Shown here piece by piece: positions 1 through 63,544 of a stretch of 63,544 nucleotides of DNA (position 1 is the first letter of the stretch; each line of letters starts with the position of its first letter). The DNA is taken from contig CANLII010000011.1 in assembly GCA_947491315.1 (NCBI GenBank), positions 1-63,544 on the forward strand. Direction: 5' to 3'. Below the pieces are notes generated by a model. It made no database searches and was not told the origin of the DNA. It worked only from the letters and a program-made list of their open reading frames with translations. Position numbers and translations under genes: made by a program. This stretch comes from Ignavibacteria bacterium. GTDB lineage: Bacteria; Bacteroidota; Ignavibacteria; Kapaibacteriales; UBA961.

Positions 1-3000
1 TCTCTGTTTGAATCGTATTTCCTTTCGAATGAATGAAGTGATACAGTCCACTTTCAAAAAGATCATTGGGAATAATGACGATATGCTGATTCACATCTTG
101 ACTAAAGACCAATTTACCAACATTGTTATGAATGCGGATGATACCACCAAGTGTTTGACATGTCACCTCAAGTCCTGCAGTATTTTGAATGATTGTCACA
201 CTATTCGTCTTTGTCTCATCAACCGAGGAGATTGATTGGTCCACATCAATAGTATGATACACATCATTGATGATTATTGGTACCGTTTTAAGAGTGGAAC
301 CAGGTATAGTGAATGTCATGATGGGGACATTTGAATTAAACTGCTCACTTCCAGCATAGTGAATGGAACTTTCATCGAATGCATACTCTGAATTATTCAA
401 GCCAGATGCACCCGGTAAAAGTGCTATGCCTTTGTTTGAATTGAGTGAAATAGATAAGGCCTGTGTTTTATCTTGCGAAGGAAACAAAGCATACATACTG
501 AAGTTATTCTGTTCATTTCTTTGGATTTCTCTGATCGACACAGGGGGTCCCGATTTCACGACTTTTCCATAAGAAGGAATAGTATCCCAAATCCATGGCA
601 AAGTTGGTACTCTTCCTGCCAAGTAATGCAAAATCAAAGCTGCATCCATAGGTGTTGTTTGGAAATATACTCTGGATAATGGACCTGCATCGGGTGGCAT
701 TATTGCCAGATAATTGGATGAGTCATAGCGAAGACGCTGACCATCAACACCCAAATCAATGAAGCGTTTCCAAATTGTCGTGTCATTTTGATTATCCGGC
801 GTTCTATTACTGAAATAGTATCTACCATTATGATTGACATCGGCTCTGTACAGATTTGAAAACTCTGTGCTATCACTTTTAAATGAATCAATAATTGTTT
901 TGTCATTGACAGTCCAGCGCATGATGAGTCGAGCATCTGAATGTGTTATGTATCGTTGTTGTGGTAAACCAGCATGTTTTTTACCGGGTAATGAGGATCC
1001 ATCTGCATCTCCATTTCCCCACTCTTTGCTGAGAGGTCGATTACGATTATTCACGATTTCGAAAATTGAAATTGTACCGCTAATTTCATTGGCCACAGCA
1101 AGATAACTTCTATTTCTTCTGTGTTTTGAAGGTGGTATATAGATTATTGTCTCAGGACCACGATCACCTGATATGGTTGTTGTGCTTCTTGAGTTTGCAT
1201 AATCAACAAATGAAACATCATTTGGATTGGTGATATCATAGGCCATGATTCCACCGACTCTTTCCAATGTTGTGAAAGCATAGGTTCTTCCATCGATTTC
1301 TGCTAATACTACTCCTTCTGGCTCGGGACCTTTTGATCTACTTCTTCCTTTCAATGTATTATTCTCATTATCGGCATTGAAAATAGGCGATATAAATGAT
1401 AAAGTAGAAGTGATCATTTCAAAGTCATCACCACTATCGTAGATCATATTCTTAGAAGAAGCATCAATGATGGAGAATGATCTTGAACCTACACAATAGA
1501 TATCTTCAAATACTCCATCCCCATTTGCATCACCATTCAAATTTGTTACCCGAAATCTCCCCAACATGTGATTTTTTTTCAATTGATTTCTATGAGGATA
1601 ACGAACAGAATCCAAGACATAGGAAGATGCACCAACGGTTGTTCTTTCATTCAGTGTGGTGTATTCCTTTTCATCACCTTCATTTGCTGTAATAAGATAT
1701 CGATTTCCATTTACAGAGTAATTTGCAATCGCATCAGGAATATAAAACGCTTTCACCGGCCAATTTGCTATTGCAATAACTTGATTATTGTCAGAAGCAT
1801 CAATACCATTTCCTTGTTTGGAATAATCTTTTGTTCCAAGAGGAAATATCGAAACAATTGATTGATTGATGAGATTCACCTCAGCAATTGCATTGTTTTC
1901 TTGGAGAGTAACCCAAGCTCTTTGGGAATTTTCATCTACTGTGATGTATTCCGGTTCAATATCTTGAGACAATGTACTACTTGCCCTTGTCTTGCGAATA
2001 CCTTGCGCAATCAGAGAACTTGCTTGAGCATTGAATGCGGTAAAGTCCAAGGTCTTGACATCACTTTGTACAGTATTCTGAATCCCTTTGCTTATATCAA
2101 TAATCGTAACCGATCCTTCTGGATCAATTGAATAGTCAAGATTTGGTTGTCCTTCATTTGCCACAAGGATTTTATTTCCATCCGGAGTGAATGTTATCAT
2201 ATCCGGTTGAACACCAACAGTGAATTGTTTTATTGGGACACCTTCCAATGACATTGCTATAACAGATCCTGGTAAATGAGGCATAGCATTGGGAGATGCG
2301 ACAACCAATAGTCCATTATGTACTGCAAGTGAAGTTATTGATCCATATTGATTCATATTAATAGATCGAATCAATTTTGGAGAAGATGGTTCTGAAAAAT
2401 CAGTTATATCTACAAATCCTTCGATTCCACTGGTTGTAAACAATCGTTCACTCATAGGATCATAAGCAATGACTTCACAGGAGTTGGTACGCGTTCTGGA
2501 TGGTTCAAAACTTGTGACAAATCGTAATGATAAACTCTCGCTAGCTTTTGGAGCTAATCTGTCATCATCTCTCAGGAACACATTAATTGTGGAATCACCA
2601 GATAGAGCACAATTTTGAACTCCTGATATTCTGAATGTTGCATATTCTGTGTGTTGTTCCTTTACAGTGTCCTGCACAATAGGTACAGACAAAGTAAAAG
2701 ATGTAGTTGTTGGTGTTATATTCACAATACGATCAAATATTCCAAAATCCTGAGCATCCGTTGTGCTGAATGGTGCAGGCATAAGATCAAAAGCAAAAGA
2801 TCCTTGTGCTGGGTTAGATACAGTGATTGGAATATTGACAATACCTGCACCTTCTGATACAGAAAGAAATGGTGATCCAAATGATACTGTGGTTCGATAA
2901 TTGAATGAGAAGAAATATGGACATACCATTGTTTGTCCGAATGCATTTCTCACTTGTTGAATAGTCAATGAATAAAATTGATTATTCACAAATGGAAATG

Positions 3001-5299
3001 ACATTGTAATGATTGCCGTATCGGGCAAAGAGCCATTGCTCGTCATGGATATTGATTGTATTCCCACAAGTCCAACATAATTATTCTGATCAATAACCGA
3101 AAGTGAGTCCATATTGGTGCTATATACAATTCTCAAACTTGTGCTTCCGATCACTGAGATAGTTGATACTCTTGGTGGACCTTGAAATAAATAACTCGGC
3201 CATACTTGTTGAGGAGTTCCTGCCCCGGTAACTATCCAGTTTGCAGAATTTAAAATGGCTGACTTTAATATTGAAGGTCCACCTTGTTGAATTCCATTAT
3301 AAAAAGCATTGACGCTATTTCCTGATACGCTCCCCGGTGCATTTGCCAAAGAAACTGCGCTTGACCCATCAACCAATCCCGGTGGTATCAGAGACAGTGA
3401 ACCGGAACATGAAATATTCGTTCCCGCCCAAGCATTTGATGACAAAGCTGTTATATACTGTGGATTTGATGGTATTCCTGTATAGATAATCACTTGATCT
3501 CCTGAAGAACTCAATCCAAAACCGGCACCCGAAACAGTTCCTTTATTTGCTGTCAATGCCTCGGTTTTTATGGTGATCACTGAGCCGGCAGACAAACATT
3601 CATTGAGAGGTGAAATCCAGGTTATTCCGCCCTGACATTGTGAAGGTGATCCATCAATCACTTTAGAATCTGTTAACTGCACAATTGTTTCGGGAATAAT
3701 ATCAATCAATGTCAACAGTGCTATTTCATCATCAGTTGACAAGGCATTCATTCTATACGCTATGGGTATCACATCTCCCGGTTGAAAGATTGTCTGTGGT
3801 GGAATCACAGTAAATGCTGTACTTAAGCGGTTCCTTATTGGATTATCAGAATTATCTTCAAGTGCATTTGGAATTATTCCTATATAATATCTCTGTCCAA
3901 TCTCAAGTGGAGAACTTGGAATTATGGTGATAGTGGAACCTGCATATGATGCAGCAAACGGAATGGAAGCACCAAGTGAGTCATTGACTCTGACTTCAAT
4001 GGCCGAAAGAATATTCACAGGATTCAAAGCGGAATTGTCAGCTCGTCGAATTTGCTCACTGAAAGTGATTGTCGGTTGAATATTTTGAGCAATATATTTC
4101 GATCCATTTGTTGGTTTGAACACAGCTGTTGGAGCAGTTGTATCAATACCTAGCAATGACAAACCATCCAGTGTGAAATTATCAAATCGATTATTACCGG
4201 ATATTCCTCCCGCCCCCATCAAGAAACTCACTTTGAACTTGAAGTTTGGATTATTGTCAACACCGGTTACTCCTACACATGAAAGTGTACGAAGAACCGG
4301 ATCAGCATCTGCAACAATTATGGTATCCTTTGCCACATAATTTGTACCATCAACTGAATATGACCATATCTGTGTGCCAGCACCACTTCCCGATCTTCTC
4401 GTGGTAAAGGTCACGCTGACATCCTCAAATCCTGTTGTGGGCAATGCAAAAACCAATTCCCCTCCGATTGGGTTATTAAAACGAAGGTGGGTACCTGAAA
4501 CATCGCCATTTCTTGCATTTGAATTCAGCACAGAGAAATTCTGACTTGTACCACCGACCGGATCAATAAAGCTAGTTCCCCCCGCAATATGGGTTAAACT
4601 TGCATTTGCAATTATGGATTGTGTTGGCTGAGAAATTGCAGCGATCGTAGCATTATTATTGAAATTCCAATAATGCAGCAATGTTGAAGGAGGTATAATT
4701 TTTCCATCAATTGCAATATTGTCAAATCGATTATTTCCTGTTGTACTGCCTGCCCCTTGAGCAAACTGTACACGGATCTTGGCATTCGGATTATTATCTA
4801 ATGCACTGATCAAAGACAAATCAATTTGGCGTAAAACAGGATCGGCATCAAGCACAATGAGTGTGTCTATACCGATAAAGTTGACACCATCCAATGAATA
4901 TGCCCAATACTGAATTCCTGCTCCACTTCCTGATCTTCTGGTGGAAAATGATACGCGAATATCTTTGTAACCAATCGTTGGAATATTGAATAACAATTCA
5001 CTTCCAAGCGGATTATTGACACGCAAATGTGTACCTGAAACATCCCCATTTCTTGCATTGAGATTTAACACAGAAAAATTCTGTCCAGTACCTCCTACAG
5101 CATCAATAATACTCGAAGCCCCCGGAGTGAATTGTATTGATGCACCATTTATCAAAGACACGGAAGGAATAAGTAAAGTCGGCACTGAAGCATTACTGTT
5201 AAAATTCCAATAATGCAATGTACTTGTATTGCCTATGGCCGGGATTGCAATCATCGCAATGATGCAAGCAACAATTGACCGGTAAATAGATTGATTCAT
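1..5299 (-). CDS. Giant multidomain T9SS-secreted surface protein (choice-of-anchor I, dockerin-like), 3' end beyond window
   Basis: The minus-strand frame is open from an ATG at 5299 to the left edge (1766 codons, no stop), so only the last few residues are missing. A signal peptide (about 1-26) is followed by two copies of a roughly 180-residue domain starting LHYWNFN (about 28-205 and 206-390), then a Big_5-like Ig domain opening near TAPTAVFKPTNGSKY, a lamin-tail-like region (SGAGFGLSSSGDQVIIYTG), a Calx-beta-like domain (about 816-913), and a choice-of-anchor I type beta-propeller (about 925-1420, with FTPDGNKILVANEGQPN and SKGPEPEGVV). A split dockerin-like pair follows (GDADGSS...SDARLIMRW and ADVNHNG...DAALILHYLAG, about 1431-1570). 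The end (IRIHNNVGKLVFSQDV, then SGLYHFI) resembles a T9SS type A sorting domain. It is presumably a large cell-surface or released protein. The substrate is unknown. Confidence 0.85.
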   Translation of the reverse strand, partial: MNQSIYRSIVACIIAMIAIPAIGNTSTLHYWNFNSNASVPTLLIPSVSLINGASIQFTPGASSIIDAVGGTGQNFSVLNLNARNGDVSGTHLRVNNPLGSELLFNIPTIGYKDIRVSFSTRRSGSGAGIQYWAYSLDGVNFIGIDTLIVLDADPVLRQIDLSLISALDNNPNAKIRVQFAQGAGSTTGNNRFDNIAIDGKIIPPSTLLHYWNFNNNATIAAISQPTQSIIANASLTHIAGGTSFIDPVGGTSQNFSVLNSNARNGDVSGTHLRFNNPIGGELVFALPTTGFEDVSVTFTTRRSGSGAGTQIWSYSVDGTNYVAKDTIIVADADPVLRTLSCVGVTGVDNNPNFKFKVSFLMGAGGISGNNRFDNFTLDGLSLLGIDTTAPTAVFKPTNGSKYIAQNIQPTITFSEQIRRADNSALNPVNILSAIEVRVNDSLGASIPFAASYAGSTITIIPSSPLEIGQRYYIGIIPNALEDNSDNPIRNRLSTAFTVIPPQTIFQPGDVIPIAYRMNALSTDDEIALLTLIDIIPETIVQLTDSKVIDGSPSQCQGGITWISPLNECLSAGSVITIKTEALTANKGTVSGAGFGLSSSGDQVIIYTGIPSNPQYITALSSNAWAGTNISCSGSLSLIPPGLVDGSSAVSLANAPGSVSGNSVNAFYNGIQQGGPSILKSAILNSANWIVTGAGTPQQVWPSYLFQGPPRVSTISVIGSTSLRIVYSTNMDSLSVIDQNNYVGLVGIQSISMTSNGSLPDTAIITMSFPFVNNQFYSLTIQQVRNAFGQTMVCPYFFSFNYRTTVSFGSPFLSVSEGAGIVNIPITVSNPAQGSFAFDLMPAPFSTTDAQDFGIFDRIVNITPTTTSFTLSVPIVQDTVKEQHTEYATFRISGVQNCALSGDSTINVFLRDDDRLAPKASESLSLRFVTSFEPSRTRTNSCEVIAYDPMSERLFTTSGIEGFVDITDFSEPSSPKLIRSINMNQYGSITSLAVHNGLLVVASPNAMPHLPGSVIAMSLEGVPIKQFTVGVQPDMITFTPDGNKILVANEGQPNLDYSIDPEGSVTIIDISKGIQNTVQSDVKTLDFTAFNAQASSLIAQGIRKTRASSTLSQDIEPEYITVDENSQRAWVTLQENNAIAEVNLINQSIVSIFPLGTKDYSKQGNGIDASDNNQVIAIANWPVKAFYIPDAIANYSVNGNRYLITANEGDEKEYTTLNERTTVGASSYVLDSVRYPHRNQLKKNHMLGRFRVTNLNGDANGDGVFEDIYCVGSRSFSIIDASSKNMIYDSGDDFEMITSTLSFISPIFNADNENNTLKGRSRSKGPEPEGVVLAEIDGRTYAFTTLERVGGIMAYDITNPNDVSFVDYANSRSTTTISGDRGPETIIYIPPSKHRRNRSYLAVANEISGTISIFEIVNNRNRPLSKEWGNGDADGSSLPGKKHAGLPQQRYITHSDARLIMRWTVNDKTIIDSFKSDSTEFSNLYRADVNHNGRYYFSNRTPDNQNDTTIWKRFIDLGVDGQRLRYDSSNYLAIMPPDAGPLSRVYFQTTPMDAALILHYLAGRVPTLPWIWDTIPSYGKVVKSGPPVSIREIQRNEQNNFSMYALFPSQDKTQALSISLNSNKGIALLPGASGLNNSEYAFDESSIHYAGSEQFNSNVPIMTFTIPGSTLKTVPIIINDVYHTIDVDQSISSVDETKTNSVTIIQNTAGLEVTCQTLGGIIRIHNNVGKLVFSQDVNQHIVIIPNDLFESGLYHFIHSKGNTIQTE

Positions 5300-5415
5300 G
5301 CGATATATCCTTATTATAAGAACACGCAATCTATCCCTTCTCATATTATTGCTATTTTAAGAAATGTTTACATTTTGATAACAGTACTCCAATACATTAC
5401 CTGTAACAAATCAAT

Positions 5416-5847
5416 TTATTCATAATACACACCATCAGGCGGAAAAATCAATTTCGGTGCTTTCGGAAAACGATTAACGATTCCTGCCCACCACATATCT
5501 GTACCAAATGCTCCGTATTCCGCAATGGACCAATTGGAACCTCTTTTCACAAAAAGACATGTGGTTTTGCAACACTCATAATCCTCATCCGGAAAGGTAA
5601 TTTGTCCACCATCTTTTCTTTGCACGGATCCTTCAAACCAGGAATATTCACCTGATACTTTAAAATGATCCACCACGAATACAACTTCTTGTCTAATTGT
5701 TTTTCTGATTTCACCTCTCAATAGATCGAGCATTTGTGTTCGCTGGACCTGATTGGCAGAATTTTTGACCTTGAAATCTTGAATCTGCGAGCGCAAAGGC
5801 AAGCATGCAAATACCAAGAAATAAGCAATGAATACAATACTCTTCAT
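5416..5847 (-). CDS. Exported protein of unknown function (143 aa)
   Basis: A small protein with a hydrophobic signal peptide (MKSIVFIAYFLVFACLPLRSQ) and a compact C-terminal region. A CCKTTC cysteine cluster near residue 95 is followed by a Trp/Gly-rich stretch (WSIAEYGAFGTDMWW). The central part alternates charged and hydrophobic residues like a small beta-sheet domain with a nuclear transport factor 2 flavour (VVDHFKVSGEYSWFEGSV), but I do not recognise the family. It stands alone between the giant surface protein and ctlX, with its own upstream region shared divergently with ctlX (93 bp gap). Likely periplasmic or cell-surface. Confidence 0.7.
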   Translation of the reverse strand: MKSIVFIAYFLVFACLPLRSQIQDFKVKNSANQVQRTQMLDLLRGEIRKTIRQEVVFVVDHFKVSGEYSWFEGSVQRKDGGQITFPDEDYECCKTTCLFVKRGSNWSIAEYGAFGTDMWWAGIVNRFPKAPKLIFPPDGVYYE

Positions 5848-5940
5848 ACATCACCTCTTTACATTCATAAAAATCACTGATATCAATACCCCGATATCAT
5901 GTAAATTGAATTTCAAATATACAATGAAAATGAAAGAGAT

Positions 5941-6861
5941 ATGAGTAAAAGTAACACCGAATATATTGCCAATACTGTTTTGATGATCAGACCAAATGCA
6001 TTTGGATTCAATCCCGAAACTGCATCATCGAATGCTTTTCAATCTGAATCTTTGGCAAATGAGCGTGAATTTTCAGCCAATGCTGTGCGTGAATTTGATG
6101 CAATGGTGGAAGTACTACTCAAATACCACATAGAAGTGATCATTGTGGAGGATACTGAATACCCTTATACACCTGATGCGATTTTCCCCAATAATTGGAT
6201 GAGTCTTCATACAGATGGGACAATGATACTCTATCCCATGATGGCATCAAACAGAAGAACGGAACGCAGAACAGACATTATTGATATGCTGAAGTCGCGC
6301 TATGAAATGGACACAATTCATGATCTTTCACATCATGAATTAGAAGGTAAATTTTTGGAAGGCACTGGAAGTATTGTGTTTGATCATGAGCATAAGATTG
6401 CATATGCCGCACTTTCAGCAAGAACTGATAAAGATGTATTCCATGAATGTTGTGCTCTGTTAGGATATCAGCCAATTGCATTTAGAGCGTATCATGCAAA
6501 TGGATTACCTGTTTATCACACGAATGTACTCATGCATATCAATCCATTTGTTTCAGCTATATGTCTTGACATGATATTTCTTGATGATAGATACATTGTT
6601 CATGATTCTCTTTCAAGAGGCCGACATACCCCTATTATGTTGAGCAAACAACAAGTCAATAATTTTGCAGGTAATATGCTAGTTGTTCTGAATACTGCAG
6701 GAATTCCATTTCTCATTGGATCAAAAAAGGGATTTGCCTCACTCACAGAAGAGCAAATGAAGCAGATCCCCATTGATATCATTCAACTTGACATACCAAT
6801 AATTGAGTCTATTGGAGGGGGTAGTGTCCGATGCATGCTGGCAGAAATATATCATTCATAA
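5941..6861 (+). CDS. ctlX: CtlX-type citrulline hydrolase / amidinotransferase-related protein
   Basis: A cytosolic pentein-fold hydrolase. The family includes CtlX (citrulline utilisation hydrolase), arginine deiminases and dimethylarginine hydrolases. Visible signatures are the N-terminal VLMIRPNAFGFNPETA, the DAIFPNNWMSLH segment, the substrate-loop LEGTGSIVFD, the catalytic His in YHTNVLM and the nucleophilic Cys298 in GGGSVRCMLAE close to the C-terminus. The length of 306 aa is normal for CtlX. The start at the first ATG gives the family N-terminus directly. No arginine or citrulline catabolic genes lie next to it and its stop abuts the convergent CAP gene. The exact substrate (citrulline or another guanidino/ureido compound) is inferred from the family. 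Confidence 0.85.
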   Translation: MSKSNTEYIANTVLMIRPNAFGFNPETASSNAFQSESLANEREFSANAVREFDAMVEVLLKYHIEVIIVEDTEYPYTPDAIFPNNWMSLHTDGTMILYPMMASNRRTERRTDIIDMLKSRYEMDTIHDLSHHELEGKFLEGTGSIVFDHEHKIAYAALSARTDKDVFHECCALLGYQPIAFRAYHANGLPVYHTNVLMHINPFVSAICLDMIFLDDRYIVHDSLSRGRHTPIMLSKQQVNNFAGNMLVVLNTAGIPFLIGSKKGFASLTEEQMKQIPIDIIQLDIPIIESIGGGSVRCMLAEIYHS

Positions 6862-6862
6862 A

Positions 6863-7516
6863 TTATTTTTTGGCTTCTGTTCTTAATGGATATTCATGTT
6901 TTCCGCCTAAGAATACAGAATGAATATATGGAAGTCCATAATGAGTTGTATGATATACCTTAAATCCAATATGGGTAATATCCTTATGTAAGAGAAATTC
7001 ATTATGCTTTGGACTAGAAATCCATGATTCTAAGAAATTCTTAGGAAGATTCTTTAGTACAAATCTATTACCGGCAGAATATATTGGCTTAGATTTTTCA
7101 TACTCTATTGATAATAGCCTATAGATATATTTTTTAGTTTTCTCCCAAAATGTTCTCTGGGGAAAATCGTAGTAAATGGGAAACTCTGCAACAACAGTCA
7201 TGTTTTCCCCCCGTACTTTCATTGACTCAGTTGATTCATTAAATTGAGCTGCCATTCTTAGGAACTTAAAATGCTGATCTCTTCCATCCGGACAAATTGA
7301 AAATGAGTCTAATCGCTGATAGCAATCATTTGTCCCTTCTGAAGATATCCTCAATCTCTCCAAGCCAAAAGAATCTAATTGCATATCATACTGCAGTGCA
7401 GGTAAACCTTTTTCTATTCTATATGCATTGAATAATGTCATAAACTCTTGTGAGAGTGAATCTTGAGAAAATAGCGTCTCACATGTGAGCAAGAACAATA
7501 CAAGAAACTGTTTCAT
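6863..7516 (-). CDS. Exported CAP/SCP-like domain protein
   Basis: A signal peptide (about 1-17) is followed by a CAP (SCP/PR-1) type domain. The opening helix is FNAYRIEKGLPALQYDMQLD, the central motif is RGENMTVV, and the C-terminal part (FLESWISSPKHNEFLL, then HIGFKVYHTTHYG and IHSVFLGG) matches the family order W..SP.H / iGvG / yy.vq.F. The domain carries a longer insertion (about 95-150) than typical bacterial CAP proteins. Family members are secreted and have varied or unknown activity, so no reaction is assigned. It is convergent with ctlX with a one-base gap and is followed on the same strand by a region shared with the transglutaminase-like gene. Confidence 0.75.
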   Translation of the reverse strand: MKQFLVLFLLTCETLFSQDSLSQEFMTLFNAYRIEKGLPALQYDMQLDSFGLERLRISSEGTNDCYQRLDSFSICPDGRDQHFKFLRMAAQFNESTESMKVRGENMTVVAEFPIYYDFPQRTFWEKTKKYIYRLLSIEYEKSKPIYSAGNRFVLKNLPKNFLESWISSPKHNEFLLHKDITHIGFKVYHTTHYGLPYIHSVFLGGKHEYPLRTEAKK

Positions 7517-7565
7517 ATTTCCCCCTTATTATATGGATATACTACTTCTATAAAAATGACTTACA

Positions 7566-8663
7566 CTACTTTTGAGCCAATGAAGAATGAAGATCACTAT
7601 TGTCCACGAAAAACAAAAGTTGCTTTTTCATGAATGTATATGTGTGCATGGAATAAGGGTCAATTGTTATAACTTTTTTGCTTCTGTTTTTATACTCCTT
7701 TGAAATATGAATCAAATATCCGGTAAAACTCATTTCGATATATTCTTTCTGAGCCAAGAAATAGATTCTTGGAAGCACTCTTCTGTGTTCGAGAATAAAT
7801 TTCACACGCGCATCATCATCATTGAATATGGTATCACTTCGATTATAACGAATTTCATTCATTGTATGTAAAGGCAAACTATTACCAATGTAATTATCCA
7901 GATATTTTCTAAATATAGGATGCTTTGCTATGATTTCTTCTACTGTATTTGGAAGAGTTTTTCTCCCAAACTCAAAATGTGATATCGTTCTCAAGTCATA
8001 GATAGCATTATCTGATTTCCTTTTCTCTCCAATCTCATATGGATGATAAAAGAAATATGCATTATTGACACGCTTGATAGTGGTGATGTTATTTTCATCA
8101 CTATTTCTAAGTCCCATTGATGATCCATGGGTTGGATCAATAAGTCCGTACTTTCCATTGACTTGTACCATTACCCAAGCATGATGGTAGGTACTCTTCT
8201 CAATATCTTCATCCAACTCAGCTGTTTTACCAGTAACATAGTATGCTGAAATACCAACATGATTGCATGCATCCACCATGATATTGGAGAAGGCAACACA
8301 TACACCTAATTTTGTACGCAATGCATGTTCTGTACTTTGACTTGGTCTCTTTTTCTTGCCATATACACAATCAAAATCATAACTCATACCTGTTGGTGAA
8401 GCAAACCATACATACATCGCTCGAATGAATTCAAGATCTGACTTTGTAAATGTTTTGATATACTTTGATAGATCTTTCACTGAATTGGTATATTCAATTG
8501 GGATATTCATTGCCTTTTTGTCAACATAATCAAAGTCTACATATTCATGAGTGATTCGATTCACAGGTTGAGAATTCATCACATGAATACTATTGAATGA
8601 AGATGGCAACATAATCAATAGAGTTGCGATGATACTTGCGGATTTGAAGATTGGATTTTTCAT
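7566..8663 (-). CDS. Exported transglutaminase-like cysteine protease superfamily protein
   Basis: A signal sequence (about 1-29) precedes a transglutaminase-core domain (about 65-185). The catalytic triad can be read in order: Cys122 in TKLGVCVAFSNIM, His160/161 in YHHAWVMV and Asp176 in GLIDPTHGS. The C-terminal half (about 190-365) has no recognised motif and is rich in aromatic and charged residues. Bacterial members of this group are usually thiol hydrolases or cell-wall and peptide-processing enzymes rather than true cross-linkers. This one probably acts outside the cytoplasm. It is transcribed away from the lipoprotein gene at 8792, and the 128 bp between them presumably holds both promoters. 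Confidence 0.85.
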   Translation of the reverse strand: MKNPIFKSASIIATLLIMLPSSFNSIHVMNSQPVNRITHEYVDFDYVDKKAMNIPIEYTNSVKDLSKYIKTFTKSDLEFIRAMYVWFASPTGMSYDFDCVYGKKKRPSQSTEHALRTKLGVCVAFSNIMVDACNHVGISAYYVTGKTAELDEDIEKSTYHHAWVMVQVNGKYGLIDPTHGSSMGLRNSDENNITTIKRVNNAYFFYHPYEIGEKRKSDNAIYDLRTISHFEFGRKTLPNTVEEIIAKHPIFRKYLDNYIGNSLPLHTMNEIRYNRSDTIFNDDDARVKFILEHRRVLPRIYFLAQKEYIEMSFTGYLIHISKEYKNRSKKVITIDPYSMHTYTFMKKQLLFFVDNSDLHSSLAQK

Positions 8664-8791
8664 AAGACCCCCTGTTTTTATGTATTCGTTATATTTCTGT
8701 CTGGTTAGACCTAGTTTATAAATTTATATTGTGCCGTTTATGAAATTATGTTTATTTTTGTCTAGTTATTTTAATTATCCGGGGTTTTCAT

Positions 8792-9817
8792 ATGTATATC
8801 ATTAAAGTATTCACACTCATTCTTCTACTTTTCACAATACTATCTTGTGATGACTTATCTAGAAAAAAACATAATTCTGATGCCCAACACCTTATAGACT
8901 CCATTCACAAAGAATGGGAAAAAGGTCTCATTAAAGATTCAATTACTTTGGCAAATAAAGGAGAATTACCCGCTGTAGAGAAGGGGGATTTAGCAACACA
9001 TCCATTCTATGGATACTATATCAACAAAACAGTTACAACATTTCGTATATCATGTAATTCAACATTTGATTATGCTAAATCCAGAAATGTAGATTCAATG
9101 CTCTCATATTTGAACTGTATCAAGGATAAGCAAAGCAGAGTCAATTTATTGCGCATAATTCTGATTACAGCAACATATGACCAATCAAGACTTGAGGATA
9201 GTCTGAGATTTCTTTCTGATTCTCAGCTTTATCGAATGATCACGTATGCATACAATCAAGACATACTCAGTGATGCATTGGAGTCTAATGGTCCTGAATT
9301 TGACAGTCTATATCAGACTATCTCTTCTTTGATGACTAAAAATGAGTCAAAGGCTGTCATTCTTACATTCATCAATGATTCGATATTCAATTATTACTAT
9401 ATGACAGTGGAATTTAGCTTGCCAACAAAGAATATTCTCATGCTACACTATAATGCAGCAGGAATGGCAGGTTCTGCGGAAAAACGCTATTTCCTTAAGC
9501 AAGGATATAATTACAAAGAATTGAATTTAACTTCTATTATTTCCATAGTAGATAAAAAAATGACTAAGATTGCAAAGGAAGATGCTTCTGCTGATACTGA
9601 CAGATTTGAGGGACTATTCACTTGGAATGAGAAGAAGGGGATGCATCAATTGGAACTATTTATACAAGTCAGTTCAGGAGCAAGTTGCTGCCCGCCATAC
9701 ATTGTACAATTGTACACAAAAGACTTCAAGACCATTGAGCCAAGTTCATTGAAATATGCAACTACTCAGCATTTTTCAGATAGCACAATAAAGCCTGTGT
9801 GGAAAGATATACGATGA
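8792..9817 (+). CDS. Lipoprotein of unknown function (341 aa)
   Basis: The N-terminus MYIIKVFTLILLLFTILSC is a lipoprotein signal with Cys19 as the likely lipidation site. The remainder is soluble, largely helical up to about residue 180, then more beta-rich. A CCPP motif lies at about 297-300 (SSGASCCPPYIVQLY). I recognise no family. It is an island gene, divergent from the transglutaminase-like gene and convergent (2 bp gap) with the FISUMP lipoprotein. Its low GC and AT-rich codons resemble the small exported genes around it rather than the housekeeping genes further right. Confidence 0.7.
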   Translation: MYIIKVFTLILLLFTILSCDDLSRKKHNSDAQHLIDSIHKEWEKGLIKDSITLANKGELPAVEKGDLATHPFYGYYINKTVTTFRISCNSTFDYAKSRNVDSMLSYLNCIKDKQSRVNLLRIILITATYDQSRLEDSLRFLSDSQLYRMITYAYNQDILSDALESNGPEFDSLYQTISSLMTKNESKAVILTFINDSIFNYYYMTVEFSLPTKNILMLHYNAAGMAGSAEKRYFLKQGYNYKELNLTSIISIVDKKMTKIAKEDASADTDRFEGLFTWNEKKGMHQLELFIQVSSGASCCPPYIVQLYTKDFKTIEPSSLKYATTQHFSDSTIKPVWKDIR

Positions 9818-9819
9818 TA

Positions 9820-10500
9820 TCAATGGTTCTTAAGAAGTCTTATGGAAACTCCATTTCCCGGATTGGAAGATACCATATACAATTCCTTTTCATCTGACAA
9901 TTGTGCGTAAACAGGTATATATCCTCTTCCCTTTTCAGGCTCTTCCGATGTCCAGAATACACCAATTTTCTCAATACCTTTGAATCTTCCATTGCCAAAT
10001 CGATTGCCGGCATATGTCAATGGAATAAAATAAGTGGTATGATGTTCGGCTATTTGTTTGCGATCGGAAGTTCTTGAAGAGTATGCTCGAGGATAATCAT
10101 AATTGCTTGAGACAAGACTGTTCAGTGTATTTTGAATCTTAATAAGATATTGTATTTCCTCAAATGTCGGTAAATGCCAACCGTTAGGGACTATACCTCT
10201 CTTATCTCGGATTGCATACCAATTATATAGTATTGAACTTGTTTCACCATTTGAATAGCACCAAGCCGGTTGCTTATTCTTTCCTGCATTCTCCCATTCA
10301 ATTTTAGATTGAGCTTCAGGAATGGAATCCCCATTATTGAATACTTTCACCGAATGATTTTTTCTCATCCATACTTGCTCACCTATTGACATTGTTCCAT
10401 CTTGGGAATTCATAATAATATGTTCAAAAGAGTTCTTTTGACATCCGGGACTGAAAATCATTGTGAGAAAAAGTCCAGCAAAAAGTAATATACGAATCAT
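9820..10500 (-). CDS. FISUMP-domain lipoprotein
   Basis: A lipoprotein signal ends at GCQKN (Cys20). The body matches the Fibrobacter succinogenes major paralogous domain (FISUMP, Fib_succ_major): IGEQVWMRKNHSVKVFNNGD, PAWCYSNGE, ILYNWYAIRDKRGIVPNGWHL, then PTFEEIQYLI, ending with WTSEE and VSIRLLKNH. The family is common in Bacteroidota and Fibrobacterota surface proteins, and its molecular role is not established. The start ATG overlaps the stop of the upstream exported gene by 4 bp, so the two are very likely cotranscribed and translationally coupled. Confidence 0.85.
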   Translation of the reverse strand: MIRILLFAGLFLTMIFSPGCQKNSFEHIIMNSQDGTMSIGEQVWMRKNHSVKVFNNGDSIPEAQSKIEWENAGKNKQPAWCYSNGETSSILYNWYAIRDKRGIVPNGWHLPTFEEIQYLIKIQNTLNSLVSSNYDYPRAYSSRTSDRKQIAEHHTTYFIPLTYAGNRFGNGRFKGIEKIGVFWTSEEPEKGRGYIPVYAQLSDEKELYMVSSNPGNGVSIRLLKNH

Positions 10501-11012
10501 TGTCTACCTCCTGCTGTCACCACAGACAAATCATGTATATGTATATGCACATCCTTGAAGTATTGACTCCCAAGCAACATTCGCCCTTTTTTATTTCCAT
10601 ATGATTCTACTTGTAATGCTACGATAGCTCCTTTATGATTAGTTTCAATTATGACTTTGCTTGGAATAATTCTATCATAGTAACTCAATTCAGAAAGCAT
10701 GGACAAATAGAGTTTCTTGCATTGTAGAGCATATGGATCCAGTTTGTAATTCTTCAGAAGTCTGTCTATTGAGTTAGGATCAATACTCTTGGCAGCATGA
10801 ACAATAAGCATAGATTGTAGAATAGTACGATTATTCCCATGTACAGGAATTCCATAGATCAAACTCATCTTTGTCTTTGATTTATAATTTTCTAGAAACA
10901 TTGTAAATACATTTTCGGCTTCAACCCCGGTGAATTCTATTTTTTCAGCGAAGACATTTGAGAAGGTTAAAAAAGCTAATAAGATGATAAAGAATGGTAT
11001 TCTTGTAAACAT
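10497..11012 (-). CDS. Exported protein of unknown function (171 aa), coupled to FISUMP lipoprotein
   Basis: A clear signal peptide (MFTRIPFFIILLAFLTFSNVFA, cleavage near AEK) precedes about 150 residues without a motif I recognise. The segment about 45-110 is helical (ILQSMLIVHAAKSIDPNSI, then LDPYALQCKKLYLSML). The end is beta-like with repeated His (DVHIHIHDLSVV). Its stop overlaps the start of the FISUMP gene by 4 bp, which suggests the two exported products act together. Nothing in the sequence reveals a reaction. Confidence 0.7.
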   Translation of the reverse strand: MFTRIPFFIILLAFLTFSNVFAEKIEFTGVEAENVFTMFLENYKSKTKMSLIYGIPVHGNNRTILQSMLIVHAAKSIDPNSIDRLLKNYKLDPYALQCKKLYLSMLSELSYYDRIIPSKVIIETNHKGAIVALQVESYGNKKGRMLLGSQYFKDVHIHIHDLSVVTAGGRQ

Positions 11013-11158
11013 TTATTTAATCCCCTGAATAATGAATACATCTTACATTTATTTTCCTAATTCAAGACTCGAGCTGTAACGATTCAAGATTGAAGTTATT
11101 GACTAAGTATGGAACTTTGTATAAAAGAGTATGTAATAAAAACATACATGTATAAGCT

Positions 11159-11950
11159 TCATTTCTTACTTTCTATCTGTTCTTCAAGAGCATCAGGCAA
11201 ATCTTTGAGGAAATCATATCCTGTGCTTTTTTCGATTGCATTGATTGTTGTTTTATAGAGCTCCCAAGAATTATTGGACTTATCATATTGCCCATTATTC
11301 ATCATCACCGCAATGACTTTTGTAGACGATGATATGTCTTTTGGTTTTTGACCTTTATCGAGTATTACCACTATTTTCCAACAGGAATCCGGGACAGCCA
11401 CTTTACCATTCAGTCTGTGTGGTTGTTTTGCATAGACTCCACCTGCTATAACATATAATTCCTTGCCTTCAGCTTTACACAAGCGTTCACATTCATATTC
11501 CAAAGAGAGCCATGTTTGTTGATTTAACTTTGGCGTTTGAGGCAATATATTGCTCATGAGAAAAGTTGACCTATTGTCCTCCTCAGTTGCGGTTCTTTCT
11601 TCAGATCGAACCATATGTCCTCGATCATAACCGGACCTGGTATAATCATCATGGTTAATGATTTGAAATGATGATGGAAGTGAAGTATCCGCAATGAACT
11701 TTCCTGATCTTCTTGGTACATCACCATACCATGTTGCATTCAATTGCCATGCAACCCAATTGGGGACATTCAATAAGTGATTATAACTAAGGATATATTG
11801 TCTTCTTTGAACGAGTTTGTCATCTGATTTATCAGAGTCTATAGGCAATCCCCATGGTGCATGAACTGTTGTAGGATTCTGCACTCCACTCTGTCCAAAT
11901 GCAACTGCAGAAATGAGAATAGACAATATGTAAACATAATATCTCATCAT
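11159..11950 (-). CDS. Secreted DNA/RNA non-specific endonuclease (short paralogue, no sorting domain)
   Basis: A member of the beta-beta-alpha-metal NucA/Serratia-type nuclease family. After a signal peptide (about 1-19) comes the catalytic DRGH motif (Asp109-His112, in SGYDRGHMVRSEERT), then the Mg-ligand region SNILPQTPKLNQQTW and WLSLEYECERLC. The length of 263 aa is normal for the bare catalytic unit. It lacks the C-terminal extension of the neighbouring paralogue and ends shortly after the catalytic domain, so it is presumably periplasmic or released rather than T9SS-anchored. Its ATG overlaps the stop of that paralogue by 4 bp (ATGA), giving a two-gene unit that arose by tandem duplication. 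Confidence 0.9.
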   Translation of the reverse strand: MMRYYVYILSILISAVAFGQSGVQNPTTVHAPWGLPIDSDKSDDKLVQRRQYILSYNHLLNVPNWVAWQLNATWYGDVPRRSGKFIADTSLPSSFQIINHDDYTRSGYDRGHMVRSEERTATEEDNRSTFLMSNILPQTPKLNQQTWLSLEYECERLCKAEGKELYVIAGGVYAKQPHRLNGKVAVPDSCWKIVVILDKGQKPKDISSSTKVIAVMMNNGQYDKSNNSWELYKTTINAIEKSTGYDFLKDLPDALEEQIESKK

Positions 11951-13029
11951 TCACTCTTCATAAAGACTGAGGAATATATATTCATTCCATTGCCAATGAT
12001 AAGAGAATATGCACCTTGAGAAAGATATCGTATATCGATTTGATGACGAATCATTCCATCTGCATCAACAACTAACTCTACATTATCATTCGTGATGATT
12101 CTACCCATCATGTCAATGATTTGAATTTCATATTGCTTTGAAATCATTCCCGGAAAAACAATTCCGAGTTGATTGCTCACCGGATTTGGTGAAATCATAA
12201 GTGTAGTTGATTCTACTTGTTCTTGAACTGAAACAAAGTTTTTGGATTCAATCATTTCTTGTATCTCTTTTGGAACATCGCTCAAGAAATCATATCCTGT
12301 TTGTTCTTCTATGGCATTGACCGTTGTGGAATATAATTTCCAGTCTGTAGTGCCGGAAGTATAGACCTCATTCTTCATCAATACCGCAATCACTTTTGTG
12401 GCAGGCGTGATGTCTGAGACTCTCTGGCCACTATCCAATATCACCACAATTTTCCAATATGAATCAGGAACGGAAACAACCGTATTGAGTCTTTTGGGAT
12501 TAGCACCGAATATTCCGCCAGCAACAATAAATAATTCCTTGTTTTGATCTTTACAAAGTCTCTCACATTCAAACTCCAGTGAAAGCCAAGTTTGCTGATT
12601 CAATGTTGGTATCTGAGGCATGATATTGGTGATAATGAAAGTCGATTTATTGTCCTCTGCAGTTGCGGTTCTTTCTTCGGAACGAACCATATGCCCACGG
12701 TCATATCCAGAATTGGTATAATCTGAATGTTTCACTCTGTAAAATTCAGCAGGCAAACTGGTGTCTTGTATGAAACTTCCCGAATATCGTGGGACTCCGC
12801 CAAACCATCCTCGATGCAAATTCCATGAAACCCAATTGGGCACATTGAGTTCGCTATTATAACTCAGCGCATACTGAGGTCTGATGATCAGATAATCATT
12901 CGAAGCATTATTATCAAGTGGAATTCCCAATTCCACATGAATGCTTTCACTATGAATCAGTTGTGCTTTTTGTTCATGTATTGAACAGAGAAATACTAAT
13001 AGTGCAAAAAGTATAAATGTTTTTTTCAT
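11947..13029 (-). CDS. T9SS-secreted DNA/RNA non-specific endonuclease
   Basis: Same family as the downstream gene and clearly its paralogue (shared SGYDRGHMVRSEERTAT; DRGH at 110-113, ligand Asn in TNIMPQIPTLNQQTW). A signal peptide (about 1-22) and a C-terminal T9SS type A sorting domain flank the nuclease: MISPNPVSNQLGIVFPG, then QIIDMMGRIIT, then SQGAYSLIIGNG. This copy is predicted to cross the outer membrane and be surface-attached or released, where it would degrade extracellular nucleic acid. It follows the M1 peptidase gene by 6 bp on the same strand and is coupled to the short copy. Confidence 0.92.
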   Translation of the reverse strand: MKKTFILFALLVFLCSIHEQKAQLIHSESIHVELGIPLDNNASNDYLIIRPQYALSYNSELNVPNWVSWNLHRGWFGGVPRYSGSFIQDTSLPAEFYRVKHSDYTNSGYDRGHMVRSEERTATAEDNKSTFIITNIMPQIPTLNQQTWLSLEFECERLCKDQNKELFIVAGGIFGANPKRLNTVVSVPDSYWKIVVILDSGQRVSDITPATKVIAVLMKNEVYTSGTTDWKLYSTTVNAIEEQTGYDFLSDVPKEIQEMIESKNFVSVQEQVESTTLMISPNPVSNQLGIVFPGMISKQYEIQIIDMMGRIITNDNVELVVDADGMIRHQIDIRYLSQGAYSLIIGNGMNIYSSVFMKSE

Positions 13030-13035
13030 GATGAT

Positions 13036-14994
13036 TTATTGTGTGATGATACAATTCGTTGATATAATTTGTTTGCCATTATTAATGGAGAGTACATATG
13101 TTCCTGAGGACACTCCGGATACATCTATTTGCATGTGTCCAGTCATAGCATTGCCATGACTCGATGCTTGTATATTCCATGTTTTGATTATCCCCCCTTT
13201 TAGATCTTGCATTGATAGAACCTGTGATTCATTAATAGAAACCGGATACTCAATTGTCAATTGTGATGTTCCAGGATTTGGATATACATATAATGCATTT
13301 GCAATAAATTCGGTGGAAGATTCAATCCCTGTAACTCTTGCAACTTGCACGAGTGATCTAAACATATTTCCTTGATTGACATTCATTGAACGGAATTCAG
13401 GGAGTGAGTCTATATTCAGAATTGTTTCTGGTCCGGAGAATGTGATTATTCGATACACAAAAGAATTGTCTGGTAATCTGAATCCGATTTGCAGTGGCAC
13501 TTGTTCATAGATGCCATAATCTTGCGCTTGGACCTGCATTATCTTCAATCGCATTGAGCGAATTCCTCCATTCAATGATGAAGCAGTATCTATCTGAATT
13601 CTTGGCCATCCTTTTCTTTTCACCCATTGATCAAAAAACCATTGCAGATCTCTCCCGGAAATATCTTCACATGCTTTTTGAAAATCTTCGGTGATTGCAT
13701 TGCCAAAGCGATGTCTTTCAAGATATGTTTGTAATGATGCAAAAAAGATGCTATCACCCAATTGATGTCTGAGCATGCCAAGTACCACGGCACCTTTCAC
13801 ATAAATTGTTCTGGGATAATTTGAAGAAGGGGCAGATCTCCCATATTTTTCGAGTGGCATCACGCCTTCTCTCGAAATAGTAGTTCCAAAATATTCCGTG
13901 ATTTTCGATTGCACATCTTGCACATAACCCGGCATACCTTTCAATTCCTCGGCCCACAGTGATTCGGAATAAGTGGCAAATGATTCTGAAAGCCAATGAT
14001 AGCCATAGTCTCTCGGTGTCACTTTGTCTCCAAACCATTGATGAGCAAGTTCATGCAAAATGGTGGAATTGGCGGAGTCTTTCTTCCGAACTATTGATTC
14101 GTCAATGCTGATCATGGTTTGATGTTCCATCGAACCAGTAGGAGTAAGAACATATCCAACGGTTTCAAACGGATATGGACCAAATGATCTTTCCAATGTC
14201 TTGATCATTCTTGGCAATTGTGAAAATGAAATGGCAGTTGCCAAACTGTCTTGCCTGATTGCATATACAGCATTTCTTTCCTCGCCAATGACATGTCTTT
14301 GAAATGAATCAACCGCAAATGTCATGAGATATGTCGACAAGGGTTTGTCAATCGCCCAAGTATAGCGTATGCCTTTTTCCATTGTATCTACAGACTGAAG
14401 AGCTCCATTGGAGACAGCCATCAATCCTTTTGGAACAAGGATGCGTGTTTTGAGCAGCGCTTTATCGGAAGGATGATCATAGCATGGAATCCAATGCTGA
14501 GTGGTGCCAACATAATTCGCAAAAAATCCTGTTCCTATTGCATATACTATTCGCTTGGTTGAATATACACCACCCCAAGAAATCGTTCTCGGAGGTTCTT
14601 TCCCCATCATGCCTTGATAGTGGACTTTCACTATTGTCGTATCACCTTTTTGAATAGACGAGGGAATATCAATGGCAAAATGCATCGTATCATCCTTGAT
14701 CTCACCCTTTCGAGTAAAACTGGATTTTGTGCCATTTACAGATACGGAATCAATTGTGAGATCGCGTAAATGTATCGGCAATATTCCTTTTGGTGATTCA
14801 TTCCATGCCACCTTGATGATGCAAAGTCCATTCTCAAGCTTGGGAAGAGGCGCTGAAAGCAAATCAATCGAAACATCATATTCGATGATATCGAATGGTT
14901 GAGGAATAAATTCCGTCGGCCTGGATATCTGCGCAGATGCCTCGAAAGAAACAAGACATGTAATGCAGAAAAGAATGTGTCGGAAGTATTTCAT
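13036..14994 (-). CDS. T9SS-secreted M1 family zinc aminopeptidase
   Basis: Signal peptide (about 1-22). The M1 fold shows the zinc site HELAH (His314, His318) with the third ligand Glu337 in GYHWLSESFATYSE, and the substrate-binding motif GSMEH (287-291), where most M1 enzymes have GxMEN. The exopeptidase-domain end (LQWFFDQWVKRKGWPRI) follows at about 455-471. A T9SS type A domain closes the protein (LYVYPNPGTSQLTIEYP at about 568, SSGTYVLSINNGKQI near the end). It would cleave N-terminal residues from peptides at the cell surface. The two secreted nuclease genes follow on the same strand, so this looks like a small extracellular-degradation operon. Confidence 0.93.
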   Translation of the reverse strand: MKYFRHILFCITCLVSFEASAQISRPTEFIPQPFDIIEYDVSIDLLSAPLPKLENGLCIIKVAWNESPKGILPIHLRDLTIDSVSVNGTKSSFTRKGEIKDDTMHFAIDIPSSIQKGDTTIVKVHYQGMMGKEPPRTISWGGVYSTKRIVYAIGTGFFANYVGTTQHWIPCYDHPSDKALLKTRILVPKGLMAVSNGALQSVDTMEKGIRYTWAIDKPLSTYLMTFAVDSFQRHVIGEERNAVYAIRQDSLATAISFSQLPRMIKTLERSFGPYPFETVGYVLTPTGSMEHQTMISIDESIVRKKDSANSTILHELAHQWFGDKVTPRDYGYHWLSESFATYSESLWAEELKGMPGYVQDVQSKITEYFGTTISREGVMPLEKYGRSAPSSNYPRTIYVKGAVVLGMLRHQLGDSIFFASLQTYLERHRFGNAITEDFQKACEDISGRDLQWFFDQWVKRKGWPRIQIDTASSLNGGIRSMRLKIMQVQAQDYGIYEQVPLQIGFRLPDNSFVYRIITFSGPETILNIDSLPEFRSMNVNQGNMFRSLVQVARVTGIESSTEFIANALYVYPNPGTSQLTIEYPVSINESQVLSMQDLKGGIIKTWNIQASSHGNAMTGHMQIDVSGVSSGTYVLSINNGKQIISTNCIITQ

Positions 14995-15157
14995 ATGTAT
15001 TCCCTACTATTCAATGTGGATGCGCAATTTAGGGAAATTCAGTATGATATTCAGTGTCTTTATTATGAATAGGTAAACTAAATTTTGAATATCTTAATAA
15101 TTGCATAATGCTCCTGATGCTAAATTCGAATGCAGCATTTAGTAACTCGAGGACATC

Positions 15158-16975
15158 ATGCAAAAAGACTTGCACGCAGACCCCTTTGCTCTCTCATTCG
15201 GGAATACATTAAGTATCCCATTTCCTTCCATTGATTCTCTGATCAAACGCACAATTGAACATATATTTGGCTTGACGGAAATGTCATCACTGTATGCACA
15301 AGCAATGGCAGAGAATCAAGCTCAAGATTCTTTTTATGATACTGTTCTCAATACGATGAATTGTACTTATGAAGTTACTGGACTGGACCTTATTCCAAAA
15401 GAAGGGCCAGTGATCGTAGTGGCGAATCATCCTTTTGGTGGAATCGAGGGTGTGATATTGGGTTCATTATTGGGGAGTATCAGACCGGATTTTAAAATCA
15501 TGGCTAATTCATTATTGGGTCGTATTCCACAATTCCATGAAAGCATGATTTTTGTGAATCCATTTGGTGGAAATGAAGCAATTACGGAAAATCGTAAAGG
15601 ACTCAAAGAGGCAATACATTGGGTGAAAGATGGGGGAATATTGGGCATATTTCCAGCAGGTGAAGTTTCACATTATCAGCCAAGTATTGGAAAGATTGCA
15701 GATCCATATTGGAATACGAATATTGTGCGCATGGCCAAAATGACCAATGCCACTATTATTCCGATATTTATACATGGTCACAATTCATTGTTATTCCAAA
15801 CCATGGGATTGATTCATCCTCGATTGAGAACCATGCTCTTACCACGAGAATATCTTAAAAGGAAACATGACAATGTATCCATCACTGTCGGAAAGCCGAT
15901 TCAAAAGCAATTATTGAATACTTTCATCAGCGAGACCGACTGCACACGATATATCAGACAAAGAACATATCTCTTGGAGTTGGATCGTACTATTCAACAG
16001 AACAATCAAGATCTCAATCAACAAGAAATTCCAACCGGCTCATGGGATGAGATTTCAGAAGAATTGGGGAAATATACTCAGCAAGACATCTTGGCAGAAT
16101 CAGGCGACTATGTGGTGTATGTCGCAAAAGCTGAAACTCAACCGGCCATTTTGAGAGAGATTGGAAGATTGAGAGAATGCGCATTCAGAGAAGTTGGTGA
16201 AGGAACCGGAAAGGCATTGGATTTGGATATATTTGATTCAGAATATGATCAATTGATATTGCATAAAACAGGTCATGGAATCATCGGTGGATACAGATTG
16301 GGAAGAACCGACCATCTTCGAAGAGTTTTTGGGAAGAATGGACTCTATACTCAAACACTATTCAACTATTCCCAAGGATTTCATGAACTCATGCCCAAAG
16401 GATTGGAATTGGGCAGAGCATTCATCTGCAAGGAATTTCAACGATCTTTCTTACCACTGCAATTGTTATGGAAAGGGATAGGTGCCTATATTCTTCAACA
16501 ACAACACTATCGTTTTCTCTTTGGAAGCGTGAGCATCAGCAATAATTATCATCCCCTATCCAAGCAATTGATCATCTCATACTGTAAAGAATATTGTTTT
16601 GATCATGATTTTGCTTCTTGCATCAAGGCAAAACATCCCTTTGTACCCAGTAAGCAATACCAATCTTTTCAAGCATTGATAGGAAATGAGAAAATCCACT
16701 CGGATATAGAAGTCATCAATAGCATGATCATGGAGATAGAGCCCGATGGTAAGGGGATACCCATATTAATTCGACAGTATATGAAACTTGGTGGTAAATT
16801 CTGTGGTTTTGGCATCGATCCTGCTTTTAATGATGCAGTAGATTGTCTAGTTATTATTGACTTATTGAAAGCAGACGATTCAATGCTTGAGCGTTATATC
16901 GGTGAGGATGGCCTGAATGATTTCAGAAATTTTCATCTTTGTAATACTTCGCATCACTATTCACAGATTTTATAG
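15158..16975 (+). CDS. olsF: OlsF-like bifunctional ornithine-lipid synthase (PlsC-type plus GNAT-type acyltransferase)
   Basis: A two-domain protein of 605 aa. The N-terminal half (about 70-290) is a 1-acylglycerol-phosphate-type O-acyltransferase with the acceptor motif NHPFGGIEG, VNPFGG and GGILGIFPAGEVS. The C-terminal half (about 325-560) is an OlsB/hemolysin-like N-acyltransferase (GKALDLDIFDSEYDQLIL, IIGGYRLGRT, ELGRAFICKEFQRS, PLQLLWKGI). This architecture is that of OlsF, which makes ornithine lipids by N-acylating ornithine and then O-acylating lyso-ornithine lipid at the membrane. A GAGG Shine-Dalgarno-like site lies 6-10 bases before the ATG. It leads a plus-strand run with the peroxiredoxin gene 8 bp downstream. 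The amino-acid head group is inferred from the family. Confidence 0.85.
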   Translation: MQKDLHADPFALSFGNTLSIPFPSIDSLIKRTIEHIFGLTEMSSLYAQAMAENQAQDSFYDTVLNTMNCTYEVTGLDLIPKEGPVIVVANHPFGGIEGVILGSLLGSIRPDFKIMANSLLGRIPQFHESMIFVNPFGGNEAITENRKGLKEAIHWVKDGGILGIFPAGEVSHYQPSIGKIADPYWNTNIVRMAKMTNATIIPIFIHGHNSLLFQTMGLIHPRLRTMLLPREYLKRKHDNVSITVGKPIQKQLLNTFISETDCTRYIRQRTYLLELDRTIQQNNQDLNQQEIPTGSWDEISEELGKYTQQDILAESGDYVVYVAKAETQPAILREIGRLRECAFREVGEGTGKALDLDIFDSEYDQLILHKTGHGIIGGYRLGRTDHLRRVFGKNGLYTQTLFNYSQGFHELMPKGLELGRAFICKEFQRSFLPLQLLWKGIGAYILQQQHYRFLFGSVSISNNYHPLSKQLIISYCKEYCFDHDFASCIKAKHPFVPSKQYQSFQALIGNEKIHSDIEVINSMIMEIEPDGKGIPILIRQYMKLGGKFCGFGIDPAFNDAVDCLVIIDLLKADDSMLERYIGEDGLNDFRNFHLCNTSHHYSQIL

Positions 16976-16983
16976 AGGTTTTT

Positions 16984-17454
16984 ATGGCATTATCAGTTGG
17001 ACATTCCGCCCCTGATTTCACATTGGTCGACAATACATTGACCCCACACACATTGAGCTCATATAAGGGCCAATCTGTCATTCTTGCATTCTTCCCTGCC
17101 GCATTCACAGGCGTTTGTGAGAAAGAAATGTGTACATTTAGAGACAATCTCGGCAATCTCTCTTCAGCCAATGCGAAAATTTTCGGTATAAGTGTGGATC
17201 TCCCATTTAGTGCTGATGCATTTTCCAAAAAGAATGAATTGAATTTCCCGATTCTCTCAGATATGAATCGCGAAGTGACAAAAGCATATGATGTTCTTTT
17301 CCCGAATCTTGCCAATGTTCCCGGCCTTGATGTCAGTGCAAGAGCAGTCTATTTGATTGATGCAGATGGCATCATCCAATATGTTGAAGTCACTGAAAAT
17401 CCAGGTGTGGAGCCGAATTATGCTGCTGTCATGTCAGCAGCAGCTTCATTATAA
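16984..17454 (+). CDS. Peroxiredoxin (Bcp/AhpE-like)
   Basis: A thiol peroxidase of 156 aa that reduces H2O2 or organic peroxides in the cytosol. Peroxidatic Cys45 sits in FFPAAFTGVCEKEMC, and Cys50 five residues on is placed like the resolving cysteine of Bcp/PrxQ atypical 2-Cys enzymes. The surrounding FFPAAFTG and DLPFSADAFSKKN resemble the AhpE subgroup. There is no signal peptide. The ATG lies 8 bp after the olsF stop, within the reach of that transcript, and a hairpin terminator follows immediately. Confidence 0.9.
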   Translation: MALSVGHSAPDFTLVDNTLTPHTLSSYKGQSVILAFFPAAFTGVCEKEMCTFRDNLGNLSSANAKIFGISVDLPFSADAFSKKNELNFPILSDMNREVTKAYDVLFPNLANVPGLDVSARAVYLIDADGIIQYVEVTENPGVEPNYAAVMSAAASL

Positions 17455-17471
17455 TCCTAAAAGTTTTCCAC

Positions 17472-17507
17472 AAGCCCTTTCGGAATCTATCCGAGAGGGC
17501 TTTTTTT
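17472..17507 (+). terminator. Rho-independent terminator after peroxiredoxin
   Basis: Inverted repeat AGCCCTTTCGGA / TCCGAGAGGGCT around a short loop, followed by seven T. It ends the olsF-peroxiredoxin unit. Confidence 0.85.
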
Positions 17508-17552
17508 ATGTCAATTCCGTAGTTTTCGAGCTCATTAATTTGGTAATGCACA

Positions 17553-18128
17553 ATGATTAGCCTACGCATCGCATCACTTGTTTTTCTTGCATTGTTCTTT
17601 ATTGGATGTTCCAATGAACAGAATGAACCTCAGAATCAACAGCTTCCAGCAGGCGAACCTATACAGGAATTCGCAACAGCTGCTCCACAAGTGAATATTG
17701 GAGCGCCTGCTCCCGATTTTACCATGAATGACATAGATGGAAAGCCATTCACATTATCTTCCCTTAAAGGGAAAGTTGTCATGATTGATTTTTGGGCAAC
17801 ATGGTGTCCGCCTTGCATTCGCTCAATTCCTGAAGCCAAAAATATTTGGAATACCTTTAAGAAGAATGAATTCATTCTCTTGGGTGTTTCACTTGACAAA
17901 GATCTTGATAATTGGAAAAAGTATGTCAAAGAACAACAAATGTCTTGGATTCAAGTAGCAGATGGCAATTTTTGGGATAATAAAGCCGCCTTATTGTATG
18001 GAATCGGCTCAATTCCCAGCGTTTGGATACTCGACCAAGAAGGTAATGTCGCTTTGAAAGATGTCAATCCGCTTTCTGAAAGCGATGCCATAAGAGCAAA
18101 AATCACGGAATTGCTGAACAAAAAATAA
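17553..18128 (+). CDS. TlpA/ResA-like thioredoxin-fold lipoprotein
   Basis: A lipoprotein signal (lipobox FFIGCS, Cys19) and a short low-complexity linker rich in Gln/Asn/Pro precede a TlpA-type thioredoxin domain (about 48-190) opening with GAPAPDFTMNDIDGKPFTL. The redox motif is WCPPC (Cys85, Cys88). Such proteins act on the periplasmic side of a membrane to reduce or isomerise disulfides, often for cytochrome c maturation. No cytochrome genes are nearby. The cis-Pro region is IPSVWILD. It is preceded by a terminator and followed 63 bp later by lpdA. Confidence 0.9.
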   Translation: MISLRIASLVFLALFFIGCSNEQNEPQNQQLPAGEPIQEFATAAPQVNIGAPAPDFTMNDIDGKPFTLSSLKGKVVMIDFWATWCPPCIRSIPEAKNIWNTFKKNEFILLGVSLDKDLDNWKKYVKEQQMSWIQVADGNFWDNKAALLYGIGSIPSVWILDQEGNVALKDVNPLSESDAIRAKITELLNKK

Positions 18129-18191
18129 TTAGCAATACGGTATATTTGCAGACTTGAATTAGCAATCATCAGAATTCCATAGGAAATCACC

Positions 18192-19598
18192 ATGACTCAA
18201 CATGAATGCGACCTCGTTGTCGTTGGAAGCGGTCCAGGCGGTTATGTAGCCGCGATTCGCGCATCTCAACTTGGCCTCAAAACCATTTGCGTGGAAAAAG
18301 ACAAACTCGGTGGAGTTTGTTTGAATGTTGGATGTATTCCAAGTAAATCTCTACTCAAAAATGCCGAGTACATGAATTTTTTCAAGAATGCATCTGATTT
18401 TGGATTTAATATTCAAAAAATGGATGTTGATTTTTCTCGTGCAATCGATAGAAGTCGTGAAGTTGCGGATCGTATGTCCAATGGCGTGAGCTTTCTCTTC
18501 AAAAAGAATAAAGTTCAACAAGTCACCGGTCATGGAACAGTTCTTTCTCGCTCTACAGTGGAAGTACGAGATCCAAATACAAATGCCATCACAGATACGA
18601 TTTCATGCAAGAATGTGATCATCGCCACCGGTGCTCGCACGCGCATGTTCCCTTTCATTGAAGTGGATCATAAACATGTTTGGACTTCCACCGATGCAAT
18701 TTTCCAAAGAGAAAATCCCGGTTCACTCATTGTGATTGGAGCCGGTGCTATTGGTGTTGAACTTGCATATTTCTATAATGCATATGGCACCAATGTCACC
18801 ATCGTTGAAATGATGCCGAATATCGTGCCGGTTGAAGATATTGATGTATCCAAGGAATTGGAGCGTAATTTTAAAAAAGCGGGCATGAATATTCTCACCC
18901 AAACGAGAGTGATTTCAGCCAAACCAACAAAAAAAGGCGTGGAAGTTCTTGTTGAGAAAAAAGATGGAACGCAAGAAACACTCATCGCGGATAGAGCATT
19001 GAATGCAGTAGGCGTTCAAGCCAATATCGAAGGTATCGGACTTGAGCAATTAGGCGTAAAAATGGAAAGAGGTTGGATTGTTGTTGATAAATATCTTCGC
19101 ACCAATGTCGAAGGCGTCTATGCCGTTGGTGATGTTGCAGGTCCACCATGGCTTGCACATAAAGCATCTGCTGAAGGCATTGTCTGTGCCGAATTCATTT
19201 CCGGACATGAAACGCATGGCGTTGACTACGGTAATATTCCCGGTTGTACATATTGCAATCCTCAAGTTGCGAGCGTCGGTCTCACGGAAGCAAAAGCAAG
19301 AGAAGCCGGTTATGAACTCAAAGTTGGAAAGTTTCCATTCACAGCATCCGGAAAGGCACATGGCATCGGCAAAACAGCTGGTTTCGTGAAGCTCATTTTT
19401 GATGCAAAATATGGCGAACTTCTCGGCGCACACATGATCGGTCCCGATGTAACGGAAATGATTGCTGAACTTGGTCTTGCACGCTCACTCGAAGCCACAG
19501 GTCCAACATTGTTCCGTACAATCCATGCTCATCCAACTCTCTCGGAAGCAGTTATGGAAGCCGCGGCCAGTGCTTGGGGCGAAGCAGTGAATTTCTAA
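18192..19598 (+). CDS. lpdA: Dihydrolipoyl dehydrogenase
   Basis: The E3 subunit of 2-oxoacid dehydrogenase complexes and the glycine cleavage system, reoxidising dihydrolipoamide with NAD+. The FAD site GSGPGGYVAA (about 12-21), redox disulfide Cys43/Cys48 in GGVCLNVGCIPSKS, NAD site GAGAIGVELAY (about 182-192), FAD motif VYAVGDVAG and active-site HAHPTLSEAVMEAA at the C-terminus are all present. The length of 468 aa is standard. An AGGA site lies 7-10 bases before the ATG. No E1 or E2 genes are adjacent. A strong hairpin terminator follows. Confidence 0.96.
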   Translation: MTQHECDLVVVGSGPGGYVAAIRASQLGLKTICVEKDKLGGVCLNVGCIPSKSLLKNAEYMNFFKNASDFGFNIQKMDVDFSRAIDRSREVADRMSNGVSFLFKKNKVQQVTGHGTVLSRSTVEVRDPNTNAITDTISCKNVIIATGARTRMFPFIEVDHKHVWTSTDAIFQRENPGSLIVIGAGAIGVELAYFYNAYGTNVTIVEMMPNIVPVEDIDVSKELERNFKKAGMNILTQTRVISAKPTKKGVEVLVEKKDGTQETLIADRALNAVGVQANIEGIGLEQLGVKMERGWIVVDKYLRTNVEGVYAVGDVAGPPWLAHKASAEGIVCAEFISGHETHGVDYGNIPGCTYCNPQVASVGLTEAKAREAGYELKVGKFPFTASGKAHGIGKTAGFVKLIFDAKYGELLGAHMIGPDVTEMIAELGLARSLEATGPTLFRTIHAHPTLSEAVMEAAASAWGEAVNF

Positions 19599-19620
19599 AG
19601 AACATAGGCAAAAACACACA

Positions 19621-19650
19621 AAGGTGTCTGAATTTCAGACACCTTTTTTT
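19621..19650 (+). terminator. Rho-independent terminator after lpdA
   Basis: A near-perfect stem AAGGTGTCTG / CAGACACCTT with an AATTT loop, followed by a T run. Confidence 0.9.
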
Positions 19651-19701
19651 ATGTCTTTGACAAACTCTGTACTTTGCGACATCATAATCAAATTGTAACT
19701 C

Positions 19702-22700
19702 ATGCTCGATCAATCAATCATACTGCATATACATTCCATACTCGATGAATTGCCTTCTCTTCAGGAAAATGCAAGCAATCATGAAGTGCATTTTGGAGAA
19801 TATGAAGATATACTGAATCAAATCATGTCATTGATTCTCTCTTCCGAATTGCAGTTATTCTCATCTCATTTTGCCGAATGGACTTTTCTTATTCAGAAGT
19901 ATCCTCAATTCAATAAAGCCGGATTACTCTATGGCATGTTGATACTTCTGAAAAAGAAAACAGCCACAAGTGAACGAATGGAAGAAGCACGATTGATATC
20001 TAGGGCAATACTCTCCATTCTGGCCGGATTACCGCTGGATTATGTAGTGGAATTACCCTCTATATCGGAGCAAGATTCGACTATTGAGATTCCATTGTTT
20101 AGAGGAACAATTCAATCTTGGTCAAAGCATCAACAACATACACATATCATTTGCTTGGATGAGTTTCAGCGTGAAGTTCATTTTAAAATTCAAGCCATTC
20201 ATGAATCTTGTCATACACTTTGGCATGGAGCAACGATTCATATCATGAATTGCGTGAAATTTCCAGAATCAGACCATGCAATTTCAACAGACTCAACCCT
20301 ATGCATCATTGAACCTGATCTATTGTATAGTGCTACGGAGTTGGCAGAATGCTGCGGAAATGGTGAGCATATCTCCATTGGTTCAATGTTTATTCGGAAA
20401 TTTTCAAAAAAGCAATCAGGAATAGCTTTGCTTGCTGGTATCATTGTTGGGAATTGGTTGGATAAAGAGATATCAGAACAACATGCTTCTCCACAAGAAA
20501 TCATTGCGGCAACAATCAAGAGCATGCCATTACAGGCATTATCGGCAATTCGTGATCAGTCTGACATGGAAAAGTTGGAGCTACTTTTTCAGGAACTTAT
20601 TCAATCTTTGCATCCAGTGCTTGATACATTTGATGGTGATGATGTGTCGACAGAAACCACATTTTTGGCACCACAATATGGATTGATGGGTCGGCTTGAC
20701 ATCCTTATGGAATATGCAGATGATCCATTGCGCAAAACAGTGATTGAATTGAAATCCGGTAATGCTCCATCTATTGGCTTACCTGTCAATTTATCCGGTT
20801 TCATATTGCCCATGGGTGTTTGGAAAAATCATGTGATACAAGTTGCTTGTTATAATTTGCTTCTAGACTCAGCATTTCCCAATCGGAGTGGAGAAAGCCG
20901 TTTACTCTATGCAAAAGACATGCTGGCACCCATTCGAAATGTGATGAATTCCCATCATGCAAAAAGAGAGGCAATCATCATTCGAAATGCGATCATGGGA
21001 CTTGAGCATGATATCATCAATAGAAAATTTGGTTCTTTCATGCATCTGTTCTCTGATTCAGAACTTGCTGAAATGCCTCCATATACCAGAGAAGAAGTGA
21101 GTTCATTCAAATATGACTTCCACTCATTGGATAAACTCTCTTCGCTCTATTGGCTAGCCACGATGTCATTCATCATGCGTGAACATCATAGCGCCCGCAT
21201 TGGCAGTGGAATCAGACAAGGACTCTCATCACTCTGGCATCGCACCATTGATGAAAAACAAGAGCAATTGTCGGCAATCGGATATTTGAACATTGATTCC
21301 GAACTTTCGGATTTCGAACGCTATCATTTGTATTTGAAGCATACGCCAAAAACCACTCGAATGTCATCACTCAGAAAAGGCGATATCATCGTTCTCTTCC
21401 CACATCATGCATTGCATCAGCAAGGTGATTTACAGGGTCATATACATAAAGCAGTCATCAAAGATATTCAGCAGGATGCACTCATCGTCAGTCTTCGAAA
21501 CAAACATGCATTCAAAGATCATTTCTTGAATACGGAAACTGAATGGTGCATTGAATCCGATGGCGGAAATGAATCACTATTCACCGGAATTCTTAGATCA
21601 ATTGGTGATTTCATTCGTACAACTGATGAAAAAAGAGCTTTGATTTTAGGACATAAAAGACCCCGAAAAGCAGAACCATATACTGGTCCATTACCTGATT
21701 TCTTACATGAAACGCAAAGAGCATTGCTTCAACAAATACTGGCGACTCAAGATTATTTCCTTGTGCAGGGTCCGCCCGGCACAGGCAAAACATCAGCGCT
21801 CATCTATTCAATCATTGATGTCCTTCATCAGAATCCTGATGAGAAGATTATGCTCTGTGCATTCACCAATCGAGCGGTTGATGAATTATGCGCTATTGTG
21901 CAAAGACTTGGTCTGCCATTTCTCAGACTTGGTAGCAAGCAATCAACTGAATTTCCTGAGTATTCACTGCAAACTTATGCGGAGGATATGTCTATGGAAG
22001 AGCTTCGCACCTTTTTAACATCAAATCGAATCATAATATCCACTGTTTCAACATTGCATACCCATTCTGAGATTCATTCATGGTTTGAATCAACAACCAT
22101 GATCATTGATGAAGCATCGCAATTACTTGAACCTCATTTATCCGGGATATTGACACATGCAGATAGATTCATTTTGATTGGGGATGAAAGGCAATTACCT
22201 GCGGTTATCACACAGGACTTGCAAGGCACAAAAGTGAATCATCCACTCTTTGAAGATGTTGGATTAACAGATTTTCGAATGTCATTATTCGAGCGTTTAT
22301 TAAGACTCTGCATTCAACATGGCGATATTCATGCATATGGAATGCTGACCATGCAAGCGAGGATGCACGAGGATATTTCAAAGATTGTGAGTAAGATGAA
22401 TTATGATAATAAACTTGGAATCATGAATACATGGCAAAGTATGCAGGATGATATTCCTCTTCCATTATATCCTCGATTGGCTTGGATTGCGACCCATCCC
22501 GAACATCAATTCAAGATACATAAAGCAGAAGCGGAATTGGCGGTTGAACTTGCAATGCGTGTATGTGACCAAGGGAATACCTATTCCATAGGAATCATTA
22601 CGCCTTTTCGATCACAGATTGCACTCATACAATCACTCATACCCGAACATGCAAGGGATTCCATTACCGTGGATACAGTTGAGCGATTTCAGGGAAGCGA

Positions 22701-22917
22701 GAGAGATCTCATCATTATCTCACTTGCGATTCACAGCGCGCATCATATGAAAGGAATTGAATCTCAAACGGAAATCAATGGAAATATCATTGATAGAAAA
22801 CTGAATGTTGCATTGACAAGGGCACGAAAACAGTGCATCATTTTAGGGGCACCTACAGCATTGAAATATGATTCCCCATATCATGTACTCTGGTCTATGC
22901 TAAAGGATGTGAATTAA
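19702..22917 (+). CDS. Dna2-like nuclease-helicase (PD-(D/E)XK plus superfamily 1 helicase)
   Basis: A protein of 1071 aa. An N-terminal nuclease module (about 195-400) contains EPDLLYSATELAECC, which aligns with the entry segment of Dna2 nucleases, and a PD-(D/E)XK core (GRLDILMEY then TVIELKSG, about 325-352). A UPF1/Dna2-type SF1 helicase follows: Walker A QGPPGTGKTS (about 688), Walker B IDEASQLLEP (about 803), motif V/VI region VERFQGSERDLIIISL and LNVALTRARKQCIILG. It probably processes replication or recombination intermediates. Only the two cysteines at about 217-218 are visible where Dna2 has its first Fe-S ligand. The usual C-terminal Cys cluster of the nuclease is absent. Its last 4 bp overlap the convergent yggS gene. 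Confidence 0.85.
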   Translation: MLDQSIILHIHSILDELPSLQENASNHEVHFGEYEDILNQIMSLILSSELQLFSSHFAEWTFLIQKYPQFNKAGLLYGMLILLKKKTATSERMEEARLISRAILSILAGLPLDYVVELPSISEQDSTIEIPLFRGTIQSWSKHQQHTHIICLDEFQREVHFKIQAIHESCHTLWHGATIHIMNCVKFPESDHAISTDSTLCIIEPDLLYSATELAECCGNGEHISIGSMFIRKFSKKQSGIALLAGIIVGNWLDKEISEQHASPQEIIAATIKSMPLQALSAIRDQSDMEKLELLFQELIQSLHPVLDTFDGDDVSTETTFLAPQYGLMGRLDILMEYADDPLRKTVIELKSGNAPSIGLPVNLSGFILPMGVWKNHVIQVACYNLLLDSAFPNRSGESRLLYAKDMLAPIRNVMNSHHAKREAIIIRNAIMGLEHDIINRKFGSFMHLFSDSELAEMPPYTREEVSSFKYDFHSLDKLSSLYWLATMSFIMREHHSARIGSGIRQGLSSLWHRTIDEKQEQLSAIGYLNIDSELSDFERYHLYLKHTPKTTRMSSLRKGDIIVLFPHHALHQQGDLQGHIHKAVIKDIQQDALIVSLRNKHAFKDHFLNTETEWCIESDGGNESLFTGILRSIGDFIRTTDEKRALILGHKRPRKAEPYTGPLPDFLHETQRALLQQILATQDYFLVQGPPGTGKTSALIYSIIDVLHQNPDEKIMLCAFTNRAVDELCAIVQRLGLPFLRLGSKQSTEFPEYSLQTYAEDMSMEELRTFLTSNRIIISTVSTLHTHSEIHSWFESTTMIIDEASQLLEPHLSGILTHADRFILIGDERQLPAVITQDLQGTKVNHPLFEDVGLTDFRMSLFERLLRLCIQHGDIHAYGMLTMQARMHEDISKIVSKMNYDNKLGIMNTWQSMQDDIPLPLYPRLAWIATHPEHQFKIHKAEAELAVELAMRVCDQGNTYSIGIITPFRSQIALIQSLIPEHARDSITVDTVERFQGSERDLIIISLAIHSAHHMKGIESQTEINGNIIDRKLNVALTRARKQCIILGAPTALKYDSPYHVLWSMLKDVN

Positions 22918-23624
22918 GATGAGCGAGCTCCAAAGATTGCAGTTCCAATTCTCACATGTGTTGCACCTTCCTGAATGGCAATCGAAAAATCATCACTCAT
23001 TCCCATTGAAAGCACATCCCAATCTTTGGGTTCGGGAATATATGAATGCATTAATTCGTGAATTGAACGAAGGAGAGTGAATTCCTTGATCAATTGTTTT
23101 GTGTCATCAGTTGCTGTTGGTATCGTCATCAATCCACGCAAATGCAGAGATTCCAAACCTACAATTCTTTCCAGATACTCTTGTATTTCATCGGGCTGTA
23201 TTCCGGATTTAGAAAGCTCACCTGAAGTATTTACTTGAATTAAAACATCAGTTTGCACTCCCGCTTTTTCAGACAATCTATTAATTTCTTCAGCAACAGA
23301 TTGGCTTGAGCAAGAATGTATCATTGCCGCATGAGGAATGATATACTTTACTTTATTTGATTGCAATGCTCCAATGAAATGCCATTCCGGAGAGAAATTC
23401 GACGCTTGCGATTCTCTAATTTTATCTCGAAACTCTTGTGCATAATTTTCCCCAAAAACCTTGGCTCCCCCTTCCCAAGCTACTTTCACGGCATCAAGTG
23501 GATGCATTTTTGAGACAGCCACTATTGTAACAGAATCCGAATCCCTTCCACAAGCAATCGCACTTTCTGCTACTTGATTGCTAATCCTTTTCCAATTATC
23601 AGGAATAGAAAGAAGTTCTGACAT
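22914..23624 (-). CDS. YggS/PLPBP family pyridoxal-phosphate-binding protein
   Basis: A 236-aa alanine-racemase-fold protein involved in vitamin B6 and amino-acid homeostasis, with no firm catalytic role in the family. The PLP lysine lies in VAVSKMHPLDAV (about residue 38). FGENYAQEF, WHFIGALQSNK, LIQVNTSGELSKSGI and LSMGMSDDFSIAIQEGATHVRIGTAIFG are canonical. The gene starts 1 bp after the stop of the lytic transglycosylase gene on the same strand, so the two are cotranscribed. It overlaps the helicase gene tail to tail. Confidence 0.93.
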   Translation of the reverse strand: MSELLSIPDNWKRISNQVAESAIACGRDSDSVTIVAVSKMHPLDAVKVAWEGGAKVFGENYAQEFRDKIRESQASNFSPEWHFIGALQSNKVKYIIPHAAMIHSCSSQSVAEEINRLSEKAGVQTDVLIQVNTSGELSKSGIQPDEIQEYLERIVGLESLHLRGLMTIPTATDDTKQLIKEFTLLRSIHELMHSYIPEPKDWDVLSMGMSDDFSIAIQEGATHVRIGTAIFGARSS

Positions 23625-23625
23625 C

Positions 23626-24627
23626 TTATAAACCTTGTTTGATCTTGCGTGCGAGAGTCAATACCGCATTCACATAATCATTGCTATTATTATAGTGATA
23701 CACCGCTTTTTCATGATCCTTCACATTTGGTCCCCAACCATTGGTTTTCAGATAATTCGCAATACTATGTATGGCATCATGACTTGAAAATAAATCTCTG
23801 TCACCATCGCTATCGCCATCTACGGACCATCTCACATAACTTGAAGGAAGAAATTGACTCCAACCAAATGCTCCTGCTGTTGACCCATAGAGCGATGTAT
23901 AATCTTTATGATATAGCCTTCTGATAGTATCTAAAGCTAGAATCTCTCCAAATGCCCATTTAGCTTTTTTCTGTGCTCTGGCTATGATGCGTTTATCCAA
24001 TGAATCCAATTCAGATGGATCAGGTGGTGGATTCTCTGCTCTCAATGCTTGCTTGTTCTTTTCAATATTCTCAGGCTCTGCGGCAAGTGCGATCGTAAAA
24101 AAGACGCTCGGAACATAATATTTACCCGTATATGATCCGAACTTGGTTTCAACCCATAAAATAGAAGTGATCACTTCGGAAGGCACACCATATTTTTTTT
24201 CAGCATCTTTCAAAATTACCACATGCTCTTTGTGAAATATAATGGATGAAGCTATCGCTTTGGGTGCATAATTGTGGGAATAATCTACTTTCTTCCGATA
24301 ACCAGTGACATTGATTTTCACCAAACTTTCTTCAAATTTTAATTTTGGATCTTTCAGTAAAGTCAATAATGACGAAGTATCCATACCCGCATCGAGCAGA
24401 GGATCAACAAGTGGAGCAAAAACAGATGTGAGAAGAAAGGTATTCTCTCTTAAAAATGCAGATCGTTCTGCAAGTTGTTGTCCGGCCGGAGATAGTTCGC
24501 CTGGTTCGGACATTGGTTCCGAAGATCTGCAACCGAAAAGACTAAGAGTACATATCATCAACACGAATGTGCTGATGGAAATGACAAGTCCGAATCGTTC
24601 TCTTCCCTGTTTCAAATGCTGCTCCAT
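23626..24627 (-). CDS. MltB-like lytic murein transglycosylase (lipoprotein)
   Basis: Cleaves the beta-1,4 bond of peptidoglycan with 1,6-anhydro product formation in the periplasm. The catalytic Glu lies in SILWVETKFGSYTGKYYV, followed by FGWSQFLPSSYVRW and DGDRDLFSSHDAIHSIANYL, which are the MltB-family signatures. The chosen ATG gives a lipoprotein signal ending LSLFGC (333 aa). The frame stays open further upstream, but that stretch runs into the terminator and tRNA-Glu and is not coding. It is cotranscribed with yggS. Confidence 0.9.
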   Translation of the reverse strand: MEQHLKQGRERFGLVISISTFVLMICTLSLFGCRSSEPMSEPGELSPAGQQLAERSAFLRENTFLLTSVFAPLVDPLLDAGMDTSSLLTLLKDPKLKFEESLVKINVTGYRKKVDYSHNYAPKAIASSIIFHKEHVVILKDAEKKYGVPSEVITSILWVETKFGSYTGKYYVPSVFFTIALAAEPENIEKNKQALRAENPPPDPSELDSLDKRIIARAQKKAKWAFGEILALDTIRRLYHKDYTSLYGSTAGAFGWSQFLPSSYVRWSVDGDSDGDRDLFSSHDAIHSIANYLKTNGWGPNVKDHEKAVYHYNNSNDYVNAVLTLARKIKQGL

Positions 24628-24683
24628 GAATATTCTGAGTACAAGTTTTATAAGCAATAGAAGTGCCAAGGAATGAAATGGAC

Positions 24684-24712
24684 AAAAAAAAGGCATCGTA
24701 AAACGATGCCTT
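24684..24712 (-). terminator. Rho-independent terminator of tRNA-Glu
   Basis: Stem AAGGCATCG / CGATGCCTT with a short loop and a run of T on the minus strand, located just 3' of the tRNA and before the MltB-like gene. Confidence 0.85.
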
Positions 24713-24716
24713 GAAG

Positions 24717-24788
24717 TGATCCCAACGGGATTCGAACCCGTACTGCCACCTTGAAAGGGTGGTGACCTAACCATTAGTCGATGGGACC
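24717..24788 (-). tRNA. tRNA-Glu (anticodon TTC)
   Basis: The minus-strand sequence folds as a 72-nt cloverleaf. The acceptor arm GGTCCCA pairs with TGGGATC, the anticodon stem is CCACC/GGTGG with loop CTTTCAA (anticodon TTC), and the T-arm is CGGGTTCGAATCCCG. CCA is not encoded. Confidence 0.95.
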
Positions 24789-24910
24789 GCGCTGTAAAAA
24801 CAGAAAGCAAAGATAGAGACTTTTCCGAATTCACCCAAACGGAATTTCAGAATACAATGAGTTATTCATAAAGCTATGTTTTCAAATAGGATAAAACTGT
24901 AATTTTCGAC

Positions 24911-25969
24911 ATGAAACCGTCAAAAAACACACAAATTTCACTGAATGAATTTCTGGAACTATCAAAAACATATACAGTATTTGATGTCAGAAGTGAATCC
25001 GAATATGCACATGCACATATTCCCGGTGCATTGAGTTTACCAATCTTCACTGATTCCGAGCGAGCTGAAATTGGAACCATGTATAAGCAAGTTTCCAAAG
25101 AATCGGCGGTTGAATTGGGTTTTCGATTTTTTGGTCCCAAACTCAATGAATATATTGTTCAGGCACAATCCCATGGAATTCAGAAGGATTCTACCATTCT
25201 CATTCATTGTTGGCGTGGTGGAATGCGCAGTGAGGCAATGGCTTGGCTCATGAATTTTTATGGTTTTCAAGCCCTCATATTGGAAGGAGGATATAAAGCA
25301 TTCAGGAATCATGTACTTTCAACATTTGAGCGACCTCTGCCGGCTTTTGTCATCGGTGGATATACAGGTTCGGGTAAAACCGAGATTTTGCATGAGCTTC
25401 AATCAATGCATGAGTCAATTATTGATTTGGAAGGAATTGCACATCACAGAGGATCATCCTTTGGTTCCATAGGATGTCCGGAACAGACATCACAGGAATA
25501 TTTCGAGAATCGACTAGCAATGTCATATCCGAGTGACACAATCGGTCACTTATGGATTGAAGATGAAAGCAGAAAAATCGGGAAGAATGTTCTCCCTCAA
25601 ACATTGCATGGCATTATTCGATCTAATCCTATCATTTTCCTTGACATTCCTCGCGAAGCACGATTGAATTCTCTTGTGGAGCAATATGTGGATCAAGACT
25701 TTTCTTTGATAGAAGAAGCTGTCATTCGTATAAGTAAGCGATTGGGCGGCTTACAAGCAGGTAAAGCGCTAGAGGCAATTAAAGCGGGAGATTTGCATGC
25801 ATGTTTTGAAATCGCATTACGGTACTATGATGATACTTACGATTTCGGTGTTTCAAAAAGAGACCAACTCACGATTCATCGACTACAAATGCAGGAAGTA
25901 AATCATCGGACAAATGCAGAGGCCATCCTCGAGTTTGCCGAGAACATAAAAAAAGGAATGCATGAGTAA
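24911..25969 (+). CDS. mnmH: tRNA 2-selenouridine synthase
   Basis: Converts 2-thiouridine at the wobble position of certain tRNAs to 2-selenouridine, through a geranylated intermediate. The N-terminal rhodanese domain (about 8-125) holds FDVRSESEYAHAHIPGA and the catalytic Cys (about 100) in HCWRGGMRSEA. The C-terminal P-loop domain has GGYTGSGKTEIL (about 150) and LEGIAHHRGSSFG. At 352 aa it matches the family. Without a selenophosphate donor the enzyme may perform only geranylation, and selD is not in the window. It is divergent from tRNA-Glu, one of the tRNA classes it is known to modify. Its stop codon sits inside a bidirectional terminator hairpin. Confidence 0.93.
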   Translation: MKPSKNTQISLNEFLELSKTYTVFDVRSESEYAHAHIPGALSLPIFTDSERAEIGTMYKQVSKESAVELGFRFFGPKLNEYIVQAQSHGIQKDSTILIHCWRGGMRSEAMAWLMNFYGFQALILEGGYKAFRNHVLSTFERPLPAFVIGGYTGSGKTEILHELQSMHESIIDLEGIAHHRGSSFGSIGCPEQTSQEYFENRLAMSYPSDTIGHLWIEDESRKIGKNVLPQTLHGIIRSNPIIFLDIPREARLNSLVEQYVDQDFSLIEEAVIRISKRLGGLQAGKALEAIKAGDLHACFEIALRYYDDTYDFGVSKRDQLTIHRLQMQEVNHRTNAEAILEFAENIKKGMHE

Positions 25970-25984
25970 TGCATTCCTTTTCAA
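25952..25984. terminator. Bidirectional terminator between mnmH and ahcY
   Basis: The inverted repeat AAAGGAATGCAT / ATGCATTCCTTT has T-rich 3' flanks on both strands. The mnmH stop codon is in the loop. It serves the converging mnmH and ahcY transcripts. Confidence 0.8.
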
Positions 25985-26005
25985 GGCTCTCAATCATGAA
26001 GAGAA

Positions 26006-27331
26006 TTAGGTACCTTCTTGATAATTGGTTGCATAATCAATTTGCTCTTGTGTAAGTATGTCAACTGAAAGACGCATAGTCTTCAATTTCAAATCTGCGA
26101 TATATTCATCTTGTTCCACAGGAATATCAATCACTTCGATTGGCAATTTCACACCTGCACGATGTGATTCAACCAATTTCACATGACAAAGGAATTGATT
26201 GGCGAATGACATGTCCATCACTTCTGATGGATGACCTTCTGCTGCTGCCAAATTCACGAGTCTTCCTTCAGCAAGCACATAAATTTTGTGACCATTCTTC
26301 AATGTATATTCTTCGCAATTCTGACGAATTGTGCGCTTCTTCACTGAAATTTCTTCCAATTCACCGATATTGATTTCGCAGTCATAATGGCCTGTATTAC
26401 AAACAATTGCACCATCTCTCATTGACTCGAAATGATGCTTGCGAATTATATCTTTCATGCCTGTTGCAGTACAGAAAATATCACCGATTTTCGCAGCTTC
26501 ATCCATTGTTTTTACTTCATATCCTTCAAGCACACCTTTAATTGCGGCAGTGGCCTTCACTTCGGTGATTATCACATTGGAGCCCATACCGGCTGCTCTT
26601 TTTGCAACACCTGCACCGCAATGTCCATGTCCTGCAACAACAAAATTCTTTCCTGCAAGCATCACACTTGTTGCGCGAAGGATACCATCAAGAGTGGATT
26701 GACCGGTACCGTAAACATTGTCAAAATCCCATTTTGTTTCAGCGTCATTTACAGCGAACACAGGATAATACAATTTACCATCTGCAGAACGAGAGCGCAA
26801 ACGATGTACACCAGTAGTGGTTTCTTCCGTACCACCGATCACATCATTCTTTGCATATTCAATCATTTTTTCATGAACGGTATTAATCAAATCACAGCCA
26901 TCATCTAATGTAAGATGTGGTCTATTATCGAGCGTGCGATCAATGCACCAATAAAAATCTTCGTGATTTCCATGCCATGCATAAATTGAAATCCCGACTG
27001 CTGCGAGTGCTGCTGCAACCGCATCATTTGTTGACAAAGGATTGCATCCTGACCAATACACTTCCGCACCGGCGGCTTTGAATGTTTCAATCAAAACGGC
27101 TGTTTCTTTGGTAACATGAAGACAACCTGATAGGCGATAACCCGCAAATGGTTTAGTCTTTTCAAATTCTTTGCGAAAATGCATCATGACAGGCATATTT
27201 GCTTCAGCCCAATCAATCAATCTTCTTCCCTCTTCTGCGAGAGAAATATCACGAACACAATAAGAACCAGGCACTTCACTGAAAGAACCCTGCTCATTCT
27301 TTATTGGAATATTGGATGTTTCTACAGACAT
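26006..27331 (-). CDS. ahcY: Adenosylhomocysteinase (S-adenosylhomocysteine hydrolase)
   Basis: Hydrolyses S-adenosylhomocysteine to adenosine and homocysteine with bound NAD. Visible motifs are SGCLHVTKETAVLIET, the WSGCNPLSTNDAVAAAL substrate region, NVYGTGQSTLDGI and the NAD loop AGHGHCGAGVAKRAAGMG. The C-terminus, usually K-x-x-x-YRY in longer forms, ends here in TQEQIDYATNYQEGT. The length of 441 aa fits. It lies 32 bp downstream of metK, so synthesis of SAM and disposal of its product are cotranscribed. Confidence 0.96.
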   Translation of the reverse strand: MSVETSNIPIKNEQGSFSEVPGSYCVRDISLAEEGRRLIDWAEANMPVMMHFRKEFEKTKPFAGYRLSGCLHVTKETAVLIETFKAAGAEVYWSGCNPLSTNDAVAAALAAVGISIYAWHGNHEDFYWCIDRTLDNRPHLTLDDGCDLINTVHEKMIEYAKNDVIGGTEETTTGVHRLRSRSADGKLYYPVFAVNDAETKWDFDNVYGTGQSTLDGILRATSVMLAGKNFVVAGHGHCGAGVAKRAAGMGSNVIITEVKATAAIKGVLEGYEVKTMDEAAKIGDIFCTATGMKDIIRKHHFESMRDGAIVCNTGHYDCEINIGELEEISVKKRTIRQNCEEYTLKNGHKIYVLAEGRLVNLAAAEGHPSEVMDMSFANQFLCHVKLVESHRAGVKLPIEVIDIPVEQDEYIADLKLKTMRLSVDILTQEQIDYATNYQEGT

Positions 27332-27363
27332 TGTAAATAACTATAAAAAGTGAAAAAATCTTA

Positions 27364-28500
27364 TTATGTAAGCGATGAGAACATTGGAACCAGGTCCAAC
27401 TGTTCCCATGGAAATTCATTTCTTCCAAAATGGCCATAGGCAGCAGTCGCACGATAGATAGGTCTTTGCAATTTCAATCGTTCGATGATCCCTTTAGGTG
27501 AAAGATCGATATTCTTCATAATAAATGAACTTACTACTTCTGAAGATATCGTCCCGGTTCCATGCATGTCCACGAGCAATGATACTGGATCTTTGACGCC
27601 GATTGCATAAGAGACTTGAATCGTACATTCTTCTGCCAATCCGGCAGCCACGATATTTTTTGCAAGATGTCTAGCCGCATATGCTGCCGATCTATCCACT
27701 TTGGTTGGATCTTTGCCGCTAAATGCGCCACCACCATGAGGAGCTTTTCCGCCATAGGTATCAACGATAATTTTTCTACCTGTCAGGCCGGTATCACCAT
27801 GTGGACCACCAATTTCAAATTTCCCGGTAGGATTGATATGAAATACAGTATCCGGACCAATCATTGCAGCGGGAATAACTGCGGTAATGACATATTTTTT
27901 GATATCCTCAGCGATTTGCTCTTGTGAAACACCAGGATCATGTTGAGTGGAGATAACGATGGTATTTACACCTGTGATCTTATTTGCATCATCATAGGCA
28001 ATTGTCACTTGTGCTTTTGCATCCGGTCTGAGATATGGCATGAGTTCAAGATGATTCTTTCTGATATCAGCCAATTTCTCAACCAATCTATGTGAATACA
28101 TAAGAGCCGCGGGCATATATTCAGGTGTTTCTTTGCAGGCATAACCAAACATCATTCCTTGATCACCTGCTCCGCCTGTATCCACGCCTTGAGCAATATC
28201 AACTGATTGCTTATTGATGACATTGATCACCGCACATGAATCGGCATCAAATCTATATTCAGCTTTCGTATATCCGATTTCACGGATCACATTTCTTACA
28301 AGTTTTGGGAGATCAATATATGTATTGGTTGTTATCTCACCACCGACCACAATCATGCCTGTTGTTGCATAACATTCACATGCAACTCTTCCGGTTGGAT
28401 CTACTTCCAATACTGCATCAAGTACTGCATCGGAGACTTGATCACAAATTTTGTCGGGATGTCCTTCCGACACGGACTCAGATGTAAAAAGATATGCCAT
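27364..28500 (-). CDS. metK: S-adenosylmethionine synthetase
   Basis: Makes SAM from methionine and ATP. The N-terminus [20 protein letters not shown], the [12 protein letters not shown] loop, the Mg/P-loop region [20 protein letters not shown] and [19 protein letters not shown] are all canonical, and 378 aa is standard. It lies 29 bp after the nucleotidyltransferase gene. The short gap leaves no room for a SAM-sensing riboswitch, so any such control must sit further upstream in the operon. Confidence 0.97.
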
Positions 28501-28529
28501 ATAAACAGAAAATAGTTGTGAATGAAAAC

Positions 28530-29507
28530 CTAACTTCTATCAATCTCGCTGGAGTCTCCCACATTCAGTCTGGAGAATTTACCTCTAACGATTGCATTGT
28601 TACCAATGATTGATTGTTCCAACATTGAGGCCGTAACAGTTGCGCCATCGCTAATGATCGAATCTTTTATCACACTGTCAACAACCTTAGCACCTGCAGC
28701 TACTGTGGTGTAAGGACCAATCACTGATCGTTCCACATGCGCCTTTGAAGAGATAAATGCTGGTGGAATAATGACGGTTCCATCAATGAGTTTTGGGGCT
28801 GACATTCCATCGAGCAAATATCTGTTCGTTGAAAGAAGTGTTTCGGGCTTCCCGCAATCATACCACCCTTCAACGGGAAAAGTCGTAAACTTTTCGCCGC
28901 GATTAATCATCATTTGTAAAGCATCTGTCAATTGAAATTCATCACGAGTACGAATATTATTTCCGATTATTTCATCCAAACATTGAACAAGCAATGCGGG
29001 ATTATTAATGAAATAGAGCCCTACCAAAGCAAGATTAGTTGTTGGGTTTTCGGGTTTCTCTATCAACCTTGAGATAAAACCTTTTTCCATTTCAACGACG
29101 CCGAATCTTCGGGGGTCTTCAACGCTTTTTACGCCGAGCGTGGAAAAACCAGAATTTGTGGCAAGACTAAGATCTACATCAAAAATGGTATCACCAAGAA
29201 TGATGAGCAAGGGTTCATCACCCATAATATTCTCTCTGGCAATCCAAATGGAATGTCCAAGACCTAGTCTTTCTTCTTGATAAATGAAATTGACTTTGAG
29301 AGTGTGATGTTTGCGAACGTATTCTTCAACAAGATCACCCATATAACCAACAATGATTGTTGCTTCATCGATTTCATGAGCTTTAAGTGCATCTAGGATA
29401 TGACCAAGAATAGGTTTACCAGCAACATTCAGCAATACTTTTGGCAAAGTATATGTGTGAGGTCTGAGTCTTGTTCCCACTCCTGCAACAGGGATGATCG
29501 CTTTCAT
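28530..29507 (-). CDS. Sugar-1-phosphate nucleotidyltransferase (RmlA-like, long form with beta-helix tail)
   Basis: An NTP-transferase domain (about 1-230) with [19 protein letters not shown], which is the nucleotide-binding GxGTRLRPxT...PK signature, the metal site [17 protein letters not shown] and [15 protein letters not shown] left-handed beta-helix of hexapeptide repeats follows (about 245-325). The product is an NDP-sugar (glucose-1-phosphate thymidylyl- or uridylyl-type, or mannose-1-phosphate guanylyl-type). The sequence does not settle which. It is 17 bp after nusB and 29 bp before metK on the same strand. Confidence 0.85.
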
Positions 29508-29524
29508 GGTTTTGCCTTATCCTG

Positions 29525-30115
29525 TTAATGATCTTGCAAACCGCGCCCACTTTTCTTGAGGCGTTCGGAATTTGTTAATTCAAGCACCACTGCATCAAGT
29601 ACGCCATTGATGAAGACATTGCTTTTGTCAGTGGAATATCCTTTTGCTAATTCAATGATTTCATTGATGGTCACTTTCGTTGGAATCTGCGGATAGTGAA
29701 TCAATTCAGCAATTGCCATTCGCAGGAGAATGCGGTCTATCAATGCAATACGATCAAGCTCCCAATTTTGCGCAAATCGTTCAATGAGTCCATCGGAATA
29801 TTCCAATTCTTCGATCGTAAATGCAGTTAATTCACGAATGAAAATCAACTCATCATCACTCCAATTGATGCGCGTATCAGATTCAAGTTCTATGATTTCA
29901 TCAGGAGTGAGCATTTTTTTAGGCTCAGTTTCCTGATCATTATAATGAAAATCACGATTGACAATATGAGGGAAAACATCTTCCCATGCAATTTCATCAT
30001 TGGAACAAGCTACCAATAATTGCATTACTTTTTCGCGAGCTTTTCTTCTTGTTCCGACTATTTGTCGGTCATTGCTTAATGGAAAAGAAGCAGAATCTCC
30101 ACTTTTGATGGTCAT
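29525..30115 (-). CDS. nusB: Transcription antitermination factor NusB
   Basis: An all-helical RNA-binding factor that joins NusE on boxA in rRNA antitermination. GTRRKAREKVMQLL at the start and LDRIALIDRILLRMAIAELIHYPQIP with TKVTINEIIELAKGYSTDKSNVFINGVLDA at the end match NusB. At 196 aa it carries an inserted acidic stretch (about 50-90), longer than the E. coli protein and typical of this group. Its ATG shares bases with the TAA of the dehydrogenase gene (TAATG), showing translational coupling. Confidence 0.92.
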   Translation of the reverse strand: MTIKSGDSASFPLSNDRQIVGTRRKAREKVMQLLVACSNDEIAWEDVFPHIVNRDFHYNDQETEPKKMLTPDEIIELESDTRINWSDDELIFIRELTAFTIEELEYSDGLIERFAQNWELDRIALIDRILLRMAIAELIHYPQIPTKVTINEIIELAKGYSTDKSNVFINGVLDAVVLELTNSERLKKSGRGLQDH

Positions 30116-31221
30116 TATGAACCGGGAGAAAATTGTGAGCGATTGATGACTGTTTTACCAGAATATGTTCTGTGCACATGTGCAACTGATGCTATGCGCT
30201 CTTCAGCCAAAGCATTAGATGCTTCCACTGTGAGGATATTTCTTTCTTCGGACATTGCATAAATGCGGAGAAGCGTATCATAAATACCTTCATTTTTGCG
30301 AAGTACGGATTCTTTATTGTAACCGTCCACTTCGCTTGCAACATTCATCAAACCACCTGCATTAATCACATAATCAGGTGCATAGAGAATTCCGCGTTCT
30401 TTCAACATCGCTCCATGCTTGTTTTCATCAGCCAATTGATTATTTGCTCCACCGGCAATCAATGCGCATTTCAAATGTGGAATTGAATCATCATTCAAGA
30501 TTGCACCAAGTGCATTTGGTGACAGGATATCGCACTCCACACTGAGAATAGTATCGGGTTCAACATAGATTGCTCCGGTCCTATCAGCCAATGCCAAAGC
30601 TTTATCTTTGAAAATATCGGTGACTAATACTTTTGCACCGTCTTTCACCAGATGTTCAACAACATAGCTTGCAACATTTCCTGCGCCTTGAACTGCGACA
30701 GTCATACCGGAAACTGATTCCTTACCCAATTGTATTTTTGCTGTGGCTTTGATACCGCAATACACTCCATAGGCAGTGAATGGCGATGGATCACCACTTC
30801 CACCGGGTCCTTCGACACCAGTAACAAATTGTGTTTCGGTGCGAATGAAAGACATATCACGCACATTTGTATTGACATCTTCTGCAGTGATATATCTTCC
30901 GCCAAGTGATTCCACGGCTTTGCCATATGCCCGGAACAGACCCTCGGATTTTTGAGTGCGAGCATCACCAATGATCACACCTTTACCACCACCAAGATTC
31001 AAGCCGGCAACCGCCGCTTTATATGTCATGCCTTTTGAAAGTCTCAGTACATCGGTCAATGCATCTCCATCATTGGCATAATTCCACATTCTTGTTCCGC
31101 CTAATGCAGGACCGAGAACAGTGCTATGCACACCGATAATTGCACGCAAACCGGTTTTTGGATCAGAATAAAAAAGCACCTCTTCATGCCCATAACTTAC
31201 GAGTGAATCGAAAATATTCAT
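30115..31221 (-). CDS. Leucine-dehydrogenase-like Glu/Leu/Phe/Val dehydrogenase
   Basis: NAD-dependent oxidative deamination of branched-chain or aromatic amino acids, cytosolic. The substrate domain has LGPALGGTRMW and the catalytic Lys in LNLGGGKGVIIGD. The Rossmann half has VAVQGAGNVASYVVEHL, then CDILSPNALGAILN and VINAGGLMNVASEVDGY. The start is placed at ATG 31221 (368 aa, the usual leucine-dehydrogenase length). An in-frame ATG two codons earlier is an alternative, while the longest frame adds residues that do not fit the family. It is the first gene of the run to ahcY, and the 216 bp upstream is shared with a divergent lipoprotein gene. Confidence 0.9.
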   Translation of the reverse strand: MNIFDSLVSYGHEEVLFYSDPKTGLRAIIGVHSTVLGPALGGTRMWNYANDGDALTDVLRLSKGMTYKAAVAGLNLGGGKGVIIGDARTQKSEGLFRAYGKAVESLGGRYITAEDVNTNVRDMSFIRTETQFVTGVEGPGGSGDPSPFTAYGVYCGIKATAKIQLGKESVSGMTVAVQGAGNVASYVVEHLVKDGAKVLVTDIFKDKALALADRTGAIYVEPDTILSVECDILSPNALGAILNDDSIPHLKCALIAGGANNQLADENKHGAMLKERGILYAPDYVINAGGLMNVASEVDGYNKESVLRKNEGIYDTLLRIYAMSEERNILTVEASNALAEERIASVAHVHRTYSGKTVINRSQFSPGS

Positions 31222-31437
31222 TGTCATGCTCAGGTAGTGACTACGATGAATGTATACGGAATACAATGTTTACACAATTCAGAGAATGCAAAATTAGGAA
31301 ATATCATGTGTTTTATCAGCCGTTTGGGGATAATTTACATGGTCTGAATTTCAATTGGAACAATTCTAGTGTAAAGTCAGTTTGAGAAGGTGGCCCATAG
31401 TTTGTAATTTAGCAGAGAAATATCAGGATAAAACAAT

Positions 31438-32340
31438 ATGTATTCAAGTAAAAAAGTCTTATTCTCTTCTTTTTTCGCCATAATTTCATGTATACTCCTT
31501 TATTCATGCGATATGGGGAATAGTCCTGCAATCAGTTTCCCCCAGCCAGCTTCAGAATTGAGAGCAACATCATTCGGTCCTAATTCCATCCGTTTGTCTT
31601 GGAAACCTTCAAGAACAAGTGTGATTGGCTATGATGTGCAGGTAATGGATGAGTTCAGAAGCATTGTCAAGACTATACAGTTTGGTCGTGACTCGATTGG
31701 TACAATTCGTGATCTGAATGAAGGAAAGGTCTATATATTCCGATTGCTGGCCCGCTCGCAGGATACCATCAGCAGAGGAATAGAAATTTCATGGGCACCG
31801 GCAACACGTTTTTCTGGGAGACTCTATTTTGGGCCAAATAAGCAAAATGGAATCAATTTTTATGAAGAGCGAACATATTCAATTGACAAAGCATCTTCAT
31901 GGGATTTATGCTTGGAAGTGGATTCAACTACTAATCCTATTTCTTATCATTTGTCAACTCCCTTTGCTTCTTCTTATGCGGATGTGAATGGCATGATTCT
32001 CAATGGGTTGGACAAGGGAAAAAAAGTGCGCAAAACTGAATTATTCAATGATGTGTCTGATCCATATATTTATACCGGGATTGATTCATTGCATCATTTG
32101 ACATTCAATGCTCCCATCGGTTCTGGATATACACCCTTGCAGAATCTTTCAGATAATATACAGGTATTCACAAGAGGATTTGTTTTGATTCTTCGAACAC
32201 AACAGAATCATCATGTGCAATTTCATGTAAAAGAAAGGAATCTACAGATCATTCAGAAAGATGCATCGGGAACTTTTATAGAATTTGAAGCATCCGTTCA
32301 AAGAATTCCAAATCTTGCATATGGGAAAATATCAAGATGA
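31438..32340 (+). CDS. Lipoprotein with fibronectin type III domain
   Basis: A lipoprotein signal ends at LLYSC (Cys24). An FN3 domain (about 38-125) is visible as PASELRATSFGPNSIRLSW, GYDVQVMD, then the closing strand GKVYIFRLLARSQD. The C-terminal about 170 residues are beta-rich without a recognised family (SGRLYFGPNKQNGINFYEER, HHVQFHVKERNLQI). Likely anchored in the outer membrane. It is monocistronic, and its stop abuts the rsmB stop with no gap. Confidence 0.75.
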   Translation: MYSSKKVLFSSFFAIISCILLYSCDMGNSPAISFPQPASELRATSFGPNSIRLSWKPSRTSVIGYDVQVMDEFRSIVKTIQFGRDSIGTIRDLNEGKVYIFRLLARSQDTISRGIEISWAPATRFSGRLYFGPNKQNGINFYEERTYSIDKASSWDLCLEVDSTTNPISYHLSTPFASSYADVNGMILNGLDKGKKVRKTELFNDVSDPYIYTGIDSLHHLTFNAPIGSGYTPLQNLSDNIQVFTRGFVLILRTQQNHHVQFHVKERNLQIIQKDASGTFIEFEASVQRIPNLAYGKISR

Positions 32341-33735
32341 TTAAGCTTTCCTGACGAGTCTGGCTGCAAATGCACCATCTGTGAGATGTTTACCCGGAAA
32401 TGTTCTCATAAAGCCATTTTCGCACACTTCAACAGGCAAATAATTCTCGGCCGGATCCAAAGTGAATTCAGGGAATTCTTGCAAGAACCACGCTATATTA
32501 TCTTGATTTTCTTCGGATTCGATCGTGCAAGTGCTATAGATGATCGTTCCACCCGGTTTGACAAGAGAAGCAGCATTTTTGAGTATGTCTCTTTGCAGTG
32601 GAATGAGTTTTGTGATATCATCTGCTTCCCGCTTCCACTTGATATCAGGTTTTTTGGAGAGAGTGCCAAACCCTGTGCAGGGTACATCGGCAAGCACAAT
32701 ATCAGATTGTTCTGACTGAAATGTTCTCGCATCCCCGGTTTTTGCTTCAAGTATTGTGATTCCCAATCTTTGGGCGCCATCATGGAGAAAACGAAGTTTT
32801 GCTTCATATTTATCAAGAGCGATGATTGAACCCTCATTTTTCATGAGTTCAGCCACATAAAATGCTTTTCCACCGGGTGCTGAACAGAGGTCAATGACGC
32901 TCATTCCAGGTTTAGCTTGAGAAAGATAAGCGGACATCGAAGCGCTGGCATCTTGAATGGCAATATGTCCAGAAGCAAACATCTCAGAACTTGTGATATC
33001 ACGAAGAGAACTTACGAGCAATGAACTGACATGCTGCATGGATTTTGTAAATGGTATACTTTGTTCTTCCAGCCACTTTTCCACTGAATTCACATCAGTA
33101 TGCAATCCATTCACTCGCAATGTGATGGATGGTCTGCATACATTTGCCTTCAGTAATTCTTCAGTAAATTCCACACCCCATCGATCCATCCAGCGTTTCA
33201 CCATCCATTTTGGGTGGGAGTACATGACGGACAGAAACCAGACCATATCTTCATCTTGATTCGGATAGCGAATATTATCGAGATTTCTTGTGATATTTCT
33301 CAAAACCGCATTTACGATGCCCGCAGATTTTTCACCTTTGATGCGTTTGATGATCTCAACGGATTCATTGATTGCGGCTGCATGTGGAATTTTATTCAAA
33401 AACATGACTTGATAGAGCGCAATTCGCATCGCATTTTTCACAGGAGTCATACATTTGTCAAATTCACCATGATAAAACCCTGTCAAAACCCAATCCAATT
33501 TTGAGAGCCAGCGTGTAACGCCATTAACAATTTCGGTGAGCAATGCTTTATCTTGTTGAGAAAGACCACCTATTCTCAATTCATATTCCAGTAATTTGTC
33601 AAGATAAGAATCGCTTCTTTCGAATCTGCTTAGAATGCGAATTGCGGCTCCTCTTGCACCTTGATAGAGGTATTGATCATTTCGTTGTTTGTCTTGAGTC
33701 GCAACTCGTGTGGGAGTCGATAAATCTTCAAACAT
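32341..33735 (-). CDS. rsmB: 16S rRNA (cytosine-967-C5)-methyltransferase
   Basis: A NusB-like RNA-binding domain (about 20-160) is followed by a Rossmann methyltransferase. The SAM site is VIDLCSAPGGKAFYVAELM. The motif IV Cys lies in ADVPCTGFGTLSKKPDIKW and the catalytic motif VI Cys in IIYSTCTIESEENQ. The start is set at ATG 33735, where an AGAGG site lies 6-10 bases upstream and the family N-terminus begins. The frame stays open to 33822 but adds only non-family residues. At 464 aa the length is normal. It methylates C967 of 16S rRNA before subunit assembly. It is not in an operon with fmt or def, as it often is elsewhere. Confidence 0.93.
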   Translation of the reverse strand: MFEDLSTPTRVATQDKQRNDQYLYQGARGAAIRILSRFERSDSYLDKLLEYELRIGGLSQQDKALLTEIVNGVTRWLSKLDWVLTGFYHGEFDKCMTPVKNAMRIALYQVMFLNKIPHAAAINESVEIIKRIKGEKSAGIVNAVLRNITRNLDNIRYPNQDEDMVWFLSVMYSHPKWMVKRWMDRWGVEFTEELLKANVCRPSITLRVNGLHTDVNSVEKWLEEQSIPFTKSMQHVSSLLVSSLRDITSSEMFASGHIAIQDASASMSAYLSQAKPGMSVIDLCSAPGGKAFYVAELMKNEGSIIALDKYEAKLRFLHDGAQRLGITILEAKTGDARTFQSEQSDIVLADVPCTGFGTLSKKPDIKWKREADDITKLIPLQRDILKNAASLVKPGGTIIYSTCTIESEENQDNIAWFLQEFPEFTLDPAENYLPVEVCENGFMRTFPGKHLTDGAFAARLVRKA

Positions 33736-33910
33736 GGTAACCTCTGTATATCTGTATGTATATGTGCTTATAGGTATTTGCAGTGTTGGAAGATAACAGA
33801 TGCCTTTCTCCTCAAGTTCCATTTTGGAAAGAAATTTATAGAGAAAGAAACATGATGTCGTTTTTCTATGTTAATATCTGTAATTTCTAAAAAAAATCTC
33901 GTGGATCTCC

Positions 33911-34723
33911 ATGAAAAAAATAGCATTCTTAGTACTGATTGTATGCGTTCTCATTGAAGCGCGGGGTCAAAAAGTCTCCGATCCGAGAAGCTCCAGTTTC
34001 TGGTCTAAACCACAGCAACTGGGTATTTCACTCGGATTTGGCGGAGTGATTCAGACAGGCACACTGATAGCAGATGAATGTAATTGTTCATTCGAGAATG
34101 GTGGAGGGATGAGCTCTGCATTCGGTCTTTCTTTTGAAGATGAATTAGCTAAAAATGTGGTTTGGGGATTGAGTGCAGAATATAGATTTATCTCTATGGA
34201 TTCAAGATATCAGGAATTGGAGATGCTCGAAAATCAGCGGACTTCATCTGGTGCTTTGGTGAACATAGAAGTTCCTTTTAGACACAATGCAGCATTTTCA
34301 ACTTCAATGATTGGCATTATACCTTATGTAAAGGTATTCCCATTTGATACACGATTATTTGCTCGATTCGGACTGAATATTGGTACAATGGTCACTGCAG
34401 GTCTCACCCATACTAAAGAACTATTGCAGAAGCGTACGGTTTTGGTAACGGGAGAAACTGTTGAGTTTAGTCTGGATCCGAATGATCCAAGAGTGAAAGG
34501 TAATTCTGCAACCATTCAAGATGGTGACATCACACAATTGAATTCTCTCTTTCTCGGAGGTCATATCGGAGTTGGGGCAGAATTTCGTGCAGGTAAGAAA
34601 TTAATTTTTGGACCAACGATGTTGTATATCATCCCCTTTACATCAGTAAGTTCTTACCCCGGAAGTAATTTCTCATTCAATAATCTGCAAATCGCAATCG
34701 AAGCTCGTGTTTCGCTTGATTAA
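33911..34723 (+). CDS. Outer-membrane beta-barrel-like protein of unknown function
   Basis: The signal peptide is about 1-19. The rest consists of alternating amphipathic strands ending in aromatic or charged residues (LGISLGFGGVIQTG, VVWGLSAEYRFISMD, LFARFGLNIGTMVTAG, GHIGVGAEFRAGKKLIFGPT, LQIAIEARVSLD), the pattern of a Bacteroidota outer-membrane barrel of about 8-10 strands. No specific family was recognised. It is divergent from rsmB (175 bp gap) and ends in the A run of the lepA terminator. Confidence 0.7.
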   Translation: MKKIAFLVLIVCVLIEARGQKVSDPRSSSFWSKPQQLGISLGFGGVIQTGTLIADECNCSFENGGGMSSAFGLSFEDELAKNVVWGLSAEYRFISMDSRYQELEMLENQRTSSGALVNIEVPFRHNAAFSTSMIGIIPYVKVFPFDTRLFARFGLNIGTMVTAGLTHTKELLQKRTVLVTGETVEFSLDPNDPRVKGNSATIQDGDITQLNSLFLGGHIGVGAEFRAGKKLIFGPTMLYIIPFTSVSSYPGSNFSFNNLQIAIEARVSLD

Positions 34724-34750
34724 AAAAAAAGGCCTTGAAAAATCAAGGCC
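34722..34750 (-). terminator. Rho-independent terminator after lepA
   Basis: Stem GGCCTTGA / TCAAGGCC followed on the minus strand by nine T. It overlaps the stop codon of the convergent barrel gene and may also act weakly on the plus strand. Confidence 0.85.
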
Positions 34751-34757
34751 CGAATGC

Positions 34758-36560
34758 TTATTCATCGATGCTGAGAACAGCCAGGAATGCCTCTTGGGGC
34801 ACTTCAACCCGACCGATTTGCTTCATCCTCTTCTTCCCTTCTTTTTGCTTTTCAATTAATTTTCTCTTTCGAGAAATATCGCCGCCATAACATTTGGCAA
34901 GTACATTCTTTCTCATGGCACTGATCGTATCACGAGCGATGATTTTTGCGCCGATTGCTGCTTGTATGGCAACTTCAAACATTTGTCTTGGTATGAGTTC
35001 ACGCAATTTTGCGCATAATTTTCTTCCCCATTCATAGGCTTTTTGTCTATGAACAATACTGGAAAGAGCATCCACGGGCTCGCCATTGAGGAGGACATCC
35101 AATTTCACGAGATCACCTACTCGATATTCTGAATATTCGTAATCCAATGAAGCATACCCTCTTGTGGAAGATTTCAATTTATCATAGAAATCAAATATCA
35201 CTTCACCAAGTGGAAGTTCAAATGTCATGTCAACACGCGTTTGCGACAAATAGTGTTGACCAAGCAATGTTCCTCTGCGATCCATGCACAGTTTCAATAT
35301 CACACCAACATATTCTGTTGGAGAAATGATTTGTGCTTTGATGAAAGGTTCCTGAATTTCGGAAATGGCTCCAGCAGCAGGCATTTGTGAGGGATTATCA
35401 ACAAATAATTCTTCTTTATTTGTTTTAATCACTTTATACCGTACACTCGGCACGGTTGTAACGATCACTTGTCCAAATTCTCGCTCGAGTCTTTCTTGAA
35501 CGATTTCCATGTGTAAAAGTCCGAGGAACCCACATCGAAACCCAAATCCCAATGCAACAGAAGATTCTGGTTCATAGATAATTGCTGAATCATTGAGAGA
35601 CAATTTTCCAAGTGCTTCACGCAGATCTTCAAAGCCATCGGAATCAGCAGGATAAATACCACTAAACACCATTGGTTTCACCTCGCGGAAACCATCGATC
35701 ATGACGGTGCAAGGATTTGAAGCAAGCGTTATTGTATCGCCAACTTTTGTATCCTGTAGGCGACGAATTGCTGCTGTAATATAGCCCACATCTCCGGCGG
35801 AAAGAATACCTGTTCTTTGTCTTTTCATAAAAAGAACACCAGCTTCTTCCACTTCATATGTTTGTCTGCCGGCCATGAAGAGGATTTTATCTTTTTCTTT
35901 CAATGTTCCATCGAATACTCTGATATAGACAATCACACCACGATAGGCATCATAGATAGAATCGTAAATCAAAGCTCTCAGTGGTTTGTTTGGATCACCT
36001 TTTGGTGGTGGTATGCGGGCTACCACGGCTTCCAAAATATCTTCAATGCCGATTCCAGCTTTTGCGGAGGCAAGTACCATGTCTTCTTCTTTGCATCCGA
36101 TCAAATCAATGATTTGTTGTTTGACTGATTCCAATGTTGTTGAAGCAGATGGCAAATCTATTTTATTGATGACAGGAATAATCTCAAGTCCAGCTTCGAT
36201 GGCAAGAAACAAATTGCTTATGGTTTGAGCTTCGACTCCTTGCGTTGCATCCACAACCAATAATGCACCTTCACATGCGGCCAGCGATCGAGAAACTTCA
36301 TAGGAGAAGTCCACATGACCGGGAGTATCAATCAAATTGAGTGTATATGATGTACCATTCTTTGCGGCATACTGCATTTGGATGGCATGCAACTTAATGG
36401 TGATTCCACGCTCTTGTTCGAGCGGATTATCATCAAGAATTTGATTCATAACCATTTCTCTTCTGGTGACTCTACCTGTTTTTTCAAGGAGTCGATCAGC
36501 AAGAGTAGATTTACCGTGATCTATATGTGCGATGATGCAGAAATTTCTGAATTGTTCCAT
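34758..36560 (-). CDS. lepA: Elongation factor 4 (LepA)
   Basis: A ribosome-associated GTPase that remodels translating or assembling ribosomes. Present are the P-loop [16 protein letters not shown], the switch region [43 protein letters not shown], and the LepA-specific C-terminal end [37 protein letters not shown] (given here as positions about 535-571). From ATG 36560 the protein is 600 aa, exactly the family size. The frame extends upstream but that part does not match. It is the last gene of the era run and is closed by a terminator. Confidence 0.97.
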
Positions 36561-36564
36561 ACGA

Positions 36565-37014
36565 TTATGATTCGTCCTTGACCTCACCAATCCCGGATGA
36601 ATGGCGAGTATCTTGTTGCAAATGTTTGATTTCAGCGAGATCATGCGCAAGGTCAACGATATTGCGGATCGTGCCTTGATTCATCCCGAGATATGTTTCT
36701 TCGAAACGATTCTTATGCTCTATTTTCCATTCCGAAGTGAATTCATGTATGATAATGCGTACATCATTGACGGCCTGCATGAATTCTCTTTCAAGATTTC
36801 CATATCCATCGGTCTGTTCAGTGGTTTTGCGCAATACGCCATAGGTTGACCAAATGATCTTACCCGAGAAAATCAAACGATTGATCAAATCGGCATTTGC
36901 TTTTTCTGCAGCATGCTCAAAGATAAGTCCTATATCTGATTTCTTGCGCAAACCACCGCCTCTCTGATCGAGATGAGAAAGCAATGCCTCGACATCGGGT
37001 GAAAATATATGCAT
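36565..37014 (-). CDS. Conserved-looking cytosolic protein of unknown function (149 aa)
   Basis: No signal peptide or membrane segment. The predicted structure is almost wholly helical with many charged residues ([60 protein letters not shown]). I do not recognise a family. It sits 4 bp upstream of lepA and 1 bp downstream of a lipoprotein gene, so it is an integral member of the run era-hydroxylase-nuoC-lipoprotein-this-lepA. Its position suggests coexpression with LepA but gives no reaction. Confidence 0.75.
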
Positions 37015-37015
37015 A

Positions 37016-37642
37016 TCAGAACATTATCATGGAAGTGATGGATCGCAAAATTTGAGACTTCACAGAATCATCAGGAATGCGTGAGCCTATAAGATCCAAT
37101 GGAACAAGTGCACATTCATAATGATTCCCTGTTTTTGATTGCCAAACAACTGCTTTGGTATGCAGCCCATCAGCACCGGCGAATTCGAGCATGCCGAATG
37201 TTCTACGACCAATTGACAGTGATCTGCCTTTACCAATTTGACTAATTGTATTTGATGACCTTTGTTTATGCCTTTCCATAGCAAATCTCATGAGTTCATT
37301 CACTCTCTCATTATTATCTTTCGGCATATTTGGTACGGAACCAATGGAAGAAAAGACAGCCCCAATAGTCAATGTTGAATCCACAATGATGGCAAAAACA
37401 TCTGATGAAGGATGCAGGTCTTTCTCAAGGATTGTCCAACCCTTCGGAATAAATGCAATCATGTCACCCGACTTTGATTCCACGGTATTCCGTGACATTG
37501 CAATCTCAGGTTTTGGACTCAATGACATGGGCGGATAGAACTCTTCCTCTTCCCAAACAAATAGGCATCCGGACAATCCGCTCAGGAGCATGATGAACAT
37601 CATGCCGCAAAGTCGCAGTGCACGATGTGACACCATTCGCAT
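37016..37642 (-). CDS. Lipoprotein of unknown function (208 aa)
   Basis: A lipoprotein signal with lipobox LSGLSGC. The mature part starts with an acidic stretch (WEEEEFYPP). A two-layer alpha/beta-like body follows: GDMIAFIPKGWTIL, VFAIIVDSTLTIGAVFS, GRRTFGMLEFAGADG, HYECALVPLDLIG. The pattern resembles PsbP/LpqN-type small beta-sheet lipoproteins, which I offer only as a fold guess. The start is ATG 37642, which overlaps the nuoC stop (TGATG), so translation is coupled to nuoC. Confidence 0.72.
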   Translation of the reverse strand: MRMVSHRALRLCGMMFIMLLSGLSGCLFVWEEEEFYPPMSLSPKPEIAMSRNTVESKSGDMIAFIPKGWTILEKDLHPSSDVFAIIVDSTLTIGAVFSSIGSVPNMPKDNNERVNELMRFAMERHKQRSSNTISQIGKGRSLSIGRRTFGMLEFAGADGLHTKAVVWQSKTGNHYECALVPLDLIGSRIPDDSVKSQILRSITSMIMF

Positions 37643-38169
37643 CAATTGTTCATTCCTTTTTCTGGAAATGGAGGCAGTGGCGTGGAACCTGGAATTCCCA
37701 TTACTGGAAAATCCTTCCGCAATGGATATAATGGCTCACCGGTCTCGGGATCCACAAAATCTTCCGGCATATAAAAACGGCGGAGATCGGGATGTCCTTC
37801 AAATATGACGCCATACATGTCATATGCTTCACGCTCATACCAATTGGCTGATTCCCAAACATCAACCATAGATGGACAGATGGGTTTCTTCTCTTGTACG
37901 ATAGATTTCACTCGCACGCGTGATGCAAATGGCAATGAGAGAAGGAAATACACCACTTCAAAGCGATCATTGCGCGTGGCCCTGTCGATGACAGTTGCAT
38001 CAATCAATTGATTGAATGATGACCGTTCATCATCTCTCAAAGCAGTGCATACCGCCAAGAGATCTTCTGACGGAACCAGCAATGTATATTCTCCATGATG
38101 TTCATGAAGTACTGCAGAAGGACAAATCCCTTTTGCAATATCGAGTAGCATTTCTTTTGTGACAGGCAT
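37642..38169 (-). CDS. nuoC: NADH-quinone oxidoreductase subunit C
   Basis: The 30-kDa peripheral-arm subunit of respiratory complex I. The signature WYEREAYDMYGVIFEGHPDLRR is followed by the FYMPEDF and PLRKDFP segments typical of the C-terminal end. The 175-aa length from ATG 38169 is normal, and an in-frame ATG at 38211 would add 14 residues. No other nuo gene lies in the window. Instead it sits between a membrane lipid hydroxylase and an unknown lipoprotein. It is not a fusion with nuoD. Confidence 0.92.
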   Translation of the reverse strand: MPVTKEMLLDIAKGICPSAVLHEHHGEYTLLVPSEDLLAVCTALRDDERSSFNQLIDATVIDRATRNDRFEVVYFLLSLPFASRVRVKSIVQEKKPICPSMVDVWESANWYEREAYDMYGVIFEGHPDLRRFYMPEDFVDPETGEPLYPLRKDFPVMGIPGSTPLPPFPEKGMNN

Positions 38170-38213
38170 AAGAGTCCTGTTTCTGCATTGTGAAGAAAAA
38201 CTGATTATCATTG

Positions 38214-38825
38214 TTAATGGGTTTCATCAGGCATTGTGGAGAATATTTTATCCCACAATGGACTGGAAACCCCAAAGCTTTTATGATCATCATGAAAATG
38301 ATGTTTCATGTGATAGGCTTGCATATAGCGACCTATTCTTCCGGCAAATTGGATGTGATGCACCGCAAAATGCATTCCATCATAGATCATATATCCAAAA
38401 AGAAAGCCAGAAAAAAAGACATTCCCCCATGGATTCGCAAAGAAGAAAAATGGGAGATACAGCAATCCTGCCAATGTAAGACTCACACCCAAAGGCATCA
38501 CAAGTCTTGTTGAATCCTTTGGATAATCATGATGAATACCATGAGTGAAATAATGAAACCTTTTTCCCCAATCTGTCCTTGGTTCATAATGGAACACAAA
38601 ACGATGAAGAACATATTCAAAGAGCGTCCAACACAATATGCCCGCAATGAAAAAAACAATCATTGAAAGACCAGACATTTGCCATGAGATTGCAATCAGC
38701 GCAATCGTGATTGGAACATACACAATGAATGGCATCATTGGATGCACATGTGAGAGTGCTTCAAGAATTGGATTCTTGAAAAGCTTCACTGTTTCATCCT
38801 TATTTGACACGAATTTTGAAGACAT
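38214..38825 (-). CDS. Fatty-acid 2-hydroxylase-like membrane di-iron hydroxylase (sterol desaturase superfamily)
   Basis: An integral membrane protein of 203 aa with four hydrophobic segments and the eight-His di-iron signature: EYVLHRFVFHYEP, FHYFTHGIHHDYPKD, HFAVHHI and YHMKHHFHDD. The PKDSTRLVMP segment right after the second His box is typical of FA2H/Scs7 enzymes, which 2-hydroxylate the N-acyl chain of ceramides. Related bacterial members hydroxylate other acyl lipids. A serine palmitoyltransferase and an OlsF-like ornithine-lipid synthase are encoded in this window, so either lipid could be the substrate. It lies between era and nuoC on the same strand. Confidence 0.85.
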   Translation of the reverse strand: MSSKFVSNKDETVKLFKNPILEALSHVHPMMPFIVYVPITIALIAISWQMSGLSMIVFFIAGILCWTLFEYVLHRFVFHYEPRTDWGKRFHYFTHGIHHDYPKDSTRLVMPLGVSLTLAGLLYLPFFFFANPWGNVFFSGFLFGYMIYDGMHFAVHHIQFAGRIGRYMQAYHMKHHFHDDHKSFGVSSPLWDKIFSTMPDETH

Positions 38826-38914
38826 ATATTAGGATGTCACATCGTGACTTGAATTCTTTTTGGATTTGCCGAAAGTGTGTTTAAGTGTTTTCGGACGGAG
38901 TGCAAAAATACGGT

Positions 38915-39805
38915 TTAATAGCCAAAAGAGCGCAAATAAGTGGATTTGTCGCGCCAATCTTCCCGAACTTTTACAAATAACTCAAGGAATACGGGCATTT
39001 CCAGATGATGTTCTATTTTTTTTCTAGAATCACTTCCAATTTGCTTAATCATGGAACCTTTTTCGCCAATCATGATTGCTTTTTGAGAGTCTTTCTCCAC
39101 AATAATATCAGCTGCGATATACCATTTACCCTTTCCTTTCTCCCGAAATTCTGCGATTGATACTTCGGTGGAATACGGAAGTTCCTCGCTCAATAATTCA
39201 AAAATACTTTCACGGATGAGTTCCGAAACAAAGAATCTCTGTGGCATCGTGCTGAGTAATTCAGGGTCATGATACATCGGGTTATCCGGCAAATGGGATT
39301 CCAAAACCCTCAATAGTTCAGGCACATTGTCAGAATTCTTTGCTGAAATGGGAAGAAATTCCTTGAACACACCTAATTCATCCAATGCTGAAACAAGCGG
39401 CAATGCTTGTTTTTTATCTGAAAGTGCATCCATTTTATTCAAAATAGCAATGCATGGCTTCTTCGTATTCTTGATTGCTTCGATAAATGGAGGTGTGAGA
39501 ACTTTTATGGCAGTTTCGGGTCTTGTGACATCAGCTATAACCACGATTATATCAGCACCGCTCAATGATTCTTCCACATAATGCATCATTGATTTATGAA
39601 GTTCATATCGAGGCTTGAGAACGCCGGGTGTATCGATGAATACCATTTGCACTTGTTCTTTGGTGTAAATACCCAGAACATTTTTGCGCGTGGTTTGTGG
39701 TTTTGAAGTTACTATAGATAATTTTTCACCTATAATAGCATTCATCAAAGTGGACTTGCCCACATTTGGTTTTCCGATTATGGCAATATATCCGGCTTTT
39801 GTCAT
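38915..39805 (-). CDS. era: GTPase Era
   Basis: A small GTPase for 16S rRNA 3'-end maturation and 30S assembly. The P-loop is GKPNVGKSTLMNAIIG, then SKPQTTRKNVLGI, the G3 DTPG in MVFIDTPGVLKPRYELH, and the G4 NKMD. The C-terminal KH domain contains GEKGSMIKQIGSDSRKKIEH and ends VREDWRDKSTYLRSFGY, the standard Era tail. The start at ATG 39805 gives 296 aa, while the upstream extension has no family match. It is the first gene of the run that ends with lepA. Confidence 0.96.
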   Translation of the reverse strand: MTKAGYIAIIGKPNVGKSTLMNAIIGEKLSIVTSKPQTTRKNVLGIYTKEQVQMVFIDTPGVLKPRYELHKSMMHYVEESLSGADIIVVIADVTRPETAIKVLTPPFIEAIKNTKKPCIAILNKMDALSDKKQALPLVSALDELGVFKEFLPISAKNSDNVPELLRVLESHLPDNPMYHDPELLSTMPQRFFVSELIRESIFELLSEELPYSTEVSIAEFREKGKGKWYIAADIIVEKDSQKAIMIGEKGSMIKQIGSDSRKKIEHHLEMPVFLELFVKVREDWRDKSTYLRSFGY

Positions 39806-39907
39806 ATGCAATCTCACAATGATTCTATTCTCATTCCACAATAGTCGATATAAATGAGCACTTCGAAATTACCATTTCTTCGCATAAATGTTGTTATCTG
39901 CGATTTA

Positions 39908-41749
39908 TTACTTTCCGCCCTTAGACTGCATGATTCCGGGAATATAGAATCGTTCCACATATTCTCTGACCATTCGAGTTGAGGAAAAACGAGGTCCTAG
40001 ATGAAAAATGGAGGACTTCATGAGCATGCTCCACTCATCATTGGAATTTCGAGAAAAATACTTTGGAAGGATCTCATGTTCCAGCACATAATACAGTGCA
40101 TTGGATTCTATTTTATCCTGATCTTCAGTTGATGGTGGATATTGAGCATAAGGAATCTCGAATCCCACATTCGGTGCATATGCTTCATCCCACCATCCAT
40201 CGGAAATACTGCAATGTACACATCCATTGAGCGCAGCTTTCATGCCTGATGTACCACTTGCCTCCAATGGTCTGCGTGGTGTATTAAGCCAAATATCACA
40301 TCCTTGAACCATTGACTTTGCCAATGCAATGTCATAGTCCTCAATCAATACAACCGATGACTGTAAATCATGCTGTTGTATCAGATCATGTATATGCTTA
40401 ATGATAGCTTTCGCTTCATGATCATCCGGATGCGCTTTTCCTGCAATCACAAGATATACTTTCCCCAATGCATGTTTCAAAATTCGTTGCAATGATCCAA
40501 TATCCATGAATGGCAGATATGCTCTTTTATACATTGCAAATCTTCTCGCATAACCGATATAGAGTCCATTCGGATCTAATTCTATTGACCTTTCTGATTG
40601 AGCCGACCGAACTTGCAAAGTTGCAATCATGGATTTTTTTTGGGAATCATGTGCATGAAAGAGTTCATCCTTGGATAATTCCATAATTCCTGACCAAGAT
40701 TCAATTGATTCCGGATATTGTCTCCATGAATCTCCTATTTTCTGATCAAATAATTCAGCCAAATGTTCACCGATCCATGATTGCGTATGAATGCCATTTG
40801 TTATGGAAGTTATTTGTTTGGAATTTGTTGAGATGCCTTTCCACATTTCTCTTGCGATTTCTCCATGCAAAGCACTTACTGCATTGCATGCTCCAGCGAT
40901 CTTCAATGCAAAAGCCGACATTGAGAATAGATGAGATTCTGTATTCGGAGATTTTCCAAGTTCGATGAATTCATCCATTGACAAGTGTAAGTCCATACAA
41001 TGAGAAGCAAGATATTGTTTGATTATATCATTCGTGAACACCTCATTGCCGGCGCTTATCGGTGTATGTGTCGTGAACAATAAACGAGATTGAATCCGAT
41101 TGATCACTTCATGAAAGGTCTCACTCTGTTTGTTCATTTCATGCGCAATGAGTTCGGTAAAAGCAAATGCGGAATGTCCTTCATTGATATGTAGAAATTC
41201 CGGTAAAAGATTCATCACATTGAGAGCTTTCATTCCTCCTATTCCGAGAAGAATTTCTTGTTTTAGTCTATGCTCTCTACCTCCATGATATAATCTGTCT
41301 GTTATCTTCATCAGCTCTATTTCATGGGCATTCTCTTCATGATATGTATCAAGGAGAAATAATGTTGTACACCCGATCTTCGCCTCATATACTTTGACTA
41401 TTGCATTGCCTTCAGGAAATGCAACTTGAACCGTAAGGGGATGTCCGGATTCATCAAATACCGGTGTCAATGGTAGTTGATCAATGTGAACATGTTCAAA
41501 GAAGTCTCTTTGATTTCCGGATTGATCAATTGTTTGATGTGGACTTCCCTCATGATACAAAAGACCAATACCAATCATTGGCAAACCCAAATCTGATGAA
41601 GATTTAAGATGATCCCCAGCCAATATTCCCAAGCCACCGGCATATTGATGCATTGACTGCGAACAACCGAATTCCAAGGAGAAATATGCTATCATTGAAG
41701 ATTGTAATTCAAGATTATCTTCAAAGGATTGGTTTAGTGTCAGATTCAT
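39908..41749 (-). CDS. glgP: Alpha-glucan phosphorylase (GT35)
   Basis: Releases glucose-1-phosphate from glycogen or maltodextrin with PLP as cofactor. The N-terminal FSLEFGCSQSMHQYAGGLGILAGDHLKSSSDLG matches the bacterial AgpA-like subgroup (motif at about residues 24-56). The middle holds HTPISAGNEVF and TSITNGIHTQSWIGEHL. The PLP-lysine segment is EASGTSGMKAALNG. At 613 aa it lacks the longer insertions of about 850-aa members. No glycogen synthase or branching enzyme is adjacent, and the gene appears monocistronic. Confidence 0.93.
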   Translation of the reverse strand: MNLTLNQSFEDNLELQSSMIAYFSLEFGCSQSMHQYAGGLGILAGDHLKSSSDLGLPMIGIGLLYHEGSPHQTIDQSGNQRDFFEHVHIDQLPLTPVFDESGHPLTVQVAFPEGNAIVKVYEAKIGCTTLFLLDTYHEENAHEIELMKITDRLYHGGREHRLKQEILLGIGGMKALNVMNLLPEFLHINEGHSAFAFTELIAHEMNKQSETFHEVINRIQSRLLFTTHTPISAGNEVFTNDIIKQYLASHCMDLHLSMDEFIELGKSPNTESHLFSMSAFALKIAGACNAVSALHGEIAREMWKGISTNSKQITSITNGIHTQSWIGEHLAELFDQKIGDSWRQYPESIESWSGIMELSKDELFHAHDSQKKSMIATLQVRSAQSERSIELDPNGLYIGYARRFAMYKRAYLPFMDIGSLQRILKHALGKVYLVIAGKAHPDDHEAKAIIKHIHDLIQQHDLQSSVVLIEDYDIALAKSMVQGCDIWLNTPRRPLEASGTSGMKAALNGCVHCSISDGWWDEAYAPNVGFEIPYAQYPPSTEDQDKIESNALYYVLEHEILPKYFSRNSNDEWSMLMKSSIFHLGPRFSSTRMVREYVERFYIPGIMQSKGGK

Positions 41750-41792
41750 TGCTGATGCTTCAATTTGAGATTATAGAATCAGAATACATATA

Positions 41793-41832
41793 GAAAAAAA
41801 TGCCTGCATAATCATGAGAAAATGCAGGCATC
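41793..41832 (-). terminator. Rho-independent terminator after the cyclophilin genes
   Basis: Stem ATGCCTGCAT / ATGCAGGCAT with a 12-nt loop, followed on the minus strand by seven T. It ends the spt-ppi-ppi unit. Confidence 0.85.
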
Positions 41833-41852
41833 TAATGAGACTACAATCTATA

Positions 41853-42473
41853 TCAGGATTTTTTCTTCACTGTCATGGATTTGATAATGACAGGTTCACG
41901 AGGAGTGCTACCATTCAAAGGAGTAGCCGCGATTTTCATGACGACATCCATGCCTTCGGTTACTTTACCAAACATTGTATAACTTTTTGGAAGACCCAAG
42001 TCTTCAAGACAAATAAAGAATTGACTTGTATTGGTATTGGGCCCACGATTCGCCATTGCGAGTACGCCTTTTGCATATCCAATTTGAAAACTTTTAGTGG
42101 TTGGGAATAATTCATCTTCGAAGTCAGCACCATAGATGCTTTCTCCGCCTGTACCCCATTGACTTTTAAGAGCTTCGTCTTTCGTTTTTGAATCACCGGC
42201 TTGAATCACAAATCCGGGTACGACGCGATGAAAAAGAATTCCATCATAAAAGTTCTTCTCGGCAAGACCGACAAAATTATCTACGGTTTTTGGTACATCT
42301 TGGCCATAAAGACCGATTGTTACCGGGCCATGATTTGTGTTCATGATCACGATATGTGTGATTGTTGGTTCTTGATTTGTCATCACGACTGATTGCGCTC
42401 CTGCAAATTGTGCCGAGAATGTCATTGCAATGATCATCATCGACAAGGTAAATAAATTCATTGTGGTTTTCAT
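41853..42473 (-). CDS. Exported cyclophilin-type peptidyl-prolyl isomerase (copy 2)
   Basis: A signal peptide (about 1-26) precedes a single cyclophilin domain. Key segments are GILFHRVVPGFVIQAGDSKT with the catalytic Arg, FEDELFP, GVLAMANRGPNTNTSQFFICL and MFGKVTEGMDVV. It presumably catalyses proline isomerisation during folding of exported proteins in the periplasm. It follows the other cyclophilin gene by 27 bp. The two share family motifs but are only moderately alike, so the duplication is not recent. Confidence 0.92.
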   Translation of the reverse strand: MKTTMNLFTLSMMIIAMTFSAQFAGAQSVVMTNQEPTITHIVIMNTNHGPVTIGLYGQDVPKTVDNFVGLAEKNFYDGILFHRVVPGFVIQAGDSKTKDEALKSQWGTGGESIYGADFEDELFPTTKSFQIGYAKGVLAMANRGPNTNTSQFFICLEDLGLPKSYTMFGKVTEGMDVVMKIAATPLNGSTPREPVIIKSMTVKKKS

Positions 42474-42500
42474 GGGAACTCCAATGGTGATAATATGAAA

Positions 42501-43076
42501 TTACTTTTTACTGATTTTCATGGTAACAATTTGATTCGGTCTTTCTGTCTTTTCATCTCTTGGTGCATTGGCAATGATATCAACAATATCCATGCCTATG
42601 AGAACTTTTCCGAAAGCGGAATATTCTCCATCCAAAAATTCGGAATCTTTAACGCAAATGAAAAACTGGGAATCCGCACTATTGATATCTTCGCCTCTGG
42701 CTGCTGAGAGTGTGCCACGGACATGTGAATAGGCATTGAACTCGGCAGGAACCTTCTTTTGATCGGGTCTTCCAAAGCCCCAAGTTTCAGGTCCTTTTGA
42801 CGAATCTTTACTATTTGGATCTCCACCTTGAATCATGAATTCGGGATCAATGCGATGGAATTTGGTTCCATCATAAAATGAACTCATTACCAAGCTGTCG
42901 AAATTCGCACAATGTTTTGGTGCCAATTCAGGAAATGTTTCGATGATGATTTCACCGAGAAGCATAGTTCCTTGTTGTACTTGAATAACATAAGTAGGAT
43001 TCTTTCCGGAATCTTCTGATGAAACAACTGTGGAAATAATACTCATGAAGAAAAGTATGGAAATGACTGATTTCAT
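42501..43076 (-). CDS. Exported cyclophilin-type peptidyl-prolyl isomerase (copy 1)
   Basis: A signal peptide (about 1-20) and a cyclophilin domain: YDGTKFHRIDPEFMIQGGDP, VPAEFNAYSHVRGTLSAARG, SADSQFFICVKDSEFLDGEY and AFGKVLIGMDIVD. The insertion SKDSSKGPETWGFGRPDQKK is a typical loop of the loop-containing bacterial subgroup. Periplasmic folding helper by inference. It starts 14 bp after the stop of the serine palmitoyltransferase gene, so all three are likely one transcript. Confidence 0.92.
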   Translation of the reverse strand: MKSVISILFFMSIISTVVSSEDSGKNPTYVIQVQQGTMLLGEIIIETFPELAPKHCANFDSLVMSSFYDGTKFHRIDPEFMIQGGDPNSKDSSKGPETWGFGRPDQKKVPAEFNAYSHVRGTLSAARGEDINSADSQFFICVKDSEFLDGEYSAFGKVLIGMDIVDIIANAPRDEKTERPNQIVTMKISKK

Positions 43077-43090
43077 GGTGCAATGATAGA

Positions 43091-44284
43091 TTAAGAAATC
43101 AAACCTAATTCTTTGCCAACTTCGGCAAACACTTCGAGTATTTTTTCAAGATGTTCATCTTCATGGGAAGCCATATAACTTGTGCGCATCATACTCATAT
43201 TTGGTGGCACTCCGGGCGGAACGAATGCATTAACAAAAACACCTTTGTCATACAATTTTCTCCAGAAAATTAGTGCGGTGTCGACATCACCAACGATGAT
43301 GGGTACAATACCGGTGGGACTATGGTAGACATTGAAACCGAGTTCCGCGAATCCTTTTCTCATTTTATCGGAATTTGAAATGAGTTTTGTAACGAGCTCA
43401 GGTTGTTCTTGGAGAATTTCAAGTGCAACCAATGCTGCGGCGCAAGATGCGGGTGTTGGGCTCGCACTAAAAATCAGTGCCGGAGAATGATGTTTCAAGT
43501 AATTGATAACGCGTTCAGGACCTGCTACGAATCCTCCGAGAGAAGCAAATGACTTGGAGAAAGTACCCATCGTGAGATCTGTTTTATGGGTCAAATTATA
43601 GAGTGATGCTGTGCCTCTTCCGCCCTCACCAATGACGCCGGTTGCATGCGCATCATCCACAAGAACTCTTGCACCATACTTTTCAGCCATTTCAATGATT
43701 CCGGGTAATTCAACCACTTCACCTGAAACAGAGAATACACCATCGGTTACAATCAATTTTCCTGCACTATCAGGTATGCGTTTCAGTGTTTTTTCCAAGT
43801 CTTCGATATCATTGTGCTTATAGCGAACGAATTCTGCGAATCCACCTTTGGCAAGCATTGCACCATTGATAATACATGCATGGTTTTCTTTGTCGGAAAT
43901 CACATAATCGCCTTTGCTGACTAAACCGCTGATTACACCAAGCGCAGTTTGATAACCTGTTGAGTACAAAAGGCAAGATTCATATCCAAGAAATTTTGCC
44001 AAAGCTTCTTCGAGGCGAATATGAAGGTCGATTGTACCTGTCAGATATCTTGAGCCGGAGCAACCTGTACCATATTTATTAATTGCATCAATAGCGGCTT
44101 GTCTTACTCTTGGATGAGCTGTCAGACCGAGATAATTATTCGAGCCGGCCATGATGACTTTACGGCCTTCGATGGAAACAACAGGACCTTCGTTTTCCTG
44201 AATTTCACGGAAATATGGGTAAAGACCCAATGCTTTCACTTCATCAGCTCTTGTAAAATCAATACATCTTTGAAAAAGATCCAT
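43091..44284 (-). CDS. spt: Serine palmitoyltransferase (alpha-oxoamine synthase family)
   Basis: A PLP enzyme of 397 aa that condenses serine with a long acyl-CoA to 3-ketosphinganine, the first step of sphingolipid synthesis. Visible are [40 protein letters not shown], stacking His135 in [25 protein letters not shown] (Asp210, His213) and PLP-Lys244 in [11 protein letters not shown]. The tail [20 protein letters not shown] is characteristic of Bacteroidota Spt, as opposed to Kbl or BioF paralogues. Kbl or BioF activity cannot be fully excluded from sequence alone, but no tdh or bio genes are near. It heads a unit with two exported cyclophilins. Confidence 0.82.
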
Positions 44285-44388
44285 ACTATACCTTATTCGA
44301 TTTGCTCAATTATAATCAGTTGAATGCTATGAAATTACTCAATTTATGGCATTATTCATAGCAAAGCGGTCAAGATTGACCATGCTTA

Positions 44389-45966
44389 CTATTCAGAATC
44401 AATAAATACGGGTTCTGAAATTTTTCCATATTTATCCACGGCATGAACCATTGCTGAGAATGGTTTTGACTTCTCTTTTGGTCTAATCGAAAATTTCTGA
44501 TTGGAGTTGAATCCATCTTTTGCTTCAAAATCTGCTCTCAGGTCTTCTACAATTACATTTTTTGCTGTACCTTCAACAAAGATGATTTTACAACTATTTG
44601 GTTTCCAATCATGCTTGCCAAAAGATCTTACAGACACTTCCACTTGTCCCTGTTTATTTGTTTTTCCGAATATCTGAGGAGGATCGAATGATCTAATTCG
44701 AATCGAATACGATTTCCCTATCAATTTACCATTCACCAATCTTTCGAAATAAACCACTGTCCCGGTATCCTCTATATCCGGTTTAAAAGCAAATGGTTTT
44801 CCTTGCTGATTATCCTCTAATATTCTTTGAGAATTTTTCAAAATTGCTCGTGCATTCATATTAATGGATGGTGGCATTTGAGGGTCAAATTTGTACGCAA
44901 TATATGGATACATGAAACTGGGAATTTGTGGATCATTCAATTTTTTTGGATCAATAATGAATTCTGTTGTAACTTCTTTATTGTCATATCTTCTTTTGCC
45001 TGTCACAGTAACAGTCATTGCATTGCTTGCCGGAGCTATACCTCCAACGATTATTTCTCCTGGGCGAATTTCCGTTAGATAAGCAGTTCCTGACATATCT
45101 TTACTATTGTGTACTACTTTCACAACCGGCTTTTCTGCATAATCATTTGGGGTATAAATTCCTTGCACAAAAATCTTGTTTTGCCATTCTTGATAGGCCA
45201 TGACTTCCATTTTGGAATCGCGAGACTGAAGGGTAAATTCTTGTTCTATGACCGGCACACCAAACTTCTGTCCATTTACATCGGCAATTGCCGGTGCAGG
45301 TTGCTGTTGGATTTGTGAGGGTTGAAATATCATGCGCGTGAAAGTGGTTTCAGCGGGCATATACACAATTTTTGGAGGCGCTTCACCCAGTCCTTCTGTC
45401 AAGATTGATATACTGAAGCGTGCTTCAGTTTGCAAGGTTGCATTGGTACTTTTAAGCAATTGTTGCAGTTCAGGATTTTTTCCACTGATGAATGGCTTTG
45501 CTTTTGCTTTCACAATAACAATATAACTCAATGATTTATTCAATGAAGAAAGCATTGAAATTGGAGGATGCCATGAAAAGAAGACAAGTTTTTTTGTTGA
45601 ATCATAGACAATGCTAAAATGCTCTCCCTCTTTGGAGGTCACTTGTATCACTTCATCATTATTTTGATCCTCGACATTGCATTCGAATGTAATGTCACTG
45701 ACATTACCTGTTAAGAGTAAGACATTCGATGTATCGAGTTGTAGAATTGACGCACCTGTTGAATCCGTCGTAATTCTACTGAGGAGAGAGTTTTTCTCAG
45801 GCAACAATGAAAATGACTGCTGAAATAATGCCGTGATTGCATCTACGGCTTCGGTTGACTTCTGCTCTTGCTTCCCTGGCAAGAGAAGAATGAGCGCGGA
45901 AAGATAGAGAACAAAATAAATTTCTGATCCTCTTCTTCTACCGGATTTATTCACCTTTATGGACAT
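44389..45966 (-). CDS. gldM: GldM/PorM-like type IX secretion motor protein
   Basis: A 525-aa protein with a single N-terminal membrane helix preceded by basic residues (GRRRGSEIYFVLYLSALILLL), matching the GldM N-terminal layout, and a large beta-rich periplasmic part (about 40-525). A proline-containing GldM-like D3/D4 style end is visible (FGVPVIEQEFTLQSRDSKME, GGIAPASNAMTVTVTGKRRY, EDLRADFEAKDGFNS). GldM forms the periplasmic shaft driven by GldL in T9SS and gliding motility. The ATG overlaps the gldL stop by 20 bp. The sequence is divergent, and the call rests on topology, position after a GldL-like gene and the presence of T9SS cargo. Confidence 0.75.
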   Translation of the reverse strand: MSIKVNKSGRRRGSEIYFVLYLSALILLLPGKQEQKSTEAVDAITALFQQSFSLLPEKNSLLSRITTDSTGASILQLDTSNVLLLTGNVSDITFECNVEDQNNDEVIQVTSKEGEHFSIVYDSTKKLVFFSWHPPISMLSSLNKSLSYIVIVKAKAKPFISGKNPELQQLLKSTNATLQTEARFSISILTEGLGEAPPKIVYMPAETTFTRMIFQPSQIQQQPAPAIADVNGQKFGVPVIEQEFTLQSRDSKMEVMAYQEWQNKIFVQGIYTPNDYAEKPVVKVVHNSKDMSGTAYLTEIRPGEIIVGGIAPASNAMTVTVTGKRRYDNKEVTTEFIIDPKKLNDPQIPSFMYPYIAYKFDPQMPPSINMNARAILKNSQRILEDNQQGKPFAFKPDIEDTGTVVYFERLVNGKLIGKSYSIRIRSFDPPQIFGKTNKQGQVEVSVRSFGKHDWKPNSCKIIFVEGTAKNVIVEDLRADFEAKDGFNSNQKFSIRPKEKSKPFSAMVHAVDKYGKISEPVFIDSE

Positions 45967-46759
45967 AACCCTTGACCACTGTATCTGCGATGATTTTTTC
46001 CAATTCTCTTCGAACTGCAAATTCTATTTCTTCTTTTCTGAGTTCTTGAGCTGATTTAGATAGTGATTCCACTATGGCATTGAATGACTTGAATTGTTCA
46101 CCGGTTTGCTTCATTATCTCTATGAGTTCCGGATTGGGAGCAATTGCTTGTGCAGCTATTTGCACAGAATCTCTTGTCGTAGAAATCAAGGCTTCTTGCC
46201 TCATGCTCATTTCTTGCATTGCATCTGTAATTTGTTCAAAACGAACAGCCATTGCGGCATAATCTCTGGAAATTTCTCCCACTTCTCTGAGTAATTCTGA
46301 AAATTCCCTGCTTCTTTGAGCATTGGTATGTTCATCACCTTCATCTTCATCAAGTGGTGAAAAATACATGATGAAGAACATCATGCAAAGGAGAATAGCT
46401 TCTAGTGAAATACTGGAAACAACCATCCAGTCTGGAATTGAATCATATATTCTTCTTAATCCAACGGTAAAAAGGAGAATAGCCGCTCCAAAATACACAA
46501 ATGAATTGATGGTAGAATAGTAGAATCTATTGATGATTTCCTGCAACCATAATGAGGTTCCAGACATTGTACCAAGAGGATATAAAATACTCACCTCTTG
46601 CACGGAAAATCTCTTTAATTCCGTTTCTTTGGTACATATTCTCCACAAGAGCATTGTGGCTGAAAACGAACTCATTTGTCTTTCGAATCGCAATTCGCGA
46701 AAGATATCACGAATGACTGAACGGCCTTCAAGAGTGGCAAGTGTTGATAATTCTCTCAT
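45947..46759 (-). CDS. gldL: GldL/PorL-like type IX secretion motor protein with N-terminal extension
   Basis: Two membrane helices lie at about 84-102 (FVYFGAAILLFTVGL) and 112-132. The second carries the conserved acidic residue in ISLEAILLCMMFFIMYFSP, which aligns with GLSTEALIF...F of GldL, where the Glu is essential for the proton-driven motor. A long cytosolic coiled-coil tail follows (about 140-270). The ATG at 46759 has an AGGA site 7-10 bases upstream and lies 18 bp after the preceding gene. This gives about 65 residues before the usual GldL start (an internal ATG at 46567 would fit the family). The two genes gldL-gldM overlap as in canonical T9SS operons. Confidence 0.78.
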   Translation of the reverse strand: MRELSTLATLEGRSVIRDIFRELRFERQMSSFSATMLLWRICTKETELKRFSVQEVSILYPLGTMSGTSLWLQEIINRFYYSTINSFVYFGAAILLFTVGLRRIYDSIPDWMVVSSISLEAILLCMMFFIMYFSPLDEDEGDEHTNAQRSREFSELLREVGEISRDYAAMAVRFEQITDAMQEMSMRQEALISTTRDSVQIAAQAIAPNPELIEIMKQTGEQFKSFNAIVESLSKSAQELRKEEIEFAVRRELEKIIADTVVKGYVHKGE

Positions 46760-46777
46760 GGAGTATTCCTAATGGAT

Positions 46778-48010
46778 TTATTCCCTAATGAATGGTTTGA
46801 ACCAAACTTCGCCCGCGCTCACGGAAAATCCGCATCGAAGGAAAAGCTCTTGAACCAGTTCCGTGTTTCCTCGCATACCGCCTTGCAAAGCGAGATCAAT
46901 CATCGCAGATCCCGCAATCGGTAATTGCAAACCGATTGAACCGAAGTATTCATCGATATCTATGCCATTGACCGAATAATACAATTGATTCCAACCGGCA
47001 CCGAAATTAAATTGTACTTTGTCAATATAATCAGTACCCAATTGATATGATCTCAATCTAGAAAATCCGAGTGAGATTCTTCTTCCAGAGCGGAAAAGTG
47101 ATTTACCTTGAGAATAGGAAATCTCGGATAAATCCTGTATTTCAATGTCGCCCGCCATCAACCATCTACCTGAAACATAACTCAAGCCGAATCCCAATTG
47201 CATGGGTAATGTTGAAACACCTTTTTGTATGAAAACGGTGTCATATGCCACCCCGCCGGTATTGAGCGTGCTTTGCCTAAAATCCGAATCGTATTCTAAA
47301 TCAGAATAGATGCTTGCACCTGCACCAAGCGTTAGACCTTTGATCGGATTAGCGGATATACCGAGTTTTAGGCCTGATCCAAAAAAGCGATCCGTTCTTT
47401 GATTCACTGAAATAAATGGCTGGGTATATAATTCAGTTTGAATCACTCTGCTAATATTGCCGAATAATCTCATTGCTGCAAATCCAACGGAAATTCCCTG
47501 CATGGGTTTCCATGAACTACCAATAAAAGCGGCACTCACACCACCTTTTCCATAATTGAGTGCACCACCAGAAAGATCGGTCAATCCACTTATACCGGAT
47601 TGCACGGGAGTCAATACAGAATATTGCACTACACTGAAAGGATATATACCACCGGAAATAGTTATTCCCATAGCAGTATCCACTTGAAAAGTGGCGGCAA
47701 TGCCATCAAGCTTTCCATAATTCTGTGATGCAGATGCATCCTGTTGCTCAATTGCAGTCTGCGTAAATCGAAAACCAATTTGCAATCGAGTTAATTTTGA
47801 TTCAGACCACATTGCCGGATTGGCAATATTCACGGCATGGAATGACGGAACTGCATACTGAGTTCCAGCGAGTCCATCATAAAATGCTCCCATGGATTGT
47901 CTGATATCACCAATTCCAAAAATCGAATAATTCGATCCTCCCTGTTGGGCTTCTAGTGCTTTATTGGTCAAGAATGCAGAACATAGCATGCAAAAAATCA
48001 CTCGTATCAT
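46778..48010 (-). CDS. Outer-membrane barrel protein upstream of gldL
   Basis: A signal peptide (about 1-21) precedes a Bacteroidota-type outer-membrane protein: SNYSIFGIGDIRQSMGAFYD, VNIANPAMWSESKLTRLQIG, then many amphipathic strands (GITISGGIYPFSVVQYSV, GLTLGAGASIYSDLEYDSDF, FGLSYVSGRWLMAGDIEIQD). The N-terminal SxYSxFGIGD and NPAMW/NPAS motifs occur in FadL-like or PorV-like barrels of this phylum, but I cannot assign one. Its ATG overlaps the engB stop by 4 bp and it is 18 bp before gldL, so it belongs to the same transcript and is a good candidate for a T9SS-linked barrel. Confidence 0.75.
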   Translation of the reverse strand: MIRVIFCMLCSAFLTNKALEAQQGGSNYSIFGIGDIRQSMGAFYDGLAGTQYAVPSFHAVNIANPAMWSESKLTRLQIGFRFTQTAIEQQDASASQNYGKLDGIAATFQVDTAMGITISGGIYPFSVVQYSVLTPVQSGISGLTDLSGGALNYGKGGVSAAFIGSSWKPMQGISVGFAAMRLFGNISRVIQTELYTQPFISVNQRTDRFFGSGLKLGISANPIKGLTLGAGASIYSDLEYDSDFRQSTLNTGGVAYDTVFIQKGVSTLPMQLGFGLSYVSGRWLMAGDIEIQDLSEISYSQGKSLFRSGRRISLGFSRLRSYQLGTDYIDKVQFNFGAGWNQLYYSVNGIDIDEYFGSIGLQLPIAGSAMIDLALQGGMRGNTELVQELFLRCGFSVSAGEVWFKPFIRE

Positions 48011-48621
48011 GACTTCTTTCCAATAATGTTGTCGGAGGCCGATTCACGCTTGATAATCCCCCATAATTGTTCTCTTCCAAGACCGGTCTCGGAAGAATAT
48101 GGAAGCACATCAATACAATGCGAGCAAAATTGCAGGAGACCCTTGATTTGCTCTTTTCTTTCTTCAATCATTGTAGGCTTTATTTTGTCACATTTTGTGA
48201 GTGTGATTGTATACTTGATTCCATGCATTTCAAGCCATTCAATCAGGCCCATGTCAATTTGAGATGGATCGCGTCTGCTGTCGAGCAGCAAACAAACCAT
48301 TTTTAACTGATTTCTGTCTTCAAGATAGGAATAATTCAGTTTTGAAAATTCCAATCTTTTGGTTTTTCCAACGGATGCATAACCGAACCCGGGAAGATCC
48401 ACCAGCATCCATACTTGCTCAACCACAAAAAAATTAATTTGTTGCGTCTTTCCCGGCGTTGAACTTGTCAAGGCCAGTTGCTTCCTTCGGACAATGCTAT
48501 TAATCAATGAGGATTTTCCAACATTGGAGCGGCCAACAAAGGCAATCTCAGGAAATTCACTATTGGGGAAATGGACAGGCGCAGATGCACCCGTAAAAAA
48601 ATCAGCTTGAACATGTTTCAT
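48007..48621 (-). CDS. engB: Ribosome biogenesis GTPase EngB (YihA/YsxC)
   Basis: A small GTPase needed for 50S subunit assembly. Present are the P-loop GRSNVGKSSLINSIV, the switch region TSSTPGKTQQINFF, DLPGFGYASVGK, LLDSRRDPSQIDMGLIEWL and TKCDKIKP. From ATG 48621 it has 204 aa, the family length. The upstream in-frame extension reaches into fumC and is not needed. It starts 4 bp after fumC and overlaps the outer-membrane protein gene by 4 bp. Confidence 0.95.
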   Translation of the reverse strand: MKHVQADFFTGASAPVHFPNSEFPEIAFVGRSNVGKSSLINSIVRRKQLALTSSTPGKTQQINFFVVEQVWMLVDLPGFGYASVGKTKRLEFSKLNYSYLEDRNQLKMVCLLLDSRRDPSQIDMGLIEWLEMHGIKYTITLTKCDKIKPTMIEERKEQIKGLLQFCSHCIDVLPYSSETGLGREQLWGIIKRESASDNIIGKKS

Positions 48622-48625
48622 AGAA

Positions 48626-50017
48626 TCACATATTTGGTCCGAGCATGTCTTCTGGACGCACCCATTGATCAAAATCTTCGCCTTTCACAAGACCAAGTAC
48701 CATTGCCGAATCACGCAAAGTCCCACCGGATTTATGCGCATGTTTGGCGATTTTTGCAGCATTATCATAACCAATATGCGTGTTCAATGCGGTGACAAGC
48801 ATGAGCGTATTTTGATTATAATATTCCAATTTTTCTGCATTTGCTTCGATGCCGGTCGCGCAATGTTCATTGAACATATTGCAGCCATCAGCTAAGAGTC
48901 TGATGCTTTGCAGTACATTATAAATGATCACGGGCTTGAACACATTGAGTTCGAAATTACCAGATGCACCACCAACATTGACTGCAGTGTCATTGCCAAT
49001 CACTTGCGCTGCAATCATTGTCATCGCTTCAGATTGAGTTGGATTCACTTTTCCGGGCATAATTGAACTTCCGGGTTCATTTTCTGGAATAGAAATTTCA
49101 CCAAGGCCACATCTAGGACCAGATGCCATCCAGCGAATATCATTTGCAATTTTCATGAGTGAACAAGCAAGTGTTTTCAATGCACCATGTGCAAAAACGA
49201 GTGCATCATGTGCAGCGAGAGATTCGAACTTATTTGGCGCAGTGATAAAGGGAAGACCTGTTAATTCTGCAATTGTCTTTGCACCGAGCACTGCAAATTG
49301 AGGATGAGTATTGAGTCCGGTTCCAACTGCAGTACCACCCAATGCCAATTCATATAATCCACCAAGAACACATTCAATGCGTCCGATATTATTGTTTAAT
49401 TGTTGTGCATAGCCGGAAAATTCTTGTCCCAATGTAATGGGAGTTGCATCCATGAGATGCGTTCTTCCGCTTTTGATATACTTTGCAAATTCTTGTGCTT
49501 TTGCTTCACATGTATCTTTGAGGTTTTGTAGTGCCGGAAGAAGTGAATGCACTATTTGCTCCACTGCCGCAATATGCATTGCCGTTGGAAATGTATCATT
49601 TGAGCTTTGCGATTTATTGACATCATCATTTGGATGAATTGGTTTTTTTGAACCCATTTCCCCACCGGCCATTTCAATTGCGCGATTGGATATAACTTCA
49701 TTTGTATTCATATTCGTTTGCGTTCCGCTTCCGGTTTGCCATACGGAAAGAGGAAAATGCATATCTAGTTTTCCGGATATCACTTCATCGGCGGCTTGCA
49801 CGATGAGATCTTTCTTATCTGAAGCAAGAATTCCTACTTCGCTATTCACCATTGCGGCAGCTTTTTTCAAAATGCCGAGTGCTCTAATCAATTCTCGCGG
49901 CATGCGCTCGATGCCAATGGCAAAATGATGAAGCGATCTGGCAGTTTGCGCGCCATAATACATGGATGAAGGCACCTCAATCGGGCCCATAGAATCGGTT
50001 TCAATTCTTGTAGACAT
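48626..50017 (-). CDS. fumC: Fumarate hydratase class II
   Basis: Interconverts fumarate and malate in the TCA cycle. The N-terminus is [22 protein letters not shown], then [20 protein letters not shown], the catalytic regions [17 protein letters not shown] and [10 protein letters not shown], and the family signature [17 protein letters not shown]. The length of 463 aa fits. The ATG at 50017 gives the usual family start, and in-frame ATGs at 50023 and 50029 are alternatives. It sits in a run of exported and T9SS genes rather than with other TCA genes. Confidence 0.96.
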
Positions 50018-50049
50018 ATTCATTTCCATACATTGTGGTGAATGTAATG

Positions 50050-51102
50050 TCAGCGCAATTTTGATACGCTGACCACTGTATTGATTTGTTGTTTGACTTC
50101 TTGTTTCTGTCCCGAATTAGCATCTTTGACCACTGCATCCAATTCGGTGAGCACATCATTGTTTTTGAGAATTGTTTCACCTGTTTCTACATCAACAATG
50201 GTTTTACCTGATCCCTCAAAACGAGTTGCATTCAATTTGAATTCGATTCCTTTTGGCAATTTCGTTGGAATTTCAGTCTTGGCTGTGAGAACTGCATCAA
50301 TTACTGCAACTTTTCTGCCATTGAATTGATGGATCGAGCCTAAGGTATATGTTACCGTATTTGTGACGGTAAGAATTCCGGATACGGGAATCACATCCAC
50401 TTTAGTCCAGTTTTTTGAACCTTTCAAATCACCTTCATCGGGAAATGTTTGATATTCCTGTTGCATAGGCATTTGGAAAAATTGCGCTTTCACTTGTTGC
50501 ATCAATTGATCTTTCATTTTTTCGGGAATTGAATCCTTTTTTGCTCCCAGCATTTGATTCACGATTGCATTCAAGCCAAGTACTTCTTCGACTTTCCCGA
50601 ACTTGCTCACATTTGCCACAACCACTGCACCAATGATGCTACTATATTGAACGAATTCCGGATTTTTTCGATCAGCTGATGTACCAGAATTGAATTGCAT
50701 GGACATTGTTTCCCCTGGTTTTTGAGGATTTGGTCCTTTTTCATTGACGATCATGCTATCTATACGAATGCTCATTTCAACAGAGCCATCAGTATTGATT
50801 TTGCGGATGATTTTGGTATATGTTTGCGTGATTTCTTGTTCGAGTGCAAGTCCATTTCTTTTGATGCTATTTTTTTGCGTTATTTTAAATTGCGAAGTAT
50901 CACCGGCTTTTGGCGCATAGAAGAAGGACTTCATCTTGAAATCATTGACCTTTGGTGCATTTTTAACGGCTTCAAATGACCATAATTTTGGTCCTTCAAG
51001 CGGCTCTGCAGATTTGTCAGCATCATTGCAAGAAGTAAGAAGAAATAGAATCATTCCTAAAGTAAGGAGAGATCCCCTGAGTCGAGATACGGTTAATTCC
51101 AT
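50050..51102 (-). CDS. Lipoprotein of unknown function (possibly DUF6263-like)
   Basis: A lipoprotein signal with lipobox LFLLTSC (ATG 51102, 350 aa). The mature part is beta-rich, with [20 protein letters not shown], then [16 protein letters not shown] and [20 protein letters not shown], and Gln/Met-rich helices in the middle ([20 protein letters not shown]). The layout recalls DUF6263-type exported proteins, a tentative match. It overlaps the previous gene by 10 bp, and the two products share the overall arrangement. Confidence 0.72.
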
Positions 51103-52106
51103 TTGTAGCGTCCTAAAAGTGTCCAAGTAGATTCTGTTTTGATTTCTTGAGTGAACAGTTCTCTTTTATATTGTGCAGTGACTTTTGCATTGTATTTGAT
51201 GCTCATCTTTTTCACCCATCCTGATGAATTTATCTCCAATCTAATAATGCCATTTCCATTTGCTTCCTGAATTGGTACAGGTGCTGGAATACCGAAAAAT
51301 CGTACATCATCAATTTTGACGGGAGTGAGTGCTTTTGACACAGCTTCAAGTATATATTCACCTTTGGAATATTCCGCAATTCGAACATCAACCGTATCGA
51401 TGAAGTCGATACCATCGAGTCTCAATCTGATTGGTCTTTTCCAAATGGAATCAGGTGCAATCACAATTTTACCTGCAATCAATTGTTTAGAAACATCGGT
51501 AATCCAAGCGGCTTGTTCATCTTTCAAGGCATGCATCCACGTAAATTTCTGCGCTGTATCAAGTGCATCTTTACCTTCATCGATAATATAATTTCGAAGC
51601 CAGATGAGATCACCGGGTTGATCTACTCCAATCACATCAATCACTTCTGTTTTGGGTGAATAGACCAAAGCAAATTGATGATTGAGTAATGCCATATTTG
51701 CAATTGCATCAGGGAATTCCGTATTGACTGTTGCAGCTTTGGGATTTTGTGAATCATAGAGTAATTGAGCAGGGCCATCGAAGAATGCATATTTCATAGA
51801 ATCGATATTACAATTGATAGCTTGACCATCAATACCGGAAGGCTGAGGAGACTGTGGAGATTGCGTGAAATTATACTGCAATTTCCTTTTATATTGTTTG
51901 CCTATACTATCGCGATACATTCTGTTCACGACTGTTTCTTCATCCATCACATAGGATGCATACACATTGTCTTTGAAGTCCACTCTTAGTGCATATTTCA
52001 GTTCAGGAGCTTTTTCTCCCTTTGTTGCGGATTGAGCAGAAGATGCAAGCGGCATCATGCAACAGATTATGAAACATGTAGATATAGTGTTTTGAAAGAA
52101 ATTCAT
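51093..52106 (-). CDS. Exported protein of unknown function, related to the adjacent lipoprotein
   Basis: ATG 52106 gives a signal peptide (MNFFQNTISTCFIICCMMPL, cleavage near SSAQS) and 337 aa. The mature part is beta-rich: KYALRVDFKDNVYASYVMDE, FALVYSPKTEVIDVIGVDQP, RPIRLRLDGIDFIDTVDVR, ending KVTAQYKRELFTQEIKTEST. It resembles the following lipoprotein in length, order of secondary structure and an ending with a strand-forming Thr-rich segment, which suggests an old duplication. The ATG overlaps the NUDIX stop by 4 bp. Confidence 0.7.
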   Translation of the reverse strand: MNFFQNTISTCFIICCMMPLASSAQSATKGEKAPELKYALRVDFKDNVYASYVMDEETVVNRMYRDSIGKQYKRKLQYNFTQSPQSPQPSGIDGQAINCNIDSMKYAFFDGPAQLLYDSQNPKAATVNTEFPDAIANMALLNHQFALVYSPKTEVIDVIGVDQPGDLIWLRNYIIDEGKDALDTAQKFTWMHALKDEQAAWITDVSKQLIAGKIVIAPDSIWKRPIRLRLDGIDFIDTVDVRIAEYSKGEYILEAVSKALTPVKIDDVRFFGIPAPVPIQEANGNGIIRLEINSSGWVKKMSIKYNAKVTAQYKRELFTQEIKTESTWTLLGRYKWN

Positions 52107-52660
52107 GATGCTAAGTCCTTTGAATATACGGTCTGAAAAAGTGTCCACGAAGCGAGTGTCATTCCATCCCAAATTTCTCCATGTTGAATCATGGATATAC
52201 ACTTATCCATATTCACATGTATGATCTCGATGTCTTCGGTTTCTTCTGTATGCTGCTCGGTGAATGACAAATCTTTGGCAATATACACAGAGCAAATTTC
52301 ATTGGTGATGCCATTACATGGATTGAATGTTCCTAATGGAATCATTTTCCCTGCAATTATTCCTGTTTCTTCTTGTAGTTCTTTATGAGCATTTTCGATG
52401 GGAGTGACATCTTTTGTCATTCCTCCTCCCGGAAATTCAATGCTCGGGCGCTGATTGAGATATCGAAATTGTTTTACCATAATCATGGTTTCATCATTCA
52501 CTAGTGGAATGATGATGGTTGAACCATGTGAATTGACATAATAATACTCACTTTGCGAATATCCGTCTGCCAGAACATATGATTCTTGCTGATATATCCA
52601 ATATGGATTCTGATGTAGAATCCTCTCAGTCAATGTGGAGTATGGTTTTACTTTCGGCAT
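52103..52660 (-). CDS. NUDIX hydrolase, ADP-ribose pyrophosphatase-like
   Basis: The Nudix box is in GGGMTKDVTPIENAHKELQE followed by ETGI, matching Gx5Ex7REUxEExGU apart from Lys in place of the usual Arg. The flanking VKQFRYLNQRPSIEFPGG and LGTFNPCNGITNEICSVYIA resemble the ADP-ribose pyrophosphatase (NudF-like) group, which hydrolyses ADP-ribose or nucleotide sugars in the cytosol. At 185 aa the length is normal. It is the first gene of an eight-gene overlapping run that ends with gldM. Confidence 0.9.
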   Translation of the reverse strand: MPKVKPYSTLTERILHQNPYWIYQQESYVLADGYSQSEYYYVNSHGSTIIIPLVNDETMIMVKQFRYLNQRPSIEFPGGGMTKDVTPIENAHKELQEETGIIAGKMIPLGTFNPCNGITNEICSVYIAKDLSFTEQHTEETEDIEIIHVNMDKCISMIQHGEIWDGMTLASWTLFQTVYSKDLAS

Positions 52661-52676
52661 GATAGCACCTGAGAGT

Positions 52677-52715
52677 AAAAAAGGCGACGCTTCACAATGG
52701 AATGAGCGTCGCCTT
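52677..52715 (-). terminator. Rho-independent terminator after ndk
   Basis: Stem AAGGCGACGCT / AGCGTCGCCTT with a 13-nt loop, followed on the minus strand by six T. It separates ndk from the NUDIX-led run. Confidence 0.9.
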
Positions 52716-52734
52716 CATATCATGTTCAAGAAGA

Positions 52735-53163
52735 TTATGCATTGTTTGCAACAATCTCACTTTCAGTAAAGAAGAAAGCGATTTCATTTGCCGCATTTTC
52801 AGGAGAATCTGAACCGTGAACCGCATTTTCAGCTTTTGAACCTGCAAAGCGCTTGCGAATTGTACCTTCGGCTGCTTCTGCTGGATCTGTCGAACCAATC
52901 AAGGCGCGATAATCTTCAACTGCATTTTCTTTTTCAAGTGCGATTGGAACGATTGCTCCGGAAGACATGAAATCACACAATTCGCCATAGAAAGGACGCT
53001 CTTTGTGTACTTCATAAAATTTTCCTGATTGTGCCGCGGAGAGAGATGTCATTTTACAAGCAAGAACTTTAAATCCTGCTTGTGTGATTTGAGCGATGAT
53101 TTCGCCAACAACATTCTTACGGACTGCATCAGGCTTGATAATTGCAAGTGTTCTTTGTTTCAT
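52735..53163 (-). CDS. ndk: Nucleoside diphosphate kinase
   Basis: Exchanges the gamma-phosphate between NTPs and NDPs through a phosphohistidine. [19 protein letters not shown] opens the protein, [19 protein letters not shown] holds the substrate site and [20 protein letters not shown] the catalytic His. From ATG 53163 it has 142 aa. An ATG three codons earlier is also possible. It follows sucD by 40 bp, and a strong terminator ends the unit. Confidence 0.97.
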
Positions 53164-53203
53164 TATTTTCATGTATTGATTGGTGAAAAATGTCTAATTA
53201 TCG

Positions 53204-54103
53204 TTATACCGACAAAGCTTTTGCTACTAATTTACCAATATCTGCAGGTGAGTCGGACACAATTACTCCCGCCGCACGCATTGCATCAACTTTAGCTGAA
53301 GCAGTACCTTTTCCACCGGAAATGATAGCACCTGCATGACCCATTCTTCTTCCCGGAGGCGCCGTTCTTCCTGCGATGAAACCAATGACAGGCTTCTTCA
53401 CATTTGCGGCAATATATTCAGCGGCTTCTTCTTCGGCTGTTCCACCGATTTCACCTATCATGATGATGGCTTCGGTTTCAGGATCTTCATTAAACAACTT
53501 GATTGCATCGATGAATTTAGTTCCAATGATTGGATCGCCACCAATTCCAATGCATGTTGTTTGTCCGAGGCCAACATCGGTCAATTGCTTGACTGCTTCA
53601 TAGGTCAAAGTACCACTTCGTGATACAACACCAACAGTTCCTTTTTTATGAATGAAACCGGGCATAATTCCCAATTTGCACTCATCCGGGGTTATGATAC
53701 CAGGGCAATTCGGACCAATCATTCGGCTATTGGATTGAGAAAGTGCGGTATTCACTCGAATCATATCACGCACAGGAATTCCTTCCGTGATGCAAACGAT
53801 CAGAGGAATTTCGGCCTCAATTGCTTCAAGTGCTGCATCTGCGGCCATGTTCGCTGGAACAAAAATGATACTAGCATTTGCGCCTGTTGCATTCACAGCA
53901 TCAATAACTGTATTGAATACAGGAACAGGACGATTGAAGAGGTCTTCATTCTTGCCGGAATACATCAAACCGTTTTTGCCGGGAGTGACACCCCCAACAA
54001 CATTTGTTCCATAAGCAAGCATTTGTGAGGTATGGAATGTACCTTCTGTACCAGTGATTCCTTGAACGATGACTTTCGTATTCTTATTGACGAGGACGCT
54101 CAT
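53204..54103 (-). CDS. sucD: Succinyl-CoA synthetase alpha subunit
   Basis: The CoA-binding and phosphohistidine subunit of the TCA-cycle enzyme. [63 protein letters not shown] and [18 protein letters not shown] (active His about 255) are canonical. The length of 299 aa is standard. The beta-subunit gene sucC, its usual partner, is not adjacent or in the window. ndk follows on the same strand, which fits nucleotide-linked substrate-level phosphorylation. Confidence 0.97.
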
Positions 54104-54201
54104 AATGTTCGCAATCGAGGAAAATGAATAATCTTAGACCACAAAAATAGGAAATTTCCCCCGCAAAAAGACATCAAGAATTGATTGTCTTTCCCCAGTT
54201 C

Positions 54202-54513
54202 TCATTGAGTGGGCGGAACAAATAGTACTTCTTCACCCGGTTTTATCATTCCATAACGCTCACGGGCAAGGCGTTCGATCTCGGCATCAACCTTATCCAA
54301 TCTTTTGATTGTTATATTCAATGAATCACGAACAGAATGCTGATATTGGATATCGGCATCAATTATGGCTTTTTCGCTTTCTAATTGCCATCCTTCATAA
54401 AGACCATAATCAGAGAAGAAAATATACACCAGAACGAAAAGGAGTCCCAAACCCGCCCAATAGAAGCGTTTTTTCTTTTCAACGGTTATTTGATTATCAG
54501 TTGTATTGCTCAT
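54202..54513 (-). CDS. FtsB/DivIC-like septum formation initiator
   Basis: A 103-aa bitopic protein. A basic cytosolic start (EKKKRFYWAG) precedes one membrane helix (LGLLFVLVYIFFSDYGL) and a periplasmic coiled coil (about 45-85), ending ARERYGMIKPGEEVLFVPP, the FtsB/DivIC tail signature. It would link FtsL and FtsQ in the divisome. ATG 54513 lies 8 bp after the acyltransferase stop, and an upstream TTG is less likely. Confidence 0.9.
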   Translation of the reverse strand: MSNTTDNQITVEKKKRFYWAGLGLLFVLVYIFFSDYGLYEGWQLESEKAIIDADIQYQHSVRDSLNITIKRLDKVDAEIERLARERYGMIKPGEEVLFVPPTQ

Positions 54514-54521
54514 TTTTAGGT

Positions 54522-55655
54522 TCAAACAATCGGTATTTGATACATACGATATGTTTTATACACTTTTCCATGCATTGTTGTGGTAAGCGCTTTTTTCATG
54601 GGTTCATTGTCTTCAAGAATCCATGAAGCTTCTCCGTATTGAATTCCTTTTGGAAGACCACGAGCCCCGATTTCTTGATAGAGCACTGCATCAACACCAT
54701 GTTTTTGATATTCCGGCAAGACTCCCAAGACTATGATTCTCAATAGATTAATTGTTTTTTTCTTTGTAAACAAATGCCATAAAGCACCGAGCAGTGAACC
54801 GGATGTATTATGTACGAGACATTGATTGATATCCGGCAGAGCGAGTGCAAAACCTGCAACCTTTCCCTTAACTTCTGCAATCAATGTATAGGTTGGATCT
54901 GCAATTTGCTGTAAATCCGCGGCGAGGAAATCAAATTCCTCATTTGTCATTTTCACGAAGCCCCAATTAGGTTGCCATGCAGAATTATAGATGTCTTTGA
55001 GGGTTTTTACATCTTTGGCGAATGCTGTTTTATCTTTGAAATTCACTTCACGGATGGTGACTTCAGATCTATTTCGAATTAAATCCACCAAGCGTTTCAT
55101 TTTGTCTGACACGAATGTATTTTGATCGAGAATATATGCATGTAGATCTTTGACTTTCTGGAGTCCATACCCCTCATATAAATCTTGATAATAGCGTGGA
55201 TTATATGTCATGAGGATCACAGGATGAGAGTCATATCCATCTATGAGCAAACCACATTCATCATTCATGCTGGGATTAGCAGGGCCACGCATATCATCCA
55301 TTCCTTGTTGCTTCAGCCATGTTTTTGCGGCATCGAACAGGTGATTTGCAGTTTCTTGATTGCGTTCACATTCAAAAAAACCGAAAAAACCCACTTTATC
55401 ATTGTGCGCGATATTGTGATTGTCATTGACGATTGCTCCAATTCTTCCTACTATCTTCCCATCCCTTTCTGCTAAAAACAGTTGCATTTTGGAATGTGCA
55501 TAGAAAGGATTCTTGTTTTTATCGAGCAATTTCAGTCGGTCCATCATGAGAGGTGGCACAAAATGAGGGTCATTGGGATAAAAATTCTTTTGACAGGCAA
55601 TAAATCTTTTGATGTCTGCTTTAGCTTCAATTGGACTGATTTTCACTGAACTCAT
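54522..55655 (-). CDS. BCerS/YghO-like acyl-CoA N-acyltransferase family protein
   Basis: A 377-aa GNAT-fold protein. The N-terminal pattern DIKRFIACQKNFYPNDPHFV, then PPL, the sentence-like core AERDGKIVGRIGAIVNDNHN, VGFFGFFECERNQETANHLF, MRGPANPSMNDECGLLIDGY and YNPRYYQDLYEGYGLQKVKD match the YghO group. The InterPro family containing it is, as I recall, named for the bacterial ceramide synthase bCerS, which N-acylates sphinganine-type bases. The role here is therefore a candidate ceramide synthase, supported by the spt gene in this window, but family members are often unassigned. The ftsB-like gene follows 8 bp later. Confidence 0.75.
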   Translation of the reverse strand: MSSVKISPIEAKADIKRFIACQKNFYPNDPHFVPPLMMDRLKLLDKNKNPFYAHSKMQLFLAERDGKIVGRIGAIVNDNHNIAHNDKVGFFGFFECERNQETANHLFDAAKTWLKQQGMDDMRGPANPSMNDECGLLIDGYDSHPVILMTYNPRYYQDLYEGYGLQKVKDLHAYILDQNTFVSDKMKRLVDLIRNRSEVTIREVNFKDKTAFAKDVKTLKDIYNSAWQPNWGFVKMTNEEFDFLAADLQQIADPTYTLIAEVKGKVAGFALALPDINQCLVHNTSGSLLGALWHLFTKKKTINLLRIIVLGVLPEYQKHGVDAVLYQEIGARGLPKGIQYGEASWILEDNEPMKKALTTTMHGKVYKTYRMYQIPIV

Positions 55656-55783
55656 GTCGATACCGAAATATATATGGAAAAATCTAGGGTAAAATAGTGG
55701 AATTCAATGAGATAATCGCGGATGACAATCACAAGTGACCGAAACTTGATAATTTTGCAAGTCATTAGAACAAGGTAGTAGTA

Positions 55784-56542
55784 ATGCTTCTCATCATTCC
55801 ATCAATTGATATTCATCATGGTTCATGCAGGCGCTGCATTGAAGGTGCTCCGGGAACGGAATCGTTATATGCGGAATACTCAAATCATCCTGAACGATTG
55901 GTTAAGCTTTGGCGTAGAGAAAATGCTAAATCTCTTCACATCACTGATTTTGATGCAATGTTTGAGCATAATCCTCATGCAAATACCGATTTGATACTTT
56001 CAATGTTGCATTCAACCGACATTCCAATTCAATTGTTATCATCACTACCTGATGCTGAGTTATGTTCATTCTGGCTTGAAAACGGCATGTACAGAGTAAT
56101 CATCAATGAAGTGATGTTAACAGACCCGGAAGGAGTGAAGGCGCTTGTAAAGCAATACTCTCCAAGCAGAGTGGTTGCGGCAATTCGTGTTTCTTCTGAA
56201 AGGGTGACCATGCCCGATATCGAGTGTGTATTGGATGTGCGTGAAACTATTGATCTTGCTCGTTCATTGGGTATGAATAGAATCATGTATGCGGATACTT
56301 CATGGGAAGGAACATTGCAAGGTCCTGATTTGGCGCACTTGAAAGAAATCGCTGATTATTCCTCAATGCGCATCACGGTGGGTGGTGGAATTGGGGGTCC
56401 AGAACAGTTGTGGGCTTTGCAAGAATTGAAGTCCATCGGCATAGATTCAGTTGTGATTGGAAGAGCATTATATGAGAACAAATTTCCATGTCAAGGCATG
56501 TGGAGATCGATAGAAGCAAAACTTGAGCCTGATATTTCATAG
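55784..56542 (+). CDS. HisA-like TIM-barrel protein with altered active site
   Basis: A 252-aa barrel clearly related to HisA (ProFAR isomerase of histidine synthesis): IPSIDIHHGSCRRCIEG (catalytic Asp9 kept), SLHITDFDAMF, ADTSWEGTLQGPDLAHLKEI, ITVGGGIGGPEQL and SVVIGRALYEN. The usual second catalytic Asp of strand 5 (SLDxRxG in HisA) aligns with Arg135 in VAAIRVSSERV, and the first phosphate-binding GGGIRS aligns with LLSSLPD. An authentic isomerase role is therefore doubtful. An AAGG site precedes the ATG. The next gene starts 8 bp downstream. No other his genes are near. Confidence 0.8.
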   Translation: MLLIIPSIDIHHGSCRRCIEGAPGTESLYAEYSNHPERLVKLWRRENAKSLHITDFDAMFEHNPHANTDLILSMLHSTDIPIQLLSSLPDAELCSFWLENGMYRVIINEVMLTDPEGVKALVKQYSPSRVVAAIRVSSERVTMPDIECVLDVRETIDLARSLGMNRIMYADTSWEGTLQGPDLAHLKEIADYSSMRITVGGGIGGPEQLWALQELKSIGIDSVVIGRALYENKFPCQGMWRSIEAKLEPDIS

Positions 56543-56550
56543 GATTGAAT

Positions 56551-57579
56551 ATGTATAAAAGTCGTATTTCATTATTGGTTACTTGTTTTTTGGCCATTGT
56601 TCTTGGTTTGAATCTCCATGCTCAAAATGGAAATGAGCTTGCAATCAATTCAGGTAAAAAAACTGATAGTATAAAACCTACAATCATGATTGCAGAAGTG
56701 ACACTTGGCAAAGAGATGCCCTTGCAATTGATTGCAAAATCAGATGCAGCGATGGCCATTGCTTTAGGTGCGACTGATCGCTTCCGCTATACTCCTTTTG
56801 CTGTTCGAGATTCTGTTGCGGCAATATTCAAGAGTTTGAATGCAGAGCCAACTGCATTCAATGTAGGCCAGGAAATCAAAGCAGAAGTATTGCTATTTCT
56901 TCGGATTGATCAACTTGGAAACTTGCTTCGAGTTGAAATACAGGCAAAGGCAGGAAATCAGTATACACAAAGTGTTACCGGTATTGGTCTTGGACTTTTG
57001 AGATATAAAGACACGAATAATGTGACAGTCTATGAACCCACATTGATTGAAGCGATGCAAAGAGCGATGTGTATGATCACGGGAGATTCTAATCTCTATG
57101 CGCATGTTGAGGATAGTTCATATATGGTGTATCCTGCTGAGCCACTCACATTTTTGAGTATGGAATTTGATAATAAAAATCAGAAATCTTTATGGGCGAT
57201 ATTTCAGAATAATGAAGTCAATTCCTTTTATGGATTACAAGTTTTATTTGAGGCGGCATCAACTCTCAAGCATGTGATTCCAGTCGATTTGGATTCTAGA
57301 GATTCCGTCTATGCTTTGAAACAAGTTTATGGAGTTGAAAATCATATTCCATCTACGCAGACAGAGTTAAAAATGCTCTATGATGTAGGATTGACTTATG
57401 GGATTACGGGTCTTGTTGAAAAGACACCAGATGGTGCTGAACTTACATTGACATTACAAGAAATTACCTCGACAGGGACTTTGAAAAGAGTAAAATCATT
57501 AACTGCTGGTTTCTCCGAAGATTCTCTGGAAGGATTCAAAAAGACGGCGACCAAATTGCTTCGTAGGTTACTGCGATGA
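56551..57579 (+). CDS. Exported protein of unknown function (342 aa)
   Basis: A signal peptide (MYKSRISLLVTCFLAIVLGL, cleavage near HAQ) followed by about 320 residues with no recognised motif. The start is ATG 56551, and an upstream TTG is less likely. The body has a beta-alpha rhythm with repeated segments of the type FLRIDQLGNLLRVEIQAKAG and GLVEKTPDGAELTLTLQEIT, each a strand pair ending in a charged turn. The layout recalls exported TolB-like or GNA1162-like N-terminal domains (both halves read as sensor of an outer-membrane lipoprotein type), but I cannot name it. It overlaps the photolyase gene by 4 bp. Confidence 0.72.
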   Translation: MYKSRISLLVTCFLAIVLGLNLHAQNGNELAINSGKKTDSIKPTIMIAEVTLGKEMPLQLIAKSDAAMAIALGATDRFRYTPFAVRDSVAAIFKSLNAEPTAFNVGQEIKAEVLLFLRIDQLGNLLRVEIQAKAGNQYTQSVTGIGLGLLRYKDTNNVTVYEPTLIEAMQRAMCMITGDSNLYAHVEDSSYMVYPAEPLTFLSMEFDNKNQKSLWAIFQNNEVNSFYGLQVLFEAASTLKHVIPVDLDSRDSVYALKQVYGVENHIPSTQTELKMLYDVGLTYGITGLVEKTPDGAELTLTLQEITSTGTLKRVKSLTAGFSEDSLEGFKKTATKLLRRLLR

Positions 57580-58997
57580 GTGAAACATTTGCAATTGATC
57601 CGAGACGGATTCATGAGATCACAGATAGTGGCTATGTTCAGTTTTCCGGTGATTTTACTTGCAAGGAAGGAGCAGAGTGCATTGTATATTGGATGTCGCG
57701 AGATCAACGCATTCATGATAATTGGGCATTGATTGCTTGCATGAATCAATCGATCAAGCGAAGACTTCCAATCCGCATTCTTTTCACTTTGGTTCCTGAT
57801 TTTCTTGATGCAACATTGAGACAATATCATTTCATGTTGCATGGTTTGGAGGAAGTGCAAAAGCATGCTACCGCATTGGGTATTCCTTTTGATTTGATTG
57901 TAGATAAAGACCCGGGAAAGTCTGTCATTGCTTTTGCAGAAAAACATAAAGCAGGGATGATAATCACAGATTTTGATCCACTAAAAGTCCAATTGCAGTG
58001 GAAGCAAAGTGCGAGTATCGGCTTGCAATGTCCTTTCTATGAAGTGGATGCACATAATGTGATACCTGCTCGATTCATTTCTCAGAAAACAGAATTTGCA
58101 GCATATACATTGCGACCCAAAGTCCATAGATTATTGGATCAATTTCTAGTTCCCTTCCCTGATGTAGAATCGTTCAAGCAAATAAAGATTCATTCGGAGT
58201 GTAATTATTCAGCAGAAGACATATTAAAAAGTGTAAGTGTAAGAAAAGATATTCAACCTGTGAGTACTTTTTCTCCGGGACCCAATTCTGCCATGAATGC
58301 TTTGCGATCATTCATTGAACATAAGTTAGAAGCTTATGGCGAGAAAAGAAATGATCCCAATCTCGGTAATGTATCTGATATGTCGCCTTGGCTACATTTC
58401 GGTAATATTTCCTCACAGACAATAGCATTACACATCAAAGCACAGGAATGCAATAAGGAATCAATTGATTCATTTTTGGAAGAATTGATCGTTCGCAAAG
58501 AGCTTGCTGACAATTATTGTTTATATACTAGTGATTATGATAATTTCAATGGTTTTCATAATTGGGCGCAGACTTCACATAATGCCCATCGTTCTGATAT
58601 CCGTGAATATATATACAATGAAAGCCAATTTGAATTGGCTGAGACTCATGATCCTTTATGGAATGCGGCACAAATTGAAATGATGAATACCGGGAAAATG
58701 CATGGCTATATGCGTATGTATTGGGCTAAAAAAATTCTTGAATGGACTCAAACTCCTGAGGAAGCTCAATCGATAGCCATTTATTTGAATGATGCCTATG
58801 AATTGGATGGTCGGGATGCCAATGGATATACCGGTATTGCATGGAGTATTGGTGGCGTTCATGACAGAGCCTGGTTTGAAAGGCCAATTTTTGGAAAAAT
58901 TCGCTATATGAATGCCAATGGTTGTAAATCTAAATTTGATGTCAAACGCTATATTGCCAAGCACTCAGCAAATCTAGGTGGCACTACTTTATTCTAA
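57576..58997 (+). CDS. Class II CPD deoxyribodipyrimidine photolyase
   Basis: Repairs cyclobutane pyrimidine dimers using light and FAD. The 473-aa protein has an N-terminal photolyase domain (ECIVYWMSRDQRIHDNWALI; antenna region) and a C-terminal FAD-binding domain with LEELIVRKELADNYCLYT, then MHGYMRMYWAKKILEWTQTP, DGRDANGYTGIAWSIGGVHD and RAWFERPIFGKIRYMNANG, which are the class II signatures. Its ATG overlaps the stop of the exported unknown gene by 4 bp, forming a three-gene unit with the HisA-like gene. Confidence 0.95.
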   Translation: MSETFAIDPRRIHEITDSGYVQFSGDFTCKEGAECIVYWMSRDQRIHDNWALIACMNQSIKRRLPIRILFTLVPDFLDATLRQYHFMLHGLEEVQKHATALGIPFDLIVDKDPGKSVIAFAEKHKAGMIITDFDPLKVQLQWKQSASIGLQCPFYEVDAHNVIPARFISQKTEFAAYTLRPKVHRLLDQFLVPFPDVESFKQIKIHSECNYSAEDILKSVSVRKDIQPVSTFSPGPNSAMNALRSFIEHKLEAYGEKRNDPNLGNVSDMSPWLHFGNISSQTIALHIKAQECNKESIDSFLEELIVRKELADNYCLYTSDYDNFNGFHNWAQTSHNAHRSDIREYIYNESQFELAETHDPLWNAAQIEMMNTGKMHGYMRMYWAKKILEWTQTPEEAQSIAIYLNDAYELDGRDANGYTGIAWSIGGVHDRAWFERPIFGKIRYMNANGCKSKFDVKRYIAKHSANLGGTTLF

Positions 58998-59074
58998 ATT
59001 CAGAAATTCTCTTTGCAAAGGAAGATAATACTCGTAAATTCGCAATCCTTTGACCTAGTAATAGGCCAAATACG

Positions 59075-59146
59075 GCGGGTGTAGCTCAGTGGTAGAGCAG
59101 CGGTTTGTGGTTCCGCTGGCCGCGGGTTCAATCCCCGTCACTCGCC
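59075..59146 (+). tRNA. tRNA-His (anticodon GTG)
   Basis: Cloverleaf with acceptor GCGGGTG / CACTCGC and the expected extra G at 59074 facing C73. The D-arm is GCTC...GAGC, the anticodon loop TTGTGGT (anticodon GTG), and the T-arm GCGGGTTCAATCCCCGT. The top anticodon-stem pair is a T-T mismatch. CCA is not encoded at the exact position. Confidence 0.93.
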
Positions 59147-59151
59147 CCCAA

Positions 59152-59180
59152 GCTCGACAGACAACTGTCGGGCTTTTTTT
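59152..59180 (+). terminator. Rho-independent terminator after tRNA-His
   Basis: Stem GCTCGACAG / CTGTCGGGC with a 4-nt loop, followed by seven T. Confidence 0.9.
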
Positions 59181-59269
59181 ATGCTTATAAAGAAAACTGG
59201 GCCGATACCCCTGATTCGGCCCAATGCAGCATGAAGTATGAAATGGAGGGAATACTTGCATGTATGAGA

Positions 59270-62200
59270 TTATTGTATGATTCCGATATTGAATGGAATA
59301 GGAGCCGGATTGATACTGTTTCCTGTTGCATTCAAGAAGGCGATTCGAATGGTATTTGTTTGAATGATTCGTACTGAGGCAATGCTGATTCCTGCAACCA
59401 AGTCTTCTGTTGGAGATGCATGTGCTACTCCACCCACATTAGTTCCACTCACGGTCACATCACAGTATCCTATTCCACCATTTGGATTGAGTGTCGGGCA
59501 ATCAACAGTAATTGATTGTTGAATCACTATTGCATTTCCCCAAGACATTTGACCATTTGTATGAACTCGAAGTAACTGATTATCTGCGCTTGGTGGATTC
59601 AAAGGCAAGGTATATGTAATATTTGTTTGTTGTGATCCAGCTTTAATCATCGAATAGTGATTATCCGTAGGATAAGAACCGCTGTTTGATCCCGGTTCAA
59701 AAAAGTACATTCCATGAGCTACTCCATCATTGGAAGCGAGCCATATATCCATGTTACCAAGCACCATTGTATTTGCTGCGTTTATTGTCATGTTTCGAGT
59801 ATTTGAATTATTATTCCCCAATGAACCGATGGTATTTTCTGCAGTTGCTGAGAAAGTTAGTCCGGAACCGCCAAAGATGATTCCATTTGGTGAAGAGACA
59901 TTATGGTTTTTGCCCCCTAAAATTATTGATCTTGAACCGGTGACATTTGCATTATATGTACTCAATGCAAGGCCGAATTGACCTGATACAGAATTGTAAC
60001 TCCCTCCAATTATTGCCGAGTATTGTCCTCCAGAGTAATTATTTGTACCCCCTATTGCTATGGTACTTTCATTACCTGCTGTATTATAAACTCCATTTGC
60101 CATAGAATAAGCCCCAACTGCTGTATTTCCATATCCACCACCCGCAACAGAATATTGTCCGCTTGCTTGATTATTGAATCCTCCCAGTATTACTGACCCA
60201 TACCCTTGTGCACTATTTGATAGTCCCGAAACAACTGCTGATGCATTTCCTGATGCTGCATTATTGGCCCCACCTATTAATACGGCATGATTGCCTGATG
60301 CAACTTGATGATTAGCATTTCTACTAATTTGTAAATCTACTGCATTGATTCCTCTTTTCATTCCTCCAATGGGTGTATTATCGGGACTACTTGTCAATAA
60401 AGAACCAGTACCTTTTGGACTGATTGCGATATCGATATTGGACTCTGATCCTTTAGTTGAAAACGTATGCACAGGAATTGATGTATTGGGCCATTGAGTT
60501 GATCTACTTTCTCTAAAAAAGAGTAGGGTATCTCTTATTATGGGATGAAATACCCATTCACTACCATTCCAGGAAATTGTATGACCAATACTTGCTCCTA
60601 TACCGGATAATTTTGATAATGTAACAGAACCTGTTGCAAGCATATTGCTCTGTACCCTTCCTGTTCCAATACTCGGACTTGGATATGTACCGGTTAAGTC
60701 CCCACCTGCATTCCCGCTTGGGGGTAGTGAAGTTGGGATGACACCTGCCGCTAACTTTGATGCCGTAATCACTCCTATTGCTATTGTAGGATTGGGATAA
60801 AGTCCATTCAAATCTCCACTTGCAATTCCACTCGGAGGAAGTGAAGTTGGAATTACACCACTTGCAAGTTTGGCTGATGTAATGACTCCATTCCCGATTG
60901 TCGGATTCGGATATGTACCACTCAAATCTCCGCCCGCAGAACCACTCGGTGGAAGCGTTTCTGGAATCACACCACTCGCGATTTTTGATGAAGTTATTGC
61001 TCCATCCGCAATGCTTGGATTTGGATATGACCCACTCAAGTCACCACCCGCAGAGCCAGTTGGAGGAAGTGTGGTTGGAATCACGCCACTTGCGATTTTT
61101 GATGAAGTGATCGAACTGTCCCTCAGTTGACTCGTTCCAATCACATTATTCGCGATTGTCGGATTCGGATATGTCCCACTCAAATCTCCGCCCGCATTCC
61201 CACTCGGTGGAAGGTTTGTTGGAATAACACCACTGGCGATTTTCGCTGAAGTAATAGCTCCATCCGCGATGCTTGGATTCGGATATGTACCACTCAGATC
61301 ACCACCCGCATTCCCACTCGGTGGAAGGTTTGTTGGAATCACACCACTTGCGATTTTTGATAAAGTAATTGCTCCATCCGCGATGCTGGGATTTGGATAA
61401 TTACCACTCAAGTCACCACCCGCAGAGCCACTCGGCGGAAGTGAAGTTGGAATTACACCACTTGCAAGTTTGGCTGATGTAATGACTCCATTCGCGATTG
61501 TCGGATTCGGATAATTCCCACTCAGATCTCCGCCCGCAGAGCCACTCGGTGGAAGTGTTATGGGAATCACACCGCTCGCGATTTTTGATGAAGTTATTGC
61601 TCCATCCGCAATGCTTGGATTTGGATATGACCCACTCAAGTCACCACCCGCAGAGCCAGTTGGAGGAAGTGAAGTTGGAATAACACCACTCGCGATTTTT
61701 GCTGAAGTAACTGCTCCATCAGCGATTGTCGGATTCGGATATGACCCACTCAAATTTCCGCCCGCAGAACCACTTGGAGGAAGCGTTATGGGAATCACGC
61801 CACTTGCGATTTTTGATGAAGTAATTGAGCTGTCCTTTAGTTGACTCGTTCCAATCACATTATTCGCAATTTCAGGATTCGGATAATTTCCGCTCAGGTC
61901 ACCGCCTGCAGAACCACTCGGTGGGAGTGTTACGGGAATCACACCACTCGCAATTTTTGATGAAGTTATTGCTCCATCTGCGATGCTTGGATTCGGATAA
62001 TTCCCACTCAAGTCTCCGCTCGCAGAGCCACTCGGAGGAAGCGAAGTTGGAATCACACCGTTTGCAATTTTTGATGAAGTAATTGAGCTGTCCTTTAGTT
62101 GACTCGTGCCAATAACATTATTCGCGATTGTTGGATTCGGATATGACCCACTCAAGTCACCACCCGCAGAGCCACTCGGAGGAAGTGAAGTTGGAATCAC

Positions 62201-63544
62201 GCCACTCGCGATTTTTGATGAAGTGATCGAACTGTCTTTTACTTGACTCGTTCCAATTACATTATTTGCGATTGTCGGATTCGGATATGTCCCACTCAGA
62301 TCACCACCCGCATTCCCGCTCGGTGGAAGGTTTGTTGGAATCACGCCACTCGCAAGTTTTGATGAAGTAATCACTCCATCCGCAATTGTCGGATTCGGAT
62401 ATGTCCCACTTAAGTCTCCCCCCGCAGAACCACTCGGCGGAAGTGAATTTGGAATTACGCCACTCGCAATTTTTGATGAAGTAATCGAACTGTCTTTTAC
62501 TTGACTCGTTCCAATCACATTATTCGCGATGCCAGGATTTGGATAACTACCACTCAGATCTCCACCCGCATTACCACTCGGTGGAAGGTTTGTCGGAATC
62601 ACACCGATTGCGATTTTTGATGAAGTGATCGAACTGTCCCTCAGTTGACTCGTTCCAATCACATTATTCGCGATTGTTGGATTCGGATATGACCCACTCA
62701 AGTCACCACCCGCAGAGCCACTCGGAGGAAGTGTTATCGGAATCACACCGCTTGCTATTTTTGATGAAGTGATCGAACTGTCTTTTACTTGACTCGTTCC
62801 AATTACATTATTCGCGATACTTGGATTCGGATAATTCCCATTCAAATCTCCACCCGCAGAACCACTCGGTGGAAGTGTGGTTGGAATCACACCAGTCGCG
62901 ATTTTCGCTGATGTGATAGTTCCATTCGCGATTGTTGGATTCGGATAATTTCCACTCAAATCACCCCCCGCAGAGCCACTTGGTGGAAGGTTTGTTGGAA
63001 TCACACCACTTGCGATTTTGGCTGATGTAATTGCTCCATCCGCGATGCTTGGATTCGGATAATTCCCACTCAAGTCTCCGCCCGCTGAGCCACTCGGTGG
63101 AAGTGATGTCGGAATAACACCACTCGCGATTTTCGCTGAAGTAATTGCTCCATTCGCGATGCTCGGATTTGGATAATTTCCACTCAAATCTCCGCCCGCA
63201 GAACCACTCGGTGGAAGCGTAACTGGAATCACACCACTTGCGATTTTTGATGATGTAATTACTCCATCCGCGATGCTTGGATTTGGATAATTACCACTCA
63301 AATCTCCGCCGGCTGAGCCACTCGGAGGGAGTGTTATGGGAATCACGCCGCTCGCGAGTTTTGAAGAGGTTATACCTCCATCAGCGATTGTCGGATTTGG
63401 ATAATTTCCACTCAAGTCACCTCCCGCAGTGCCACTCGGTGGAAGTGTGGTTGGAATTACGCCACTTGCAATTTTTGAAGATGTAATTGAGCTGTCCTTT
63501 AGTTGACTCGTTCCAATCACATTATTCGCGATTGTTGGATTCGG
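59270..63544 (-). CDS. Giant repeat surface/fiber-like protein, 5' end beyond window
   Basis: The frame is open from the right edge to the TAA at 59270, at least 1424 residues, and no real start is inside the window. From the edge to about 60638 it consists of tandem units GVIPxxLPPSGxAGGDLSG-YPNPxI (23 complete units plus part of one more) in short (38 aa) and long (48 aa) forms. After a linker (TGSVTLSKLSGIG, WNGSEWVFHP) comes a head region of about 200 residues built from S-x-x-GG-x-N-x-ASG type repeats (SAQGYGSVILGGFNNQASG), resembling the YadA/Hep_Hag left-handed beta-roll. The C-terminal about 120 residues have a tail-fibre-like look and two Cys (DCPTLNP, IGYCDV). No membrane anchor or T9SS domain is visible. 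Probably an extended surface adhesin or fibre. Function unknown. Confidence 0.85.
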   Translation of the reverse strand, partial: PNPTIANNVIGTSQLKDSSITSSKIASGVIPTTLPPSGTAGGDLSGNYPNPTIADGGITSSKLASGVIPITLPPSGSAGGDLSGNYPNPSIADGVITSSKIASGVIPVTLPPSGSAGGDLSGNYPNPSIANGAITSAKIASGVIPTSLPPSGSAGGDLSGNYPNPSIADGAITSAKIASGVIPTNLPPSGSAGGDLSGNYPNPTIANGTITSAKIATGVIPTTLPPSGSAGGDLNGNYPNPSIANNVIGTSQVKDSSITSSKIASGVIPITLPPSGSAGGDLSGSYPNPTIANNVIGTSQLRDSSITSSKIAIGVIPTNLPPSGNAGGDLSGSYPNPGIANNVIGTSQVKDSSITSSKIASGVIPNSLPPSGSAGGDLSGTYPNPTIADGVITSSKLASGVIPTNLPPSGNAGGDLSGTYPNPTIANNVIGTSQVKDSSITSSKIASGVIPTSLPPSGSAGGDLSGSYPNPTIANNVIGTSQLKDSSITSSKIANGVIPTSLPPSGSASGDLSGNYPNPSIADGAITSSKIASGVIPVTLPPSGSAGGDLSGNYPNPEIANNVIGTSQLKDSSITSSKIASGVIPITLPPSGSAGGNLSGSYPNPTIADGAVTSAKIASGVIPTSLPPTGSAGGDLSGSYPNPSIADGAITSSKIASGVIPITLPPSGSAGGDLSGNYPNPTIANGVITSAKLASGVIPTSLPPSGSAGGDLSGNYPNPSIADGAITLSKIASGVIPTNLPPSGNAGGDLSGTYPNPSIADGAITSAKIASGVIPTNLPPSGNAGGDLSGTYPNPTIANNVIGTSQLRDSSITSSKIASGVIPTTLPPTGSAGGDLSGSYPNPSIADGAITSSKIASGVIPETLPPSGSAGGDLSGTYPNPTIGNGVITSAKLASGVIPTSLPPSGIASGDLNGLYPNPTIAIGVITASKLAAGVIPTSLPPSGNAGGDLTGTYPSPSIGTGRVQSNMLATGSVTLSKLSGIGASIGHTISWNGSEWVFHPIIRDTLLFFRESRSTQWPNTSIPVHTFSTKGSESNIDIAISPKGTGSLLTSSPDNTPIGGMKRGINAVDLQISRNANHQVASGNHAVLIGGANNAASGNASAVVSGLSNSAQGYGSVILGGFNNQASGQYSVAGGGYGNTAVGAYSMANGVYNTAGNESTIAIGGTNNYSGGQYSAIIGGSYNSVSGQFGLALSTYNANVTGSRSIILGGKNHNVSSPNGIIFGGSGLTFSATAENTIGSLGNNNSNTRNMTINAANTMVLGNMDIWLASNDGVAHGMYFFEPGSNSGSYPTDNHYSMIKAGSQQTNITYTLPLNPPSADNQLLRVHTNGQMSWGNAIVIQQSITVDCPTLNPNGGIGYCDVTVSGTNVGGVAHASPTEDLVAGISIASVRIIQTNTIRIAFLNATGNSINPAPIPFNIGIIQ
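60638..63544 (-). repeat. In-frame tandem repeat array of 114-bp and 144-bp units
   Basis: Sixteen short (114 bp) and seven long (144 bp) complete units, with a partial unit at the window edge. Long units carry an extra decapeptide NNVIGTSQxxDSS-type insert before ITSSK. Unit starts can be followed by ASGVIP. Third-position and a few first-position differences distinguish copies, while GGDLSG and YPNP are nearly invariant. Confidence 0.9.

Follow-up and report, generated by a model that had tools for sequence, protein, structure and literature searches.

The mosaic adhesive trimer (MAT) fibres of Bdellovibrio bacteriovorus bind prey. MAT proteins consist of a signal peptide, a conserved beta-rich domain of about 130 aa, a fibre and an exchangeable C-terminal tip, and their C-termini have been detected on the surface of the predator (PMC10769870). 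The authors of that work proposed that the MAT N-domain sits at the cell, where it binds a surface element not yet identified (PMC10769870). Here, we describe a fibre gene of Candidatus Kapaibacterium that can be compared with these proteins. It ends in the window, i.e., the whole stretch of DNA that was analysed, which has 63,544 nucleotides and is the entire contig C11 of a 2.3-Mb genome in 49 contigs. What is new here is a recurrent pairing of such fibres with a small gene on the same strand, the GFW gene.

The fibre gene and its parts

An earlier note on this DNA had described a frame at the end of the window, coding for at least 1424 residues. This proved correct, and the frame is open to the contig end. 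The features of the locus are the following:

59270..63544, minus strand: fibre gene, C-terminal 1424 residues; open frame whose 5' side runs off the contig end
60662..63544, minus strand: stalk of 23 DUF5907 (GGDLSG-YPNP) units with 38- or 48-residue spacing, from PF19264 and the unit count
59819..60361, minus strand: YadA/UspA1-like beta-roll head with a 15-residue period, from the PDB 3pr7 match, AF2 and motif positions
59579..59818, minus strand: neck between head and tip (..YTLPL..NQLL..GQMSWG..), from invariant columns in the alignment; low AF2 confidence
59273..59578, minus strand: C-terminal beta-domain of ~100 residues, the proposed tip, from alignments; common to the paralogous fibre on contig C37
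59074..59150, plus strand: tRNA-His, outside the fibre; conserved flank of the fibre 3' end within the genus
57576..58997, plus strand: photolyase-like gene (named by eye from its sequence), outside the fibre; conserved flank within the genus

The stop codon of the fibre is 120 bp away from tRNA-His. The upstream sequence, which the earlier note had wanted checked for the N-terminus and a signal peptide, was located on contig C37 of the same genome and is intact in two sister genomes. The N-terminal 468 residues are encoded by L025:7735-9138 (+), an open frame that closes C37 and comprises a signal-peptide-like start, a beta-domain of ~110 residues (the N-domain), a linker and four DUF5907 units. 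Signal peptides were called by eye. Within the window genome, the DUF5907 repeat was found above the family cut-off on contigs C11 and C37 only. The end of C37 does not overlap exactly with that of C11; the two pieces, which may have further repeat units between them, were joined as one gene by synteny with intact frames in two sister genomes. In G004 (L056), a single 713-aa frame lies between the tRNA-His/photolyase side, as on C11, and the LuxR-OmpA-T9SS-paralogue side, as on C37. In G005 (L059), a single frame of 1011 aa at the syntenic place contains all parts. The order in the intact sister genomes is signal peptide, ~110-residue beta-domain, stalk, head and tip. Provided that the two pieces do not overlap, the window fibre is predicted to have at least about 1890 residues. 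A single-protein scan returned two close relatives, in the MAGs UBA961 (Ignavibacteria bacterium) and Candidatus Kapaibacterium JZJ.24.

The frame had been said to consist mainly of GGDLSG-YPNP repeats. Indeed, DUF5907 (PF19264) was matched in 20 stretches of the 1424-aa frame (E 1.6e-72), and the pattern count gave 23 units in the window. Besides DUF5907, Pfam returned just one weak beta-roll match in this frame, and a literature search on DUF5907 found no paper. Pattern counts in four sister genomes gave at least 27, 6, 0 (one degenerate unit) and at least 25 units. Judged from these sequences, sister species differ in the length of the stalk, which has 0-1 units at one extreme and at least 27 at the other, a fast change in which the ends are kept; G000 and G005 are 67% identical over the N-terminal 150 residues and 80% over head and tip. 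The mean nucleotide identity of the units is 0.79 within G000 and 0.66 between G000 and G003. Units that are alike within a genome are as expected for recent repeat turnover, and gain and loss of units would set the length of the stalk.

The stalk also resembles phage tail fibres, with phage records mostly at 25-30% identity and tail-fibre matches in PHROGs, as it would if the fibre belonged to a phage or a phage-derived particle (prophage, tailocin or contractile injection system). Such an origin is highly improbable in our view, considering that the protein has a signal peptide, that sister species carry the gene at the corresponding position next to tRNA-His, and that several N-domain fibres are dispersed over the window genome. 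The earlier note had pointed out a tail-fibre-like stalk but no phage genes around it, and we came to the same result: no phage genes were seen among the genes flanking the C-terminal side of the fibre (photolyase-like, tRNA-His and other ordinary genes), and the flanking genes of the window and of L056-L061 contain no virion gene module.

The GG-N-ASG region, previously taken for a YadA-like head, has a 15-residue period (about residues 1091-1210) and matches the head of Moraxella UspA1 (PDB 3pr7) with an E-value of 9e-12, in support of that assignment; the Pfam YadA-head family gave no match to it. AF2 modelled the head as a beta-roll, for the most part with a pLDDT close to 90, and the last ~100 residues as a separate beta-domain (pLDDT about 80). 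The C-terminal piece had been described as having neither a membrane barrel nor a T9SS sorting domain, and Pfam searches of the window fibre at E up to 1 returned no YadA anchor, Por_Secre_tail or Peptidase_S74. A PDB sequence search with the tip profile gave nothing significant. In a VIA-align search with the head/tip model, the matches were filled by beta-helices over the head, and the tip was hardly covered. The tip domain was found neither in phage records (tblastn) nor in PHROGs. A 160-aa phage protein encoded directly after a capsid-like gene on an IMG/VR contig (L177:5728-6210) contains a relative of the fibre C-terminal domain, with 37% identity over 71 aa. This domain may therefore be used on virions too. 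Short phage proteins in BFVD matched the head/tip model.

The N-domain and its relation to MAT proteins

A profile of the N-domain (A1) was built from eight N-domains of the window genome and three sister genomes. When genomes of the phylum were searched with it, the N-domain was found in 60 of 198 (E 1e-4 or better). MAT-like fibres are thus not confined to Bdellovibrio but occur in roughly one third of the genomes sampled from this phylum. NCBIfam NF053851 (Bdello_MAT_N) was matched by 44 of the 46 N-domains of relatives, with a best E-value of 1.6e-10, and other families gave single marginal matches only. The window fibre scored 18.4 bits against NF053851 with the 468-aa piece and 23.4 bits with the N-domain alone, the curated cut-off of NCBI being 60. 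The window N-domain is thus a relative of NF053851 that falls outside the curated subfamily. Pfam returned nothing for the N-domain, and a PDB sequence search with its profile nothing significant. The AF2 model of the N-domain is mostly beta after the signal peptide, at modest confidence (pLDDT 68), and Foldseek found generic beta-sandwich matches to it, with a query TM of at most 0.39 among the matches listed. Within the window genome, the N-domain is joined to different ends in L030 (537 aa), L026 (2879 aa) and the window fibre.

These results change how the order of the parts is to be understood. The earlier note had regarded the fibre as an inverted YadA. The order is indeed opposite to that of YadA-type adhesins, but the frame of an inverted YadA did not hold, as a signal peptide and a MAT-related N-domain are present at the other end. 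The MAT order, with N-terminal anchoring and a distal C-terminal tip, matches the order observed here, and the C-terminal head is therefore no anomaly. We give hardly any credence to a true inverted trimeric autotransporter, that is, a YadA-family adhesin with swapped ends and some unrecognised C-terminal translocator. The match of the head to UspA1 speaks for it; on the other hand, the fibre has no YadA anchor, the model of its C-terminal domain shows a small beta-domain and not a coiled-coil neck with part of a barrel, and the N-terminal half has already largely refuted this explanation. By analogy with MAT proteins, the window fibre is probably anchored N-terminally with its tip outward. 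From the same analogy we infer trimerisation and a surface location, the structure models used here being single-chain.

Recurrent association of fibre genes with GFW genes

In the fetched regions, the small genes beside fibres share a signal-peptide-like start, a GFW domain (consensus SV..SGG...T.GQ..IG...GFW, alignment A4) and usually an end that resembles a T9SS sorting domain. The GFW domain is an undescribed domain of ~50 residues, for which Pfam has no entry. In the 46 sampled regions, a fibre and a GFW gene were direct neighbours 27 times and hardly ever stood at any other gene offset. In genome counts that are not independent events, the genomes being related, and that were made with a GFW profile seeded from fibre neighbours, GFW was present in 24 of the 198 genomes, all within the 60 with the N-domain (hypergeometric 7e-15); the other 36 of the 60 had no GFW match. 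As many as 32 of the 43 GFW matches lay at most 1 kb from a fibre, all on the same strand, where 0.35 were expected by chance placement, and the two genes came in either order in the counted cases. Five further GFW genes abut fibres that were detected only via the C-terminal domain. Among order-level genomes outside the profile, GFW was found within 1 kb of a fibre in at least 39 of 63 cases, again always on the same strand. As a control free of seeding, we used a sorting-domain profile made from the window genome alone, containing no GFW sequences: 19 of 64 adjacent same-strand genes were positive, whereas at distances of 3 and above this was the case for 5 of 179 (Fisher 1.5e-8). Fibre and GFW genes are thus recurrently associated.

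The window genome contains SprA and 81 sorting-domain matches. Its 301-aa GFW partner matched Por_Secre_tail with 32.4 bits (cut-off 27), and the 189-aa partner on contig C9 matched the FlgD_ig model at cut-off and Por_Secre_tail weakly. An association through a shared surface-protein regulon only, with a MAT-like surface fibre and GFW/T9SS genes that are neighbours and make no contact, would fit the large number of T9SS cargo genes, and fibre-GFW contact is a prediction. However, it is one specific ~50-residue domain that recurs beside the fibres, not any T9SS cargo, and in every counted case it is encoded on the strand of the fibre and no more than 1 kb away, in either order. We consider an association of this kind unlikely.

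The GFW gene on C37 (L025:3707-4612) has two overlaps, one with the end of a paralogous fibre, which has the same tip domain as the window fibre, and one with the start of an OmpA-type gene (L025:4594-6651). A LuxR-type gene on the other strand lies between this operon and the start of the window fibre. The window fibre is not adjacent to the GFW gene, which is a few genes off, beside the paralogue. It could be argued that the OmpA-type outer-membrane protein, not GFW, is the translocator or anchor of a MAT-like fibre, since three genomes of the genus have its gene in the overlapping operon with the paralogous fibre and GFW, and since in other families, too, GFW is followed by the beginning of a similar gene. 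Yet the OmpA-type gene goes with the 300-aa GFW form and is absent from the next position in most other fibre-GFW pairs, making this role quite improbable.

Several further arrangements were observed. On contig C9 (L026:8253-17508), a GFW gene is followed after about 47 bp by the 2879-aa fibre, which has the same N-domain but a very different stalk, with repeats of the TTTGTLNAG type. The longer GFW partners (L025:3707-4612, and 298-318 aa in L096, L118, L167 and L171) have extra residues between the GFW and sorting domains; in the L025 partner, this insert is cohesin-like (Pfam E 0.0064, below cut-off). Several of the longer partners accompany fibres bearing the C-terminal domain of the window fibre. 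On contig C5 of G003 (L063:3-11197), fibres with YadA-like GG-N repeats alternate with proteins of 343 and 361 aa that end like phage tail-collar proteins (ETRP-NI-V-Y-I-R). The window itself encodes two more T9SS sorting-domain proteins, at 11980-12195 (-) and 13045-13287 (-).

Proposed mechanism and comparison with known systems

We favour, at somewhat better than even chances, a MAT-type mosaic fibre on the cell surface, with the GFW protein as surface anchor and perhaps export partner, the gene pairing being what points to binding and export. The signal peptide would send the fibre through Sec. By homology, the mature protein begins with the MAT-related beta-domain, followed by the repeat stalk, the YadA-like head and the tip. 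As presumed from MAT fibres, three chains would assemble with the N-domain at the cell surface, and head and tip would point outward and bind a target. As a small T9SS substrate, the GFW protein would leave the cell through SprA/PorV, become fixed on the surface and, as the pairing suggests, bind the N-domain of the fibre; it may also take the CTD-less fibre with it through the outer membrane. The single GFW protein of the window locus could serve both the paralogous and the window fibre. The separation of the window fibre from that GFW gene and the low NF053851 score of the window N-domain count against this model. Since 36 of the 60 N-domain genomes have no GFW and since, to our knowledge, Bdellovibrio has no T9SS, GFW cannot be a universal anchor.

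In a bolder version, which we regard as rather doubtful, the T9SS would carry CTD-less fibres in company: a small GFW adaptor bearing the sorting domain would bind the N-domain, escort the fibre through the translocon and stay as its surface anchor. If true, escort by GFW would be a partner-dependent T9SS export route. Among the papers searched, none dealt with T9SS co-export of a CTD-less protein and none with the T9SS and tail-fibre proteins together. Under the favoured mechanism, some T9SS substrates are predicted to exist to display proteins without a sorting signal, and the GFW/T9SS neighbour is a concrete, testable candidate, in a T9SS-bearing phylum, for the surface element missing from the MAT study (PMC10769870).

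Compared to known systems, the window fibre shares a repeat stalk and a distal C-terminal end with phage tail fibres carrying DUF5907-like repeats, but it is predicted to be a secreted bacterial protein and has no virion genes around it. With the trimeric autotransporter adhesins YadA and UspA1 it shares the head repeats, as judged by the UspA1 match; it differs in having no C-terminal barrel, in carrying the head toward the C-terminal side and in being, presumably, anchored by the other end. The GFW partner resembles T9SS surface substrates with a type A CTD in its signal peptide and, usually, its sorting domain, whereas the fibre itself has no sorting domain. MAT fibres differ from the window fibre in that its NF053851 score is far under the curated cut-off, a DUF5907 stalk and a YadA-like head replace the published tips, the organism is not a known predator, and a GFW/T9SS neighbour gene is present here. 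Both, however, have a signal peptide, a related N-terminal beta-domain, a long beta stalk, exchangeable C-terminal tips and several copies per genome.
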